64,000 bases of DNA. Source: Ureibacillus sp. FSL W7-1570 (GTDB taxonomy: Bacteria; Bacillota; Bacilli; Bacillales_A; Planococcaceae). The stretch is from positions 186,001-250,000 of the forward strand of contig NZ_CP151979.1 in NCBI RefSeq assembly GCF_038593265.1, in the 5' to 3' direction. Shown here in pieces: positions 1 to 64,000 of this stretch; within the stretch, counting starts at the first letter, position 1; each line of letters begins with the position of its first letter. The position numbers and the translations under genes are program-made. The notes beneath the pieces were generated by a model. That model made no database searches and was not told the DNA's origin. It saw only the letters and a program-made list of their open reading frames with translations.

Positions 1-203
1 TTTTGGTGACCCTTGCCCTTGGGATTACCGGAAAAACCGTTCCGCAATTGAATATTTTTGTGATCGGTTTCCCCTTAAAAATTATTGTGGGCTTTCTTAT
101 TTTATTTATCTCGATGGGGATCATGATAGAAGTGATGCAGAAGGTGGTTCAATTAATGATTACGGTAATGCGTGAATTCATGCAACTTTTAGGTGGTGCT
201 TAA
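1..203 (+). CDS. fliR: Flagellar export protein FliR, C-terminal end (partial)
   Basis: Only the last 66 or so codons lie in the window; the gene starts upstream. The visible part is two hydrophobic helices ending in a short tail (…MREFMQLLGGA), with the FliR-like stretch FVIGFPLKIIVGF. FliR is an inner-membrane component of the flagellar type III export gate with FliP, FliQ and FlhB. It is followed at once by flhB, the standard Bacillus fla/che order, and this position supports the call as much as the short sequence does. Confidence 0.85.
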   Translation, partial: LVTLALGITGKTVPQLNIFVIGFPLKIIVGFLILFISMGIMIEVMQKVVQLMITVMREFMQLLGGA

Positions 204-204
204 T

Positions 205-1293
205 TTGAAGCTACTTCTTCCATTGGACATACAATATTTTGCCGGCGAAAAAACGGAAAAAGCAACACCGAAGAAACGCAGGGATGCCAGAAAAAAAGGG
301 CAAGTTGTAAAAAGCCAGGATCTTTCATCGGCGATTCTTTTTTTGGTCCTTTTTCTTTTTCTCGTCTTTATGGCACCAATCATGTTCAAGGGGTTTGTTT
401 CCTTTTTCAATGAATCTATCGAGAAATACATATTGTTTGATAATATCACTGCCGATACGGTGATGAACATATATGTTGATTCTTTGTCGGAATTGGCTGT
501 TATTTTGTTGCCGGTGATGGCGGTAGCAATGATTGTGGCCATGTTCTCAAACTTTTTGCAGTTCGGTTTTTTATTTACAACAGAAACGATGAAATTGGAT
601 TTGAAAAAGATAGATCCGATAAAAGGAATAAAAAAAATCATCTCATTAAGGGCCATCGTGAATCTGATCAAGTCGTTATTAAAAGTTGCATTTATCGGTT
701 CTGTAACCTGGATGATTATTTGGATGAATTTGGATGATGTGTTGTCCCTGTCATTTCATAGCCCTTGGGATACGCTGACAACGGTCGCAAAGCTTGCCGC
801 GATGATGGGAATTGCAAGTGCCATTGCATTGCTTATCATAGCAATTTTGGATTACATATATGAAAAATTCGAGTATGAAAAACAATTGAGGATGTCGAAA
901 CAGGACATTAAAGACGAGTATAAAAATATGGAAGGGGACCCGCTCATCAAATCAAAAATAAAGCAACGGCAGAGGGAAATGGCAATGCGGCGGATGATGC
1001 AGGAAGTTCCGAAAGCGGATGTCGTCATTACCAACCCAACCCATTATGCGGTTGCCTTGAGATATGATGATGGGTCAATGGATGCTCCTAAAGTCGTAGC
1101 AAAAGGTGCGGACTTTGTTGCTCAAAAAATAAAAATGATTGCAAAAGAAAATGATATTGTAATGGTCGAAAACAGGCCATTGGCAAGGGCTCTTTACGAT
1201 CAAGTGGAAATAGGCGAAGAAGTGCCGGAAGAATTTTTCAAAGCGGTGGCTGAAATTTTAGCTTATGTTTATCGAATTAAACGCAAAATTTAG
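205..1293 (+). CDS. flhB: Flagellar export gate protein FlhB
   Basis: Export-gate protein that switches substrate specificity from rod/hook to filament. I take the TTG at 205, about 8 nt after AGGTGG, giving a start MKLLLPLDIQYFAGEKTEKAT that fits the family N-terminus; upstream GTG codons at 193 and 196 would overlap fliR. There are four hydrophobic segments in the first ~215 residues, then a charged cytoplasmic domain with the autocleavage motif NPTH near residues 277-280. Length is about 362 aa, normal for the family. The fliR stop is 1 nt before the start, so the genes are probably translationally coupled. Confidence 0.95.
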   Translation: MKLLLPLDIQYFAGEKTEKATPKKRRDARKKGQVVKSQDLSSAILFLVLFLFLVFMAPIMFKGFVSFFNESIEKYILFDNITADTVMNIYVDSLSELAVILLPVMAVAMIVAMFSNFLQFGFLFTTETMKLDLKKIDPIKGIKKIISLRAIVNLIKSLLKVAFIGSVTWMIIWMNLDDVLSLSFHSPWDTLTTVAKLAAMMGIASAIALLIIAILDYIYEKFEYEKQLRMSKQDIKDEYKNMEGDPLIKSKIKQRQREMAMRRMMQEVPKADVVITNPTHYAVALRYDDGSMDAPKVVAKGADFVAQKIKMIAKENDIVMVENRPLARALYDQVEIGEEVPEEFFKAVAEILAYVYRIKRKI

Positions 1294-1311
1294 TTTGCAG
1301 GAGGGAAAAGG

Positions 1312-3345
1312 ATGAAATTTCGCGACTTGGGAGTATTAGCTTTTATCATAGTGATAGTAGCGATGCTCGTAATCCCTCTACCAACATGGTTGCTGAGTTT
1401 TTTAATCATTATTAATATTACGCTTTCATTGATTGTATTGCTTACGGCAATGAATATGAAAGAAGCCTTGGAATTTGCGATTTTCCCCTCCATTATTTTG
1501 ATCTTGACACTGTTCCGGTTAGGAATCAGTATTTCAACAACCCGTGCCATTCTCTCCCAAGGGGATGCGGGTGACGTTATTGAAACATTCGGGGAATTCG
1601 TGACAGGCGGTAATATTTTAGTCGGTTTAGTTATTTTCATGCTGCTTGTCATCGTGAACTTTATCGTCATTACGAAAGGTTCGGAGCGGGTGGCGGAAGT
1701 TGCGGCGCGATTCACGTTAGATGCGATGCCCGGGAAGCAGATGAGTATTGATGCGGATTTGAATGCAGGGCTCATATCGGAAAAAGAAGCACGGGAACGA
1801 CGGGATAAAGTTGCCAAGGAAGCGGATTTTTACGGAGCGATGGACGGTGCGACGAAATTCGTTAAAGGTGATGCCATTGCCTCCATCATTTTGGTTTTTA
1901 TCAACTTAATCTTTGGTTTGATTATAGGAATGCTTCAATTAGGATATTCATTCTCTGATGCGGCAAACCACTTCTCCAAATTGACTGTCGGTGACGGCCT
2001 CGTTGCCCAAATTCCTGCCCTTCTTGTATCAACGGCGACAGGTCTTGTTGTGACGCGTGCAGCCAGCGATGGAAACCTGGGAGAAGATATTATAAAACAA
2101 TTATTTTCCCAATCGAAGTTGCTTTATGTGGCGGCTGGATCCATTTTCCTGCTCGGTCTTTTCACGACAATCCCTGATTGGATCACAATTCCGATTGCCG
2201 GGATGCTCGCAATTGGAGCATATTTGATGAGCCGCAAGAAAGAAGAAGATCCGGAAGAACTGTTGGAAATGGAAGAAGAACAAGTGACCGATACAATGAA
2301 AAGTCCAGAAAATGTGGTCAATTTATTAAATGTGGACCCGATAGAGTTTGAATTTGGTTACGGTCTGATCCCCCTTGTGGATGCGCAACAGGGAGGGGAT
2401 TTGCTTGACCGGGTGGTGATGATCCGTCGCCAGCTTGCATTGGAATTGGGACTTGTGATTCCGGTAGTGCGTATCCGGGACAACATCCAATTACAACCAA
2501 ACGAATATCGCATAAAAATAAAGGGTAATGAAATGGCAAGAGGAGAGCTGCTGTTGGATCATTATCTGGCTATGAGTCCTGGTGGGGACGATTCAATTGA
2601 AGGTATAGATACAATCGAACCATCCTTCGGCCTTCCTGCCAAATGGATCACAGAAGAAGTGAAGGAAGAAGCCGAAATGTTGGGATATACAGTTGTCGAT
2701 CCTCCAAGTGTCGTGTCCACTCACTTGACGGAAGTCATTCGAGCAAATGCGCATGAACTTTTAGGTCGCCAGGAAACAAAACAGTTGATCGACCATTTGC
2801 GGGAAACGCATGCCATTTTGGTGGATGAATTGACGCCAACCCCATTATCGATTGGTGAAATTCAAAAGGTATTAGCGAAGTTATTAAAGGAAAACGTATC
2901 GATACGCAACTTGCCGGTCATTTTTGAAACATTGGCGGATTATGCAAAGTTGACGAGCGATAGCGATGTGCTGACAGAATATGTTAGACAAGCCCTTGCC
3001 CGACAGATTACAAGGCAATATGTACAGGACGGTTCACAATTGAAAGTAATCACCGTTCCTGCGAAAGTGGAAAAAATGATTGCTGACAGTATTCAGCAAA
3101 CGGAACATGGAAATTACTTGGCGATGGATCCGCACAATTCGCAAACAGTACTTGAATCCATCGCAAAAGAAGTGGAAAGAGTATCTTATATGGAACAAAC
3201 GCCAATCATCTTATGTTCACCGGGAATTAGAATGTATTTAAGACAATTGACGGAGCGATATTTCCCGCAAATTCCGATATTGTCCTATAACGAATTGGAT
3301 GCCAATGTTGAAATCCAAAGTGTTGGGGTGGTGACTGTTGAATGA
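1312..3345 (+). CDS. flhA: Flagellar export gate protein FlhA
   Basis: Largest export-gate protein; its cytoplasmic ring docks export chaperones and substrates. It has 677 aa. The N-terminal ~320 residues hold about eight hydrophobic segments, and the FHIPEP-family signature region runs around RDKVAKEADFYGAMDGATKF near residues 164-185. An acidic linker (EEDPEELLEMEEEQ) leads into the ~350-residue cytoplasmic domain. The start ATG follows GGAGGGAAAAGG. The end overlaps flhF by 4 nt (ATGA), so the two are coupled. Confidence 0.97.
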   Translation: MKFRDLGVLAFIIVIVAMLVIPLPTWLLSFLIIINITLSLIVLLTAMNMKEALEFAIFPSIILILTLFRLGISISTTRAILSQGDAGDVIETFGEFVTGGNILVGLVIFMLLVIVNFIVITKGSERVAEVAARFTLDAMPGKQMSIDADLNAGLISEKEARERRDKVAKEADFYGAMDGATKFVKGDAIASIILVFINLIFGLIIGMLQLGYSFSDAANHFSKLTVGDGLVAQIPALLVSTATGLVVTRAASDGNLGEDIIKQLFSQSKLLYVAAGSIFLLGLFTTIPDWITIPIAGMLAIGAYLMSRKKEEDPEELLEMEEEQVTDTMKSPENVVNLLNVDPIEFEFGYGLIPLVDAQQGGDLLDRVVMIRRQLALELGLVIPVVRIRDNIQLQPNEYRIKIKGNEMARGELLLDHYLAMSPGGDDSIEGIDTIEPSFGLPAKWITEEVKEEAEMLGYTVVDPPSVVSTHLTEVIRANAHELLGRQETKQLIDHLRETHAILVDELTPTPLSIGEIQKVLAKLLKENVSIRNLPVIFETLADYAKLTSDSDVLTEYVRQALARQITRQYVQDGSQLKVITVPAKVEKMIADSIQQTEHGNYLAMDPHNSQTVLESIAKEVERVSYMEQTPIILCSPGIRMYLRQLTERYFPQIPILSYNELDANVEIQSVGVVTVE

Positions 3346-4466
3346 AAATGAAAAAATATATCGCGCCTTCCATTAATGAAGCGATGAAACAAGTGCGTGC
3401 CGATTTGGGGGAAGAAGCTGTCATCATCAGTTCGAAAGTGGTTGTAAAAAAGAAGTTTTTTGGGTTGATCCGACAGAAAAATTTCGAAGTGTTGGCCGGC
3501 ATTGATGAAGTGGAGCCGCCAACATTCGCCGTCCAAGAACAAAAGCAGTTACAGCCGATAGTCCCGAAACATGATGAGCTGCCTAATGATGGAAATGTTT
3601 CAGAGTTGAAGGAAGAAATCGTCAGTTTAAAAGAAATGTTGAAATCCATGAAGCAAGACACAATACAAGCTTCCATACCGGAAGAGCTGAAACCATTCAT
3701 CGAATATTTGAAACGTCAAGAGCTTAATAATGAGCTCATCACGGACATTTGTGATGGGCTTTTTGCACATGTGAATCAATCAAAAGAAATTTCCCGACAG
3801 GAAATGGTTGAAATTGCAAAAAATGTGCTGAAAAAGGAGCTCTCCCCCCTTTCAATCGGCGGAATATCTTATGACAAGAAGTATGTATGTGTGTTGGGAC
3901 CGACAGGGGTGGGGAAAACGACGACGATTGCAAAAATGGCGGCACGCTCTGTATTGGAGAAAAAGAAAAAGGTCGGCTTTATTACGACGGATACTTATCG
4001 GATCGCCGCAATCGAACAATTAAAAACCTACGCGAATTTGCTGCAAGCGCCGGTTGAAGTCGTTTATAACCTGAATGATTACAGGGAAGCGATCAGGAAA
4101 TTTGCCAACCTGGATTTGGTGTTTATTGATACCGCGGGACGAAACTATAAAGAAACGAAATATGTGAATGAATTGAAAAAGCTGATTTCTTTTGATGATG
4201 AAGTCGAATCTTATTTGGTATTATCATTGACTGCCAAAGAAAAAGATATTGAAACAATTATTGAACAATTTAGTGAATTTCCAATTGAAAAATTCATTTT
4301 CACTAAGACGGATGAAACAAATTCTATTGGCGCGATGTATAATTTAATGATTAAATATAAGAAAGGACTTGCTTACTATACTACTGGTCAAGAAGTACCA
4401 GAAGATATTGAAGAAGCGACCATAGAAAAATTATTGGAAATGCTTTTCCAAGGTGAATTCAAATGA
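3342..4466 (+). CDS. flhF: SRP-type GTPase FlhF
   Basis: SRP/FtsY-like GTPase that helps set the position and number of flagella. 374 aa: a variable N-terminal basic domain, then the N and G domains. The P-loop GPTGVGKTTT lies near residues 186-195, DTAGRN is the G3 motif and TKTDET the G4 motif. It overlaps both flhA and flhG by 4 nt. FlhF works with the MinD-like ATPase FlhG encoded next, which stimulates its GTPase activity in studied Bacillales. Confidence 0.97.
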   Translation: MKMKKYIAPSINEAMKQVRADLGEEAVIISSKVVVKKKFFGLIRQKNFEVLAGIDEVEPPTFAVQEQKQLQPIVPKHDELPNDGNVSELKEEIVSLKEMLKSMKQDTIQASIPEELKPFIEYLKRQELNNELITDICDGLFAHVNQSKEISRQEMVEIAKNVLKKELSPLSIGGISYDKKYVCVLGPTGVGKTTTIAKMAARSVLEKKKKVGFITTDTYRIAAIEQLKTYANLLQAPVEVVYNLNDYREAIRKFANLDLVFIDTAGRNYKETKYVNELKKLISFDDEVESYLVLSLTAKEKDIETIIEQFSEFPIEKFIFTKTDETNSIGAMYNLMIKYKKGLAYYTTGQEVPEDIEEATIEKLLEMLFQGEFK

Positions 4467-5332
4467 GAGATCAAGCAGAAAAATTGAGGTTGAAAATGTT
4501 GGAAAGCCAAGGGGCATTGGGGCGATCGATTGCGGTTGTCAGTGGAAAAGGCGGAGTTGGAAAAAGCAATTTCACGACGAACTTTGCCATTGATTTAGCA
4601 AAATTGGGAAAAAAAGTGGTTATTTTGGATATGGATCTTGGCATGGCCAATGTTCATATTTTAATTGGGAAACAAGCACCATATCATTTGAAGGATTATT
4701 TGGAAGGACGCGTTTCGTTCACGGACATTATTTTCAGAGGCCCGGAAAATATCCACTACATTTCCGGCGGTTCCGGCTTTTCTTCGGTTGTTGAATGGTC
4801 GGAAGAGATGTTTGAGGCATTTATTCACGGCTTTGAAGAATTGCAGAAAAGTTATGATTTTATTTTATTTGATATGGGAGCCGGGGCATCGAATTGGTCG
4901 TTGGATATCGTTACATCCATTGATGAAGTCATTGTCGTCACAACGGCGGAACCTACCGCAATCACAGATGCCTATTCAATGATGAAATTCATTCACTTAA
5001 AAGAACCGAACAAAACTTTCTATCTATTATGTAATCGGGTTTTTTCGAATGAAGAAGGAAAAGAAGCGCTGCAAAGATTAAAAAACACGATGATGAAATT
5101 TTTATCAAAAGAAGTCGTGATACTTGGTTGGCTTCCGGAAGATGGAACCGTTCGGAAAGCGGTGATTGAACAAGTTCCTTTTTCCATTTCATATCCTAAT
5201 GCACAAATATCCATATCATTGCAAGAAATAGTCAATCGTTTCATTCATAACAAATTTGGAGAAGAGGTTCCTCTTCCTTCCAACTCATTCTTATCCAGAT
5301 TAAAACGTATTTTCTCGAAAGGTCGTGGTTAA
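4463..5332 (+). CDS. flhG: MinD-like ATPase FlhG (YlxH)
   Basis: ParA/MinD-family ATPase controlling flagellar number and pattern with FlhF. 289 aa. The N-terminal activation helix (RDQAEKLRLKM) precedes the deviant Walker A SGKGGVGKSN near residues 27-36; VVILDMDLGMANVH and FILFDMGAG are the following MinD-type motifs. The C-terminal tail SRLKRIFSKGRG is basic and may bind membrane. It starts inside the flhF stop and ends directly against cheB. Confidence 0.95.
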   Translation: MRDQAEKLRLKMLESQGALGRSIAVVSGKGGVGKSNFTTNFAIDLAKLGKKVVILDMDLGMANVHILIGKQAPYHLKDYLEGRVSFTDIIFRGPENIHYISGGSGFSSVVEWSEEMFEAFIHGFEELQKSYDFILFDMGAGASNWSLDIVTSIDEVIVVTTAEPTAITDAYSMMKFIHLKEPNKTFYLLCNRVFSNEEGKEALQRLKNTMMKFLSKEVVILGWLPEDGTVRKAVIEQVPFSISYPNAQISISLQEIVNRFIHNKFGEEVPLPSNSFLSRLKRIFSKGRG

Positions 5333-6469
5333 TTGGTACCTTCGAAAAAACATAAGTTATTAATTGTGGATGACTCGGCATTTATGAGAAAAATGATCAG
5401 CGATTTCTTTAAAGATCATCCAACCATTGAAGTGATTGACACAGCGAGAAACGGGAAAGATGCCATCGAAAAAATTCAACAATTAAAACCGGATGTAGTG
5501 ACAATGGATGTTGAAATGCCTGAACTGAATGGGCTGGAAACTCTTAAATGCATCATGGATATTTCACCGGTTCCGGTTGTCATGTTGTCAAGTTTTACAG
5601 AAAATGGGGCAAAACAAACAATGCTCGCGATGGAATACGGTGCTGTTGATTTCGTGACAAAACCCGGTGGCACGATTTCCCTTGATATACATAAAGTAAA
5701 GGACGAACTTATCCATAAAGTGGAACTTGCCGCAAAAGTGCCGATAGAAAAATTGAGAAAACATGGCAGTTCCATCAAATATTCTTACATAAAAAACATG
5801 CCCCGGGGGACATCCGCCGGCATCAGCGAAAAACAGACCGTGACGGAAAGCAATCGAAGTATCCATCCGGTTCAAACAAAATGGAGTAAAACTTCCGAAA
5901 AAATAGTCTTAATCGGAACTTCGACAGGTGGGCCAAGAGCCTTGCAACAAGTGATTACAAAATTGCCTAAAGCTTTCCCTGCGCCCATATTGATTGTTCA
6001 ACATATGCCACCGGGTTTTACAAAGTCGCTTGCAGAAAGATTGAACCATATCAGTAATGTCCAGGTGAAGGAAGCGGAACAGGGAGAAAAGGTGGAGGCT
6101 GGAACAGCATATATTGCGCCAGGCGGATTTCATTTAAAAATGAAAAAGGTTGGTTCCCATTATGAAATCGTGCTGGATGATAAGGAACCGCCAAGAGCAG
6201 GACATCGACCGAGCGTGGATGTGTTGTTTGAAAATATCAGCCAATTCGAGGAACTGGATAAAATCGCCGTCATCATGACAGGAATGGGCAATGATGGATC
6301 CAAAGGTTTAATGGCATTAAAGAGAACCGGAAATGTGATCGCCATTGCGGAATCAGCGGAAACTTGCATTGTTTTTGGTATGCCAAAAGCTGCCATCGAA
6401 ACGCAATTTGTCGATGAAGTAGTGAATGTGGATGAAATTGCGGAGACCATGTTGAAATATTTGTCGTAA
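5333..6469 (+). CDS. cheB: Chemotaxis protein-glutamate methylesterase CheB
   Basis: Response-regulator methylesterase that demethylates chemoreceptors. 378 aa from a TTG start placed directly after the flhG stop. The N-terminal receiver domain has acidic residues D13-D14 and phospho-acceptor D59 (VVTMDVEMPELNG). A ~75-residue linker follows, then the esterase domain with the Ser motif IGTSTGGPRAL, the His motif QHMPPGFTKSLAERL and the Asp motif MTGMGNDGSKG. All three catalytic residues are present. CheA, encoded next, is the expected phosphodonor. Confidence 0.95.
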   Translation: MVPSKKHKLLIVDDSAFMRKMISDFFKDHPTIEVIDTARNGKDAIEKIQQLKPDVVTMDVEMPELNGLETLKCIMDISPVPVVMLSSFTENGAKQTMLAMEYGAVDFVTKPGGTISLDIHKVKDELIHKVELAAKVPIEKLRKHGSSIKYSYIKNMPRGTSAGISEKQTVTESNRSIHPVQTKWSKTSEKIVLIGTSTGGPRALQQVITKLPKAFPAPILIVQHMPPGFTKSLAERLNHISNVQVKEAEQGEKVEAGTAYIAPGGFHLKMKKVGSHYEIVLDDKEPPRAGHRPSVDVLFENISQFEELDKIAVIMTGMGNDGSKGLMALKRTGNVIAIAESAETCIVFGMPKAAIETQFVDEVVNVDEIAETMLKYLS

Positions 6470-6484
6470 AGGGAGTGTGTTCGA

Positions 6485-8554
6485 ATGGAAATGAATCAGC
6501 AATATTTAGATATGTTTATTGAAGAAAGCAAAGAACATTTGCAAAATTGCAGCGATCTATTATTGGATTTGGAAAAAAATCCGGGTGACTTATCCATCGT
6601 CAATGAGATTTTCCGCTCTGCCCATACTTTAAAAGGAATGGCCGCTACGATGGGATTTGAAGATTTGGCCGATTTGACACATAAAATGGAAAACGTGTTG
6701 GACGCCATTCGGAATGAAAAAATTACCGTTGATTCGAATTTGTTGGATGTTGTTTTTGAATCAGTGGATCATTTGGAAGCAATGATTACGGATATTGCCA
6801 ATGGCGGCGATGGGAAACGGGATGTATCCGGAATTGTATCAAAACTAAAAGATATTGAAGCTGGCAAAAGCATTCCTTCGAGCACTCCTACGGAGCAGGA
6901 AGTTGCTGCGGATGTGGCGGTGGAAGAAACAGCGCCTGGCCGTTACTTAATCTATGATGAATATGATATTACCGTATTGAAACAATCGAAGGAACAAGGG
7001 TTCAACACTTATGAAATTTCCGTTTCCCTTCGGCCTGATTGCCTGTTAAAGGCAGCGCGGGTCTTTATGGTATTCCAAGTATTGGAGAAAAGCGGGGAAG
7101 TCATAAAATCTTTCCCAACGGTAGAGAAGCTGGAAGAAGAACAATTCGACCAAAACTTCCAAGTGGCCTTCATCACGAAAGATTCTCCGGAAGAAATCAA
7201 AAAGAAAATCAGCAAAGTATCCGAGATTGAGAATGTTGTCGTGGTGCCATTGACTGATGCAATGGTGAAAGAGGCAAGCAAAGAAGAGATTGCTTCCAAA
7301 GAACAGCAACAAAAAGAGTTGGAGAAATCCAGTCCAGTGCCGAAACAAGAGAAAAAAGAAGTAGCTGCAAAGAAAGATTCAAGTGCATCCAAACAAAGCG
7401 CTCACTCCAAAACGATTCGCGTAAGCATTGAACGACTTGATATCTTAATGAACTTATTTGAAGAATTGGTCATTGATCGCGGACGATTGCAGTCGATTGC
7501 GGCAGATGTGAAACAATCCGAATTGACGGAAACAGTTGAACGGATGAGCCGTACAATGGGCGATTTGCAAAACATCGTGCTGACAATGCGCATGATTCCA
7601 ATCGAAACCGTCTTTAACCGATTCCCTAAAATGGTCCGTTCCTTATCCCGCGAGTTGAATAAAAAAATCCGGTTGGAAATTATCGGTGCCGAAACGGAAC
7701 TGGACCGTACCGTCATCGATGAAATCGGCGATCCGTTAGTCCACCTGATCCGCAACTCTGTCGACCATGGTATCGAAAGTCCGGAAGCAAGAAGAGCAAA
7801 AGGAAAACCGGAAGAAGGCTCGGTTACTTTAAGGGCATACCATAGCGGAAATTATGTCTTTATTGAGATTGAAGATGATGGAGCCGGAATCAATAAAGAG
7901 AAAGTGTTGAGAAAGGCGATCGAGCGAGGAATTGTTTCAAAAGAAGCGGCTCTTACGCTCACAGACAAACAGATCAATGAACTCATTTTTGAATCTGGAT
8001 TCTCAACGGCCGATAAAATCACGGATGTTTCAGGACGAGGCGTTGGTCTGGATGTTGTGAAAACGACGATCCAATCTCTTGGCGGCAGCATTTCCATTGA
8101 ATCGCAACAAGATGTCGGTTCGAAATTCTCTATTCAATTGCCTTTAACTTTATCAATTATTTCCGTCATGTTGGTAGAAATAGAGAAAGAAATTTATGCA
8201 ATTCCATTATCATCCATTATTGAAACATCCATCATTAAAAAATCGGATATTTTAAATGCCCATAATCAAAAAGTCATCGATTTCCGTGGAAAAGTCGTGC
8301 CGCTCATTTACTTGGATGAAGTCTTTGAGGTGCCGCGCAGCGAAGCTTGTGATGATGAATATCAATCCGTTGTCATCGTAAGAAAAGGCGATAAAATGGC
8401 AGGTTTGGTGGTTGATTCATTCATCGGCCAACAGGAAATCGTATTGAAATCATTGGGCAATTATTTGAAAAATATTTTTGCGATTTCCGGTGCAACAATT
8501 TTAGGAAACGGTCAAGTGGCATTAATCATCGATATCAATGCGTTAATGAAATAA
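6485..8554 (+). CDS. cheA: Chemotaxis histidine kinase CheA
   Basis: Sensor kinase that autophosphorylates and passes phosphate to CheY and CheB. 689 aa with P1 HPt (phospho-His in SAHTLKG, H47), a P2-like domain around residues 155-260, a charged linker, the P3 dimerisation helices, the P4 ATPase (N box HLIRNSVDHG, G1 DDGAGI, G2 GRGVGLDVV) and the P5 CheW-like domain. An SD-like GGGAGTG precedes the ATG. It lies between cheB and cheW as in Bacillus. Confidence 0.97.
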   Translation: MEMNQQYLDMFIEESKEHLQNCSDLLLDLEKNPGDLSIVNEIFRSAHTLKGMAATMGFEDLADLTHKMENVLDAIRNEKITVDSNLLDVVFESVDHLEAMITDIANGGDGKRDVSGIVSKLKDIEAGKSIPSSTPTEQEVAADVAVEETAPGRYLIYDEYDITVLKQSKEQGFNTYEISVSLRPDCLLKAARVFMVFQVLEKSGEVIKSFPTVEKLEEEQFDQNFQVAFITKDSPEEIKKKISKVSEIENVVVVPLTDAMVKEASKEEIASKEQQQKELEKSSPVPKQEKKEVAAKKDSSASKQSAHSKTIRVSIERLDILMNLFEELVIDRGRLQSIAADVKQSELTETVERMSRTMGDLQNIVLTMRMIPIETVFNRFPKMVRSLSRELNKKIRLEIIGAETELDRTVIDEIGDPLVHLIRNSVDHGIESPEARRAKGKPEEGSVTLRAYHSGNYVFIEIEDDGAGINKEKVLRKAIERGIVSKEAALTLTDKQINELIFESGFSTADKITDVSGRGVGLDVVKTTIQSLGGSISIESQQDVGSKFSIQLPLTLSIISVMLVEIEKEIYAIPLSSIIETSIIKKSDILNAHNQKVIDFRGKVVPLIYLDEVFEVPRSEACDDEYQSVVIVRKGDKMAGLVVDSFIGQQEIVLKSLGNYLKNIFAISGATILGNGQVALIIDINALMK

Positions 8555-8577
8555 TTGAATGAAATGGGGTGCTGGAT

Positions 8578-9024
8578 ATGGTAACTGCAGCGGAGAAAGA
8601 AAATATTAAAGTAATAGTTTTCCAACTAATGGATAAAGAGTATGCGATACCTGTCAACCACGTTCAAGGGATAGAAAAAATGATGCACATCACCCGTGTG
8701 CCAAGAACTGAAAAGTTTGTAAGAGGTGTCATCAACTTGCGCGGGGTCGTAACACCGATCGTCGATTTAAGGGAACGGTTTGGTCTGCCTCCTGTGGAAG
8801 ATACTGAATCGGTTCGCATTATCATTGTTCAATTGGACGATATCGAAGTGGGATTTGTCGTTGATTCCGCCAATGATGTCATCGATATTCCGGTCAACTC
8901 AATAGAACCTCAGCCCGAAGTCGTTGGGGTGAAGGAAGAAGCCTTTATCTCTGGGGTGTCCAAGATTGGGAATCGTTTACTGATAATGCTTCATTTAGAT
9001 AAAGTGTTGAATTTATCTGAATAG
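8578..9024 (+). CDS. cheW: Chemotaxis coupling protein CheW
   Basis: Adaptor that links CheA to chemoreceptors. I choose the ATG at 8578, about 6 nt after GGGGTG, rather than the GTG at 8569; the product is 148 aa. It is a single CheW fold: the YAIPVNHVQGIEKM strand region, RGVINLRGVVTPIVDLRERF and the conserved VVDSANDVIDI region. It follows cheA after 23 nt. Confidence 0.95.
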   Translation: MVTAAEKENIKVIVFQLMDKEYAIPVNHVQGIEKMMHITRVPRTEKFVRGVINLRGVVTPIVDLRERFGLPPVEDTESVRIIIVQLDDIEVGFVVDSANDVIDIPVNSIEPQPEVVGVKEEAFISGVSKIGNRLLIMLHLDKVLNLSE

Positions 9025-9048
9025 ACTATTGAAAAAGTAGGGATACAT

Positions 9049-9669
9049 ATGAAACATCCTGGCATGAATTCATTGCATTTGGACATTCTCAAAGAAATCG
9101 GGAATATTGGTGCTGCCCATGCCGCCACTTCCCTTTCGAATATGTTGAATAAAAAAATCGATATGCGTGTTCCAAAAGCGGAAATGGTTACCTTTAATGA
9201 AATGATGGAACTGATGGACGGACCTGAAAAGGTTGTCGTGGGAATCTATTTGCGAATTGAAGGCGATTTGGAAGGAAGCATGTTCTTCATTTTGCCTATT
9301 GAACAGGCGAACCGGTTTATTCAACGCCTGATTCAAGATGACCGGTTTGATTTCCGCAGCAACGCATCCGATATTGGAATGTCCGCAATGCAGGAAATGG
9401 GAAATATTTTATCCGGTTCTTACTTATCCGCCATGTCCGACTTTTTGAATTTAAAGGTGTTTCCTACCGTTCCGGGTTTAAGCATTGATATGTTTGGGGC
9501 AATTATCAGTGTCGGTCTTATTGAGATTTCCCAAGTAAGCGATTATGTAATTGTCATTGACACATCCATTTTGGAAGAAGGGCTGGAGAGCGAAATGAAA
9601 GGACATTTTCTATTGCTGCCTTCTCCTGAGTCTTTTGACGTAATTTTTAAAGCGTTAGGGGTTGAATAA
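9049..9669 (+). CDS. cheC: CheY-P phosphatase CheC
   Basis: CheC/CheX/FliY-family phosphatase that dephosphorylates CheY-P and is stimulated by CheD. 206 aa with two pseudo-symmetric active-site helices: DILKEIGNIGAAHAATSL near residues 9-26 and AMQEMGNILSGSYLSAMSDF near residues 114-133. Each has the E..N pair of the family. It ends 1 nt before the chosen cheD ATG, fitting coupled synthesis of the CheC-CheD pair. Confidence 0.95.
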   Translation: MKHPGMNSLHLDILKEIGNIGAAHAATSLSNMLNKKIDMRVPKAEMVTFNEMMELMDGPEKVVVGIYLRIEGDLEGSMFFILPIEQANRFIQRLIQDDRFDFRSNASDIGMSAMQEMGNILSGSYLSAMSDFLNLKVFPTVPGLSIDMFGAIISVGLIEISQVSDYVIVIDTSILEEGLESEMKGHFLLLPSPESFDVIFKALGVE

Positions 9670-9670
9670 T

Positions 9671-10174
9671 ATGTTTACTCCACAATCAGGGAAGGTTGTC
9701 AAAGTGGGTATTGCCCAAATGGATGTGGTCAAATTTCCCGATACAATACGAACATCAGGACTGGGATCATGTGTGGGAGTCGTTTTATATGATGAAACGA
9801 AAAAGATTGCCGGTCTTGTTCATATTATGTTGCCGGACTCTTCGCTGAGCAGTACGGATACAATCAATACGGCAAAATTTGCAGATACAGGCATTAAAGG
9901 ACTTGTGGAAAAACTGTTAATGGAAGGTGCCCAAAAATATCGTTTAAAAGCGAAAATTGCCGGAGGAGCACAAATGTTTCAATTTTCTTCCGCAAAAGAA
10001 ATGATGAGGATCGGTCCCCGCAATGTCGAAGCCGTGAAAAAAGTGCTTAATGAATTGGGGATTCCTCTTGTGGCGGAAGATATTGGCGGAAATAGCGGCA
10101 GGACGATTGAATTTGATCCTGCAACGTGCAAATTGATGATTCGTACAGTCAATCAAGGAGTGAGTGAAATTTGA
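9671..10174 (+). CDS. cheD: Chemoreceptor glutamine deamidase CheD
   Basis: Deamidates receptor glutamines and binds CheC. The ATG at 9671 gives 167 aa; a TTG at 9662 is in frame but overlaps cheC. The catalytic Cys lies in TSGLGSCVGVVLYD and the His in GLVHIMLPDS, both where the family has them; KIAGGAQMF and GGNSGRTIEFDP are further conserved motifs. CheD together with CheC forms the adaptation system typical of Bacillus and Thermotoga. Confidence 0.95.
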   Translation: MFTPQSGKVVKVGIAQMDVVKFPDTIRTSGLGSCVGVVLYDETKKIAGLVHIMLPDSSLSSTDTINTAKFADTGIKGLVEKLLMEGAQKYRLKAKIAGGAQMFQFSSAKEMMRIGPRNVEAVKKVLNELGIPLVAEDIGGNSGRTIEFDPATCKLMIRTVNQGVSEI

Positions 10175-10539
10175 TGTATGGTTCAATTTTTTTGAATTGT
10201 TGGGGAAGTTTAATCACATTTTCAATCACATTTGCAATCATGTACCAGGTTTCCATCTTTCCTTCGCAAATTTTACTCGTATCTTTTTTTGCTGCACTCG
10301 CCGCCTTCATTTTATTGTTTGCTGTACGATATCTCATTGGCTATATTCTATATACGCCGGATGATGGGCTCTTTGAAGAGTTTATTGAAGGCACCGGTGA
10401 AAACAACAGCGTTCAAGAGGATGTAGATGAGATTTCAGAAAGGGACACAAATCCTTTGAATCAATCCTCGAAAATGGAGTTTCAAGATGAAAGCTCGGAA
10501 GAAATAGCCAAACTTGTCCGTTCAATGTTGAGTGAATAA
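10174..10539 (+). CDS. Small membrane protein between cheD and sigD, function unknown
   Basis: 121 aa starting on the last base of the cheD stop; a TTG at 10171 is an alternative start. Two hydrophobic segments are visible (about residues 7-24 and 28-55, the second containing a Phe/Leu-rich helix). A ~65-residue acidic soluble tail follows, ending EEIAKLVRSMLSE. B. subtilis has no gene in this position, where cheD is followed directly by sigD. Its tight coupling to cheD suggests a motility-related role, but no domain is recognisable by eye. Confidence 0.75.
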   Translation: MYGSIFLNCWGSLITFSITFAIMYQVSIFPSQILLVSFFAALAAFILLFAVRYLIGYILYTPDDGLFEEFIEGTGENNSVQEDVDEISERDTNPLNQSSKMEFQDESSEEIAKLVRSMLSE

Positions 10540-10660
10540 GATGCTTAAGTACTATTATGTTCAGTAATAAAATCCGCTTTTTAGGCTCTTTTCCATAAGG
10601 ATTGAGCAAAAATACTCACCGTTAACCGCTTGATTTGGTCCTATAGAATACTGTGTTTTT

Positions 10661-10681
10661 TATACCTTTCTTTGGTATAAT
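10661..10681 (+). promoter_or_regulatory. Candidate sigD promoter with overlapping dyad
   Basis: In the 183-nt gap before sigD there is an extended -10 (TGG-TATAAT, -10 at 10676-10681) with no clear -35. A perfect 6-bp inverted repeat TATACC-N7-GGTATA (10661-10679) overlaps it, placed as an operator would be. The rest of the gap holds no ORF of note. Promoter activity and a cognate regulator are inferences. Confidence 0.5.
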
Positions 10682-10722
10682 GATTAGTAATAAAAGGCGT
10701 ATCGTAAAGAAAGGTGGGTTCG

Positions 10723-11487
10723 ATGGTAAGCAAGCTAGATGAGCAGCAATTATGGAATAGCTGGATAAATGATCGGGATCCGCAAGCAGGAAATTTACTG
10801 ATAAAAAAATATAAACCCCTAGTTTCTTATCATGTTCAAAGAATTGGTTCAGGGCTTCCGAAAAATGTCTCCCGGGATGATTTGACAAGCCTGGGAATGA
10901 TGGGACTTTTTGACGCCTTAAATAAATTTGATATCAATAGAGACTTGAAATTCGATACATATGCTTCATTCCGTGTCCGGGGAGCCATCATTGACGGCCT
11001 TAGAAAAGAGGATTGGCTACCACGATCGGCGCGGGAAAAAGCAAAAAAAATGGAAGCGACCATTGAACAACTGGAGCAAAAGTTGATGCGTCATGCTACT
11101 CCTGAGGAACTGGCGGAACATATGAACATGCCTGTTGAAGAAGTATATCAAACGGTGCAAGAGCATTTCTTCTCGAATATATTGTCTCTCAATGAACCCC
11201 AGCATGATCAGGACGAAGGAGAAGGAAAGTCATTTGTCATTCGGGACGAAAATGTCAGAACACCGGAACAGGAAACGATACATAAAGAGCTTATAGAAGA
11301 ATTGGCAGAAAACATAAAAAAATTAAGTGAGAAAGAGCAACTGGTACTGAGTCTTTTTTACTCTGAAGAAATGACATTGACAGAAATCGGGGAAGTATTG
11401 AATTTATCCACTTCCCGCATTTCACAAATTCATTCAAAAGCGTTGTTGAAACTGAGAAAACTGTTGTCAAATGAGATGAACGCCTAA
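10723..11487 (+). CDS. sigD: RNA polymerase sigma factor SigD (FliA/WhiG type)
   Basis: Directs transcription of late flagellar, chemotaxis and autolysin genes. The ATG at 10723 follows AAGGTGG and gives 254 aa, the usual length; an in-frame GTG at 10714 lies inside the SD. Region 2 is seen in SRDDLTSLGMMGLFDALNKF and the following FDTYASFRVRGAIIDGLR. Region 4 helix-turn-helix is TLTEIGEVLNLSTSRISQIH. It lies downstream of the che genes, as in Bacillus, where the distance along the operon contributes to variable SigD levels. Confidence 0.97.
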   Translation: MVSKLDEQQLWNSWINDRDPQAGNLLIKKYKPLVSYHVQRIGSGLPKNVSRDDLTSLGMMGLFDALNKFDINRDLKFDTYASFRVRGAIIDGLRKEDWLPRSAREKAKKMEATIEQLEQKLMRHATPEELAEHMNMPVEEVYQTVQEHFFSNILSLNEPQHDQDEGEGKSFVIRDENVRTPEQETIHKELIEELAENIKKLSEKEQLVLSLFYSEEMTLTEIGEVLNLSTSRISQIHSKALLKLRKLLSNEMNA

Positions 11488-11501
11488 AGTGGGTGGAACT
11501 T

Positions 11502-11810
11502 ATGAGTTTAAAAGGTGTTGAATTGCAAATCGCCATTCCCAAAACGGTGGATGCCGGCAAAATTGCTGAGCAGCATCAACAAAATGTTGTTCAGCAACAA
11601 TATCATGCAAATGATGCGTTGAACAGGGAAATTGAAAAAAAGCAACTTACCGTGAACGACACCGAGAAAATCTCTGAAGTATCCGACAATAATGAAAAAA
11701 AAGGCACGGGAAAAGACCAAGATAAAAACAAAAAAGAACGCAAGAATCAGCAGGAACATCAGGAAGCGAAACATCCATATAAAGGAAATTTTATTGATTT
11801 AAGCGGATAG
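11502..11810 (+). CDS. Small charged protein after sigD, function unknown
   Basis: 102 aa from the ATG at 11502. After a short ordered-looking N-terminus (MSLKGVELQIAIPKTVDAGK), the protein is Lys/Glu/Gln-rich and likely helical or disordered (residues 25-90), ending YKGNFIDLSG. There is no signal peptide or membrane segment. It sits 14 nt after sigD and 8 nt before the swrB-like gene, so it is probably co-transcribed. No match to a known family is evident; the conserved-looking ends suggest a real protein rather than a spurious ORF. Confidence 0.7.
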   Translation: MSLKGVELQIAIPKTVDAGKIAEQHQQNVVQQQYHANDALNREIEKKQLTVNDTEKISEVSDNNEKKGTGKDQDKNKKERKNQQEHQEAKHPYKGNFIDLSG

Positions 11811-11818
11811 GAGATTAT

Positions 11819-12406
11819 ATGGCTACAGTATTTATTATTATACTCACCATTTCCCAATTAATAAGTTTTTATCTTATTTTTATTTTAAATTCCAAGATGT
11901 CAAAATTTAAGGACTTGGAATCGCGGCAAGATAAGATGATGGAAGAAATGGAAAATGCGATCAGCGTATATTTATTGGAAATCAAGGAAGAAAACGACCG
12001 GTTCATTCATGAATTAACGAAAATAAAAACATCTCAGCAAAAAAGCGTCCCCAATTTGCAAGCGGGTACTGTTCCTGATCCTATTGGGAAAGAACCAGTG
12101 GAAGATGATTTACAGAAAAACGTGGTGAACCTGGATGCAATTTTGCCTACAATCCCTAAAGCGATTGCCAAAAATGCTTACATCCAACAAAAAAAGAACA
12201 TGGCCAAAGAGCAAGAAAACATGCCGGATGTGATAGCAAATGAAAAAAAAGGGCATAAACTAAATGATGAAATGCTTCAGAGGGATGTATCTTTGAAAGA
12301 CAAAGTATTGGCGCTGCATCAGGAAGGAAAGTCCATCGAAGAAATCGCAAAAATTACTCAAAAAGGGAAAACGGAAATCGAACTATTATTAAAGTTCCAA
12401 TCATAA
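11819..12406 (+). CDS. swrB: SwrB-like membrane-anchored motility protein
   Basis: 195 aa. An N-terminal membrane anchor ([19 protein letters not shown]) is followed by a charged coiled-coil/linker region and a C-terminal helix-turn-helix-like motif ([20 protein letters not shown]). This architecture and the position between sigD and rpsB match B. subtilis SwrB (YlxL), which activates flagellar export and helps raise SigD activity. Sequence conservation of SwrB is low, so the symbol rests largely on synteny. Confidence 0.75.
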
Positions 12407-12411
12407 ACTTC

Positions 12412-12440
12412 TTGCACAGCAATGGGGTTTGTGTTATATT
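12412..12440 (+). promoter_or_regulatory. Sigma-A-type promoter of rpsB
   Basis: -35 TTGCAC (12412-12417), 17-nt spacer, -10 TATATT (12435-12440), just after the swrB stop. The ~115-nt leader that follows contains two small dyads (GTGTGATGATTACACAC and CTTGAGAA-GTT-TTCTTAAG). They might be a ribosomal-protein leader structure, but no known S2 motif is recognised. Confidence 0.75.
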
Positions 12441-12563
12441 ACCAATTGGTGTGATGATTACACACGCATTTTGATGGGTAAGTGGTGCTTGAGAAGTTTT
12501 CTTAAGTTGCTTATTCCAGATGAAAGATGCGGAGGAATAAAACCAATAATAGGAGGAAAATAC

Positions 12564-13283
12564 ATGTCAGTAATCTCAATGAAACAATTATTAGAAGCTG
12601 GTGTACATTTCGGTCACCAAACTCGCCGTTGGAACCCAAAAATGAAAAAATACATTTTTACTGAACGTAACGGCATTTATATTATCGATTTGCAAAAAAC
12701 TGTTAAAAAATTAGAAGAAGCTTACGAGTTCATGCGTCAAGTTGGTGCAAACGGCGGAAAAGTTCTTTTTGTAGGTACAAAAAAACAAGCACAAGACGCT
12801 ATTAAAGAAGAAGCTGAACGTTCTGGCAACTACTACATCAACCAACGCTGGTTAGGTGGTACATTAACAAACTTCGATACAATCAAAAAACGTGTTGCAC
12901 GTATGAAAGAAATCGAAAAAATGGAAGAAGAAGGAATTTTCGGTGTTCTTCCTAAAAAAGAAGTTATGAAGTTGAAAAAAGAACATGAACGTTTAGTGAA
13001 ATTCCTTGGCGGTATTCGTGATATGAACGAATTGCCAGATGTGATGTTCGTGGTAGACCCACGCAAAGAACGTATCGCTGTAGCTGAAGCTCGTAAATTA
13101 AATATTCCGATTGTGGGAATCGTGGATACAAACTGTGATCCAGATGAAATCGACTACGTAATTCCTGCAAACGATGATGCGATTCGTGCTGTAAAATTGT
13201 TGACTGCTAAAATTGCAGATGCTCTTATCGAGTCTAAACAAGGTGAATCAGAAGCTCCAGCTGAAGAAGTAGTTGCTGAGTAA
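12564..13283 (+). CDS. rpsB: 30S ribosomal protein uS2
   Basis: 239 aa from the ATG at 12564, preceded by AGGAGG; the reading frame is open further upstream but the family begins here ([20 protein letters not shown]). S2-specific stretches include [20 protein letters not shown] and [12 protein letters not shown]. The tail is acidic ([14 protein letters not shown]). S2 binds late to the 30S subunit and is needed to recruit S1 and mRNA. Codons in rpsB and tsf look more strongly biased (frequent CGT, GAA, GTT) than in the preceding flagellar genes, as expected for high expression. Confidence 0.98.
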
Positions 13284-13294
13284 TTCACTGCTAC

Positions 13295-13333
13295 AAAGGT
13301 GATAAGTGACTGTTTCACTTATCACCTTTTTTT
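13295..13333 (+). terminator. Intrinsic terminator/attenuator between rpsB and tsf
   Basis: AAAGGTGATAAGTGA, a 5-nt loop, then TCACTTATCACCTTT and a run of T. A 15-bp perfect stem makes this a strong terminator. tsf is only ~75 nt further on and probably has its own promoter (possible -10 TATAGT at 13374-13379, -35 weak). Confidence 0.85.
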
Positions 13334-13409
13334 GAGAAACAATGGTTTCTTACTTTGTAAAATGGCTAAAACTTATAGTAAACAATCATGATCCAAGGAG
13401 GAACTTTCA

Positions 13410-14297
13410 ATGGCAATTACTGCACAATTAGTAAAAGAACTTCGTGAAAAAACGGGCGCAGGTATGATGGATTGCAAAAAAGCCCTTGTAGAAACAAACG
13501 GTGACATCGAAGCTGCCATCGATTACCTACGTGAAAAAGGTTTGGCTTCTGCAAGCAAAAAAGCTGACCGTATCGCGGCTGAAGGTACAACTTACATCTT
13601 AACTGAAGGAAACGAAGCGATCATTTTGGAAGTGAACGCTGAAACAGACTTCGTTGCGAAAAACAGCCAATTCCAAGAACTAGTAAAAAACTTGGCGGAA
13701 CAATTATTAAAAGCTAAACCTGAGTCTTTGGAAGCTGCATTGGAAGTGAAAAACGAGGAAGGCGCAAGCATAGCGGAACAAATTTCAACTGCTGTTGCGA
13801 CAATTGGTGAAAAAATCACTCTTCGCCGTTTCGAAATCAGAACAAAAACGGATGCAGATGCTTTTGGTTCCTACTTGCACATGGGCGGCCGCATCGGTGT
13901 ATTAGTTGTTCTTGAAGGTACTACAAATGCTGATGCAGCGAAAGATATCGCGATGCACATTGCGGCAATCAAGCCAAAATATATCTCCCGTGATGAAGTG
14001 CCTGCGGAAGAAGTTGAACGTGAACGCAAAGTGTTGACTGAACAAGCATTGAACGAAGGAAAACCTGAAAACATTGTGGCAAAAATGGTTGAAGGTCGTC
14101 TTGGAAAATTCTTCGAGCAAGTTTGCTTATTAGAGCAAGCATTTGTTAAAGATTCTGATCAAAAAGTTCGTGATTTCGTGAAATCAGTTGGCGGTAACGT
14201 AGCTTCATTCGTTCGTTATGAAGTAGGAGAAGGCATCGAAAAACGCGAAGACAACTTTGCGGAAGAAGTTATGAGCCAAGTAAAAGGAAATAAATAA
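13410..14297 (+). CDS. tsf: Translation elongation factor Ts
   Basis: GDP/GTP exchange factor for EF-Tu. 295 aa, normal length. The N-terminal UBA-like domain has the signature [19 protein letters not shown], followed by [14 protein letters not shown]. The core contains [13 protein letters not shown] and the C-terminal QPFVKD-type region appears as [16 protein letters not shown] consensus AAGGAGG precedes the ATG. Confidence 0.98.
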
Positions 14298-14323
14298 TCG
14301 TAGAATAAATACACAAACTTTAT

Positions 14324-14352
14324 GGGGAGCACTCTAAGTGTTCCCTATTTTT
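14324..14352 (+). terminator. Terminator-like hairpin between tsf and pyrH
   Basis: GGGAGCACT-CTA-AGTGTTCCC (one G·U pair) followed by TATTTTT. It lies 41 nt before pyrH, so it may act as a partial terminator or attenuator that lowers downstream expression relative to tsf. Confidence 0.7.
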
Positions 14353-14392
14353 CAGAAAAGAATTTTAAATTAACGCATAACGGAGGTTTACT

Positions 14393-15118
14393 ATGAGTGT
14401 GCCGCAATTCAAACGAGTAGTCATTAAAATAAGTGGTGAAGCATTGGCAGGAGAAGCAGGATTTGGCATCTCCCCAAAAATTATTAAATCAGTGGCCGAA
14501 GATATCAAAGAAGTAGTGGATCTTGGAGTGGAAGTTGCAGTTGTTGTTGGCGGAGGAAACATTTGGCGTGGTAAAATAGGTAGTGAAATGGGAATGGATC
14601 GTGCTTCTGCCGATTATATGGGAATGCTTGCAACTGTCATGAACTCCCTCGCATTGCAAGATGCTCTGGAAAAATTGGACGTGGAAACTCGTGTACAATC
14701 TTCTATTGTGATGACCCAAGTGGCGGAACCTTACATACGTCGAAAAGCGGTGCGTCATCTCGAAAAAGGGCGCGTCGTGATTTTCGCTGCTGGAACTGGA
14801 AATCCATTTTTCTCCACAGATACAACGGCTGCATTGCGGGCTGCCGAAATTGATGCGGACGCTATTTTAATGGCAAAAAATAATGTTGATGGCGTATATT
14901 CAGCGGATCCGAAAATTCACCAAGATGCAGTGAAATACGAAACACTCACTTATTTAGAGGTCATTCAGCAAGGTCTTCAAGTAATGGATTCCACAGCTTC
15001 CACATTATGTATGGACAACGACATCCCATTAATAGTATTCTCTATAATGGAAAAAGGTAACATTAAACGGGCTGTTTTAGGCGACAAAATTGGGACAGTT
15101 GTTAGGAGGAATGCATAA
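14393..15118 (+). CDS. pyrH: UMP kinase
   Basis: Phosphorylates UMP to UDP with ATP in pyrimidine nucleotide synthesis; hexameric amino-acid-kinase fold. 241 aa with [15 protein letters not shown] near the N-terminus, [11 protein letters not shown] and the [20 protein letters not shown] motif of bacterial UMPK. The stop codon overlaps the frr ATG by one base. The tsf-pyrH-frr order is universal in related bacteria. Confidence 0.98.
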
Positions 15119-15672
15119 TGAATAGTGTATATGAACAAGCGAAGGAAAAAATGAACAAGTCGATTACCGCTTTTACTAGAGAACTTGCATCGATTCGTGC
15201 AGGCAGAGCAAACGCAAAATTACTGGACCGGATTACTGTCGATTATTACGGGGTACCAACTCCGGTGAATCAGCTTGCAGGGATCACTACTCCGGAAGCG
15301 CGCCTTCTTGTAATCACACCCTATGACAAGTCCATTTTAGGGGAAATTGAAAAAGCCATTTTAAAATCGGATATTGGTATTACCCCTACAAATGATGGAA
15401 ATGTAATCCGTTTAACAATTCCTCCTTTGACTGAGGAACGTCGTAAAGAGTTGGTGAAAGTCGTGAAAAAAGAAGCGGAAGAAGCAAAAGTGGCCATCCG
15501 GAATGTACGACGTGACGCAAATGATGAATTGAAAAAATTGGAGAAAAACGGGGAAATGACGGAAGACGAATTACGAGGACATGTGAATGATATCCAAAAA
15601 CTAACAGATGAGTTCATTGCAAAAGTTGACAATTTAGCAAAAGAAAAAGAAGACGAAATCCTTTCAATTTAA
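15118..15672 (+). CDS. frr: Ribosome recycling factor
   Basis: Splits post-termination ribosomes with EF-G. 184 aa, the typical length. Family motifs: [16 protein letters not shown] in the N-terminal helix, [13 protein letters not shown], and [20 protein letters not shown] in the long helix. It starts on the last base of the pyrH stop with GGAGG upstream. Confidence 0.98.
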
Positions 15673-15704
15673 AGGTTTGTCAAAAAGAACTTTCCATAGG
15701 CTGT

Positions 15705-15732
15705 GACGTCCTTTTCTTCAGGACGTCTTTTT
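15705..15732 (+). terminator. Intrinsic terminator after frr
   Basis: GACGTCC, 9-nt loop, GGACGTC, then TTTTTC. The 190-nt gap to uppS beyond it is AT-rich and shows no convincing promoter by eye. Confidence 0.85.
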
Positions 15733-15924
15733 CATTTCATATTATGCATAGGATTTGTTGATTGAATAATAATAGAAATTTCAATAAAGTCATCGGATTA
15801 AACATAAGTTATTAAAAGAATTAGAAAAAATGCAAATAATTCTTTAGGAAATGAAAGACACATATATTGGTTTTTGATATTATTAATTAGAATACGTCCA
15901 AAACGTTGTCAGGTGGGGGAATAC

Positions 15925-16710
15925 ATGGTATTTTACAATTTTTTTAGGAAAACTAAATATGCAAAAAAAGCATCCAAAATGGATGGCAAAATTGAAGTGA
16001 TCCCTTCCCATATTGCAATCATTATGGACGGCAATGGACGTTGGGCGAAGAAGCGGGCTATGCCACGTATCGCTGGTCATCATGAAGGGATGAAAACCGT
16101 TCGGAAAATTGCGCGCGTGGCAGATGATCTTGGAGTGAAAGTTTTAACGCTGTATGCTTTTTCAACGGAAAACTGGAAGCGTCCTAAAACAGAAGTGGAT
16201 TATTTAATGAGCTTGCCAGAAAAATTTCTTGATGATTTTTTACCGGAAATCATAGAGCGAAATATCTGTGTTCAAATGATTGGCGAAAAGGAAGGTTTGC
16301 CGGAACATACAAAAAAAGCAATTAATAATGCGATGGAAAAAACAAAAAATAATACAGGACTTATTTTGAATTTTGCATTAAATTATGGCAGCCGCGCAGA
16401 GATTGTGAAAGCGATGAAAAAGATGATGGCGGATGTTCAGGAAGGAAAATTGTCCATTGATGCCATTACGGAAGAAACGATGAACCAATATTTGATGACA
16501 TCCCATCTGCCGGAACCGGATCTTTTGATTCGCACGAGCGGGGAAGTACGATTAAGCAATTTTATGCTTTGGCAATTGGCTTATACAGAATTTTGGTTCA
16601 CTGATACCCTCTGGCCGGATTTTGATGAAGAAGACTTTATGGAGGCGATTTATGCCTATCAGAGAAGAAATCGTCGGTATGGTGGATTGAAAGGAGAAGA
16701 AATTAATTGA
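15925..16710 (+). CDS. uppS: Undecaprenyl diphosphate synthase
   Basis: cis-Prenyltransferase that makes the C55 lipid carrier for wall polymers from FPP and IPP. The ATG at 15925, after AGGTGGGGG, gives 261 aa. The catalytic Asp is in MDGNGRWA (D35); TLYAFSTENWKRP and SNFMLWQLAYTEFWF are family motifs. The longer in-frame start at 15874 is not supported by an SD. It overlaps cdsA by 4 nt. Confidence 0.97.
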   Translation: MVFYNFFRKTKYAKKASKMDGKIEVIPSHIAIIMDGNGRWAKKRAMPRIAGHHEGMKTVRKIARVADDLGVKVLTLYAFSTENWKRPKTEVDYLMSLPEKFLDDFLPEIIERNICVQMIGEKEGLPEHTKKAINNAMEKTKNNTGLILNFALNYGSRAEIVKAMKKMMADVQEGKLSIDAITEETMNQYLMTSHLPEPDLLIRTSGEVRLSNFMLWQLAYTEFWFTDTLWPDFDEEDFMEAIYAYQRRNRRYGGLKGEEIN

Positions 16711-17501
16711 AGCAACGGATTATTACGGGAGTTGTAGCAGCTGCATTTTTCATCCCGTTTGTCATCTATGGTCAACTCCCATTTACCCTATTAGTTTATG
16801 CAATGGCTACAGTAGCAATGTTTGAACTTCTTCGAATGAAAAAAATGTCTGTTTTTTCAATACCAGGATTCGTTGGTTTCTTGACCGTGTATGTTTTATT
16901 AATGCCGGATTCATGGGCGGATAAAGTTCATGAAGTCACTTCTTATAGCAAATTGGAATTTCTTGTCATTGCGGCCCTTTTGTTATTGATTCATTCTGTC
17001 ATTGTAAAAAACCATTTTACTTTTGATGAGATTGGATTCGTACTTCTGTCCGCATTATATATCGGTATCGGCTTTTATTATTTGATTGAAACGAGAAACG
17101 CCGGGCTGGAGTTCATTATTTTTGCCCTGCTCATCGTTTGGTGCACCGATTCAGGGGCGTATTTTACCGGAAGAAAATTCGGGAAAAACAAATTATGGCC
17201 GGAAATTTCGCCAAATAAGACCGTTGAGGGGTTTTTCGGAGGAATACTCACGGCGGTTGTTTTCGCATGCATTATGCAAATGATTTACCCATTTGATAAA
17301 CCTTGGTTTATACTAGTTCTTGTAACGATTGTAAGTTCTGTATTCGGACAATTGGGCGATTTGGTAGAATCCGCTATAAAAAGGCATTATGATGTGAAAG
17401 ATTCAGGGAAGATTCTTCCGGGACATGGGGGAATACTGGATCGTTTTGACAGCTTATTGTTTGTATTACCATTACTTAACTTGTTGCATTTCGTCAGTTG
17501 A
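16707..17501 (+). CDS. cdsA: Phosphatidate cytidylyltransferase
   Basis: Makes CDP-diacylglycerol from phosphatidate and CTP, the branch point for phospholipids (pgsA lies further along this window). 264 aa from a TTG start overlapping the uppS stop. About seven hydrophobic helices are visible. The C-terminal signature has the metal-binding acidic residues: DSGAYFTGRKFG, then GDLVESAIKRHYDVKDSGK and PGHGGILDRFDS. Confidence 0.96.
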   Translation: MKQRIITGVVAAAFFIPFVIYGQLPFTLLVYAMATVAMFELLRMKKMSVFSIPGFVGFLTVYVLLMPDSWADKVHEVTSYSKLEFLVIAALLLLIHSVIVKNHFTFDEIGFVLLSALYIGIGFYYLIETRNAGLEFIIFALLIVWCTDSGAYFTGRKFGKNKLWPEISPNKTVEGFFGGILTAVVFACIMQMIYPFDKPWFILVLVTIVSSVFGQLGDLVESAIKRHYDVKDSGKILPGHGGILDRFDSLLFVLPLLNLLHFVS

Positions 17502-17516
17502 TGAAGGGAAGGACCC

Positions 17517-18665
17517 ATGTTGAAAAAAATCAGTTTATTAGGCGCAACAGGTTCGATTGGATGGCAAACTTGTGATATTTTGAAAAATCATCCAGAAGAA
17601 TTTCAACTTGTTGCTTTTTCTGCTGGAAAAAATATAGAAAAAACAAGGGAAATTATTAAAACATTGAATCCTGAACTGGTTTCTGTGCAAGAAGAAAAAG
17701 ATGCACATGCATTAAAAAAAGAGTTTCCTCATATACATTTTACATACGGTGACAAAGGGTTGATAGAAGTGGCCACTCACCCGGAAAGCGGAGTATTGGT
17801 GAATGCGGTTTTGGGCAGTGTTGGACTGCCTTCCACATTGGCTGCCATCCGCATGGGCAAAACGATTGCGATTGCCAATAAAGAGACCCTTGTTACCGCT
17901 GGGCATCTGGTCATGGAAGAAGCGAAAAAGTATCATGCACCCATTTTGCCTGTTGACAGTGAGCATTCAGCCATATTCCAGTCGATGAATGGTGAAAATC
18001 CGAAACAAATCAAGCGGCTGATTTTGACAGCTTCCGGTGGTGCATTCAGAGATAAAACCCGCGATGAACTGAAACATGTGACAGTGAGGGATGCTTTGAA
18101 TCATCCGAACTGGTCAATGGGCGCGAAAATAACGGTTGATTCGGCGACGATGATGAATAAGGGGCTGGAAGTGATTGAAGCCCATGTGTTATTTGATATG
18201 CCCTTTGAACAGATTGATGTGTTGCTTCATAAAGAAAGCATCATCCACTCGATGGTGGAGTTCCATGATACAAGCGTCATTGCCCAATTGGGAACCCCGG
18301 ATATGCGTGTGCCGATTCAATACGCATTAAGCTATCCGGACCGATTGCCTCTGATTGGCGGGAAGACGTTAAATCTGGCGGAAATCGGACAGCTGCATTT
18401 CAAAGCAGTGGATTTTGACCGGTTTAAAGCGTTAAAACTTGCTTATGAAGCAGGTCGAATGGGCGGAACGGTATTAACGGCAATGAATGCAGCCAATGAA
18501 GCGGCAGTGCAACTGTTTTTACAGGAAAAGATCCCATTCTTGGAAATTGAGGAAATTATCGAACGCATGATGGACAGCCATAACAATATTCTAAACCCGG
18601 ATTTGGAAACGATTTTGCATGTGGATAGGGAAACAAGAAAAAAAGTGCTTCATATGGTACAATAA
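17517..18665 (+). CDS. dxr: 1-deoxy-D-xylulose 5-phosphate reductoisomerase
   Basis: Second step of the MEP isoprenoid pathway; NADPH-dependent conversion of DXP to MEP. 382 aa. The NADPH-binding loop is [22 protein letters not shown] and DSEHSAIFQ carry the metal ligands; [20 protein letters not shown] is the conserved core. Isoprenoid precursors made here feed UppS, encoded just upstream. Confidence 0.97.
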
Positions 18666-18695
18666 ACTTGAGCTCAGCTCTAAAGGTGGTATACT

Positions 18696-19961
18696 ATGCA
18701 AACAATATTAGCATTTATCCTCGTATTTGGATTAATCGTTTTCTTTCATGAATTTGGGCATTTTATCTTTGCGAAACGTGCAGGCATATTAGTGCGGGAA
18801 TTCGCCATTGGTATGGGACCTAAGCTTTTTGGCATGAAAAAAGGGGAAACGTTATATACGATCCGATTATTGCCTTTGGGCGGCTATGTCCGGATGGCCG
18901 GTGAGGATTTCGATCAAATTGAGCTGCAACCTGGTTATCGGGTAGGTCTCATATTAAATGATGAAGAAAAGGTCGAGAAGATTTATTTAAATCAAAGTGT
19001 CCGACATCCGAATGTGTTATTTATGGAAGTGGAGCGGGCAGATTTAAATAAAAAATTATGGATTGAAGGTTACGATGAAGAAGAGCGTTTAGTCCGTTTC
19101 GACATTGCCCGGAATGCAATCATTGTTGAAAATGGGGAAGAAACGTTAATTGCACCATATGATCGGACTTTTGAAGCAAAATCGTTATGGCACCGTACAC
19201 TTACAATCTTTGCGGGACCGTTGTTTAACTTTATTTTGGCTTTTGCCATTTTTATATTCCTCGGTATATTCCAAGGAGTGCCAACGAATGAACCGATTAT
19301 TACGGAAGTGGTCGATGACAGCCCAGCCGCTGAAGCAGGGATGGAAGCAGGGGACTATGTAAAATCCATTAATGGAACACCGGTTAAAAAATGGGATGAA
19401 TTGACCGATTTTGTAAAAGAGAATCCTGGAAAAGAGCTTTCATTCATTGTTGAACGGGACGGACAGCAAGTGGAACTATCCGTCGTCCCTGAAACAGTGA
19501 AAATGGAAAACGGTGAAAAAGTTGGACAAATTGGTGTCATGTACCAAAGTCCGCTTGTGAAAAATCCAATCAAAGCCATTGGCTATGGTTTTCAACAAAC
19601 GTGGGAATACACCCTTTTAATTCTACAGGCGCTGGTGTATTTAATTGCAGGGAACTTTACCCTTGATGACTTGGCCGGTCCTGTCGGCATTTACCAATAC
19701 ACCGGGGAAGTGGCAAAACACGGCTTCTTCACCCTTATGTACTGGACAGCGGCATTGAGCATCAACTTGGGAATCATGAACTTGCTTCCGCTTCCAGCCT
19801 TGGACGGTGGCCGCTTAATGTTCTTCGGCATTGAGGCATTGAGAGGAAAACCTGTCGATCGCAAAAAAGAAGGCATGGTTCATTTGGTGGGAATCGTGCT
19901 CTTAATGATATTAATGATTGCTGTCACATGGAACGACATTCAACGATTGTTTTTCCAATAA
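18696..19961 (+). CDS. rasP: Intramembrane site-2 metalloprotease RasP/RseP
   Basis: Zinc protease cutting transmembrane anti-sigma factors and signal-peptide remnants. 421 aa. The metal-binding HEFGH is at residues 18-22 in the first membrane helix and the third ligand is in NLLPLPALDGGRL near the C-terminus. A PDZ domain spans roughly residues 195-270 (PAAEAGMEAGDYVKSING). AAAGGTGG precedes the ATG. Confidence 0.96.
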   Translation: MQTILAFILVFGLIVFFHEFGHFIFAKRAGILVREFAIGMGPKLFGMKKGETLYTIRLLPLGGYVRMAGEDFDQIELQPGYRVGLILNDEEKVEKIYLNQSVRHPNVLFMEVERADLNKKLWIEGYDEEERLVRFDIARNAIIVENGEETLIAPYDRTFEAKSLWHRTLTIFAGPLFNFILAFAIFIFLGIFQGVPTNEPIITEVVDDSPAAEAGMEAGDYVKSINGTPVKKWDELTDFVKENPGKELSFIVERDGQQVELSVVPETVKMENGEKVGQIGVMYQSPLVKNPIKAIGYGFQQTWEYTLLILQALVYLIAGNFTLDDLAGPVGIYQYTGEVAKHGFFTLMYWTAALSINLGIMNLLPLPALDGGRLMFFGIEALRGKPVDRKKEGMVHLVGIVLLMILMIAVTWNDIQRLFFQ

Positions 19962-19976
19962 AAAAATTGCGTCAAG

Positions 19977-20013
19977 AAATCGCCATCCGATGGAACGTCG
20001 GGGCGATTTTTGC
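19977..20013 (+). terminator. Intrinsic terminator after rasP
   Basis: AAATCGCC and GGCGATTTTT flank a ~17-nt interior that can form extra pairs. The following 160 nt hold a possible extended -10 (TGC-TATTCT) before the proS-like gene. No T-box specifier or antiterminator element is seen there, although many aminoacyl-tRNA synthetase genes in this phylum have one. Confidence 0.75.
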
Positions 20014-20173
20014 TTTTTCATCATCAAATTTTAATATTGGATGCATCATTGCAAGATTTATTGATAAGTGAATCAATACAGTAAATAAATATCAAAAAAA
20101 TGTATATACTCAACACTTTAATGGGTATGCTATTCTATTAAAAAAGATAGAAACTGATAAAGGTGGAGCACTT

Positions 20174-21874
20174 ATGAAGCAAAGTGTAACGTTGATCCCA
20201 ACGATGCGGGAAGTGCCACAAAATGTTCATACGAAATCTTGTCAAATGTTGCTGCGTGCAGGATACATACGTCAACATTCAAAAGGCACCTATTCCTATT
20301 TGCCATTGGCGAAGAGGGTATTAAAAAAGATTGAAACAATCATCCGGGAAGAAATGGAGAATAAGGAAGCGATTGAAATTGAATTGCCTTCCATCCAATC
20401 GGTTGATTTGTGGAAGCAGTCAGGGAGACTGCATTTTTTCGATGAAGAATTGATACATTTCCAAGATCGGAACAAACAGGAATTTGTCATCGGACAAAGT
20501 ATGGATGTAATGACTTCCATTGTGCGGGATGAAATAAAAACCTATAAAAAATTGCCGATCACCTTTTACCAATTGCAGAAAAGAATTCGGAGAGAAAAGG
20601 AATTGCGCTTTGATTTATTCCATGCGCAAGAGCCTTTAATGTTGGAAGCTTATTCTTTCCACGACAGCGACGAAAGTTTAAATCACACGGTTGAAGAAAT
20701 GATTGGAACATTTGAACGGATTTTTTCTTATTTGGGATTAAATATTCAAATGGTGGAAGCGGATCCGGGGCCTTTCGGAAATGAATCTTACGAGTTTGTC
20801 ATTTTCTCGGATATCGGACAAGAAATCATTGCTTGTTCAGATCAATCGAATTATGCCGTCAATGCGGAAATCGCAAAAGTATCTACCGAATATGAACGCT
20901 CCACTGAAGAAATGAAGCCGCTTGAAAAGTTGGCTACGCCGAATGTCCAGACGATTCAGGAATTATGTGATGTTTTGCAAGTGGAACCAAGTCAATGCAT
21001 AAAATCACTTGTATTAAACGTCGACGGGGATATCACCGTTGCTTTAGTCCGCGGAGACCACCAGCTGAATTTAAGGAAAATAGCCAAAGTTTTGAATACA
21101 ACGAATGTACAATTTGCCGGTGAAGAAGAAATCAAAAAACACATAGGCTGCTCCAAAGGATCAATCGGCCCGTTAAAACTGCCTATCGATATCAAAGTGA
21201 TCGCGGATAATGGAATCAAATCCGTTGTAAACGCTGTCACTGGCGCCAATGAAGACGGCTATCATTATATCAATGTGAATCCGGATCGTGACTTTGCCAT
21301 CAATCTGTACGAAGATATCCGATTTATCGAAGAGGGAGACCCTTCCCCTGATGGACAAGGAAGCATTCAGTTGAAGAAGGGGATTAAGCTCGGCCGTATA
21401 ATGAAATTAGGAAATCGGTATATGGAAAATATGCAGGCAACCATCGCCGGCGATGAGGGGAAACAAATTCCATTGCAAATGGCAAGTTACGAACTGGAAT
21501 TGACCCGGATTTTTGCCGCACTGGCGGAACAATGCCAGGATGATAGAGGATTTATATGGCCGAAACATCTGTCACCTTATGATTTGCATCTGATGGCGAT
21601 CAATGTTAATGATGAAGCACAATTGAACCTTGTAGAGCAGCTGTACAATATTTTAACCACTTACCGATATGATGTTTTATACGATGACCGGGACGAACGG
21701 GCAGGTGCAAAGTTTGCGGACAGCGATTTGATTGGTTTGCCGATACGGATCACCATTGGGAATAAGGCGTTAACAGGAATGGTGGAAGTAAAAAATCGGA
21801 AAACGGGCGAAACAATCGAATGCGTAAAAGAAGAGTTAATCGACCGTTTAAATGAATTTTTTCGAACACAATAA
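20174..21874 (+). CDS. Prolyl-tRNA synthetase-like protein with degenerate catalytic motifs
   Basis: 566 aa, collinear with bacterial ProRS and in the normal proS position (rasP-proS-polC). The N-terminus (SVTLIPTMREVP, LLRAGYIRQ), the INS editing domain with its conserved Lys region (CIKSL, residues 275-279) and GPLKLP (332-337), and the C-terminal anticodon-binding domain (DDRDERAGAKFADSDLIGLP) are well kept. The class II core is not. The family's THEE is SMDV (109-112); motif 2 RPRFG is replaced by ELRFD; the usual HEF is YEF (206-208); motif 3 GCYGIGVSR is ASYELELTR (437-445). Motif comparisons are from memory of the family. It is probably not a working ProRS; editing in trans or a regulatory role is possible. 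Confidence 0.85.
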   Translation: MKQSVTLIPTMREVPQNVHTKSCQMLLRAGYIRQHSKGTYSYLPLAKRVLKKIETIIREEMENKEAIEIELPSIQSVDLWKQSGRLHFFDEELIHFQDRNKQEFVIGQSMDVMTSIVRDEIKTYKKLPITFYQLQKRIRREKELRFDLFHAQEPLMLEAYSFHDSDESLNHTVEEMIGTFERIFSYLGLNIQMVEADPGPFGNESYEFVIFSDIGQEIIACSDQSNYAVNAEIAKVSTEYERSTEEMKPLEKLATPNVQTIQELCDVLQVEPSQCIKSLVLNVDGDITVALVRGDHQLNLRKIAKVLNTTNVQFAGEEEIKKHIGCSKGSIGPLKLPIDIKVIADNGIKSVVNAVTGANEDGYHYINVNPDRDFAINLYEDIRFIEEGDPSPDGQGSIQLKKGIKLGRIMKLGNRYMENMQATIAGDEGKQIPLQMASYELELTRIFAALAEQCQDDRGFIWPKHLSPYDLHLMAINVNDEAQLNLVEQLYNILTTYRYDVLYDDRDERAGAKFADSDLIGLPIRITIGNKALTGMVEVKNRKTGETIECVKEELIDRLNEFFRTQ

Positions 21875-21927
21875 ATCCAAACAGTCTTGAAAAAATAGTG
21901 TATACTTAATAGATGGCAGTTAAAATA

Positions 21928-22000
21928 GAATTCGCTCTTCTATAGACGAGACGCCTCACCGTCTTGCCTGATAGAGTTTTGCGAATTCTTTTCATTTTTT
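21928..22000 (+). promoter_or_regulatory. Long hairpin in the polC leader
   Basis: GAATTCGC (21928-21935) pairs with GCGAATTC (21981-21988). Inside, TTCTAT/ATAGAG (one wobble) and AGACG/CGTCT extend the structure to a ~60-nt hairpin, followed at once by TTTTCATTTTTT. It may be the proS-like gene's terminator or a leader attenuator for polC, whose SD begins 25 nt later. TATACT at 21901 might be a -10 but lacks a good -35. Confidence 0.65.
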
Positions 22001-22040
22001 ATTCCATCAAGGCATTTTTCAATTAAAGGTGGTGAGTTGG

Positions 22041-25000
22041 ATGGAAAACTCAAAAGCGAGAGAGCGTTTATTGACGCTTTTATCCCAACTGAAACTGACG
22101 GAAGATATTTACATGTCTTTCTTTGAACATGGTGAACTGAACCGATTGACGGTTCATAAGAAAAAGAGAATTTGGAATTTCTCATTGAAGCTGAAAAATA
22201 TTTTACCTTTTCAAGTGTACCAACTATTCTCTTCCCGATTAAAGGAAGAATTTCAACATATTGCTCAAACGGAAATTTCGATACAGACGGAAAATCCGCA
22301 AGTAACAGATGATCTCATTTCCGATTATTGGATGACCGTCGTTGAACGCATCGACGCTTCTCCGCCTGTAAAGAAACGTCTCTCATGTCAATTGCCAACC
22401 TGGACGGGAAGCAAAATGGTTCTTTCCTGCATCTCTGAAATGGAGCAATTGACATTAAAATCGAAGTACCGGGAAATTATTTCGGAAACTTATGCTTGTT
22501 TTGGATTTCCAGCAATTCCAGTGGATTTCAAATTAGTTGAAGCATCGGAGGAAGAAAAGCTGGAGCAGGAAAAATTAATGGAACAGCGCAGGTTGGAAGA
22601 AGAAGAACTGGCCAGACAAGCCATTATAGATTTCCAAAACAGGGAAAAAGAAAAGAAAGAATCTTCGTCTTCCAACGGGCATGCTGAAGAAGGTCCGGTA
22701 CAAATCGGCTCAATCATTCACGATACTGAAATTATGGATATCAAATCGATCGTTGAAGAAGAACGCCGCATCGTCATTGAGGGACATATTTTTGCTGTGG
22801 AAGTAAAAGAGTTAAAAAGCGGCCGTTCCCTTTTGGAAATCAAAATGACCGACTATACGGACTCCATCCTCGTGAAAATGTTTTCCCGCAACAATGATGA
22901 TGCCGAGAAGATGGCCCGCCTGAAAAAGGGCATGTGGGTAAGGGTCAGAGGATCAGTGCAAAATGATACGTTTGTCCGTGAATTGGTCGTGATTGCAAAT
23001 GATATCAATGAAATTCATAAAGAGCCGAGAAAAGACACGGCACCTGAAGGCGAAAAACGGGTGGAATTGCATTTACATACACCAATGAGCCAGATGGATG
23101 CAGTGACACCGGTGGACCGCATTGTGGAACAGGCCGCAAAGTGGGGGCATTCCGCCGTGGCAATTACGGATCATGCTGTCGTCCAAGCCTATCCGGAAGC
23201 CTATGCCGCCGGAAAAAAATATGGCATAAAAATCATTTACGGTTTGGAAGCCAACTTGGTGGATGACGGTGTTCCGATTGCTTATGAAGAACGGCATATC
23301 AAACTGGATGATGCCACTTTCGTTGTATTTGACGTGGAAACAACCGGATTATCCACTGCCTATGATGTGATTATTGAGCTCGCGGCGGTCAAAATACGCG
23401 ACGGCAAAGTGATTGATAAATTCGAACGCTTTGCCAATCCGCACCGGCCGCTTACAGAAAAAATCATCGAATTGACGAATATTACGGATGACATGTTAAA
23501 GGACGCACCGGAAGTGGATGATGTGATCCGTGAATTCCATGAATTTATCGGAGATGCCATTGTGGTTGCCCACAACGCGTCCTTCGATATGGGATTTTTG
23601 TATGCAGCGTACGAAAAAGCGGGCATTACAGGGGTGAAACATCCGGTCATCGATACGTTGGAATTGTCCCGCTTATTAAATCCGACACTCAAAAATCATC
23701 GTTTGAATACATTGTGTAAAAAATACGGCATCGAACTTGTACAGCACCACCGCGCAATCTATGATACGGAAGCAACGGGCTACTTGCTGTTGCAATTATT
23801 GAAAGAAGCCAAAGAAAAAGGAATCGAATACCATGACGATTTTAATAAATTCATGGGCGGAGAAGACTCCTATAAACAATCCCGGCCTTATCACTGTACA
23901 ATTTTAGTGGTGGATAATGCCGGATTAAAAAACTTGTTCAAATTGGTGTCCATTTCCCACACTCAAACATTTTACCGGGTTCCCCGCATCCGCCGTTCCG
24001 ATTTGATGAAACATCGGGAGGGGCTGATTATCGGATCCGGCTGCAGCAACGGGGAATTGTTCGAGACGATGATGAACAAATCTCCGGAAGAAGCGGAAGC
24101 GGTGGCTGAATTCTATGATTATATTGAAGTTCATCCAAAAGCCGTCTATTCCCAATTGATTGACAGTGGAACAATCCATGATGAATGGCATTTGGAAGAC
24201 ATTATCCGCAAACTTGTGAAGCTCGGCAAAAAAATGGATAAGCCGGTGGTGGCGACCGGGAACGTCCATTATTTAAATGAACATGATGCCATTTACCGGA
24301 AGATTTTGGTGGCTTCCCAGGGAGGGGCAAATCCATTAAACCGCTATCCATTGCCGAAAGTGCATTTCCGTACAACGGATGAAATGATCGAAGAATTCGC
24401 CTTTTTGGGAGAGGAAGTGGCGAAGGAAATCGTTGTGACCAACTCCCAAAAAATTGCCGATATGATCGGCGATGTGAAACCGATCAAAGATAAATTGTAC
24501 ACGCCAATCATTGAAGGGTCCGATGAAGAAATTAAACGCTTGACCTATGAAATGGCGCATAAAATTTACGGCGAAAAGCTGCCGGAAATCGTGGAAAAAC
24601 GGCTAGAAAAAGAATTGAACTCGATTTTGGGACACGGGTTTGGGGTGGTTTATTTAATTTCCGCAAAACTCGTGAAGAAGTCCTTGGAGGATGGATATTT
24701 GGTCGGCTCACGGGGTTCCGTCGGTTCATCCCTTGTCGCGACGATGATGGAAATTACGGAAGTCAACCCGCTGCCGCCTCATTACATCTGCCCGAACTGC
24801 CACTATTCCGAATTCTTTACGGATGGTTCGGTCGGTTCAGGATTTGACTTGCCGAACAAGGATTGCCCTGAGTGCGGTACGCCTTTGAACAAGGACGGAC
24901 AGGATATTCCATTCGAAACGTTCCTTGGATTCAACGGGGATAAAGTTCCGGATATTGACTTGAACTTCTCCGGGGAATACCAGGCGCGGGCCCACAACTA

Positions 25001-26369
25001 TACGAAAGTCTTGTTCGGGGAAGATAAAGTCTACCGCGCGGGAACAATTGGTACCGTTGCGGAAAAAACCGCTTACGGCTTCGTAAAAGGTTATGCGAAT
25101 GACAATAATATCAATTTCCGTTCGGCGGAAATTGACCGTTTAGTGCAAGGCTGCACCGGTGTCAAACGGACGACCGGCCAGCATCCGGGCGGTATTCTTG
25201 TTGTTCCTGATTATATGGATATTTACGACTTCACTCCGGTGCAATATCCTGCCGATGCCCAGGATGCGGAATGGCGTACGACCCATTTCGACTTCCATTC
25301 AATCCACGACAACATTTTGAAATTGGATATTCTGGGACATGATGATCCGACAATGATCCGCATGCTGCAAGATTTGACGGGCATCGATCCTAAAACGATT
25401 CCACCGGATGACCCTGATGTCATGGCCATCTTCACAGGAACGGAATCTTTGGGCGTGACGCCTGAACAAATTTTATGCAATACGGGAACTTTAGGTATTC
25501 CGGAATTTGGAACGAAATTTGTCCGTCAAATGTTGGAGGACACAAAACCGAAAACCTTCTCTGAGTTGTTAAAAATTTCAGGCCTATCCCATGGTACGGA
25601 TGTATGGCTTGGAAATGCCAGCGAATTAATCGCAAATAATGTATGTTCCTTCTCAGAAGTCATCGGTTGTCGTGACGACATCATGGTGTACTTAATTTAT
25701 AAAGGATTGGATCCTTCGCTCGCTTTCAAAACGATGGAGTCGGTCCGTAAAGGGAAAGGCTTGACGGAAGATATGGAAAAAGCGATGAGGGAACATGATG
25801 TGCCTGACTGGTATATTGAATCATGCAAAAAAATCAAGTACATGTTCCCGAAAGCCCACGCAGCCGCCTATGTATTAATGGCTGTCCGCGTGGCATACTT
25901 TAAAGTCCATTTCCCTCTTGCCTATTATTGCGCTTATTTCTCCGTGCGTGCCGAAGACTTTGACTTGCCGGCGATGATAAAAGGGGCCAGAGCGATCCGC
26001 ACGAGAGTCGAAGAAATTAACGCAAAAGGCTTGGATGCAACGAAAAAAGAAAAAGATTTATTGACCGTTCTTGAAATAGCCCTTGAAATGTGCGAAAGAG
26101 GCATGAGCTTCAAAAATGTGGATTTGTACAAATCGAAAGCCACAGAATTCGTCATTGAAGGGAATTCCCTCATTCCGCCTTTCAATGCGATCCCTGGTTT
26201 GGGGGAAAGTGTGGCGAAACAAATTGTGGCGGCAAGGGAAGAAAGGGAGTTTTTATCGAAAGAAGATTTGCAAACACGGGGCCGCGTTTCCAAATCTTTG
26301 ATTGAATACATGGAGCAATTGGGCGTGTTGGAAGGTCTGCCTGATGAAAATCAGCTGTCTTTATTCTAA
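22041..26369 (+). CDS. polC: DNA polymerase III PolC-type alpha subunit
   Basis: Replicative polymerase with built-in 3'-5' proofreading. The ATG at 22041 follows AAAGGTGGTG; 1442 aa, typical. Domain order: N-terminal domain, OB fold, PHP domain ([30 protein letters not shown]) with an inserted DnaQ-type exonuclease ([29 protein letters not shown]), then the palm/fingers. A zinc-binding element (CPNC…CPEC) is present, as are the catalytic acidic residues in PDIDLNFSG and [12 protein letters not shown]. All key residues are there, in contrast to the gene before it. Confidence 0.98.
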
Positions 26370-26429
26370 ATCCTTTTGCTTGGAATGATTTTGCATCCGT
26401 CAAAGATGTGGTGGCACAGTTTCTCATAT

Positions 26430-26458
26430 TTGCATTTCTTAAGAAATTGTGCTATTGT
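26430..26458 (+). promoter_or_regulatory. Sigma-A-type promoter of the rimP-nusA-infB operon
   Basis: -35 TTGCAT (26430-26435), 17-nt spacer, -10 TATTGT (26453-26458), followed by a ~190-nt leader. Confidence 0.7.
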
Positions 26459-26469
26459 TAAATCAATAA

Positions 26470-26654
26470 TTTGTTGATAGTCTTGCAGCAAAAGAGTGGG
26501 GTTTCCCGCTCTTTTCTATTGTTTGTTTGAATTGAGTCTAGGTGCAGCTCTCCACCAGGAGGGTAGCGATTGCTTTGTACACGGAATGCGAATTTCACCA
26601 TGATTGGTGGAATTTCTGTTTTTAGTCTAGGAAACAGGACGTTGGGAGGATTTT
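26470..26654 (+). promoter_or_regulatory. rimP-nusA leader with attenuator-like hairpins
   Basis: Two hairpins lie between the promoter and rimP. The first is AAAGAGTGGG-GTTT-CCCGCTCTTTT (26491-26515). The second is GAATTTCACC-ATGATT-GGTGGAATTTC (26590-26616) followed by TGTTTTTA, terminator-like but with weak pairs and an interrupted U-tract. In B. subtilis NusA autoregulates this operon through a NusA-dependent terminator before rimP; this leader has the features expected for the same control. The link is inference. Confidence 0.6.
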
Positions 26655-27134
26655 ATGAGCAAAATTACTTCTACAGTAGAACAGCTGGTCACACCGATCT
26701 TAGAGGAATTGAATCTTGAATTAGTGGATATTGAGTTTGTGAAAGAGGGACGCGCTTGGTTCCTCCGTGTATATATCGATACTCCTCAAGGTGGAATTGA
26801 TATTGACCAATGTGCACTTGTCAGCGAGCGATTGAGTGCCTTGTTGGATGAAAAGGACCCTATAGAACAAAACTATTATTTAGAAGTTTCCTCTCCTGGT
26901 GCGGAACGCCCATTGAAGAAAGAATCCGATTTTGAGAAAGCCATTGGCAAATACGTATATATCAAAACGTATGAGCCGATTGAAGGCATGAAAGAGTTCT
27001 ATGGTTACTTGAAATCCAACAGCGAAGATAGCCTGGAAATTGAAGTTCGCATAAAAACACGCAATGTTCTTATAAAAATCGGAAAAGAAAAGATTGCCAA
27101 AGCTCGCCTGGCAATCGATTTTTCATCAAATTAA
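26655..27134 (+). CDS. rimP: Ribosome maturation factor RimP
   Basis: 30S subunit assembly factor that binds near uS12. 159 aa, normal length. Conserved N-terminal region [20 protein letters not shown] and [17 protein letters not shown], then [17 protein letters not shown], the best-known family motif. It is the first gene of the nusA operon; GGGAGG precedes the ATG. Confidence 0.96.
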
Positions 27135-27153
27135 TTAGGAGTGAAATGAAAAG

Positions 27154-28314
27154 ATGAGCAGTGAATTACTAGATGCTTTAAATGCTCTGGAACAGCAAAA
27201 AGGCATTTCAAGGGAAATATTGGTGGAAGCGATCGAAGCTGCACTGGTTACCGCATATAAACGCAACTTCAATCAAGCGCAAAATGTACGTGTTGATTTT
27301 AATCAAGAAACAGGAGAAATCAAAGTTTTCTCAAGAAAAGAAGTTGTGGAGGAAGTGGAAGATCCACGCCTGCAAATTTCATTGGAAGAGGCCAGAAAAA
27401 TCAACAGTGTTTATGAACCTGGCGATATTGTTGAACAAGAAGTGACTCCCCGCAACTTCGGACGGATTGCTGCGCAAACGGCAAAACAAGTTGTGACCCA
27501 ACGCGTACGTGAAGCGGAAAGAAGCGTCATTTATGAGGAATTTGTCGATCGCACAGATGATATCGTCAATGGAATCATTGAGCGGAGAGATGCGCGAAAT
27601 ATCTATATCAATCTTGGAAAAGTGGAAGCCGCTTTGCCTTTAAATGAACAAATTCCAGGGGAAGAGTACAAACCACAACAACGCATTCGCGTCTACATTA
27701 CAAAAGTGGAAAAAACGACTCGCGGACCGCAAATCATCGTTTCCCGCACACATCCAGGGTTGCTTCGAAGATTGTTTGAAATGGAAGTGCCGGAAATTTA
27801 TGAAGGAATTGTGGAGATAAAATCCATCGCCCGTGAAGCCGGGGATCGTTCCAAAATCTCAGTTTACGCGCACGATCCGGAAGTGGATGCCGTTGGTGCA
27901 TGTGTTGGTACGAAAGGGGCACGGGTACAAGCGATCGTCAATGAATTAAATGGCGAGAAAATTGATATTGTGGAATGGTCAGAAGATCCGGTAGTCTTTG
28001 TTGCCAATGCATTGAGTCCATCCAAAGTGTTGGATGTCATTGTGAATGAAGAAGAGAAATCCACAACTGTCATCGTTCCGGATTATCAGCTTTCATTAGC
28101 GATTGGTAAACGGGGACAAAACGCGCGACTTGCAGCAAAATTGACAGGCTGGAAAATTGATATTAAAAGTGAATCCGATGCTCGGGAATTAGGAATTTAC
28201 CCGAATGAAAACAGTCCTTTCATCGAAATCGAAAGCGACAATCAGGAAGAAGAACCTTCTTTTGATCCAATTGATTACGACCTATATCAAGATGTCGATG
28301 GTGATGAAGAATAA
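27154..28314 (+). CDS. nusA: Transcription termination/antitermination factor NusA
   Basis: RNA polymerase-binding elongation factor. 386 aa, a little longer than B. subtilis NusA because of an acidic C-terminal tail ([19 protein letters not shown]…GDEE). Domains in order: N-terminal RNAP-binding domain, S1 ([14 protein letters not shown] lies just after it), KH1 ([19 protein letters not shown]) and KH2 ([19 protein letters not shown]). No extra acidic-repeat domains are present, as usual in Bacillota. Confidence 0.97.
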
Positions 28315-28380
28315 TAAGTTGGAATATTCCAGATAACACGAAAAATGGAATGCGTTGAGCTGATAGGGAAGGTGATATAC

Positions 28381-28668
28381 GTGCCAACGAAAAGAAAAGT
28401 TCCATTACGCCGCTGTGTTGTAACAGGTGAAATGTTTCCAAAAAAAGAATTGCTTCGCGTTGTCCGCTCCAAAGACGGTGAAGTATCAGTGGATCCGACT
28501 GGAAAAAAGTCCGGTCGTGGCGCATATATTTCCAAATCTGAAGAAGCGGTGGAAAAAGCCCGCAGCAAAAAGATTTTAGAACGCCATTTAGAAGTGAAAA
28601 TACCGGATGAAATTTACGATGAGCTAATACGGCTTATTCGCAGGGAGCAGCTTTTCAAAAATGAATAA
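28381..28668 (+). CDS. rnpM: RNase P modulator RnpM (YlxR)
   Basis: YlxR-family RNA-binding protein; in B. subtilis it binds the RNase P RNA and modulates the enzyme. The GTG at 28381, 7-8 nt after AAGGTG, gives 95 aa beginning MPTKRKVPLRRCVVTGEMFP. RRCVVTG and SGRGAYIS are the family motifs. The frame is open further upstream to 28345 but that start lacks an SD. It overlaps ylxQ by 8 nt. Confidence 0.93.
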   Translation: MPTKRKVPLRRCVVTGEMFPKKELLRVVRSKDGEVSVDPTGKKSGRGAYISKSEEAVEKARSKKILERHLEVKIPDEIYDELIRLIRREQLFKNE

Positions 28669-28969
28669 AGAAAAGATTTTGCAGCTTCTGGGATTGGCGA
28701 CGAGAGCGCGGAAAGTCGTTACCGGTGAAGAATTGGTGATCAAAGAAATTCAAAAGGGCAATGCGAAGTTAGTCATTCTTTCTTCGGATGCATCCCAAAA
28801 TTCAAGAAAAAAAATTCAAGATAAATGTACGCATTACAACGTTGAATTCCATTCGTTCAGCGATCGTTATGAGCTGGGACATGCGATTGGCAAAGAAAAA
28901 CGGGTAGTGATTGCCATTACCGACCAGGGATTTGCCAAAAAGCTGTCCAGTCTGCTCAACGAAAATTAA
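28661..28969 (+). CDS. ylxQ: L7Ae-family K-turn RNA-binding protein YlxQ
   Basis: 102 aa, L7Ae/L30e fold. Family stretches are [33 protein letters not shown] and [20 protein letters not shown]. In Bacillus, YlxQ is a paralogue of YbxF, and both bind kink-turn RNA. It lies between rnpM and infB as in most Bacillales. Confidence 0.93.
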
Positions 28970-28983
28970 TCGGGGGTGAGCTA

Positions 28984-31185
28984 ATGACCAAATTGAGAGT
29001 TCATGAATATGCCAAAAAAGTGAATCGACCAAGTAAAGAAGTCATTGAAGAATTAAAAAAATTAAATATAAATGTTTCGAATCATATGTCTACGCTTGAC
29101 GGAGAAGCGGTTGCGAAACTGGATGCGGTTTTTAACAAAAATGCGAATGAAGCGCCTGCCAAAAAAAATGGCGGACAACAACATAAATCAAAACAGCCGC
29201 AAAACAAAGATGCAAAGAAACATGAACATCCTGCAAAACCAAAAGAAGATCAGGATGAAGTGCAAGTTTCCTTTGAAAAAATTAAGCGAAATAAAGTTGC
29301 CAAAGATCAAGAACCGGTTCAACAACAGGCTAAACATAAAGGAAACCAAAAGAAAAAGCCTGGCATTCATGGCGGAAAACGCCGTCAACCGAAACAACAA
29401 CAGCCGCAGCAACCGGTTCAAAAAGAGCTTCCAGAAAAAATCACTTTCTACGAATCTTTAACGGTGGCGGAACTGGCGAAAAAATTAAACCGTGAACCTT
29501 CCGAAATCATCAAAAAGCTCTTTATGCTTGGTGTGATGGCGACAATCAACCAATCTCTTGACAAAGATGCCATCGAATTGGTTTGTGCGGATTATGGCGT
29601 GGAAGTCGAAGAAGAAATTCGCATTGATAAGACGGATTTAAATGTTTACTTTGAAGAAGAAGATCCGGAAGATGCATTGGTGGAACGTCCACCTGTCGTA
29701 ACCATCATGGGTCACGTCGATCACGGGAAAACGACAACCTTGGATGCCATCCGCCATACGAGAGTGACAGAAGCGGAAGCTGGAGGTATAACGCAGCATA
29801 TCGGTGCATACCAAGTAGATATTAATGGAAAGAAAATCACTTTCCTTGATACACCAGGGCACGAAGCGTTCACAACAATGCGCGCAAGAGGTGCGCAAGT
29901 TACCGACATCGTTGTCATCGTTGTTGCGGCAGATGACGGTGTCATGCCTCAGACAGTGGAGGCGATCAACCATGCCAAAGCCGCAAATGTGCCAATCATT
30001 GTCGCAGTCAACAAAATCGACAAACCAACAGCAAATCCGGACCGCGTCATGCAGGAATTGACGGAATATGGTCTAGTTCCGGAAGACTGGGGCGGCGATA
30101 CAATCTTTGTTCCAATCTCAGCCTTGAAAGGTGAAGGAATCGACCAATTGTTGGAAATGATCCTGCTTGTTGCGGAAGTTTCTGAATTGAAAGCAAATCC
30201 TAACCGCCGGGCAATTGGTACGGTCATTGAAGCCCGCCTGGATAAAGGCCGCGGTTCTGTAGCCACATTGTTGGTTCAAAATGGTACGTTGCGCATCGGC
30301 GATCCGATCGTTGTCGGTAATACATTTGGCCGCGTTCGTGCAATGGTGAATGATTTGGGACGCCGCGTAAAAGAAGCTACGCCTGCAACGCCTGTTGAAA
30401 TCACAGGATTGCACGAAGTACCTCAAGCGGGAGATAAATTCGTTGTATTCGAAGATGAAAAAACGGCCCGTGAAATCGGGGAAGCCCGTGCACAAATGGC
30501 GCTTCAGGCAAGCCGTGCCCAAAAATCACGCATCACTTTGGATAACTTGTTTGAACAAATGTCCCAAGGCGATATCAAAGAATTGAATTTGATCATCAAA
30601 GCGGACGTGCAAGGATCTGTGGAAGCTTTGGCTTCTTCATTTATGAAAATCAATGTGGAAGGTGTAAATGTTAAAATCATCCACACTGGCGTAGGTGCGA
30701 TTACAGAGTCTGACATCAGCCTTGCTGCGGCGTCCAATGCCATCGTCATCGGCTTCAACGTCCGTCCAGACGTCAACGCAAAACGTGCCGCAGAACAAGA
30801 AGGCGTGGAAATCCGCCTGCACCGCATCATCTACAAAGCGATCGAAGAAATTGAAGCAGCCATGAAAGGTTTGCTTGATCCGGAATATGAAGAAAAAATC
30901 ATCGGTCAAGCGGAAGTTCGTCAAACAATTAAAATTTCAAAAGTGGGTACAATTGCAGGTTCATACGTTACAGACGGCAAAGTGACACGCGATGCCGGTG
31001 TACGTGTCATCCGAAATGGAATTGTGATTTACGAAGGGGAACTTGCATCGCTAAAACGCTTCAAAGATGATGTCAAAGAAGTCATGAGAGGCTTCGAGTG
31101 CGGTATGCAAATCAAAAACTTCAACGATATCAAAGAGGGCGACATCATCGAAGCCTTCGTTATGGAAGAAATTGAGCGCAAATGA
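28984..31185 (+). CDS. infB: Translation initiation factor IF-2
   Basis: GTPase that places initiator tRNA on the 30S subunit and joins the subunits. 733 aa. Two IF2N-type modules are visible (residues ~1-50 and [19 protein letters not shown]), separated by a Lys/Gln-rich linker. The G domain has [35 protein letters not shown] and VNKIDKP. Domains II-IV follow to the C-terminus. The start follows GGGGGTGAG, and the end overlaps ylxP by 4 nt. Confidence 0.98.
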
Positions 31186-31460
31186 TCGTGTATTTGGAAG
31201 CGGAATTCATCATTCCGGACGCTCATTCTTTGAAGGAAAAGCGTGCAGTTCTCCAGCGAATGATCACGAGAGCAAAGCAAAAATTTAATGTATCGGTTGC
31301 AGAAATCGATCATCAGGATGTATGGCAACGGACAAAAATTGCTGTCGTGGCCGTTGCTTCATCCCGTTCTGCAGCTGAGCGGGAAATAGACCAAGTGCTC
31401 CATTTTCTGCAATCGAATCCATCTTGGGAGCTGTTGGAGTTTTCCCGCGAGTATTTGTAA
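31182..31460 (+). CDS. ylxP: DUF503 protein YlxP
   Basis: 92 aa, single DUF503 domain: [20 protein letters not shown] at the start and [20 protein letters not shown] in the middle. It overlaps the infB stop by 4 nt and precedes rbfA, the conserved order in Bacillales. The family is associated with ribosome-biogenesis gene clusters but its role is not settled. Confidence 0.9.
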
Positions 31461-31517
31461 TATGTATGGATAATTTTTAGGATTCCAACAACAATAACAT
31501 TAATATCATGAAGTCAA

Positions 31518-31556
31518 GTAGATAAAAGTGCGTGTTGTGCTTTTATTCTACTTTTT
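31518..31556 (+). terminator. Terminator-like hairpin between ylxP and rbfA
   Basis: GTAGATAAAAG and CTTTTATTCTAC pair with one bulge, followed by TTTTT. It ends ~15 nt before the rbfA ATG, with the rbfA SD (AGAGGTG) just after the T run, so it could also serve as an attenuator. Confidence 0.7.
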
Positions 31557-31571
31557 AAAAGAGGTGACAAT

Positions 31572-31922
31572 ATGTCTCTACGTGCAAATCGTGTTGCTGA
31601 ACAGATGAAAAAAGAATTGGGCGACATCATTGGCCGTAAATTGAAAGATCCCCGTGTGGGATTTGTAACCATAACAGCTGTTGAAGTCACTGGGGATCTT
31701 CAACAAGCGACAATTTATTTTACAACGTTAGGTACGGAAGAAGAGAAAGATGAAACGTTGAAAGCATTGGAAAAGGCGAAAGGTTTTATCCGTTCCGAAA
31801 TCGGTCATCGCATTCGCCTTCGAAGAACACCTGAAATCACATTCAAGTTTGATACATCGATCGAATATGGAAACAAAATCGAACAATTATTGCGCTCCAT
31901 CAAGGATACCGATGAAGCGTAA
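31572..31922 (+). CDS. rbfA: Ribosome-binding factor A
   Basis: Late 30S maturation factor, important for 16S 5'-end processing and cold growth. 116 aa with the family start [20 protein letters not shown] and [22 protein letters not shown]-like fold. It precedes truB as in related genomes. Confidence 0.97.
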
Positions 31923-31935
31923 ATATCCATATCGT

Positions 31936-31978
31936 AAAAAGCCTGCGACTGCATCCATCATGCAGGTGGGCTTTTTTT
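31936..31978 (+). terminator. Intrinsic terminator after rbfA
   Basis: AAAGCC/GGCTTT outer stem, internal loop, CTGCAT-CCATC-ATGCAG inner stem, then a 7-T run. truB begins 25 nt later, so some read-through or a closely spaced signal is needed to express it. Confidence 0.8.
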
Positions 31979-32002
31979 ATTGAAATTTTTGGGGGGATTC
32001 GA

Positions 32003-32914
32003 GTGGATGGTATTTTGCCATTATGGAAAGAAAGAGGTTTAACGAGCCACGACTGCGTGTTTCAACTTCGAAAAATATTGAAAACCAAAAAAATTGGACA
32101 TACCGGAACCCTTGATCCGGAAGTGGAAGGGGTTTTGCCAATTTGCATTGGACAAGCGACTAAAATATCTGAATATTTGATGGAGGCTGGCAAAACTTAC
32201 GAAGCGGAAGTGTCAATCGGACGTTCCACAACTACGGAAGATGCTGAAGGAGATACGGTGGAAGAAGATAGCAGTCATAAGAAAATTTCAAGGAAGCAAT
32301 TGCTTCAAGCGCTATCCCAATTGACCGGTGAAATTGAACAAATTCCCCCAATGTATTCAGCGGTGAAAGTGAATGGCATGAAACTTTATGAATATGCCCG
32401 GAAAGGGATTGAAGTTGAACGTCCTCGAAGAAAAGTGACCATTTACGAATTGGAGCTGCTCGATGATCGGGAAATGTTTGAAGGGCAAGAAATTAAGTTC
32501 AAAATACGGGTGAAGTGCAGCAAAGGCACGTATATCCGAACGCTGGCGGTACAAATCGGGGAACTGCTGGGCTACCCTAGCCATATGTCTTCCCTTGTGC
32601 GAACGGCTTCAGGGAGTTTTATGAAAAACGAGTGTGCCACAATCCGTGAAGTTGAAAATGCTGTGGAAGAAGGTACCATTGAACAGCTGATTCTTCCCAT
32701 TGAAAAAGCCCTATCTTCTTATCCATTCATTGAAATGGATGCATCCAATGAAAAGCAAATTTGTAATGGACAAATCTTAAAAGTCCATTCATTATTAAAA
32801 AAGAGCGGTAAAATTGTATTTACCCGCAACGGGAAGGCGATTGCTGTATATAGAGAACATCCGACAAAACCTGGGCTGATGAAACCAGATAAGATGTTTC
32901 CAAATAATCTTTAG
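32003..32914 (+). CDS. truB: tRNA pseudouridine-55 synthase TruB
   Basis: Makes pseudouridine at position 55 in the T loop of tRNAs. 303 aa from a GTG start. The catalytic Asp is in HTGTLDPEVEGVLPICIGQA; IPPMYSAVKVNGMKLYEYAR and CSKGTYIRTLA are also diagnostic. A C-terminal PUA-like domain follows. GGGGGG upstream may serve as the SD. Confidence 0.95.
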   Translation: MDGILPLWKERGLTSHDCVFQLRKILKTKKIGHTGTLDPEVEGVLPICIGQATKISEYLMEAGKTYEAEVSIGRSTTTEDAEGDTVEEDSSHKKISRKQLLQALSQLTGEIEQIPPMYSAVKVNGMKLYEYARKGIEVERPRRKVTIYELELLDDREMFEGQEIKFKIRVKCSKGTYIRTLAVQIGELLGYPSHMSSLVRTASGSFMKNECATIREVENAVEEGTIEQLILPIEKALSSYPFIEMDASNEKQICNGQILKVHSLLKKSGKIVFTRNGKAIAVYREHPTKPGLMKPDKMFPNNL

Positions 32915-32926
32915 GAGGCCACATGA

Positions 32927-33883
32927 ATGAAGGTAATTCATTTAAAATATCCGTACCAATTAGATAAAGTGGATCCTTCCACTTCCTATTCCCTGGCAGT
33001 CGGTTTTTTTGATGGCGTACATAGGGGACATCAAGCGGTGATCCGTGCCGCAATGGAAAAAGCGAGAGAAATCAATGTCAAAAGTGCTGTGATGACCTTT
33101 GATCCCCATCCTTCGATCGTATTAGGGAAAAGCAATGAAAAAATCTTTTACATTACCCCTCTTCATCAAAAGTTGGAAATCTTGGAAGAATTGGGTGTCG
33201 ATACGACATTTGTGGTGCAATTTACCTCCGACTTTGCAAAGCTTTCACCGGAAGAGTTCATCCAACATTTTATTCGGGATTTGAATGTGAAACATGTCAC
33301 GGCCGGTTTTGATTTTTCCTTTGGCGCTTTCGGGAAAGGAAATATGGAATTGATGAAGGAACTTTCCCGCGGGGATTTCGGTGTGACGGTAGTGGAAAAG
33401 CAGGTGGAAGGTGGAGAAAAAATTTCATCGACCCGCATTCGTGAGAGTCTGCGCGAGGGGGATATGGAAACCGTTCATCATTTTTTAGGCCGTCCTTACC
33501 AACTCCAAGGCATTGTGGTTCAAGGAGATAAACGGGGCCGTACCATCGGTTTCCCAACGGCCAATATCCAGCCAAAGGAAGGCGGCTTTATTCCGAAAAA
33601 TGGTGTGTATGCAGTGAAAATATTGGTGCAAAACCAATTATTCGATGGGGTCTGCAACGTGGGATATAAACCGACATTCAAAAATCCCGATGAAAAGCAA
33701 TTAACAATCGAAGTCCATATTTTGGATTTCCACAAAAATATTTATGGTGAAGAAGTGAAAGTTTATTGGTATAAGCGGCTCCGGGACGAACAAAAATTTG
33801 ATGGCATCGAATCGCTGAAAGCCCAAATCAACCGCGATAAGGAGCAGGCGATTGAATATTTTTCAAATAAATCATTTGCCTAA
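32927..33883 (+). CDS. ribF: Bifunctional riboflavin kinase/FAD synthetase
   Basis: Converts riboflavin to FMN and FAD. 318 aa. The N-terminal FAD-synthetase domain has GFFDGVHRGHQAV and SSTRIRESL; the C-terminal flavokinase domain has GRTIGFPTANIQP and NGVYAVKI. B. subtilis calls it ribC. AGGAGG lies 10 nt upstream. The rpsO promoter begins within its last codons. Confidence 0.96.
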   Translation: MKVIHLKYPYQLDKVDPSTSYSLAVGFFDGVHRGHQAVIRAAMEKAREINVKSAVMTFDPHPSIVLGKSNEKIFYITPLHQKLEILEELGVDTTFVVQFTSDFAKLSPEEFIQHFIRDLNVKHVTAGFDFSFGAFGKGNMELMKELSRGDFGVTVVEKQVEGGEKISSTRIRESLREGDMETVHHFLGRPYQLQGIVVQGDKRGRTIGFPTANIQPKEGGFIPKNGVYAVKILVQNQLFDGVCNVGYKPTFKNPDEKQLTIEVHILDFHKNIYGEEVKVYWYKRLRDEQKFDGIESLKAQINRDKEQAIEYFSNKSFA

Positions 33884-33904
33884 ACATTTGAACTATGATA
33901 ATAT
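33876..33904 (+). promoter_or_regulatory. Sigma-A-type promoter of rpsO
   Basis: -35 TTGCCT (33876-33881, overlapping the ribF end), 17-nt spacer, -10 TAATAT (33899-33904). Confidence 0.6.
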
Positions 33905-33910
33905 CTCTTA

Positions 33911-34003
33911 GTGTACAAAATTGTACATTCCTTAGCTCGGCATACCGAAGCTCCAACGGTTGACTGTGCTAAAGGAGTAATCAAAAAATAGGAGGAAAAC
34001 AAA
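33911..34003 (+). promoter_or_regulatory. Putative S15 autoregulatory leader of rpsO
   Basis: The leader folds as a three-way junction. An outer stem TCCTTAGC/GCTAAAGGA (33929-33936 with 33968-33976) encloses CTCGG-CATA-CCGAAG and a second arm around CAAC-G-GTTG. Upstream is a separate hairpin TGTACA-AAAT-TGTACA. A three-way-junction S15-binding leader is known before rpsO in Geobacillus-type Bacillales; the correspondence here is by structure and position only. Confidence 0.65.
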
Positions 34004-34273
34004 ATGGCTATTTCAAAAGAACGCAAAAATGAAATCATTAAACAATTCCAAACTCATGAAGGAGATACTGGTTCTCCAGAAGTGCAAATCGCAATTTTAA
34101 CAGAAGAAATCAACGTATTAAACGAACACTTATCTGTTCATAAAAAAGACTTCCATTCCCAACGCGGACTTCTTAAAAAAGTAGGTCATCGCCGTCATTT
34201 ATTGAAATATTTACGTGAAAAAGACGTTCAACGTTATCGTACATTAATTGAAAAATTAGGTCTTCGTCGATAA
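34004..34273 (+). CDS. rpsO: 30S ribosomal protein uS15
   Basis: 89 aa, the standard length. Binds the 16S central-domain three-way junction early in 30S assembly. Motifs: [38 protein letters not shown] and [21 protein letters not shown] strong SD (ATAGGAGG) precedes it. It may also repress its own translation through the leader. Confidence 0.98.
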
Positions 34274-34277
34274 TCAG

Positions 34278-34302
34278 AAAGCGGGATTTTCCCGCTTTTT
34301 AT
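34278..34302 (+). terminator. Intrinsic terminator after rpsO
   Basis: AAAGCGGGA-TTT-TCCCGCTTTTT, a 9-bp stem with a T run. Confidence 0.9.
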
Positions 34303-34389
34303 TTATCCAAAAAACAGTTTCCAGTGAGTAACAAATAAAGTAAAATTACCATAATTTAATTGAAAATGTTTAGCATAGAAAATGCTTTT

Positions 34390-34418
34390 TTGATACACTT
34401 ACTAATGGTATATAAATA
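34390..34418 (+). promoter_or_regulatory. Candidate promoter of pnp
   Basis: -35 TTGATA (34390-34395), 17-nt spacer, -10 TAAATA (34413-34418), 40 nt before the pnp ATG. Confidence 0.5.
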
Positions 34419-34457
34419 ATGGTGGCGTATGTCCCCAAGAAGAAAGGAGATCAATAC

Positions 34458-36581
34458 ATGACCGAAAAGAAGGTTTATCGCTATGATTGGGCCGGCCGTC
34501 CTTTAATCATTGAAGTCGGACAATTGGCCAAACAAGCGAATGGCGCTGTGCTTGTCCGTTATGGAGATTCGGCCGTTCTATGTACTGCGACGATGTCAAA
34601 AGAAGCAAAGGCATTGGATTTCTTCCCACTGACAGTCAACTATGAAGAACGTTTATACGCTGCAGGTAAAATTCCAGGAGGATTCATTAAACGGGAAGGA
34701 CGTCCATCCGAACATGCCATCCTGGTATCCCGATTGATTGACCGTCCGATTCGTCCAATGTTCCCGGATGGATTCCGCAATGAAGTACAAGTTGTTTCCA
34801 TCGTAATGTCTTCCGATCCGGATTGTCCGACAGAAATGGCGGCATTGGTCGGTTCATCATTGGCGCTTTCCATTTCGGATATTCCATTCAATGGACCAAT
34901 TGCCGGTGTGAATGTCGGCTATGTGGATGGTAAATTTGTCATCAACCCGGATGTGGCGCAATCAGAAAAAAGTACAATCCACTTGTCGGTTGCTGGAAAT
35001 AAAGATGCCATCAACATGGTGGAAGCCGGAGCATTGGAAGTGCCTGAAGAAATCATGCTGGAAGCGATTATGTTTGGCCATGAAGAAATTAAAAAATTGA
35101 TCGCGTTCCAAGAACAAATTGTGGCGGAAGTCGGAAAAGAAAAAATTGAAGTGGAATTGTTTGAAGTGGATGAAGAAATTGAAAAAGCGGTACGGGAAAT
35201 GTGCGAACAAGATATGATTGCCGCTATTCAAACGGTCGAAAAATTGGCCCGCGAAGAAGCAATCGAGGCTGTGAAACAGCGTGTGGTTGCCCATTATGAA
35301 GAACAAGAAGCCGAAGAAGAAACATTGAAACATGTGAATATCGTATTAGAAAAAATAGTCAAAGAAGAAGTCCGCAGATTGATTACAGAAGAAAAAATCC
35401 GGCCGGATGGACGGAAAGTGAACGAAATCCGCCCGCTTTCATCCGAAGTCGGTTTATTGCAACGGGCTCATGGTTCAGGGTTATTTACCCGCGGTCAAAC
35501 GCAAGTGCTTTCCATTTGTACGTTAGGACCATTAGGCGATGTGCAAATTATTGACGGATTAGGTTTGGAAGAATCAAAACGTTTTATGCACCATTACAAC
35601 TTCCCTCCATTCTCCGTTGGGGAAACTGGTCCGATGCGTGGTCCGGGACGCCGGGAAATTGGTCACGGTGCCCTTGGGGAAAGAGCATTGCTTGCTGTCA
35701 TCCCGGATGAAAAAGAGTTCCCATATGCCATCCGTTGCGTATCTGAAGTATTGGAGTCCAACGGTTCCACATCCCAAGCTTCAATCTGTGCAAGTACACT
35801 TGCCATGATGGACGCTGGTGTGCCAATCAAAGCGCCTGTTGCGGGAATTGCGATGGGACTTGTGAAAAAAGGCGATTATTACACAATATTAACGGATATC
35901 CAAGGAATTGAAGACCATCTTGGTGATATGGACTTTAAAGTGGCTGGTACTGAAAAAGGTGTAACAGCACTGCAAATGGACATTAAAATTGATGGCCTAT
36001 CCCGTGAAATTTTGGAAGAAGCGCTCATGCAAGCAAGAGAAGGCCGCATGATTATCTTGGAGCATATGAAACAAACGCTTGCCGAACCGCGCAAACAACT
36101 TTCAAAATATGCGCCTAAAATCATTTCCATCAAAATCAATCCGGAAAAAATTCGCGATGTTATCGGTTCCGGTGGAAAAACAATTAACCGGATTATCGAT
36201 GAAACCGGCGTAAAAATAGATACGGAACAGGACGGAACAATTTACATCTGCTCACCGAATGAAGAAATGAACCAACGTGCCAAAGAGATCATCGAGGATA
36301 TCGTACGTGAAGCAAAAGTGGGAGAATATTATTTGGCAACGGTTAAACGTATTGAAAAATTCGGTGCATTCTGCGAAATCTTGCCAGGAAAAGATGGACT
36401 ATTGCATATTTCCGAAATTCAGGAAGAACGCACGAACAAAGTGGAAGATGTGTTGAAAGTTGGAGATAAAGTTCTTGTAAAAGTCATCGACATCGATGAT
36501 CAAGGACGAATCAATCTGTCCAGAAAAGTCGTTTTAAAAGAGGACAGGGAACGGGCAAAACAAAATTCGAATAATCGTTAA
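34458..36581 (+). CDS. pnp: Polyribonucleotide nucleotidyltransferase (PNPase)
   Basis: 3'-5' phosphorolytic exoribonuclease of mRNA decay. The ATG at 34458 follows AAAGGAGA and gives 707 aa. Two RNase PH domains flank a helical linker (the second contains [17 protein letters not shown] and [20 protein letters not shown]). KH ([20 protein letters not shown]) and S1 ([20 protein letters not shown]) domains end the protein. An upstream in-frame start at 34419 is unlikely. Rny and the RNase J2-like protein in this window are its usual degradation partners. Confidence 0.98.
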
Positions 36582-36588
36582 GATGATG

Positions 36589-36623
36589 AGAGGTTGTAAG
36601 AAAGGAGAACAACCTCTTTTTAA
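36589..36623 (+). terminator. Intrinsic terminator after pnp
   Basis: AGAGGTTGT, ~11-nt loop, ACAACCTCTTTTT. The B. subtilis ylxY gene that normally follows pnp is absent; the next 110 nt contain no ORF. Confidence 0.85.
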
Positions 36624-36736
36624 TTTGTCCAATGGCCATGCCTTTGAGTGAATCAAAAAACTTTTCATCTTCTTTAATATTTTGTAAAGTAAGAGTAGTT
36701 TCGAAGGAAAAGGTTGAAATAGAAAGAGGTTGAACA

Positions 36737-37990
36737 TTGGTTAACGTTTACACTTGCCAAAATGGCTTAAGAATTGTTTATGAGCATGTTCCATACGTGC
36801 GTTCGATTTCTGTGGGCATTTGGGTGGGGGCAGGTTCCCGTTTTGAATTGCCTGAAGAAAATGGAATCACCCACTTTATTGAACATATGCTTTTTAAAGG
36901 AACAGCCACCCGTTCGGCAAGACAGATAGCGGAGGAGTTTGATCGCATCGGCGGAGAGCTGAATGCATTCACAACAAAAGAAAATACATGTTATTATGCG
37001 AAAGTGTTGGACCATCATGGAAAATTGGCCATTGACATATTGGCGGATATGTTTTTCAATTCCGTTTTTGAAAAAAGTGAATTGGAAAAGGAACGGCAAG
37101 TCGTTTTAGAGGAAATTTTAATGAGCGAAGATGCGCCGGATGATGATATCCATGAACGTTTATGGAGAGTCATGTATCCGAACGATTCATTGGGACTTCC
37201 CATTTTGGGGACGAAAGAAACCCTTCAAACCTTCAATCGGGAGCTCATTCTAACCTATATGGAGAAACACTATTATCCAAAAAATGTCGTTGTATCCCTT
37301 GCCGGGAATATATCGAAGGAATTGCTCTTACATATTGAATCATTGTTTGGACAATTTGAACCGTCAGAAAAAGCCGTACCGATGCAATTGACGGATCCGG
37401 CCTTCCACTCAGGACGTTTCATCAAGGAAAGGGATGTGGAGCAGTCCCATCTTGCCATGAGTTATCCTGGCATCAGCGTCAAAGATTCCGATTATTATAG
37501 CTTCATCGCGCTGAATAATATAATTGGAGGCAACATGTCCTCCCGTCTGTTCCAAGAAGTGAGGGAGGAAAAGGGATTGGCTTACACCATTTACTCCTAT
37601 CCTTCCTGTTACATGGATGTTGGGGCGATCACCATATACGGCAGCACCAACAATCAGCAATTGTCCCTGTTGCATGAAACGATTCTAGGGGCAATTGAAA
37701 AAATCAAAACAGAAGGTGTGACACCGAAAGAGCTTGAGAACGGAAAAGAGCAGCTGAAAGCGAGTTTCCTGCTCAATATGGAGAGCATGACAAACCGTAT
37801 GACCCGAAACGGGAAAAACGAGTTGATTTTTGGCCGTCATTTGCCGGTGGATGAAATTCTTCAAAAGATTGATGGCATTTCACTGGATTCGGTACAGAAA
37901 CTGATCGGTAAGATTTTTTCCGTTGAACCGGCAGTGGCCATCATCGGGCAGGATGTCCAAAATTATCAACGAAAAATGGTAAATGCATGA
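36737..37990 (+). CDS. mlpA: M16-family zinc protease MlpA (YmxG)
   Basis: 417 aa from a TTG start 7 nt after AGAAAGAGG. The inverted zinc motif HxxEH appears as HFIEHMLFKGT near residue 50, with the distal Glu in the EKERQVVLEEILMSED region, so it is probably an active peptidase. The C-terminal half has the R/Y region typical of M16 (LFQEVREEKGLAYTIYSY). It is the last syntenic gene before the intron/ABC insert; in B. subtilis ymxH follows directly. Confidence 0.93.
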   Translation: MVNVYTCQNGLRIVYEHVPYVRSISVGIWVGAGSRFELPEENGITHFIEHMLFKGTATRSARQIAEEFDRIGGELNAFTTKENTCYYAKVLDHHGKLAIDILADMFFNSVFEKSELEKERQVVLEEILMSEDAPDDDIHERLWRVMYPNDSLGLPILGTKETLQTFNRELILTYMEKHYYPKNVVVSLAGNISKELLLHIESLFGQFEPSEKAVPMQLTDPAFHSGRFIKERDVEQSHLAMSYPGISVKDSDYYSFIALNNIIGGNMSSRLFQEVREEKGLAYTIYSYPSCYMDVGAITIYGSTNNQQLSLLHETILGAIEKIKTEGVTPKELENGKEQLKASFLLNMESMTNRMTRNGKNELIFGRHLPVDEILQKIDGISLDSVQKLIGKIFSVEPAVAIIGQDVQNYQRKMVNA

Positions 37991-37996
37991 AGAAAA

Positions 37997-38032
37997 AACG
38001 AGCAAGGGAAAACGTCCTCTGCTCGTTTTTTT
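37997..38032 (+). terminator. mlpA terminator, probably bidirectional
   Basis: AACGAGCA (37997-38004) and TGCTCGTT (38020-38027), flanked by an A-run on the left and TTTTTTT on the right, so it can work on both strands. The group II intron starts 2 nt after the T run. Confidence 0.9.
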
Positions 38033-38033
38033 A

Positions 38034-38673
38034 GTGCGCCTGGCATGGGTGTAATCTATAGGGTGTAAGTCCCGAACTGTGAAGGCAGAAGTAACAGTTA
38101 GCTTAACGCAAGGGTGTCCGTGGTGACGCGGAATCTGAAGGAAGCGAGCGGCAAACTTCCGGTCTGAGGAACACGAACTTCATATAAGGCTAGGTATCAT
38201 TGGATGAGTTTGCTAAACAAAACAAAGTCCTTTCTGCCAAAGGTGGTACAGAGTAAATGAAGCAGATAGATGGAAGGAAAGATTACATTCTTACCCGGGG
38301 AGGTCTGGCGGATATGTGAAGTACGCTTCATAACCTACTTAGTGATAAGTAGCTGAACCGTCAGAAGTCAGCAGAGGTCATAGTATTAGTTGGTTTAGAA
38401 CTACTAAGAAGGACCGAACAATTAAGAGAGAATAGCCCTTGGCATTCAGTGAGTCATGATGAACACAGAAAACGTAGTACCTCACTTGAGGAAGGAAGCG
38501 GTGAATCCCGTGGGAGACCTCTTGGAGGGTGGAGTGACCACTGGCATAAAGAGAACAGCTATTCACGGAAGTTATAAAGACTTGCGTCAATCATCTTAAT
38601 TGAACCGCCGTATACGGAACCGTACGTACGGTGGTGTGAGAGGACGGGAGTTAATCGCTCCCTCCTACTCGAT
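38034..38673 (+). mobile_element. Group IIC intron lacking a reverse transcriptase (O.i.I1-like)
   Basis: A ~640-nt ribozyme without an intact intron protein. The 5' end is GTGCGCCTGGCATGGGTG; domain I contains CCCGAACTGTGAAGGCAGAA and GGTCTGAGGAACACGAACTT; GTCAGAAGTCAGCAGAGGTC marks the domain III area. Domain V starts near 38601 (GAACCGCCGTATACGG, with CGC in place of AGC as in class C, then CGTACGTACGGTGGTG), and domain VI ends CTCCTACTCGAT. From memory it closely resembles the Oceanobacillus iheyensis IIC intron. Domain IV (about 38425-38600) holds only short ORFs, none with RT motifs. The 3' boundary is good to 1-2 nt. Confidence 0.92.
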
Positions 38674-38675
38674 TG

Positions 38676-39302
38676 TTAAAATTCCTTTTTCTCCAAAATG
38701 TAGGTGGAAAGTTTATAAGATAAATAGAAAAGAATTGCAGAAACCGGCAAAGAAATAAGACTCAATATATCCAAAATTTCAAAAAACCGTACACTCCAAT
38801 TCCCATTGGATAAAATATTTGTAGCGATAATTGGGATGAATATAGCAGCTAGTATCAAAATGCGCCCCTTTTGGATTCCGTATTTAATGGTTGCTGGAAT
38901 CGTTAGGCCCAACATAATCAGCAAGCTGGAGGCGACAATAGATAAAACCTTCAAAAATTCATTCATCTCAATAGCTGCTCCGGACATCTCGTTCGTAATC
39001 AGAAATACTGGAAAGATAATCAAGAGCATGAATAACAGCAAAATTAAGCTCAATATATATTTGCTTTTTACAATATCGGCTTTTTTCACCGGCATCGTAT
39101 AGACATAACGATACCAATTGCTTGTTTCGTCATAGGCAAGTAAGGTGTTAATTTGTGTAATACATAAAACGGTTAGAAAAATCATCAGCATTCCAGGATC
39201 TCCAAAAAAGAAAGAGGCGAAGAAAAATAACAATGTTAAAGTGAAGATTAAGTTCTTTTGATTGAACATTAAATACAAATCTTTCAAAATAAGTGCCCTC
39301 AT
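38676..39302 (-). CDS. ABC-2 type transporter permease
   Basis: 208 aa with six predicted membrane helices and little else; short cytoplasmic loops include YDETSNWYRYVYTMPVKKAD, typical of small ABC-2 permeases of the PmtB/YtrC-like kind. It starts inside the ATPase stop (4-nt overlap) and is the last gene of a GntR-ATPase-permease operon. The substrate is unknown; relatives export peptides or toxic compounds. Its stop codon lies only 2-3 nt from the intron 3' end. Confidence 0.88.
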   Translation of the reverse strand: MRALILKDLYLMFNQKNLIFTLTLLFFFASFFFGDPGMLMIFLTVLCITQINTLLAYDETSNWYRYVYTMPVKKADIVKSKYILSLILLLFMLLIIFPVFLITNEMSGAAIEMNEFLKVLSIVASSLLIMLGLTIPATIKYGIQKGRILILAAIFIPIIATNILSNGNWSVRFFEILDILSLISLPVSAILFYLSYKLSTYILEKKEF

Positions 39303-40147
39303 GGTTGAACCCCTTTCACGAAAAATAACATGATCTCTTCAATGGACGGCTTATCAAGTGTAAAGGCGCTGTTTACTTCTTTGCGATCCACTAAAATCTC
39401 GACGCCAAAAGCGTTTTTTTGCATACGCACTTTTGCGTGTTCCGGCAGTTCCATCGATTGCTCGGCTGTTCCTTTCCAAATCCCGTAATTATACAACAGT
39501 TCATCTTTATTTTTGCTGAAGACAATTTTCCCCTCATGAATAAAAGTGATATAATCGGCGATTTTTTCCAAATCGGATGTGATGTGGGTGGAGAATAAAA
39601 TGCTGTTGTCCTCGTCCTGAATAAACTCCATGAACAAATCAAGAATTTCATCCCGCACAATCGGGTCAAGTCCGCTTGTCGGTTCATCCAATATCAGCAA
39701 TTTCGGATGGTGGGCCAAAGCCATGGCAATGGACAGTTTCATCCGCATCCCACGGGAAAGCTGTTTAACCGGTTTTTTGAAAGGGACTTTAAATCGTTTT
39801 AATAGTTCAACGTAGAAGTTTTCATCCCAACGGTTGAAGATTTTTTCAAAGATGTTGTTGATTTGGGTTGGATTCAAAATGTCCGGTACGTAAAGGTCAT
39901 CAAAGACAACGCCGATCTGTTCTTTGATTTCCGTTTCATGTTCAACATGGTCGAGCCCGAAAATTTTGATTTCCCCCTGCTCTTTTTTCAATAAATTTAA
40001 AAGGCATTTAATGGTTGTTGTTTTACCGGCACCGTTTTCCCCTACAAATCCCATAATGGTTCCTTTTGGCAATTGAAAAGTAACATTTTCCAATTGGAAT
40101 TGGGAAAACCTCTTACTTAAATTGCGCACTTCAATTGCATTCGTCAT
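39299..40147 (-). CDS. ABC transporter ATP-binding protein
   Basis: 282 aa. Walker A is GENGAGKTTTIKCLLNLL, the signature is LSRGMRMKLSIAMALAHHPK and Walker B is LLILDEPTSGLDP, followed by the H-loop STHITSDLEKIADY. The LSRGM signature is typical of the YtrB/PmtA type. A ~70-residue C-terminal extension follows the NBD. It overlaps the GntR gene and the permease by 4 nt each. Confidence 0.93.
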   Translation of the reverse strand: MTNAIEVRNLSKRFSQFQLENVTFQLPKGTIMGFVGENGAGKTTTIKCLLNLLKKEQGEIKIFGLDHVEHETEIKEQIGVVFDDLYVPDILNPTQINNIFEKIFNRWDENFYVELLKRFKVPFKKPVKQLSRGMRMKLSIAMALAHHPKLLILDEPTSGLDPIVRDEILDLFMEFIQDEDNSILFSTHITSDLEKIADYITFIHEGKIVFSKNKDELLYNYGIWKGTAEQSMELPEHAKVRMQKNAFGVEILVDRKEVNSAFTLDKPSIEEIMLFFVKGVQP

Positions 40148-40524
40148 TCCAATTCCTCCTCCACTAACATTGAAAGTAAATCAATCAGTTCTTTTCCCTC
40201 GATTCCTGCAAGCTTTGCGATTTGAACGGCTTTAGATAAGTGCTCCTCCACCTGGCGAAGCAATTCTTCCCGCAAGAATTCCTGATTCCGTTCCGCGACG
40301 AAGCTGCCTTTTCCCGCAAAAGTGACGATAAATCCATCCCGCTCCAAATCGGAATAGGCCCTTTTTGTCGTCATCACGCTGATTTTCAATTCTTTTGCCA
40401 GGCTGCGGATGGAAGGGAGGGAATCACCCGGCTTCAATTTTCCTGTGATGATTGCTTGTTTTATTTGTTCTGTAATTTGTTCATAAATCGGTTTTTCCGA
40501 TGCGTTGCTCAGTTTGATGTCCAC
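40144..40524 (-). CDS. GntR-family repressor, YtrA subfamily
   Basis: 126 aa from a GTG at 40524 that follows GGTGGTG; the longer ATG-started frame would run through the promoter. The winged helix is at residues ~10-70 (KPIYEQITEQIKQAIITGKL, SLPSIRSLAKELKISVMTTK, GKGSFVAE). A short helical C-terminal tail fits YtrA-type regulators. It is first in the operon and most likely binds the palindrome over its own -10. Confidence 0.92.
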   Translation of the reverse strand: MDIKLSNASEKPIYEQITEQIKQAIITGKLKPGDSLPSIRSLAKELKISVMTTKRAYSDLERDGFIVTFAGKGSFVAERNQEFLREELLRQVEEHLSKAVQIAKLAGIEGKELIDLLSMLVEEELE

Positions 40525-40549
40525 AAAGTCACCACCATTCGGATGCATA

Positions 40550-40590
40550 ACTGTATATATACAGTATATACAGTTAGAACAGAATGTCAA
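40550..40590 (-). promoter_or_regulatory. Promoter and palindromic operator of the GntR-ABC operon
   Basis: On the minus strand: -35 TTGACA (40590-40585), 16-nt spacer, -10 TATACT (40568-40563). A perfect 16-bp palindrome ACTGTATATATACAGT (40550-40565) overlaps the -10, and a further half-site TATACAGT lies beside it. This is the arrangement expected for autorepression by a GntR/YtrA protein. Confidence 0.8.
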
Positions 40591-40614
40591 CCAAAAAGTT
40601 TTAAAACAAGATGG

Positions 40615-40644
40615 GCACCTATCAGTTTTTCAATGCATATAGTA
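40615..40644 (+). promoter_or_regulatory. Candidate sigma-K promoter of ymxH-dpaA-dpaB
   Basis: GCACC (40615-40619), 16-nt spacer, CATATAGTA (40636-40644). This matches the sigma-K pattern AC…CATAnnnTA. The B. subtilis spoVF operon is mother-cell, sigma-K dependent, so the match is in the right place. Confidence 0.65.
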
Positions 40645-40668
40645 CTAATAAGCTCATGGAGGAGGGAA

Positions 40669-40938
40669 ATGATGCTGTTGTCAGAGCTCGCTGAAAAAGA
40701 ATTGATCGAAATGGAAAACGGTGTTCGCTACGGCTATTTGTCCGAAACGGAATGCATTTTCGATCCTAAAACGGGGAAAATTTTAGGATTTGAACTGATA
40801 GAAACATCCCGGCTGCCTTTCCAAAAGAGAAAAGCAAATGCGGCATTATTCATTCCTTGGGAAGAAATTCATCTGATTGGAGAAGACCGCATTTTGTTCC
40901 GCAAAACCACAGGCACAAGAAGGTATTATGACCGATGA
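40669..40938 (+). CDS. ymxH: PRC-barrel protein YlmC/YmxH family
   Basis: 89 aa from an ATG after GGAGGG: a single small beta-rich PRC-barrel-like domain (LSELAEKELIEMENGVRYGY, FDPKTGKILGFEL, IPWEEIHLIGEDRI). Family members in Bacillus are found next to spoVF and are linked to sporulation; the molecular role is unknown. Its stop overlaps dpaA by 4 nt. Confidence 0.9.
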   Translation: MMLLSELAEKELIEMENGVRYGYLSETECIFDPKTGKILGFELIETSRLPFQKRKANAALFIPWEEIHLIGEDRILFRKTTGTRRYYDR

Positions 40939-41717
40939 ACAGCGAAAAATGGCTCATCATTGGAACGGATGCCCGATTGAAACTTCTCGCCAAGAAATTG
41001 TCAAACCCCGAACGGACGGTTTTTTACAAAAGCAAAACTTCTTGGGACAATGAATTAAATCAGCTGGCAATAGAGCAAGAGCCGGACTATATCGTACTGC
41101 CAATCCAACCATTGAAAGTGGAAGTGCCTGCAGTATTGGGGTTGCAAAACGCCACTATTTTTTGTGGAAAGACCAATGAGGAATGGAAGGAAATTTTGGA
41201 GGAACATACCGTCCATCATTACTTGGAAGATGAAGCGTTTATCTGGCAAAATGCGTTGTTGACGGCGGAAGCGTTTGTTGCGACATTTTACCAAACGAAG
41301 CAGGCCATTTCCGGAAAAAGATTCATCATTACGGGATTTGGCCGGGTGGCAAAAACCTTGGGACATCTGCTTCGAAGCATCGGTGCTGAAGTCATCATCG
41401 CAGTCCGATCCGATGTGCAACTGAACGAAGCGAAAGCCTTTCGTTATCAAGCTTCTTATTTGGCGGATGTGGGGGAAATCGAAGCGGATTACTTTGTCAA
41501 TACCATACCGGCAAAATGGCTGGATGCGGGTATCAACGAAAAAATCCGCATTCCGATTTTTGATTTAGCTTCCTATCCAGGTTGTTTGCAAGAAGGGGTA
41601 GAACGGGAAAATTACCAATTGCTTCCTGCATTACCGGGGAAATTTTTCCCGAATGATGCGGCGAACATTTTATACAATTCAATTGTTGGTCAATTAAGGA
41701 GGAGAAAGTCTTGCTGA
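40935..41717 (+). CDS. dpaA: Dipicolinate synthase subunit A
   Basis: Makes dipicolinic acid for the spore core from dihydrodipicolinate-pathway intermediates with DpaB. 260 aa, some 35-40 residues shorter than B. subtilis SpoVFA; the missing length seems to be in the N-terminal half. The NAD(P)-binding Rossmann motif is ITGFGRVAKTLGHLLRSIGA; the family core FDLASYPGC and LLPALPGKFFPNDAANILYN are kept. It overlaps dpaB by 7 nt. Confidence 0.92.
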   Translation: MNSEKWLIIGTDARLKLLAKKLSNPERTVFYKSKTSWDNELNQLAIEQEPDYIVLPIQPLKVEVPAVLGLQNATIFCGKTNEEWKEILEEHTVHHYLEDEAFIWQNALLTAEAFVATFYQTKQAISGKRFIITGFGRVAKTLGHLLRSIGAEVIIAVRSDVQLNEAKAFRYQASYLADVGEIEADYFVNTIPAKWLDAGINEKIRIPIFDLASYPGCLQEGVERENYQLLPALPGKFFPNDAANILYNSIVGQLRRRKSC

Positions 41718-42307
41718 AAGGTAAAAGAATAGGGCTTGGCATCACCGCTTCCCATTGCACATATGAGGATGTCGTACCGAAAATTACAGATCTTCGCAAT
41801 GCAGGTGCGACGGTGATTCCAATTGTTACTCATTCCGTTTTGACTGCGGTTACCCGCTTCGGCTCCGGGCAAGAATGGGTGAAAAAAATCGAGGAGTTGG
41901 CGGGGGAAAAAGTCGTTTCGACCATTGTGGAAGCTGAACCGTTGGGGCCAAAAAATCCTCTTGATTGTATGGTCATCGCTCCCATGACGGGAAATTCCAT
42001 CAGCAAATTTGCCAATGCCGCGACAGACAGCCCTGTATTGATGGCGGCAAAAGCCACTCTCCGGAACGGAAATCCTGTAGTGATCGGAATTTCCACAAAT
42101 GATGCCCTTGGTTTAAACGGCGTCAACATTATGAAACTATTAAACTCAAAAAACATTTATTTTATTCCTTTCGGGCAAGATGATCCATTCAATAAACCGA
42201 CTTCGTTGATAGCCGATTTTTCAAAAATGGTGGATACAGTCGTGCACGCAATTTACTACAAAAAGCAGCTACAGCCTTTATTTATTCAATACCATAAAGA
42301 AAATTAA
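41711..42307 (+). CDS. dpaB: Dipicolinate synthase subunit B
   Basis: Flavoprotein-fold partner of DpaA. 198 aa from a TTG after AGGAGGAG. Family motifs: KRIGLGITASHCTYEDV, VSTIVEAEPLGPKNPLDCMV, and APMTGNSISKFANAATDSPV. Loss of dipicolinate synthase yields heat-sensitive spores in studied bacilli. Confidence 0.95.
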   Translation: MLKGKRIGLGITASHCTYEDVVPKITDLRNAGATVIPIVTHSVLTAVTRFGSGQEWVKKIEELAGEKVVSTIVEAEPLGPKNPLDCMVIAPMTGNSISKFANAATDSPVLMAAKATLRNGNPVVIGISTNDALGLNGVNIMKLLNSKNIYFIPFGQDDPFNKPTSLIADFSKMVDTVVHAIYYKKQLQPLFIQYHKEN

Positions 42308-42346
42308 TTTTTATCACACAATTCAGTAAAATTGTGATAAAATTTT
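42306..42346 (+). terminator. Terminator after dpaB
   Basis: TTTTATCACACAATT and AATTGTGATAAAATTTT pair with a 2-nt bulge. The A/T-rich stem is flanked by A and T runs, so it may also be bidirectional. It separates the sporulation genes from asd. Confidence 0.75.
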
Positions 42347-42397
42347 CATCATTATATGAAGATTATTTGGTTACTATTTTAGGAGGAGATTTGTGCA

Positions 42398-43435
42398 ATG
42401 GCGAAGCAATTAACAGTAGCGATTGTTGGTGCGACTGGCGCAGTCGGTACTAAAATGAAAGAACAATTACTTAAAAGAAATTTTCCAATTAAAGATATAA
42501 AATTTTTGGCATCTGCCAGATCCGCAGGAAAAGAAATTGAATTCGGAGGAAAAACGTACAAAATTGAAGAAGCGACGCCTGAAGCGTTTGAGGGAGTGGA
42601 TGTCGCGTTATTTTCTGCAGGCGGTTCCGTTTCCGCAAAACTTGCTCCTGAAGCTGTCAAAAAAGGTGCCGTTGTAATTGATAACACAAGTCATTTCCGT
42701 ATGGATCCGGATGTGCCGTTGGTGGTGCCTGAAGTGAATCGTGAGGATTTAAAAAAACATAACGGAATCATTGCCAATCCTAACTGTTCAACAATCCAAA
42801 TGGTTGTTGCACTCCAACCGATCCGGGAAAAATTAGGTCTAAAGAGAGTCATTGTTTCCACATATCAAGCGGTTTCCGGTTCAGGAATGTCCGCAATTGA
42901 AGAACTTCGCGTGCAAAGCGGAGAATGGGAGAAAGGAAAAAATGTAGAAGCGAATGTGTTGCCGGTTAAATCCGAACCAAAACATTATCCAATCGCCCGC
43001 AACGTGATTCCTCAAATTGATGTATTCACAGAAAACGGATATACAAAAGAAGAAATGAAAATGATTAATGAAACGAAAAAAATCATGCATTTGCCTGATT
43101 TGGAAGTTGCGGCAACATGCGTGAGAGTTCCGGTAGTTGCCGGACACTCGGAATCTGTTTATATCGAAGTGGAAAAAGAGGCGAGTCTACAAGAACTCTT
43201 TGATATTTTAAAAGACGCTCCTGGAGTAGTATTGCAAGATGATATCAACAACCAAGTTTATCCGATGCCGATTTTTGTGGAAGATGAAGATCCGGTGTAT
43301 GTCGGAAGAATTCGCAAAGACTTGAATCATCCAAAAGGCTTCCACCTATGGATCGTTGCAGATAACTTATTGAAAGGTGCTGCATTGAACTCCATCCAAA
43401 TCGCTGAAGCAATGCTGGAGGATAACTTACTATAA
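42398..43435 (+). CDS. asd: Aspartate-semialdehyde dehydrogenase
   Basis: Reduces aspartyl phosphate to the semialdehyde, common to lysine/DAP, methionine and threonine synthesis. 345 aa. The NADP motif is GATGAVGTKMKEQLLKR, the catalytic Cys is in ANPNCSTIQMVVAL, and the active-site His region is PVVAGHSESVYIE. TAGGAGG precedes it. dapA follows after 12 nt; the aspartokinase gene dapG, present between them in B. subtilis, is missing. Confidence 0.97.
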   Translation: MAKQLTVAIVGATGAVGTKMKEQLLKRNFPIKDIKFLASARSAGKEIEFGGKTYKIEEATPEAFEGVDVALFSAGGSVSAKLAPEAVKKGAVVIDNTSHFRMDPDVPLVVPEVNREDLKKHNGIIANPNCSTIQMVVALQPIREKLGLKRVIVSTYQAVSGSGMSAIEELRVQSGEWEKGKNVEANVLPVKSEPKHYPIARNVIPQIDVFTENGYTKEEMKMINETKKIMHLPDLEVAATCVRVPVVAGHSESVYIEVEKEASLQELFDILKDAPGVVLQDDINNQVYPMPIFVEDEDPVYVGRIRKDLNHPKGFHLWIVADNLLKGAALNSIQIAEAMLEDNLL

Positions 43436-43447
43436 GGGGTGTTAGAT

Positions 43448-44329
43448 TTGGATTTAGGTAGGATCGCTACTGCCATGGTGACACCGTTTCAAGAAAATGG
43501 TGACATTGATTTCGAAGCGGCAGAGAAATTGATTGAACATTTGCTTTCGAATGGAACCGATTCGATTGTTGTTTGCGGAACAACCGGTGAATCGCCAACT
43601 TTATCAATGGATGAAAAACTTCAACTGATTCGATTTACCGTTGAAAAGGTGAATAAACGGATACCCGTCATTGCGGGAACAGGCACTTATAATACAAAAG
43701 AAACAATCGAGATGACGAAAAAGGCGGAAAGCCTCGGTGTGGATGGGGTCATGCTGGTGGCTCCCTACTACAATAAACCGAATCAACGCGGTCTATATGC
43801 ACATTTTGAGGCAGTAGCAAAAGAAACGGCTTTACCCATTATCCTTTACAATGTGCCAGGGCGCACGGGCACCAATATCGAAGCCGCCACAACGATTGCA
43901 TTAAGCAAAATACCTAATATCCAAGTCGTAAAAGAAGCAAGCGGAAATTTGGATCAAATGGCTGAAATATTAGCAAAGACCGATGAAGATTTCTTCGTTT
44001 ACAGCGGTGATGATGCATTGACGCTGCCCCTTTTGGCCATCGGAGGCAAAGGCGTCATTTCCGTTGCCTCCCATGTGGTCGGGAATGAAATGCAGGCGAT
44101 GATCCGCGCCTTTGAAGAAGGAAGATTAGACGAGGCAGCGAAAATGCATCAAGCTTTATTGCCGCTTTTTAAACAGCTGTTTAAATGTCCGAATCCGGTT
44201 CCGGTGAAATATGCATTAGGCAAAGTAGGCTTTTCAGTCGCACGGGTTCGTCTGCCGCTGGTTGAGATGACCGAAGAAGAGAAGCGTCAATTTGATGAAG
44301 TTTGGGAACATGTAAAACAAAGTATTTAA
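43448..44329 (+). CDS. dapA: 4-hydroxy-tetrahydrodipicolinate synthase
   Basis: Condenses pyruvate with aspartate semialdehyde; its product feeds both DAP and dipicolinate. I prefer the TTG at 43448, 8 nt after AAGGGG (product MDLGRIATAMVTPF…), over a GTG at 43439; 293 aa. The Schiff-base Lys is in QVVKEASGN; GTTGESPTLS and YNVPGRTG are the other active-site motifs. Confidence 0.96.
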   Translation: MDLGRIATAMVTPFQENGDIDFEAAEKLIEHLLSNGTDSIVVCGTTGESPTLSMDEKLQLIRFTVEKVNKRIPVIAGTGTYNTKETIEMTKKAESLGVDGVMLVAPYYNKPNQRGLYAHFEAVAKETALPIILYNVPGRTGTNIEAATTIALSKIPNIQVVKEASGNLDQMAEILAKTDEDFFVYSGDDALTLPLLAIGGKGVISVASHVVGNEMQAMIRAFEEGRLDEAAKMHQALLPLFKQLFKCPNPVPVKYALGKVGFSVARVRLPLVEMTEEEKRQFDEVWEHVKQSI

Positions 44330-44331
44330 AT

Positions 44332-44382
44332 CCTGCTGTCCAAACAATTCCATTCTGAGTTGTTTGGACGGCAGGTTTTTTT
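44332..44382 (+). terminator. Intrinsic terminator after dapA
   Basis: CCTGCTGTCCAAACAA and TTGTTTGGACGGCAGG (one mismatch/wobble) with a 12-nt loop, then TTTTTTT. A very strong terminator. Confidence 0.92.
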
Positions 44383-44412
44383 AATTTCCCCCTTTGAAAT
44401 CCCATTTTTTAT

Positions 44413-44441
44413 TTGTACTTCCACCCATCTCACCGTATAAT
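44413..44441 (+). promoter_or_regulatory. Sigma-A-type promoter of rnjB
   Basis: -35 TTGTAC (44413-44418), 17-nt spacer, -10 TATAAT (44436-44441). Confidence 0.75.
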
Positions 44442-44488
44442 GATAAATAAGTGGTTGTGCGTTCGGGATAATATTAGGAGGAAAGATT

Positions 44489-46156
44489 GTGTTAAAAACA
44501 AAAAATGAAGTCATTCGGATCATCCCGCTTGGAGGAGTGGGAGAAATCGGTAAATCCATGTACGTGATCGAAATCGATGACGAAGTTTTTATTGTCGATA
44601 GCGGACTGATGTTCCCGGAAGATGAAATGCTTGGTATTGATATCGTTATTCCAGACTTTACTTATTTGGAAGAAAACAAAGATCGGATTAAAGGAATATT
44701 TTTAACCCATGGCCATGAAGATGCCATTGGCTCCATTGCCTATGTTTTGCAAAAAATAAATGCCCCTGTGTACGGTTCGAAACTGACAATTGCACTTGCA
44801 AAGGAACATTTAAAAGAGCTTCCGGCACCGCATCAAGTGAAATTCTTTGAAGTGACGAACAAAAGTCGCATGAATTTCCAATCGACTTATGTAACATTTT
44901 TCCATACAACACACAGCATTCCAGACTCTTTGGGCATCGTGTTCCACACTTCCGAAGGGGCAATTGTGTTTACTGGAGAATTCAAATTTGATCAGTCGGC
45001 AAAAGGAAAATTCAAGCCGGATCTTGCGAAAATGGCTCAATTGGGTGAAGAAGGGGTATTCATTTTACTTTCCGAATCAACGGAAGCTGAACGTCCAGGA
45101 TATACGACAAGTGAAACCGTGATTGAAGAAAAGTTGGCGAAATACTTCCACTCTGCCCCTGCCCGTATCATTGTTGCAGTATATGCATCGAATTTTATCC
45201 GCATTCAACAAGTATTCAACCAAGCACAAAAATCAAACCGGAAAGTCGCTATCGTGGGGAAAAGCCTTGAAAAAGTCATCGATATCGGCGTGAAACTTGG
45301 ATATTTATCGATTGATGAAAATACATTGATTCCAATTACGGAAATCAGCAAATATGAAGATGATGAATTGATCATTATTGTGACAAGCAATCAAGGGGAA
45401 CCGCTTGACGCCCTTGATAAAATCGTTCGAAAACAACATCGCGACATCCGTATAAAAGATACGGATACTGTGTTGATTACATTCACACCGTCACCAGGAA
45501 TGGAAGTGCAAATGTCCAATGCGATGAACAATCTTGCCAAAGCTGGTGCAACGGTATTGACTGCCGACAAAAAAGTCCATGTTTCCGGACATGGCAGCCA
45601 GGAAGATTTAAAATTGATGTTAAATTTAATGAAGCCAAAATACTTTATCCCGATCCAAGGCGAATACCGTATGTTAATCGCGCACTCCAAATTGGCACAG
45701 CAAGTCGGAATTGATAAATCAAGAATTTTCATTGCAGATAAAGGCGATGTTGTTGAATATCGAAATGGGAAAATGCGCATAAGCGGAAAAGTGCAGGCTG
45801 GAAATGTATTAATTGATGGAAGCGGTATTGGCGATGTTGGAAACATTGTGTTGAGGGATCGAAAACTGTTGTCCCAAGACGGCATATTCATTGTGGTTGT
45901 AACCCTTAACCGTTCCCAAAAGAGAATCGCTTCCGGTCCGGAAATCATTTCGAGGGGCTTCGTTTACGTTCGCGAATCGGAAGAATTGATTTCTGAAGCG
46001 ACGCAAATTGCCCGTGACTGCATTGAAAAATATGTTAATAAAGATACATTTGAGTGGACGAATATTAAACAAGAAATCCGTGAAACGCTTAGCGCTTATC
46101 TATTCCAAAAAACGAAACGTCGTCCAATGATTATCCCAATTATTATGGAATACTAA
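44489..46156 (+). CDS. rnjB: Ribonuclease J2-type protein
   Basis: 555 aa from a GTG after TTAGGAGG. Metallo-beta-lactamase plus beta-CASP and C-terminal domains (VRDRKL-type region at IVLRDRKLLSQDGIFIVVV; EAYSAGHASP-like region at HVSGHGSQEDLKLML). The key MBL motif reads HGHEDAIG, lacking the final metal-binding His of RNase J1 (HGHEDH). This, plus its position after dapA, points to RNase J2, the weakly active partner of the J1/J2 complex. RNase J1 should be encoded elsewhere. Confidence 0.9.
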   Translation: MLKTKNEVIRIIPLGGVGEIGKSMYVIEIDDEVFIVDSGLMFPEDEMLGIDIVIPDFTYLEENKDRIKGIFLTHGHEDAIGSIAYVLQKINAPVYGSKLTIALAKEHLKELPAPHQVKFFEVTNKSRMNFQSTYVTFFHTTHSIPDSLGIVFHTSEGAIVFTGEFKFDQSAKGKFKPDLAKMAQLGEEGVFILLSESTEAERPGYTTSETVIEEKLAKYFHSAPARIIVAVYASNFIRIQQVFNQAQKSNRKVAIVGKSLEKVIDIGVKLGYLSIDENTLIPITEISKYEDDELIIIVTSNQGEPLDALDKIVRKQHRDIRIKDTDTVLITFTPSPGMEVQMSNAMNNLAKAGATVLTADKKVHVSGHGSQEDLKLMLNLMKPKYFIPIQGEYRMLIAHSKLAQQVGIDKSRIFIADKGDVVEYRNGKMRISGKVQAGNVLIDGSGIGDVGNIVLRDRKLLSQDGIFIVVVTLNRSQKRIASGPEIISRGFVYVRESEELISEATQIARDCIEKYVNKDTFEWTNIKQEIRETLSAYLFQKTKRRPMIIPIIMEY

Positions 46157-46170
46157 GCCAGCCCGGAAAG

Positions 46171-46218
46171 ACAGGATTTTCTTCACCGCGATCCCGCGGT
46201 CAAGGAAATCCTGTTTCT
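46171..46218 (+). terminator. Long hairpin between rnjB and ftsK
   Basis: ACAGGATTTTCTT pairs with AAGGAAATCCTGT (one wobble), and ACCGCG-ATC-CCGCGGT caps it, giving about 19 bp in all. Only TTTCTC follows, so termination may be partial. Confidence 0.7.
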
Positions 46219-46256
46219 CATACTGTTGATGGTTGATTGCAAAGTAGGTGAACAAT

Positions 46257-48557
46257 TTGGCGAAACGGAAGACGAGAGGGAAAACAAAAGCGAAAACGAA
46301 AGCAAAAAACGGCATTTCCGTCCTCTATTTTGAAATCATTGGATTGCTGTTGATTGGTTTTTCAATCATCATCTTTTTCGAATATGGTTTTGTCGGCAAA
46401 ACGGCGCAAAATATTTCCATGTTTTTATTAGGCAATTTATACTTTGCCATTCCGACATTTCTTGCACTATTCGCATTATTATTGATGGTCAAGCGTGAAA
46501 AAATCCCGCTTACGGACCGGGTTGTTCTCGGTGTCATCATGATGATTTTCAGTCTGTCAATTTTTAGCCATAGTGTACTTATTGAAGAGTTATATAAACA
46601 GGATGCCTTGGAATCTAAATCGGTCTTGAAAGAAACTTGGCGGATCATGATTACGGATGGCGGGATTGTAAACAGAAGCAATGCTCTGGGCGGCGGATTT
46701 ATTGGGGCATTATTATTCAGCATGTTCCACATTCTATTCGGTTCCGCCGGAGCTCGGGTGGTCGCCGTGTTATTGTTCATTATCGGAATTGTTTTAGTGA
46801 CGGGAAAAGCTTTTGTGCCAATGATTGCCGAGAAAATTCCAAACCTCAAAATAAAACTGCCACAACGGAAAAAAAGAAAACGCCGTTCTTTGAATAAGGA
46901 CGAGAATGCCAAAAAGCGGGCGAAAACAAGTGAACAATCAGCATTAAAAGAAATGGCTGTGGCAAATGAAGAAACAGTTCCGTTATCCATTATTGAAGAG
47001 GATGAAGAGGATCATGAACCAATCATTTCAGCCTTCACCCAAAATATTCAAAAAGTGCGGGAAGAGCCGGAAGAAGTGACGGATGACGAATCCATTGAAG
47101 AAACGATTCAGCAGTCTGTTGAAAAGAATGTGGAAAATCAGGATTATCGCTTGCCGCCGATGAATTTATTGAATGTTCCCCCTGAGCATGATCAAAGCGG
47201 GGAATATTCAATTATTCAAGCAAACGCGAAAAAGCTGGAACAAACCCTTTTAAGCTTTGGTGTGAAAGCGAAAGTGGTGCAAGTACACTTGGGCCCGGCT
47301 GTGACAAAGTATGAGGTCATGCCGGATGTGGGGGTAAAGGTAAGTAGAATTGTCAATTTACAGGATGACCTGGCCCTTGCACTGGCCGCAAAGGACATCC
47401 GAATGGAGGCGCCGATTCCCGGAAAGTCGGCCATTGGTATTGAAGTGCCGAACAGTGAAGTCGCCGTTGTAACACTGAGAGAAGTCCTTGAATCGAAAGA
47501 AAATAATAAACCGGATGCAAAACTATTGATCGGTTTTGGACGTGATATTACAGGACAGGCCATTTTGGCGGAATTGGACAAAATGCCTCACTTGCTCGTC
47601 GCCGGTTCAACGGGAAGCGGGAAAAGTGTGTGCATAAACGGAATCATCATATCCATCTTGATGCGTGCAAAACCGCATGAAGTCAAAATGATGATGATTG
47701 ACCCGAAAATGGTGGAATTGAATGTCTACAACGGCATTCCGCACTTGCTTGCGCCCGTTGTGACGGATCCGAAAAAAGCGTCCCAGGCGTTGCAAAAGGT
47801 TGTCAGCGAAATGGAAAGACGCTACGACTTGTTCTCCCATACCGGAACAAGAAACATCAAAGGGTACAACAACTATGTTGAACGTTACAATCAGGAACAC
47901 GATGAACAAATGCCGAAGTTGCCGTATATCGTTGTGGTGATTGACGAGTTGGCGGATTTAATGATGGTGGCATCCCATGACGTGGAAGATGCCATTACGC
48001 GCTTGGCTCAAATGGCGCGCGCGGCAGGTATTCACTTGATTATCGCAACCCAAAGACCATCCGTAGATGTCATTACCGGGGTCATTAAAGCGAATATCCC
48101 ATCCCGTATCGCCTTTGCCGTATCGAGTGCTGTGGACTCCCGCACGATTCTTGATATGGGGGGGGCAGAGCGGCTATTGGGACGGGGAGATATGCTCTTT
48201 ATGCCGGCGGGAACTTCCAAACCAATCCGTGTTCAAGGGGCATTCGTTTCCGATGAGGAAGTGCAGGCGGTTGTGGATTATGTCATTTCCCAACAGAAAG
48301 CCCAATATGATGAAACGATGATCCCAACGGATGAACCGGAAAAAAGCTTTGAAGAGGAAACCGACGAGTTATATGATGAAGCGGTGAAATTGGTGGTGGA
48401 AATGCAATCCGCCTCCATTTCCATGCTGCAGCGCCGCTTCCGCATCGGTTATTCCCGCGCGGCAAGAATCATCGATCAAATGGAAGCCCGCGGGGTCGTC
48501 GGTCCTCCCGACGGCAGCCGTCCAAGACAAGTGCTGATTTCCAATATCAACGAATAA
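46257..48557 (+). CDS. spoIIIE: DNA translocase FtsK/SpoIIIE
   Basis: Membrane-anchored DNA pump that clears chromosomes from the septum and, in sporulation, into the forespore. The TTG at 46257 lies 6 nt after GTAGGTG; a GTG at 46248 is in frame. About 766 aa: a basic start, four membrane helices in residues ~20-180, an acidic linker, then the RecA-like motor (Walker [14 protein letters not shown], Walker [12 protein letters not shown]) and the C-terminal gamma winged helix ([20 protein letters not shown]). Either an FtsK or SpoIIIE name is possible. tepA and ylzJ, upstream in B. subtilis, are absent. Confidence 0.95.
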
Positions 48558-48604
48558 ACAAAAGCTGTCCGGAAGAAACTTTTCGGGCAGCTTCTTTTGT
48601 TCCA
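48557..48604 (+). terminator. Bidirectional terminator between spoIIIE and the GNAT gene
   Basis: AACAAAAG-CTGTCCG and CGGGCAG-CTTCTTTTGTT pair with one bulge. It lies between convergent genes and could end both transcripts. Confidence 0.75.
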
Positions 48605-48654
48605 GGGTAGAGCTATTTATTTGCCGCTTCCCATCCTGTAAAACTGTGACACAA

Positions 48655-49230
48655 TTACAACAATTCATGCAGGAATCTTTCTTTGACAGCGGGCCATTCC
48701 TCTTTGATGATGCTATACATTACCGTATGGCGGATGGTTCCGTTGGGCCTGATTATGTGATTTCGAAGCACGCCTTCCTTTGTGGCTCCAATTCTTTCGA
48801 TGGCTCTTTGGGATTTTTTATTTGTATGGGCAGTTTTCAGTTGAACCCGATTCAATTGCAACTGCTCAAAGCAATAGGAGAGTAGCAAATATTTGCAATT
48901 GGTATTGACCGGTGTACGCCATACCGATGGATTCAGCCATGTTCCCCCAATTTCCAGCCTTTTATGGTCCAAAACGAGATCTAAAAATGAAGTGCAGCCT
49001 ACAATTCGATTGGTTTTCTTATGGATGATGACAAAGACATAGGAAACTTGCTCCTTCCGTTCTTGAACCGCTTTTCCCACATATTTTTCAACCGCTTCTT
49101 TCGTTGCCAAATCAACCTGCATATGTTCCCAGATACGTTCATCCTTCGCCGCTTCGGCAATCGCTTCGATATCTTCCGATTCTATTGGCCGAAGCAAAAC
49201 GATATCATTTTCCAAAATAATATGTTCCAT
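48655..49230 (-). CDS. GNAT-family N-acetyltransferase
   Basis: 191 aa from the ATG at 49230, after AAAGGAG; the frame is open upstream but without an SD. RimJ/RimL-type fold: VLLRPIESEDIEAIAEAAKD at the start, VGCTSFLDLVLDHKRLEIGG in the central sheet, and the CoA-binding region QLKTAHTNKKSQRAIERIGA (Q/RxxGxG/A-like loop) and EGVLRNHIIRPNG. The substrate is unknown. It is divergent from the MocR gene. Confidence 0.9.
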   Translation of the reverse strand: MEHIILENDIVLLRPIESEDIEAIAEAAKDERIWEHMQVDLATKEAVEKYVGKAVQERKEQVSYVFVIIHKKTNRIVGCTSFLDLVLDHKRLEIGGTWLNPSVWRTPVNTNCKYLLLSYCFEQLQLNRVQLKTAHTNKKSQRAIERIGATKEGVLRNHIIRPNGTIRHTVMYSIIKEEWPAVKERFLHELL

Positions 49231-49264
49231 TGTATCAACTCCTTTGTTGCCATTAAAAACCTCC

Positions 49265-49288
49265 TTTGGTATTTTTGAAATAACCAAA
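49265..49288. promoter_or_regulatory. Dyad in the GNAT/mocR divergent promoter region
   Basis: TTTGGT (49265-49270) and ACCAAA (49283-49288) flank a 12-nt core that itself can pair (ATTT/AAAT). It sits midway in the 91-nt gap between divergent starts and is a candidate operator for the MocR regulator. Confidence 0.4.
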
Positions 49289-49321
49289 TTACGAATTTTT
49301 CATCATACCAGGAGGTTGCCG

Positions 49322-50689
49322 ATGGAGCTGCAGTTTCAATTTCCGGATGGGGTGCCCAAGTATATTGCAATCTACGAACAATTAAAGGAAAAAATCATCA
49401 ATAAGCAAATAAAGCCAAATGAAAAATTGCCTTCCAAAAGAAAACTTGCGGAACAATTAAATATCAGTATCCAAACGGTCCAAAACGCATATGAACAATT
49501 ATTGAGCGAAGGCTTCCTGTACAGCGTGGAACGTTCCGGCTACTTTGTCGCCAAATATAATGAGGAATGGCTGCGCGTTCCTGCAACGAAAAAGCCGTCC
49601 ATCAAACCCGCTGAAGAGAAAACGATATTTAATTTAAAAAACGGACAGGTAGATGCGGAGGCATTTCCTTATAAAATTTGGGAAAAAATATATAAAAACC
49701 AATTGCAAAGCCATCCCGTCCACAATAGTGCATGGCAAGGAGAAGAATCGCTGCGAAAGGAAATTGCCCAATATTTACATATGGCAAGGGGAATTGCTTG
49801 CGAACCGGAGCAAATCTTTCTATTCAGCGGCACACAACAGCAGTTGCAGGCATTATGCATTTTTTTTGGCAATATTTCGGTTGCGGTGGAGGAACCCGGA
49901 TATTTTAGGGCAACTTCGATTTTTCAGCAAATGCATTATGATATTGAATATGTACCGATTGATCAAGCTGGAGCCGCTGTTCCTTCAAAAATGGTGAAAT
50001 TGTATTATGTAACGCCGGCCCATCAATACCCTTTGGGGGTTGTGATGCCTATTGAACGAAAAGCACGGCTTCTCCAATGGGCAAAAGAAGTGGATGCATA
50101 TCTGATCGAGGATGATTATGATGCGGAATTCCGTTATAAAGGGTTACCGATTCCGCCGCTTTCAAATCTGGATCAACTTCAACGGGTGATTTACTTTGGC
50201 ACATTCTCCAAAACCCTCATCCCTTCCATAAGGATGAGTTATATGGCATTGCCGTTACCTCTTGCAGGGGAATTTCAAAAGTTTTATCAAAATCAAAAAC
50301 CGACCGTATCGAGAATCGATCAACTGGTTGTTGCTGAATTTATGCGTTCCGGCCATTTTGCAAAGCATATTGAAAAAATGCGTACATTGTATCGCAAAAA
50401 AAGAAAGCAATTATTGGCGGCATTACAAACCAATTTGACGGATGAGTTTAAAATTTTTGGCGATACAGCAGGACTTCATATCATCATTCAACTCCCTCCT
50501 TGGCTGGAAGAAGGGCGGGCGGTTCAAATTGCATCGGAAAATGGAATAGCCATCGATCCGGTTTCAACATGTTATCAGACGAAAACAACCAATCATCTTG
50601 TAATGGTAGGGTTTGGAGCGATTCCAATCGAAAGCATTTTTCCCGTGGTTGAAACTTTGGCCAAAGCTTGGCTGGAATCCCGTGAATGA
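49322..50689 (+). CDS. MocR/PdxR-family regulator (GntR HTH + aminotransferase-like domain)
   Basis: 455 aa from the ATG at 49322, after AGGAGG. The N-terminal winged helix spans residues ~10-75 (YIAIYEQLKEKIINKQIKPN, LPSKRKLAEQLNISIQTVQN). The fold-type I domain keeps the PLP features: VTPAHQYPLGVVM, LIEDDYDAEFRY (Asp) and GTFSKTLIPSIRMSY (Lys). Known relatives control pyridoxal or amino-acid genes. The adjacent divergent acetyltransferase is the most obvious target. Confidence 0.92.
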   Translation: MELQFQFPDGVPKYIAIYEQLKEKIINKQIKPNEKLPSKRKLAEQLNISIQTVQNAYEQLLSEGFLYSVERSGYFVAKYNEEWLRVPATKKPSIKPAEEKTIFNLKNGQVDAEAFPYKIWEKIYKNQLQSHPVHNSAWQGEESLRKEIAQYLHMARGIACEPEQIFLFSGTQQQLQALCIFFGNISVAVEEPGYFRATSIFQQMHYDIEYVPIDQAGAAVPSKMVKLYYVTPAHQYPLGVVMPIERKARLLQWAKEVDAYLIEDDYDAEFRYKGLPIPPLSNLDQLQRVIYFGTFSKTLIPSIRMSYMALPLPLAGEFQKFYQNQKPTVSRIDQLVVAEFMRSGHFAKHIEKMRTLYRKKRKQLLAALQTNLTDEFKIFGDTAGLHIIIQLPPWLEEGRAVQIASENGIAIDPVSTCYQTKTTNHLVMVGFGAIPIESIFPVVETLAKAWLESRE

Positions 50690-50879
50690 GGAGATTTAAG
50701 TGCTTTTGAATGCCAAATGGAAAATTTTCTATTAAAATAAAAATGTTGTACATAAACTAATTTATTCCATGTATAGTAGTAATAGTGGTCAATTCGTAGT
50801 TTTTTGAATAATATACATGTCTCTTGAGAAAATTATTTATGAGGTTATGCATAATATTGGGAAGTCAGGAGGAATTTTT

Positions 50880-52142
50880 TTGTTTCAGACGACGAAATTG
50901 GCGGAAGGTGTTTCGCTACATATAAGAAAAACGACACAATTTAAAACGGTCAATTTCTCCTTTAAATGGAGAACACCATTGACGACAAAAACCGCAGCAG
51001 AACGGGCCGTACTTTCAAACGTGTTGCAGCATAGCAATGCAAGATTCAGGAAGTCGGCGGAATTTCGCAGTTATTTGGACGATTTATATGGAACGATGCT
51101 GTATTTCGACGTTTCGAAACGCGGCGGGGAACATACGGTCATGCTGAATGTCGAAACGGTAAATGACCAATATTTGTCCAACCAACCGGTTTTAAACGAT
51201 GTGATTGACTTGCTTCAAACCGTCATCTTTCAACCGAATTGGAAAAACGGTCAATTTGTCCCTTCCATCGTTGAACGGGAAAAACAAATCGTCATTCAGC
51301 GAATCGAATCTGTTTTTGATGATAAAACCCGTTATGCCCAACAGCGTTTGACGCAAATTTTACGTCCGAATCATCCTGCATCCATCCCTGCAAGCGGCAC
51401 GATCGAAACGGTGAAAGAAGTGACACCGGCGTCATTGACAGAGGCTTACCAGTCGATGATCGACAACGATAAAATCGACATTTACGTTGCAGGGGATATC
51501 GACGTTGAGGAGATACAAGAAAAAATGAAAAAAGCTTTTCAATTTAAAGATCGTACTCCTCAAAAACCAACCATCAATGAGGATTCAAAACCGGAGAAAG
51601 ATTATGTAAAAGAATTTCAGGATATGAAACAAGGGAAACTGCATATGGGCTTCAGCACACCGGTGAAATTCGGGGATCCTGATTTTCCGAAAATGCAAAT
51701 TTTCAATGGCGTTTTTGGAGGTTATGCCCATTCGAAATTATTTATGAATGTGCGCGAACGGGAAAGCTTATGTTATTACGTTTCCAGCTCTTATTCGCCG
51801 CATTACGGACTCCTTTATGTCATATCCGGGATTGAACCGAAAAACGAGAAAAAAGCCATTGATATCATTTTTGAACAATTGGATGAAATGAAAAAGGGGA
51901 ATATCGCCGACTTGGAATTGAATCAAACAAGGGCGATGCTCGTCAACCAATTGCGTGAAGCCTTGGATTTGCCTCGCGGGCAAATTGATATTTTTGACCA
52001 ATACAAAGATTTGGATGAAGAATTTTCCGTGGAATTATGGAAGGAACGTTGGGAAAAGGTGACAAAAGAAGACCTGCAACAAATGGCATCCCAATTGAAA
52101 CATGAAGCTACGTACTTCCTCTGCGGAAAGGAGGCGGAATAA
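50880..52142 (+). CDS. ymfF: M16-family protease-like protein YmfF, non-catalytic type
   Basis: 420 aa from a TTG at 50880, 6-7 nt after AGGAGG; an ATG at 50817 is in frame but has no SD and would add unconserved residues. The M16 fold is seen but the HxxEH zinc motif is absent from the expected N-terminal place (AERAVLSNVLQHSNARFRKS). The C-terminal half keeps LFMNVRERESLCYYVSSSYS. It probably pairs with YmfH. The YmfH start overlaps its stop by 1 nt. Confidence 0.9.
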   Translation: MFQTTKLAEGVSLHIRKTTQFKTVNFSFKWRTPLTTKTAAERAVLSNVLQHSNARFRKSAEFRSYLDDLYGTMLYFDVSKRGGEHTVMLNVETVNDQYLSNQPVLNDVIDLLQTVIFQPNWKNGQFVPSIVEREKQIVIQRIESVFDDKTRYAQQRLTQILRPNHPASIPASGTIETVKEVTPASLTEAYQSMIDNDKIDIYVAGDIDVEEIQEKMKKAFQFKDRTPQKPTINEDSKPEKDYVKEFQDMKQGKLHMGFSTPVKFGDPDFPKMQIFNGVFGGYAHSKLFMNVRERESLCYYVSSSYSPHYGLLYVISGIEPKNEKKAIDIIFEQLDEMKKGNIADLELNQTRAMLVNQLREALDLPRGQIDIFDQYKDLDEEFSVELWKERWEKVTKEDLQQMASQLKHEATYFLCGKEAE

Positions 52143-53437
52143 TGGAAACCATCGAATTTCAACAGTTGGATGAAACGTTATATTATAAAAAGCTGGCCAA
52201 TGGGCTGGATGTCTATATATTGCCTAAAAAAGGATTTTCCAAAACGTTCGTTACTTTTACAACAAAGTACGGTTCTGTTGACCGCACTTTTACGCCGATT
52301 GGTGAAAAGGAGCCCATTACCGTACCGGATGGCATCGCCCATTTTCTTGAACATAAAATGTTTGAAAAAGAAGAAGGCGACGTATTCCAAAAGTTCAGTG
52401 AAAGAGGGGCTTCCGCAAACGCCTTCACCTCTTTTACAAGAACCGCTTATCTATTCTCTGCGACGGACCATATTTTTGAAAATACGGAAACATTATTGGA
52501 CTTTGTGCAGGAGCCGTATTTTACAGAAAAAACGGTGGAAAAGGAAAAGGGGATTATTGGACAGGAAATTACGATGTACGATGATCAGCCCGATTGGCGG
52601 CTTTATTTTGGCGCAATCGAAAACATGTATCACAATCATCCGGTAAAAATTGATATTGCCGGAACGATTGAATCGATCGATCAAATTACAGCCGAACATT
52701 TATATACTTGTTACAATACGTTCTACCATCCTTCCAATATGCTGCTTTTCATCGTCGGCAATGTGGATCCGAAAGAGATGATGGCATTTATTGAAGACAA
52801 CCAAAATAAAAAGTCTTTCAAAGAAGCGCCGGAAATCCAACGCTATTTTGATGAAGAACCGTTGGCAGTGGCCATCAAAGAGCGGGAAATCCAAATGGAT
52901 GTCCAACAACCAAAAGTGTATGTCGGGCTGAAAGCGAAAGAAACCAACTTGAGCGGAGAAGAAATGCTGAAGCATGAGCTTGCAATCCAAATCGGATTGG
53001 AAAACTTATTTGGCCGTGCATCGGAATTTTACACAGATGTTTATGACAACGGTTTAATCGATGAGTCCTTTGCTTACGATTTCACGTTGGAGAAAGGTTT
53101 TGGTTTTGCTTTAATCGGTTCCGATACGCCAAATCCTGACGCACTCGTTGAAAAAATCTTGAATACCGTAAATCACGCGGAGCAAATGCTCAATGTTGAA
53201 TCCATTGAACGCATCAAGCGTAAAAAAATCGGTTTTTTCTTAAGAGCGCTTAATTCTTTGGAATATATTGCGAATCAATTTACAAGATATAAATTTAATG
53301 ATATGAATTTATTTGATGTAGTTCCGGTGATTGAAAAAATTACGTTGGAAGATGTAAAAGAAGCTTTCCAATCGATTCAAGGGGAATCCCAACAAACAAT
53401 CTTTAAAATTTTACCGATAAGTAGGAATCAACAATGA
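52142..53437 (+). CDS. ymfH: M16-family zinc protease YmfH
   Basis: 431 aa. The zinc motif is HFLEHKMFEKEEGDVF near residue 64, with the downstream Glu in VEKEKGIIGQEITMYDD, so all metal ligands seem present. Together with the inactive-looking YmfF it may form a heterodimer, as M16B pairs do. The end overlaps ymfI by 4 nt. Confidence 0.93.
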   Translation: METIEFQQLDETLYYKKLANGLDVYILPKKGFSKTFVTFTTKYGSVDRTFTPIGEKEPITVPDGIAHFLEHKMFEKEEGDVFQKFSERGASANAFTSFTRTAYLFSATDHIFENTETLLDFVQEPYFTEKTVEKEKGIIGQEITMYDDQPDWRLYFGAIENMYHNHPVKIDIAGTIESIDQITAEHLYTCYNTFYHPSNMLLFIVGNVDPKEMMAFIEDNQNKKSFKEAPEIQRYFDEEPLAVAIKEREIQMDVQQPKVYVGLKAKETNLSGEEMLKHELAIQIGLENLFGRASEFYTDVYDNGLIDESFAYDFTLEKGFGFALIGSDTPNPDALVEKILNTVNHAEQMLNVESIERIKRKKIGFFLRALNSLEYIANQFTRYKFNDMNLFDVVPVIEKITLEDVKEAFQSIQGESQQTIFKILPISRNQQ

Positions 53438-54162
53438 AGAAATTTGCACTTGTGATCGGGGCATCCGGTGCGATTGGCAGTGCGATTGTAAAGCGTCTGG
53501 CTAAAGATGGCTGGTCGCTTTATTTGCATTATTTCAGAGGCCGGAAAAAAGTGGACCAATTAATGAAGGAATTGACAGCCGCTTATCCGCAATCGGAATT
53601 CATTCCTGTACAGGCGGATTTTTCCGTTGATGGGGGAGCGGAGCAATTGGCGAATCAAATCTTCTCTGTCCAGGCGGTGATTTTTGCCGGCGGAACGGCA
53701 TATTATGGGTTGCTTGAAGATACGCCGGCAAGCATCATCGATAAGTTGTGGAAAGAACATGTGCAAAATCCGATTCGCCTTGTTGCGCTTTTGTCAAAAA
53801 AATTACGCCAAAACGGCAGCGGTTATATCATGTTCATCGGATCCATCTGGGGAGAAGCGGGTGCCGCCTATGAAACCGTTTATGCCACGGTGAAAGGGGC
53901 CCAGCACGCTTTTGTAAAAGCTTATGCGAAAGAAGCGGCCAGCCAGCGGATATTGGTCAATGCCATCGCACCGGGAATCATCAATACCGATATGAACTCA
54001 CATTTATTAGAAGAGGAAAAACAGGCGATTTATGATGAAATTCCGCTCCATCGCCCAGGAGAACCGGAAGAAGTGGCGAATCTCGTCTCCTTTTACATTA
54101 GTGGTCAGGCGGATTATGTAACGGGACAAATTATTCGATTAAATGGTGGTTGGTACATATAA
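53434..54162 (+). CDS. ymfI: Short-chain dehydrogenase/reductase YmfI
   Basis: 242 aa SDR. The NAD(P)-binding motif is GASGAIGSAI; the catalytic Ser is in IGSIWGEAG and the YxxxK is YATVKGAQHAF; the C-terminus resembles FabG (NAIAPGIINTDMNSH). The substrate is unknown. It has stayed next to ymfFH across bacilli. Confidence 0.93.
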   Translation: MKKFALVIGASGAIGSAIVKRLAKDGWSLYLHYFRGRKKVDQLMKELTAAYPQSEFIPVQADFSVDGGAEQLANQIFSVQAVIFAGGTAYYGLLEDTPASIIDKLWKEHVQNPIRLVALLSKKLRQNGSGYIMFIGSIWGEAGAAYETVYATVKGAQHAFVKAYAKEAASQRILVNAIAPGIINTDMNSHLLEEEKQAIYDEIPLHRPGEPEEVANLVSFYISGQADYVTGQIIRLNGGWYI

Positions 54163-54206
54163 AAATGGATGGTTGACCATACTAATGTCGAAAAGGAGGA
54201 GTGAAT

Positions 54207-54464
54207 ATGGAAATATTACAAAACTGGGAAAAATGGAAATCATTCTTGGGAAAACAAGTTGAAAATGCAAAAAATATGGGATTATCCAGCAACACAATTG
54301 AAAAAACGGCTGTACAAATCGGCGAGTATTTGGCAAAAAATGTGGACCCGAAAAATGAGCAGGAGCGGGTTCTGGCTGATTTATGGTCAGTGGCTGATGA
54401 AAAGGAAAAGCAAGCACTGGCAAGCTGTGTCATGAAATTGGTGCAAGACAAAAAAGTTAACTGA
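54207..54464 (+). CDS. ymfJ: DUF3243 protein YmfJ
   Basis: 85 aa from the ATG at 54207, after AAAGGAGGA; a GTG at 54201 is in frame. Helical small protein (ILQNWEKWKSFLGKQVENAK, IGEYLAKNVDPKNEQERVLA, WSVADEKEKQALASCVMKLV). DUF3243 proteins are short, mostly from Bacillales, with no known role. Confidence 0.9.
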   Translation: MEILQNWEKWKSFLGKQVENAKNMGLSSNTIEKTAVQIGEYLAKNVDPKNEQERVLADLWSVADEKEKQALASCVMKLVQDKKVN

Positions 54465-54475
54465 TGCTCTATTTT

Positions 54476-54512
54476 TGAAAAAGGAAAAGGGGGATTTTCC
54501 TCCTTTTTCTTC
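54476..54512 (+). terminator. Terminator after ymfJ
   Basis: GAAAAAGG and CCTTTTTC outer stem with an inner GGAAAA/TTTTCC stem, then TTCATTC. The T run is short. Confidence 0.6.
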
Positions 54513-54544
54513 ATTCAAATTGAACTTAATGTAAAATAAAGCAT

Positions 54545-54614
54545 AATTTTGTCCGATTTTGGCACAATTTTGTCGCATTGTAAACTTTTCAATACATACA
54601 AAATCCGCTATGAT
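54545..54614 (+). promoter_or_regulatory. Phased direct repeats and candidate promoter before ymfK
   Basis: AATTTTGTC at 54545-54553 and again at 54566-54574, with the variant GATTTTGGC at 54555-54563. The ATTTTG cores start about 10 and 11 bp apart, on one helix face. A weak -35 (TTTTCA, 54586-54591) and -10 TATGAT (54609-54614), 17-nt spacer, follow directly. This is an activator-like layout. Confidence 0.4.
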
Positions 54615-54664
54615 GAAACTTGTAGGTAATCAATTTCGTTTCTATTGCAAGGGGACGGTTGTGG

Positions 54665-55444
54665 ATGGGTGAATGGTACTTCGAATATGAAATTCAAGTA
54701 AATCGTCCAGGTTTATTAGGGGATATCGCCTCATTGCTTGGTATGCTGAAAGTGAATATCGTAACGATTAATGGTGTTGACGAAGGGCGTCGAGGTTTGT
54801 TGTTAAAAGCCGAAAACGAAGAATCCATCAAACGGTTTCAATCCATTGTCAATACGATTGATGATATCCGCGTCACAAAATTCCGGGAGCCGAAACTTCG
54901 CGACCGTTTGGCAGTTCGCCACGGTCAATATATTGAAAAAGACGCAGATGAAAAAAATACATTCCGTTTTGTACGGGATGAACTGGGCATATTGGTCGAC
55001 TTTATGGCTGAATTGTTCAAAACCGATGGACATAAGTTGATCGGCATCCGCGGAATGCCCCGGGTGGGGAAAACGGAATCCATTGTTGCCGCAAGCGTCT
55101 GTGCCAATAAAAAATGGATATTTTTATCCTCCACAATGATTAAGCAAACGGTTCGAAAACAACTGATAGGGGATGAATTTAATACAAATAATATATTTAT
55201 CCTCGATGGCGTTGTCACTAGAATGTCGACAGATGAAAGGCATTTGCGGCTTGTTCGGGAAGTGATGAAAATGCCCAGCGTAAAGGTGATTGAACATCCC
55301 GACATTTTTGTGAAACATTCCGAATACTCCATTGAAGATTTTGACTATATTATTGAATTGCGGCATCATCCGGACGAAGAAATAGTTTATGATGCGATTG
55401 TAAAAAATGACACTTTTGCAAACGATGACTTTTTCTCATTTTAA
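54665..55444 (+). CDS. ymfK: DUF3388 protein YmfK
   Basis: 259 aa from the ATG at 54665 (a TTG at 54659 is also in frame). The N-terminal ~75 residues look like an ACT-type domain (YEIQVNRPGLLGDIASLLGM, IVTINGVDEGRRG). A P-loop-like GMPRVGKTES lies near residue 131, and the C-terminus contains VKVIEHPDIFVKHSEYSIED. The family is conserved next to rodZ in Bacillales; its function is unknown. Confidence 0.9.
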   Translation: MGEWYFEYEIQVNRPGLLGDIASLLGMLKVNIVTINGVDEGRRGLLLKAENEESIKRFQSIVNTIDDIRVTKFREPKLRDRLAVRHGQYIEKDADEKNTFRFVRDELGILVDFMAELFKTDGHKLIGIRGMPRVGKTESIVAASVCANKKWIFLSSTMIKQTVRKQLIGDEFNTNNIFILDGVVTRMSTDERHLRLVREVMKMPSVKVIEHPDIFVKHSEYSIEDFDYIIELRHHPDEEIVYDAIVKNDTFANDDFFSF

Positions 55445-55471
55445 TAATATTAGATAAAGTAGGTGTTATGG

Positions 55472-56368
55472 TTGACAGAGCTTGGAACTCGCCTAAAGGA
55501 AGCGAGATTATCTAAAGGTTACAGTTTAGATGACTTGCAAGAAATAACTAAAATTCAAAAGCGATATTTGATCGGCATTGAAGAAGGAAATTATTCCATC
55601 ATGCCTGGAACCTTCTATGTCCGTGCGTTTATTAAACAATATGCGGAAGCGGTTGGCCTGGATCCGGAAGAAATTTTCGAGCAATATAAAGATGAAATTC
55701 CGAGTCATCAAACAGAGGAAGTTGCCCAATCATTCTCCCAAAGTCCAACACGGAAAAGATTAAAAACCGCATCTCCAAATAAATTGATGGAAAATTTGCC
55801 GAAATATGTCGTCGCTTTATTCATTATCATTATTATTGCTGTTCTTTGGTTCTTTTTCTCCCAAAGACCTTCTACCGAAGATGAATCCGTGACGGAGAAT
55901 GGCGATTCATTTGAATACGAACAAACGGAAGTTAAAACACCTCCTGCAAAAGATAATGAGGAAAAAGGAAAAGAGGAAAATTCTGACAAACAACCGGCAA
56001 CAGAAGCGGATGAGGAAGAGCAAAAAGATGATGAAAAAACAGCTCAAGTGATTTCCGAGGGAGAAGTGCAGCCGGATGGGGTATCAACGGTCTATAAATT
56101 GTCCGGAACTGACAAAATGCTCATCCGTGTGGAAGTATTGGGTGATACATGGGTAAGCATTCGTGACGCGAATGGAAACGAACAGGTGGAAGATCGCATA
56201 TATAAACAGGGCGAAGTGGTGGAACATGATTCCACAGCGAACGGTTATGCCCGCATTCGACTTGGTTTCTCCAATAATGCAAAAGTTTATGTAAACGGTG
56301 AAGAAATCAAGTACGTTCAAGACTTAAGTGCGCAAAATATCATTATTCAATTCAGCGAGGAACAGTAG
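55472..56368 (+). CDS. rodZ: Cytoskeletal/cell-shape protein RodZ (YmfM)
   Basis: 298 aa from a TTG at 55472, 6 nt after AGGTG. The N-terminal HTH_25 domain (LGTRLKEARLSKGYSLDDLQ, YLIGIEEGNYSIMPGTFYVR) binds MreB in studied cases. One membrane helix (VVALFIIIIIAVLWFFF) and an acidic disordered stretch follow, then the extracytoplasmic DUF4115 domain (VEVLGDTWVSIRDANGNEQV, GYARIRLGFSNNAKVYVNGE). Confidence 0.94.
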   Translation: MTELGTRLKEARLSKGYSLDDLQEITKIQKRYLIGIEEGNYSIMPGTFYVRAFIKQYAEAVGLDPEEIFEQYKDEIPSHQTEEVAQSFSQSPTRKRLKTASPNKLMENLPKYVVALFIIIIIAVLWFFFSQRPSTEDESVTENGDSFEYEQTEVKTPPAKDNEEKGKEENSDKQPATEADEEEQKDDEKTAQVISEGEVQPDGVSTVYKLSGTDKMLIRVEVLGDTWVSIRDANGNEQVEDRIYKQGEVVEHDSTANGYARIRLGFSNNAKVYVNGEEIKYVQDLSAQNIIIQFSEEQ

Positions 56369-56396
56369 TCATCTAATGAAGATGACTATTTTCTTT
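56367..56396 (+). terminator. Weak terminator after rodZ
   Basis: AGTCATCT, short loop, AGATGACT, then ATTTTCTTT. pgsA follows 70 nt later with a possible -10 TATAGT between. Confidence 0.6.
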
Positions 56397-56467
56397 CGCC
56401 CAAAAGTTGTATAGTAAATAATGGGATGTACCAATATTTTCTTTCTGATGAAAGGTTGTAGAGAACG

Positions 56468-57046
56468 ATGAATTTACCAAATAAAATAACCGTTTCCCGC
56501 ATTTTATTGATTCCGATTTTTGTGATTGTGATGATGTTTGATTTTAATTGGGGAACAATGGAATTATTTGGGGCGGAAATGCCTGTCCACCATTTTGTGG
56601 CTGCACTGATTTTTATCGTTGCATCATGCACCGATTGGATCGATGGACATTTTGCCCGGAAATATAATCTGGTCACAAATTTGGGAAAATTTTTGGATCC
56701 TCTTGCAGATAAACTGTTAGTGACTTCCGCATTCATCCTGTTGGTGGAACTTGGACTTGCTCCAGGATGGGTGGTTATTGTCATTTTAAGCCGTGAATTT
56801 GCCGTTACCGGTTTGCGTTCCATTTTGGCCGGGGAAGGAAAAATTGTCGCCGCCAGCAAATTGGGAAAAATCAAAACATGGACGCAAATCGTTGCCATCG
56901 TTGCTTTGCTTTTGCACAATACTATTTTTGCACTGTTCGGCATACCATTTGATGACATCATGCTTTACGTAGCATTATTCTTTACCATTTGGTCCGGATG
57001 GGATTACTTCTATTTGAACAGACATGTTTTTGTCAATTCCAAATAA
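56468..57046 (+). CDS. pgsA: CDP-diacylglycerol–glycerol-3-phosphate 3-phosphatidyltransferase
   Basis: Makes phosphatidylglycerol phosphate from CDP-diacylglycerol, using the CdsA product. 192 aa, with four to six membrane helices. The CDP-alcohol phosphatidyltransferase motif DxxDGxxAR…G…D…D is complete: DWIDGHFARKYNLVTNLGKF followed by LDPLADKLL. AAAGGTTGTAGAG lies before the ATG. Confidence 0.96.
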   Translation: MNLPNKITVSRILLIPIFVIVMMFDFNWGTMELFGAEMPVHHFVAALIFIVASCTDWIDGHFARKYNLVTNLGKFLDPLADKLLVTSAFILLVELGLAPGWVVIVILSREFAVTGLRSILAGEGKIVAASKLGKIKTWTQIVAIVALLLHNTIFALFGIPFDDIMLYVALFFTIWSGWDYFYLNRHVFVNSK

Positions 57047-57059
57047 GTGAGGGAAAAAG

Positions 57060-58313
57060 ATGAATGCCGAAATAATTGCCGTGGGCTCCGAATTGCTTTT
57101 AGGTCAAATTGCGAATACGAATGCGAAATTTATTTCCGCCCAATTATCCGAAATAGGCATTAATGTTTATTTTCATTCTGTGATTGGCGATAATGGGGGT
57201 CGGTTGAAAAAAGCGATTGAAATTGCTGAATCCCGCGCTGATTTGATCATTTTTTCCGGCGGATTGGGACCGACGAAGGATGATTTGACAAAGGAAACGC
57301 TTGCCGGGCATTTGAATGTGCCGCTTGTGTATGATGAAAATGCGTTGGCGACCATTGAATCATTTTTTAAAAACCAAGGCCGGACAATGACGGAGAATAA
57401 TAAAAAACAAGCCCTGGTTTTGCAAGGAAGTGAAGTGTTGCCGAATCATCACGGCCTTGCTCCCGGTATGATGCTTCAAAAGGATGGACGGACTTACATA
57501 TTGTTGCCTGGTCCGCCAAAGGAACTGGAGCCGATGTTTCAATTTGAAGCAAAGCCGCGGCTTGCTTCCCTCATCAGCAAAGGCGGGGTAATTCTTTCCC
57601 ATGTTCTCCGGTTTTATGGTATCGGAGAAGCGGAGTTGGAAACGGAAATTCAACATATTTTGGATGCCCAAGCAAATCCGACGATCGCCCCGCTCGCCTC
57701 TGACGGAGAAGTGATGCTGCGCATTACGGCAAAAGCGGATTCAAAAGAAGAGGCATGGAAATTAATTGATGAAGAGAAACAGGAAATTTTATCGATTGTC
57801 GGAAAATACAACTATGGTACAGACGATGATACGTTGGCTTCAAAAACGGTTGAAATGCTGCTTCATCACAAATTGACCATTTCAGCAGCGGAAAGTTTGA
57901 CGGCCGGGCTATTCCAATCGGAACTGGCGGAAATCCCGGGTGTCAGTGGAGCCCTTGTTGGAGGAATGGTCACTTATACGAAAGAAGCAAAGATCAATCA
58001 GTTGGGCATACCAAAAGAATTGCTGGATCAACATGGCATCGTCAGCAGCGAATGTGCCGCAAGTATGGCGAAAAATGTCCGTGAAAAATTCGGCACGGAT
58101 ATCGGGGTTGGATTGACCGGTGCTGCCGGTCCGGAGCCTCACGATGGAGAACCGGCAGGAACGGTTTGGATCGGCATTGCCATTGGGGATGATGTGGTGA
58201 CGAAAAAACTCCGGCTTTCAGGCCTCCGAAATACAAACCGGTTACGCGCGGTAAAATATACGTTCAGTTATTTGATCCGATTGCTTGAGGAAAAAGGGTA
58301 TAAAAAAGTGTGA
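57060..58313 (+). CDS. cinA: Competence/damage-inducible protein CinA
   Basis: 417 aa: an N-terminal MoCF-biosynthesis-like domain (AVGSELLLGQIANTNAKFIS, FSGGLGPTKDDLTKETLAGH) plus a C-terminal PncC-type NMN amidohydrolase domain (AAESLTAGLFQSELAEIPG, GVGLTGAAGPEP). It precedes recA, as in many Bacillota where the two are co-regulated in competence. Here a strong terminator and a separate recA promoter lie between. Confidence 0.95.
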   Translation: MNAEIIAVGSELLLGQIANTNAKFISAQLSEIGINVYFHSVIGDNGGRLKKAIEIAESRADLIIFSGGLGPTKDDLTKETLAGHLNVPLVYDENALATIESFFKNQGRTMTENNKKQALVLQGSEVLPNHHGLAPGMMLQKDGRTYILLPGPPKELEPMFQFEAKPRLASLISKGGVILSHVLRFYGIGEAELETEIQHILDAQANPTIAPLASDGEVMLRITAKADSKEEAWKLIDEEKQEILSIVGKYNYGTDDDTLASKTVEMLLHHKLTISAAESLTAGLFQSELAEIPGVSGALVGGMVTYTKEAKINQLGIPKELLDQHGIVSSECAASMAKNVREKFGTDIGVGLTGAAGPEPHDGEPAGTVWIGIAIGDDVVTKKLRLSGLRNTNRLRAVKYTFSYLIRLLEEKGYKKV

Positions 58314-58356
58314 AAAATAAAATTTGAGCCTAAAAATGGGCTCAAATTTTATTTTT
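58314..58356 (+). terminator. Intrinsic terminator after cinA
   Basis: AAAATTTGAGCC-TAAAAAT-GGGCTCAAATTTT with flanking A and T runs; probably bidirectional. Confidence 0.9.
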
Positions 58357-58357
58357 G

Positions 58358-58408
58358 CGAAAATACGTTCGCTTTTTTATTGATTATTTCTCAAAAAAGA
58401 AGTATAGT
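58358..58408 (+). promoter_or_regulatory. LexA-like box and promoter of recA
   Basis: CGAAAATACGTTCG (58358-58371) resembles the Bacillus LexA box CGAACRNRYGTTYC, with an intact right half (GTTC) and a left half missing the C. Promoter: -35 TTGATT (58380-58385), 17-nt spacer, -10 TATAGT (58403-58408). The box lies just upstream of the -35. Confidence 0.7.
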
Positions 58409-58451
58409 AGAAACAGAACAATACAGATACGTTTTTTAAGGAGGAAATGTT

Positions 58452-59513
58452 TTGAGTGATCGTAAAGCTGCCTTAGAAATGGCTTTAAAACAAATTGAAA
58501 AGCAATTCGGCAAAGGCTCCATCATGAAGCTTGGCGAAAAAACAGACCTGCAAATTTCCACAGTTCCAAGCGGTTCATTGGCCCTTGATGCAGCTCTGGG
58601 GGTTGGCGGATATCCTAGAGGCCGAATTATCGAAATTTATGGTCCTGAATCATCCGGTAAGACAACGGTGGCATTGCACGCGATTGCGGAAGTGCAAGCC
58701 CAAGGCGGACAAGCGGCATTTATCGATGCAGAACACGCGTTAGACCCAATTTATGCCCAAAAATTGGGCGTCAACATTGATGAATTGATTCTTTCCCAAC
58801 CAGATACAGGAGAGCAGGCATTGGAAATCGCTGAGGCGTTGGTGCGAAGCGGCGCCATTGATATCATCGTCATCGACTCTGTGGCGGCATTGGTGCCGAA
58901 AGCGGAAATCGAAGGCGAAATGGGCGACTCTCACATGGGATTACAAGCCCGCCTCATGTCCCAAGCTTTACGAAAATTGTCCGGGGTAATCAATAAATCC
59001 AATACGATTTGCATTTTCATCAACCAAGTGCGCGACAAAATCGGCGTCATGTTTGGAAATCCGGAAACAACACCTGGTGGCCGCGCTTTAAAATTCTATT
59101 CTTCCATCCGTTTGGAAGTCCGCCGTGCGGAAACAATTAAGCAAGGCAGTGAAATGGTGGGAAATAAAACAAAAATTAAAGTGGTAAAAAATAAAGTTGC
59201 CCCTCCATTCCGAACAGCTGAAGTGGATATTATGTTTGGTGAAGGCATTTCCAAAGAAGGCGAAATAGTGGATATCGGTGTGGAATTGGACATCATTCAA
59301 AAGAGCGGTTCCTGGTATTCCTATAACGATGAACGAATCGGCCAAGGACGGGAAAATGCGAAACAATTCTTGAGAGCAAATCCGGAAATCCGGGATGAAA
59401 TTGCAGAAAAAATCCGTGAATCTTTTGGCATGGCATCAAACACATATATGATCGCTGCCCATAACGACGATGAAGAAGTGGCGGAAGAATTGCCATTATT
59501 TGACGAAGAATAA
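58452..59513 (+). CDS. recA: Recombinase RecA
   Basis: Strand-exchange ATPase and co-protease for LexA. 353 aa from a TTG after AAGGAGG. Walker A is GPESSGKTT, the Walker B region is [20 protein letters not shown], loop L1 is [20 protein letters not shown] and loop L2 follows [20 protein letters not shown]. Acidic tail ([15 protein letters not shown]). Confidence 0.99.
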
Positions 59514-59530
59514 GGGATTGCTTTTTAAAG

Positions 59531-59569
59531 AGCGAATCAGAGGACGACGATAATCTGATTCGCTTTTTT
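59531..59569 (+). terminator. Intrinsic terminator after recA
   Basis: AGCGAATCAG, 14-nt interior, CTGATTCGCT, then TTTTT. Confidence 0.92.
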
Positions 59570-59570
59570 A

Positions 59571-59967
59571 TTGTAGACGGAGCTTAATAGATTTTTTGAC
59601 CCTTAAAAATGATCCGGAGCCGCCTTTTCCATTATTATATGTATAAAAATAATCAAATAATGGAAAAATGGTAAAAGAAAGTTTTCGTAAAGGAAACCAT
59701 AAACTTCTTGATCCTTTTTACACCAATGTTTTTATATTGAAAAAATACCAATAATTATCGTATTTTATTATCCTGAAAAAAGGAAGCAACAATCAAAATC
59801 AAATGCCATCAGCAGTGGCAATCCTTGACAGAGAAAACTCCGAACTATACAATTAGACTGTATAATTTTTTTCAATGATAAAATGAAATAGGCAATATGT
59901 TGAGAATTGTTATCAATATATGAGCCGACTGAAATTGCATGTGATAATAGCAAGAGGAGGTGTTCGT
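59571..59967 (+). promoter_or_regulatory. recA-rny intergenic region with promoter, inverted repeat and Fur-like box
   Basis: About 400 nt without a gene (B. subtilis has pbpX here). It holds a 12-bp perfect inverted repeat TTTTCCATTATT/AATAATGGAAAA (59625-59636, 59656-59667). A good promoter follows, -35 TTGACA (59825-59830), 17 nt, -10 TACAAT (59848-59853), with a second TATAAT at 59861. TGAGAATTGTTATCA (59901-59915) matches the 7-1-7 Fur consensus at 13 of 15 positions. Function of the repeat and box is unproven. Confidence 0.55.
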
Positions 59968-61521
59968 ATGGAATACATGATCTCCGCTTTGCTTGGGCTC
60001 ATCGTCGGTGCCGCTGTTATCTATTTCTATATGAAAAAAGTGAATGAATCGAAAGTAAATGGTGCGAAACACTCAGCTGAGCTCATTATAGATGAAGCGA
60101 AGCGAGAAGCGGAAGCGCTGAAAAAAGAAGCACTATTGGAAGCGAAAGATGAAACTCACAAACTTCGGACTGAAGCTGAAAAGGAAATTCGTGAAAGACG
60201 TGCTGAGCTTCAGAAACAAGAAAACCGGTTATTGCAAAAGGAAGAAAATCTTGATCGCAAGGATGATGCTCTAAATAAGAGAGAAGCAAGTCTAGAGAGA
60301 AAAGAAGAGGCTCTAGCCGAAAGACAACAGCATATTGAAGAAATGGAAAGTAAAGTGGAAGAGCTCGTAAAAAAGCAGGAGTCAGAGTTGGAACGAATTG
60401 CTTCTTTATCTAAAGAAGAGGCAAGAGAATTCATTTTGAAACAAGTAGAGCAGGAACTTTCAACGGAAATTGCGATGATGATCAAAGAAGCTGAAACCCG
60501 TGCGAAAGAAGAGTCTGACAAAAAAGCGAAAGAAATTTTGGCATTGGCTATGCAACGATTTGCGGCCGATTATGTGGCGGAAACGACTGTATCGGTTGTC
60601 AACTTGCCGAATGACGAAATGAAAGGACGAATCATTGGCCGTGAAGGACGGAATATTCGTACCCTTGAAACGCTTACTGGTGTGGATTTGATTATTGATG
60701 ATACGCCGGAAGCGGTTATTTTATCAGGTTTTGACCCGATTCGTCGCGAAACGGCCCGTCTTGCCCTTGAAAAACTGGTGCAAGATGGACGAATCCATCC
60801 GGCACGGATTGAAGAAATGGTTGAAAAATCACGCCGGGAAATGGATGAACATATCCGTGAAACGGGAGAGCTTACAACTTTCGAAGTCGGCGTCCATAAT
60901 TTGCACCCAGACTTGATCAAAATTTTGGGCCGCATGAAATATCGGACAAGCTATGGCCAAAACGTATTGAAACATTCCATCGAAGTGGCCCATTTGGCAG
61001 GGCTGATGGCTGCTGAATTGGGCGAGGATGTGGCGCTTGCGAAGCGTGCTGGATTGTTGCACGATATCGGAAAAGCCATCGATCATGAAGTGGAAGGAAG
61101 CCACGTGGAAATCGGTGTTGAACTTGCAACGAAATACAATGAACACCCAGTTGTAATTAATAGTATCGCTTCCCACCATGGTGATGTGGAACCAACGAGT
61201 GTGATTGCTGTCATTGTGGCGGCGGCAGATGCCCTTTCAGCTGCCCGTCCTGGTGCTCGTAGTGAAACACTAGAAAACTACATCCGCCGATTGGAAAAAT
61301 TGGAGGAAATTTCAGAATCCTATGAAGGTGTGGAAAAATCCTATGCCATTCAGGCAGGCCGGGAAATCCGGATCATTGTACAACCTGAAAAAATTGATGA
61401 CTTACAAGCACATCGACTTGCCAGAGATATCCGTAAACAAATTGAGGAAGAACTCAACTATCCAGGTCACATCAAAGTGACGGTTATTCGGGAAACTCGT
61501 GCGGTGGAATATGCGAAGTAA
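59968..61521 (+). CDS. rny: Ribonuclease Y
   Basis: Membrane-anchored endoribonuclease that starts mRNA decay. The ATG at 59968, after AGGAGGTG, gives 517 aa; an upstream in-frame ATG at 59920 is not supported. Residues ~5-23 form the membrane anchor, then a ~180-residue coiled coil rich in Glu/Lys/Arg, the KH domain ([19 protein letters not shown]) and the HD domain ([20 protein letters not shown]). In B. subtilis ymdB and spoVS follow; here an S-layer gene does. Confidence 0.97.
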
Positions 61522-61527
61522 AACCAT

Positions 61528-61567
61528 CCCTCTTTTGACGGTAGTCAAAGGAGGGTAATTTTTTTAT
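61528..61567 (+). terminator. Intrinsic terminator after rny
   Basis: CCCTCTTTTGAC-GGTA-GTCAAAGGAGGG (one wobble), then TAATTTTTTT. Confidence 0.92.
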
Positions 61568-61661
61568 TTACCAACTTTAAAATCTAGTTATTTTGTTGGG
61601 GGGATTCATAGTAAATTAAAATAATGTTAAAAAACTATTAAATATACTGTTCTAATTGTGT

Positions 61662-61667
61662 TATAAT
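61662..61667 (+). promoter_or_regulatory. -10 element of the S-layer gene promoter
   Basis: TATAAT in an AT-rich stretch 56 nt before the ATG; there is no convincing -35 at the right distance (TTAAAT is 19 nt away). Confidence 0.45.
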
Positions 61668-61722
61668 GATTTATAAGGATTACAATTTAGAAAAATATGT
61701 AAATAGGAGGAAAAAGTGGATA

Positions 61723-63399
61723 ATGAGAAATAAGAAGCTATATAACATTGCGCTAGCCGCAACAATGACGACAGCAGCGGTAGTTGCTATTGCACCAACT
61801 CAAGCGGATGCAGCAAAGTCATTTTCGGATTTGACACCGGCGAACGTGCATTATGACAATGTAATGAATTTGGTGGAACGTGGAGTGATTACTGGATATC
61901 CGGACGGAACTTTCAAGCCGAATCAGTCAATCAGCCGTGCTCATGCAGCAAAAATTATCGCAAAAGCTTTAGGCTTGGATACGAAAAATGTGAAAAACCC
62001 AAATTTCAAAGATATTCCAACAAATTATGCTTACTATGGTGAAATTGCCGCTTTGGCAAATGCGGGCATCATCAACGGTTATCCGGATGGCACATTCAAA
62101 CCGAATGCAACACTGACTCGCGGACAAATGGCAAAAATCATTGCAAGAGCATTTGAATTGACAGGGAATGCAAACAATCTTCCTTTCAAAGATATTGCAA
62201 ATTCTGAATATAAAGAATATATTGCCGCGCTTTATGCAAATAAGGTGACAACTGGGACAACCCCTACTACATACTCACCTGTAAATCCGGTAACACGCGG
62301 CCAATTGGCTTCCTTTGTTGTTCGCGCTGAAGAAGCAAAAGGAACAGTGGTGGAAACAGTCGCTGAAATCAAAGACGGCAAATTGGTCACTAAAAATGGT
62401 ACGTTCGAAATTACAGGAGAACTTGCAAAAGTATTTAATGCAAACAACGCTGCCGCATTAAAAGATGCAAAAGTTGAACTGATTGTGGAAGATCTTCAAG
62501 CGGCAAAAGTGGCTTCATTGGGCAACGTAGTGGCAGCAAGAACTGGTAAAGTTGTTGGCATCAAAGCATTGACTTTGGTGGCTCCAAACACTTCCTTCAA
62601 TGCAGGCGGATATCCAATTCCAAATGTATCGATCACTGCCGGCGGAGTGCAAGTGGAAAACTTGGTGGTTGATGAGTTGACGGTAGCTGACGATCTTCAA
62701 GTAACATTAAAGTCAGTGGAAGTAAAAGAATTGAAAGTGTCAGAAGGAACAAAATTGACATTGGATCCAAATTCAAAAATTGAAAAATTGGTTCTTCCAG
62801 AAGGCAAAAAACCTAGTGATGTGATTGCAAACTACGATCAAGTAAAAGATAACATTAAAGAAACTGTAGATGAATCAGGTAATACTGTAGAAGAAACACC
62901 TGCTCCTGGTGGTGGAGGTTCATCAACTATTGATTATACAAATGATTTAAATAATGCAATTACAGGAATTCTAGATAAATATAAAAATGATTTCGCTACT
63001 TATGGAGAAGTATCTTTAAGCGGAAATACTATTCAAATAAAAGCGAAAGAAGATGCAAAAATATCAAAAGCTCTTGATCAACTTACTACGAAAAGCACTG
63101 CTATCCAAGAAGATATTGAAAACCATTTTCTTTATAATGAGTTAGATTCAGTAACAGTTACAGTGATTTTAAACGGAAGTAGACTAGAAAGTACTTATTC
63201 TAAGGGCCAAGATATATTTGGAAAGATTTTGGGCAGTTTCAATAATCTTGAAACAATTATGTCATCTAACAATATAGAAACTTTTGGTAAATTTGTAGAT
63301 ACTTATAAACCTAAAACAAATATTACTGTGAAAGTTAACTTCAAAAATAGTCCGTCTGTTACTTATAATATCGATTTGGAAAAATTAATTAACAAATAA
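61723..63399 (+). CDS. S-layer protein with three SLH domains
   Basis: 558 aa from the ATG at 61723; AGGAGG lies 12 nt upstream, a little far. The signal peptide cleaves after …TQADA (about residue 30). Three SLH domains cover residues ~34-85, 95-147 and 155-205 (GVITGYPDGTFKPNQSISRA, GIINGYPDGTFKPNATLTRG, TYSPVNPVTRG), binding secondary wall polymer. A beta-rich region follows, then a PAPGGGGSS linker near residues 395-403 and a ~155-residue C-terminal part. This last part is clearly more AT-rich in codon use, unlike the rest. It is probably a cell-surface protein; whether it is the main S-layer subunit is uncertain. Confidence 0.9.
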   Translation: MRNKKLYNIALAATMTTAAVVAIAPTQADAAKSFSDLTPANVHYDNVMNLVERGVITGYPDGTFKPNQSISRAHAAKIIAKALGLDTKNVKNPNFKDIPTNYAYYGEIAALANAGIINGYPDGTFKPNATLTRGQMAKIIARAFELTGNANNLPFKDIANSEYKEYIAALYANKVTTGTTPTTYSPVNPVTRGQLASFVVRAEEAKGTVVETVAEIKDGKLVTKNGTFEITGELAKVFNANNAAALKDAKVELIVEDLQAAKVASLGNVVAARTGKVVGIKALTLVAPNTSFNAGGYPIPNVSITAGGVQVENLVVDELTVADDLQVTLKSVEVKELKVSEGTKLTLDPNSKIEKLVLPEGKKPSDVIANYDQVKDNIKETVDESGNTVEETPAPGGGGSSTIDYTNDLNNAITGILDKYKNDFATYGEVSLSGNTIQIKAKEDAKISKALDQLTTKSTAIQEDIENHFLYNELDSVTVTVILNGSRLESTYSKGQDIFGKILGSFNNLETIMSSNNIETFGKFVDTYKPKTNITVKVNFKNSPSVTYNIDLEKLINK

Positions 63400-63447
63400 T
63401 TCTATTGCTACTATCTTAATTATCTATTATTCTATATTAAGTTAAAT

Positions 63448-63478
63448 ATTCCCCAGAACACGGGTGTTCTGGGGAATT
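63448..63478 (+). terminator. Strong hairpin after the S-layer gene
   Basis: ATTCCCCAGAACAC and GTGTTCTGGGGAAT around a very short loop form a near-perfect 14-bp stem. The T run (TTTG) is weak, so it may act as a terminator or as a 3' stabiliser of the upstream mRNA. Confidence 0.75.
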
Positions 63479-63521
63479 TGATTGGACAAGAATTACAGCA
63501 AGGCAGGAAAAGGAGTATTTT

Positions 63522-64000
63522 ATGAAGCGAGTATGGAAATACATATTGCTTGTATTTGTGTTGTTGGTCGTTAGTATCGGTGGATATGGTTTATATATAT
63601 TCAAATTCAAAGAATATGATGTAGCCGATCCGGAGGTTGAGGAAATTATTGAAGATCCGTATGTCATCACTTTACCGGACGGCACCGAAATCGTTGTTGA
63701 TAAAGAGGGAAATATAATCGAGGAAAGAAAAGATGAGCCGGCTGAAGAGAATTCGGACGGTGCCCAAAATGAATATACTCAATCCGAGGATCCAACCCCT
63801 TCTGAAAATGATCCGAATCAAGTAACAGGAGATTCAGAGCAACAGAGACTCACCGTTGCGGAAATTAAAGAAAAATATATTCCTTCTCTAAAAGAATTGG
63901 AAAATCAGGCGAACAGCAATCTCGATGCACTTATTCAAAAAGCGTATGATGAATATTCCGCGAAGAGAGCGAATGGTGAAAGCATAGATATAGGCTATTT
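63522..64000 (+). CDS. Membrane-anchored protein of unknown function (partial)
   Basis: Starts at an ATG after AAAAGGAG and runs off the window end (159 codons visible). One N-terminal membrane helix (about residues 5-28, YILLVFVLLVVSIGGYGLYI) follows a basic MKRVWK start, so it may be a signal anchor. Beyond it is an acidic stretch with VITLPDGTEIVVDKEGNIIE and an Asp/Glu/Pro/Asn-rich linker. The visible end is helical (LTVAEIKEKYIPSLKELENQ). No family is recognised. Confidence 0.8.
   Translation, partial: MKRVWKYILLVFVLLVVSIGGYGLYIFKFKEYDVADPEVEEIIEDPYVITLPDGTEIVVDKEGNIIEERKDEPAEENSDGAQNEYTQSEDPTPSENDPNQVTGDSEQQRLTVAEIKEKYIPSLKELENQANSNLDALIQKAYDEYSAKRANGESIDIGY

Follow-up and report, generated by a model that had tools for sequence, protein, structure and literature searches.

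At the proS locus of Ureibacillus sp. FSL W7-1570, a bacterial-type prolyl-tRNA synthetase (ProRS) of 566 amino acids (P0001; 20174..21874, + strand, of the 64,000 nucleotide stretch analysed here, hereafter the window) is encoded that is degenerate in its charging site and, judging from its residues, very probably no longer charges tRNAPro. The editing (INS) and anticodon-binding domains of this protein have been retained, and a type I (archaeal/eukaryotic) ProRS is encoded elsewhere in the genome. The account we favour, on balance and by a modest degree, is that the resident ProRS lost prolylation after the arrival of the type I enzyme and survives as a protein that edits Ala-tRNAPro in trans.

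The reading frame of P0001 is uninterrupted in the translation of the window, and a ribosome-binding-like AAGGTGG (20160..20166, + strand) lies ahead of its ATG. The gene is flanked by an upstream rseP-like gene (18696..19961, + strand) and a downstream polC-like gene (22029..26369, + strand), markers of the ancestral proS locus which we take to be rseP and polC. Within the sequence covered at each locus, these two genes flank proS in 143 of the 146 loci checked, with one of the two neighbours present in each of the remaining three, and the insertion of an odd ProRS at a new site is thus unsupported. P0001 matches the NCBIfam bacterial ProRS model NF006625 over its whole length (598.4 bits; cut-off 558) and scores above the cut-off of TIGR00409, its alignment covers residues 1-563 of the E. 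faecalis ProRS 2j3l, and its class II core, tRNA_edit and anticodon-binding Pfam domains all exceed their cut-offs. An AlphaFold2 model built from 50 sequences (mean pLDDT 88.4, weakest around residues 71-150) superposes on 2j3l with a TM score of 0.94, and the predicted fold is the ProRS fold. In overall sequence, domains and fold, P0001 is like an active bacterial-type ProRS. An initial annotation of this DNA had described an intact 566 amino acid frame, collinear with bacterial ProRS and not a decaying pseudogene, which is borne out by the open frame and the whole-model match to NF006625. The marks of a pseudogene are absent, the frame being intact and dN/dS not near 1, and both a pseudogene and a sequencing error are ruled out by the open frame, by purifying selection in 12 pairs of degenerate genes and by the recurrence of the pattern across many genomes. 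Since P0001 lies above the NF006625 equivalog cut-off, annotation would assign it the name 'proline--tRNA ligase' and thus call it an active ligase. No T-box or other Rfam RNA is found at gathering thresholds near either ProRS gene (window and L004), and a promoter scan of 19850-22060 by consensus matches returned no sigma-70-like site on the + strand and fewer sites than in shuffled sequences. One terminator-like hairpin is located after rseP by consensus match (19986-20002). Elsewhere in the window, three Rfam pieces of a group II intron (RF02001, RF01998 and RF00029) occur within 560 bases (38117-38673, + strand); no reverse-transcriptase-like ORF of at least 150 amino acids lies inside this interval, and the intron thus looks ORF-less or a remnant.

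In the proline-binding loop of P0001 (residues 104-114; 20483..20515, + strand), the alignment places S-MD opposite THEE, such that, relative to E. coli K-12 ProS, T109 is replaced by S, H110 is absent, E111 is replaced by M and E112 by D. The motif 2 region (residues 134-165; 20573..20668, + strand) carries the changes R143E, R150H, R152Q, F154P, K157L and D158E, with R139, E141 and R145 kept, while the motif 3 region (residues 433-458; 21470..21547, + strand) carries G437A, C438S, G440E and G442E, with R445 kept. Relative to E. coli ProS, P0001 has E143 for R144, Y206 for H208 and S438 for C443, and a second one-residue gap occurs at the G-PFG loop. T109 and C443 of the E. coli enzyme presumably line the proline pocket. 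The features that the initial annotation had listed, namely an altered Pro-binding site with one residue lost (aligned as IGQS-MDV for LGPTHEEV), ELRFD for RPRFG, YEF for HEF and ASYELELTR for GCYGIGVSR, are all present. The sister gene (L135) also lacks R139 and E141. R144 of E. coli ProRS touches G72 (PMC10164551), and when it is mutated the kcat/KM of tRNAPro charging falls by a factor of more than 1000 (PMC12152171).

Conservation was scored outside the family on 48 ProRS of other Bacillales, at least 47 of which agree at each of 216 positions. Of these positions, P0001 has changed 55 of 143 in the catalytic domain, 6/41 in the INS domain and 3/32 in the anticodon domain; the excess in the catalytic domain over the editing and anticodon domains together (9/73) is significant (Fisher p = 6.5e-5). 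A scale derived instead from 61 canonical genes of the family gives 56/150 catalytic, 2/45 editing and 2/34 anticodon departures. Among 17 core synthetic-site positions P0001 departs at 13 and is thus unlike active bacterial-type ProRS in the residues conserved across the proline loop and motifs 2 and 3, whereas 127 of 128 canonical genes keep all 17 and the remaining gene departs at one. Ordinary variation of an active ProRS is ruled out by this comparison, which also disposes of the reading, raised with the initial annotation, that the altered motifs are normal variants.

The INS editing domain (residues 229-396 by our delimitation; 20858..21361, + strand) includes a PF04073 match at residues 255-371 (95.1 bits; cut-off 25.5). 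K277 of P0001 (codon at 21002..21004, + strand) aligns with the editing lysine K279 of E. coli ProRS, and D345 and H364 align with D350 and H369, which we take to have roles in editing. With an INS domain and the equivalents of all three residues, the P0001 sequence is that of a candidate Ala-tRNAPro editing enzyme. The anticodon-binding domain (residues 459-566, limits likewise ours; 21548..21871, + strand; PF03129, 57.8 bits, cut-off 21) appears nearly unchanged. Both domains had been described as normal in the initial annotation, down to the run DDRDERAGAKFADSDLIGLP, which is present, and the few departures counted above agree with this. K279A is an editing-defective mutant of E. coli ProRS (PMC3973320), and almost all members of the INS superfamily are reported to have the equivalent lysine, which contacts A76 (PMC10164551). 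In the E. coli enzyme, acceptor-stem variants of E. coli tRNAPro affect INS editing at most 2.7-fold and human tRNAPro 5.1-fold, while the anticodon changes G35C, G36A and G36C have effects of 8.6- to 20-fold (PMC3973320); INS editing is also reported to rely on the anticodon domain (PMC11295145). Because editing is anticodon-dependent and hardly acceptor-stem-dependent in this published dissection, the parts lost by P0001 correspond to those needed for charging and the parts kept to those needed for editing.

The degenerate genes remain under purifying selection, and the extra constraint on the catalytic domain is gone. Rough Nei-Gojobori counts, with dS as high as 2, put the median dN/dS of 12 close degenerate pairs at 0.093 (catalytic), 0.100 (INS) and 0.053 (anticodon), compared with 0.023, 0.059 and 0.037, respectively, in 45 canonical pairs. 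Constraint has thus been lost approximately fourfold in the catalytic domain and 1.4- to 1.7-fold in the INS and anticodon domains; the INS figure, approximately 1.7-fold, weighs against the trans-editing account. P0001 and its sister L135 give 0.142, 0.093 and 0.053 for the three domains. The median ratio of catalytic to INS dN rises from 0.31 in canonical to 0.91 in degenerate pairs (Mann-Whitney p = 1.2e-5, with related pairs partly non-independent). No internal stops occur in the 54 degenerate frames scored. The low dN/dS, rough as the counts are, indicates that the proteins are in use, and the orthologue and dN/dS comparisons proposed with the initial annotation thus find the orthologues open and under purifying selection.

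A type I ProRS gene is located at G000:C1:619362-620792 (592 bits; cut-off 437) in the genome searched, a single contig of 3.28 Mb. Its product aligns lengthwise to the T. thermophilus ProRS, contains the TSET, motif 2 and motif 3 stretches and looks intact, as expected from the initial annotation, which held that a second ProRS must exist. P0001 as the sole ProRS of the genome is ruled out by this gene. The type I locus has no PF04073 (tRNA_edit) match, and a genome search with P0001 revealed no further bacterial-type ProRS. Two freestanding INS-superfamily proteins are encoded, one a YbaK above the cut-off and the other far below it. Three ordinary-looking tRNAPro-UGG genes are present, with no unusual tRNAPro among them. 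The E-type human ProRS has served, with alanine at high concentration, to prepare Ala-tRNAPro (PMC3973320), and ProRS is described as capable of editing in trans (PMC4787780). In the mechanism that we propose, the type I ProRS, which is without an INS domain, would make Pro-tRNAPro, while P0001 would edit in trans as a full-length protein, with the anticodon domain binding the tRNAPro anticodon and the dead catalytic domain serving as a scaffold. The INS domain, through K277, D345 and H364, would hydrolyse the Ala-tRNAPro that leaves the type I enzyme, and this hydrolysis may be the reason for retention of the gene. The retention of R445 and R139 is more than a mere scaffold easily explains.

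The family of the window comprises 261 genomes in 19 genera, of which 178 have a type I ProRS above the cut-off. Bacterial proS is found in approximately 235 genomes, being absent from genera g14 (19 genomes) and g4 (four genomes) and from G245, G249 and G010. A single-sequence search of the genome contigs with P0001 alone returned no relative; an alignment-based search listed 80 matches, the highest-scoring among at least 588. In total, 182 full-length proS genes were scored, one per genome, with the fragments L060, L117 and L118 and approximately 50 genomes omitted. The genes fall into two groups separated by a gap, 128 departing at no more than 7.7% of the 143 catalytic positions and 54 at 14% or more. 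The 54 degenerate genes belong to the genus of the window (22), g18 (31, mostly Sporosarcina) and g10 (one). All 54 degenerate genomes encode a type I ProRS, as do 68 of the 128 canonical genomes, and none of the 60 scored genomes without type I has a degenerate proS. In this sample, type I occurs without degeneration, whereas degeneration never occurs without type I. Catalytic departures exceed INS departures in 53 of the 54 degenerate genes and likewise exceed anticodon departures in 53. The pocket replacements vary by lineage, with S, A, L, D or M at T109 and S, R, Y, V and others at C438. L166 (G062) and L081 (G171) have lost only one and two of the 17 core residues, with 21% and 14% catalytic departures, respectively, and are possibly early stages of the same process.

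The same loss of the loading site seems to have arisen on several independent occasions. On a quick maximum likelihood tree (LG+G4) of rseP and the first 400 residues of polC, with 118 of 147 rows usable, at least eight changes between the canonical and degenerate states are needed, falling to six without the two mildest rows and likewise to six when genes with at least four core losses are compared with those with no more than one of 17. By majority state in eight groups, T109 departs in seven, C438 in six and G440 in five, while R445 is kept in all eight and K277 in seven. The link between type I and degeneration rests partly on shared ancestry, and independent pairs all agree with it but are too few for significance (sign test: the few informative pairs, on average 2.6 of eight, agree and none disagrees, median p 0.25). 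Since type I is present beside many canonical genes, the simplest reading of the order of events is that type I was gained before proS degenerated.

Several other explanations bear on why such a protein is kept. P0001 might still be a ligase, either weak for proline or altered in its amino acid or tRNA specificity, as would be in keeping with its score above the NCBIfam ligase cut-off and with the retention of R445 in 53 and R139 in 46 of the 54 degenerate genes; the mildest cases (L166, L081, L047, L099 and L100), with only one to three of the 17 core residues lost, may still be active. We consider this quite improbable for P0001, given the loss of 13 core residues here and the further absence of R139 and E141 from L135, and the differences in pocket replacements between lineages look like loss rather than a shared new specificity. 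The gene might alternatively be a relic, made redundant by the gain of type I and decaying slowly, with the INS and anticodon domains lagging behind. A graded series from canonical through degenerate genes to clean deletion can be drawn up, polC directly following rseP in seven of the eight proS-less genomes examined (approximately 0.9 kb separate them in the eighth), and catalytic and anticodon departures correlate across the degenerate genes (Spearman 0.78, uncorrected for ancestry). Against decay stand the median dN/dS of 0.05-0.10 in all three domains of the 12 degenerate pairs, far from 1, the stop-free frames and the sharing of degenerate cores by whole clades, and we regard a relic as unlikely.

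P0001 could also be a non-catalytic binder of tRNAPro that senses, stores or presents it, or acts via a partner, with the INS domain kept for structure or to hold the tRNA end, an explanation that we rate as unlikely, though less so than the previous two. It would accommodate the conservation of R445, and a clade of ten proS-locus genes in genus g18 (Sporosarcina; L119-L128), with stop-to-stop frames of 538-547 amino acids and 32-35% identity to P0001, also speaks for it. In this clade most charging residues are lost, K277 is lost in nine of the ten genes and H364 in all ten, departures affect 47-50% of the scored anticodon positions, and the whole fold remains under purifying selection (dN/dS of 0.04-0.11 in three pairs). 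Editing thus cannot explain retention in the 538 amino acid clade, whose proteins have probably lost both charging and editing and serve some other use. In the degenerate genes outside it, however, K277 is kept in 41 of 44 (the exceptions being L056, L057 and L115), D345 in all 44 and H364 in 37, residues that binding alone would not require. The loss of proS without a visible substitute editor is likewise compatible with a binder. Among 17 proS-less genomes, no compensating ProXp-ala is seen, judged by the number and length of PF04073 matches and not by subfamily: 13 encode one or two freestanding PF04073 proteins, as do their proS-bearing relatives, and genus g4 (four genomes) yields no match. 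Deletion without visible compensation indicates that some members of the family can do without editing, which, like the 538 amino acid clade, weighs against the trans-editing account. In these g4 genomes (G012-G015), which lack a bacterial proS, the type I enzyme is the only ProRS found, and INS-type editing of tRNAPro is apparently absent. Of the three possibilities raised in the initial annotation, trans-editing fits best and the charging of something else worst. More tentatively, some lineages, the 538 amino acid clade and perhaps others, may have moved past editing to a new non-catalytic function on the ProRS body, such as sensing of tRNAPro or its charging state, with editing-only proteins of the P0001 type as the intermediate. 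A path from canonical to editing-only and on to another use or to loss would fit all of the results.

If trans-editing is the role of P0001, it would work like ProXp-ala or the archaeal ThrRS-ed, yet it belongs to neither. P0001 is like the bacterial-type ProRS with INS, such as E. faecalis 2j3l and E. coli ProS, in domain order, fold, editing residues and anticodon domain, but differs in the 13 changed core residues. It resembles ProXp-ala, which edits in trans beside a ProRS without INS (PMC3973320), in predicted substrate and chemistry; ProXp-ala is, however, a single-domain protein that reads the acceptor stem (PMC3973320), whereas P0001 has three domains in its 566 amino acids and would read the anticodon. 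ThrRS-ed, which is without a catalytic site, edits in trans beside a second synthetase (PMC9976931, PMC11295145), and the likeness, an analogy of kind, lies in the kept editing and anticodon domains, the lost charging site and the presence of a second synthetase. ThrRS-ed is truncated, threonine-specific and derived from ThrRS, while P0001 derives from ProRS and has a catalytic domain that is present but disabled, apparently several times over in the family. In the Anabaena ThrRS pair T1/T2, full-length apo-T1 can act solely as a trans-editor for the second synthetase (PMC4787780), as proposed for P0001, although T1 is an active enzyme in which this state depends on zinc (PMC4787780) and in P0001 it would be permanent and encoded. 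The Streptomyces ProRSx is similarly a diverged bacterial ProRS beside another ProRS (PMC9437257), but charges proline onto an unusual tRNA (PMC9437257), while P0001 is without the charging residues. A literature search retrieved no description of a charging-dead, editing-intact ProRS or of the ProRS pair of these bacteria, which is weak evidence of novelty as subscription papers and preprints lay outside its scope.

If the proposed reading is true, these observations carry a warning that proteins which do not charge tRNA can bear the name of a proline--tRNA ligase. P0001 and its relatives would then allow the requirements of a ProRS for charging to be told apart from those for editing, and a comparison of related species in which proS is canonical, degenerate or deleted would make the need for Ala-tRNAPro editing testable. 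The family would then represent a replicated natural experiment in which an essential enzyme is dismantled function by function, the old synthetase being pared down in at least six separate lineages, apparently to a proofreader, after another synthetase has taken over charging.
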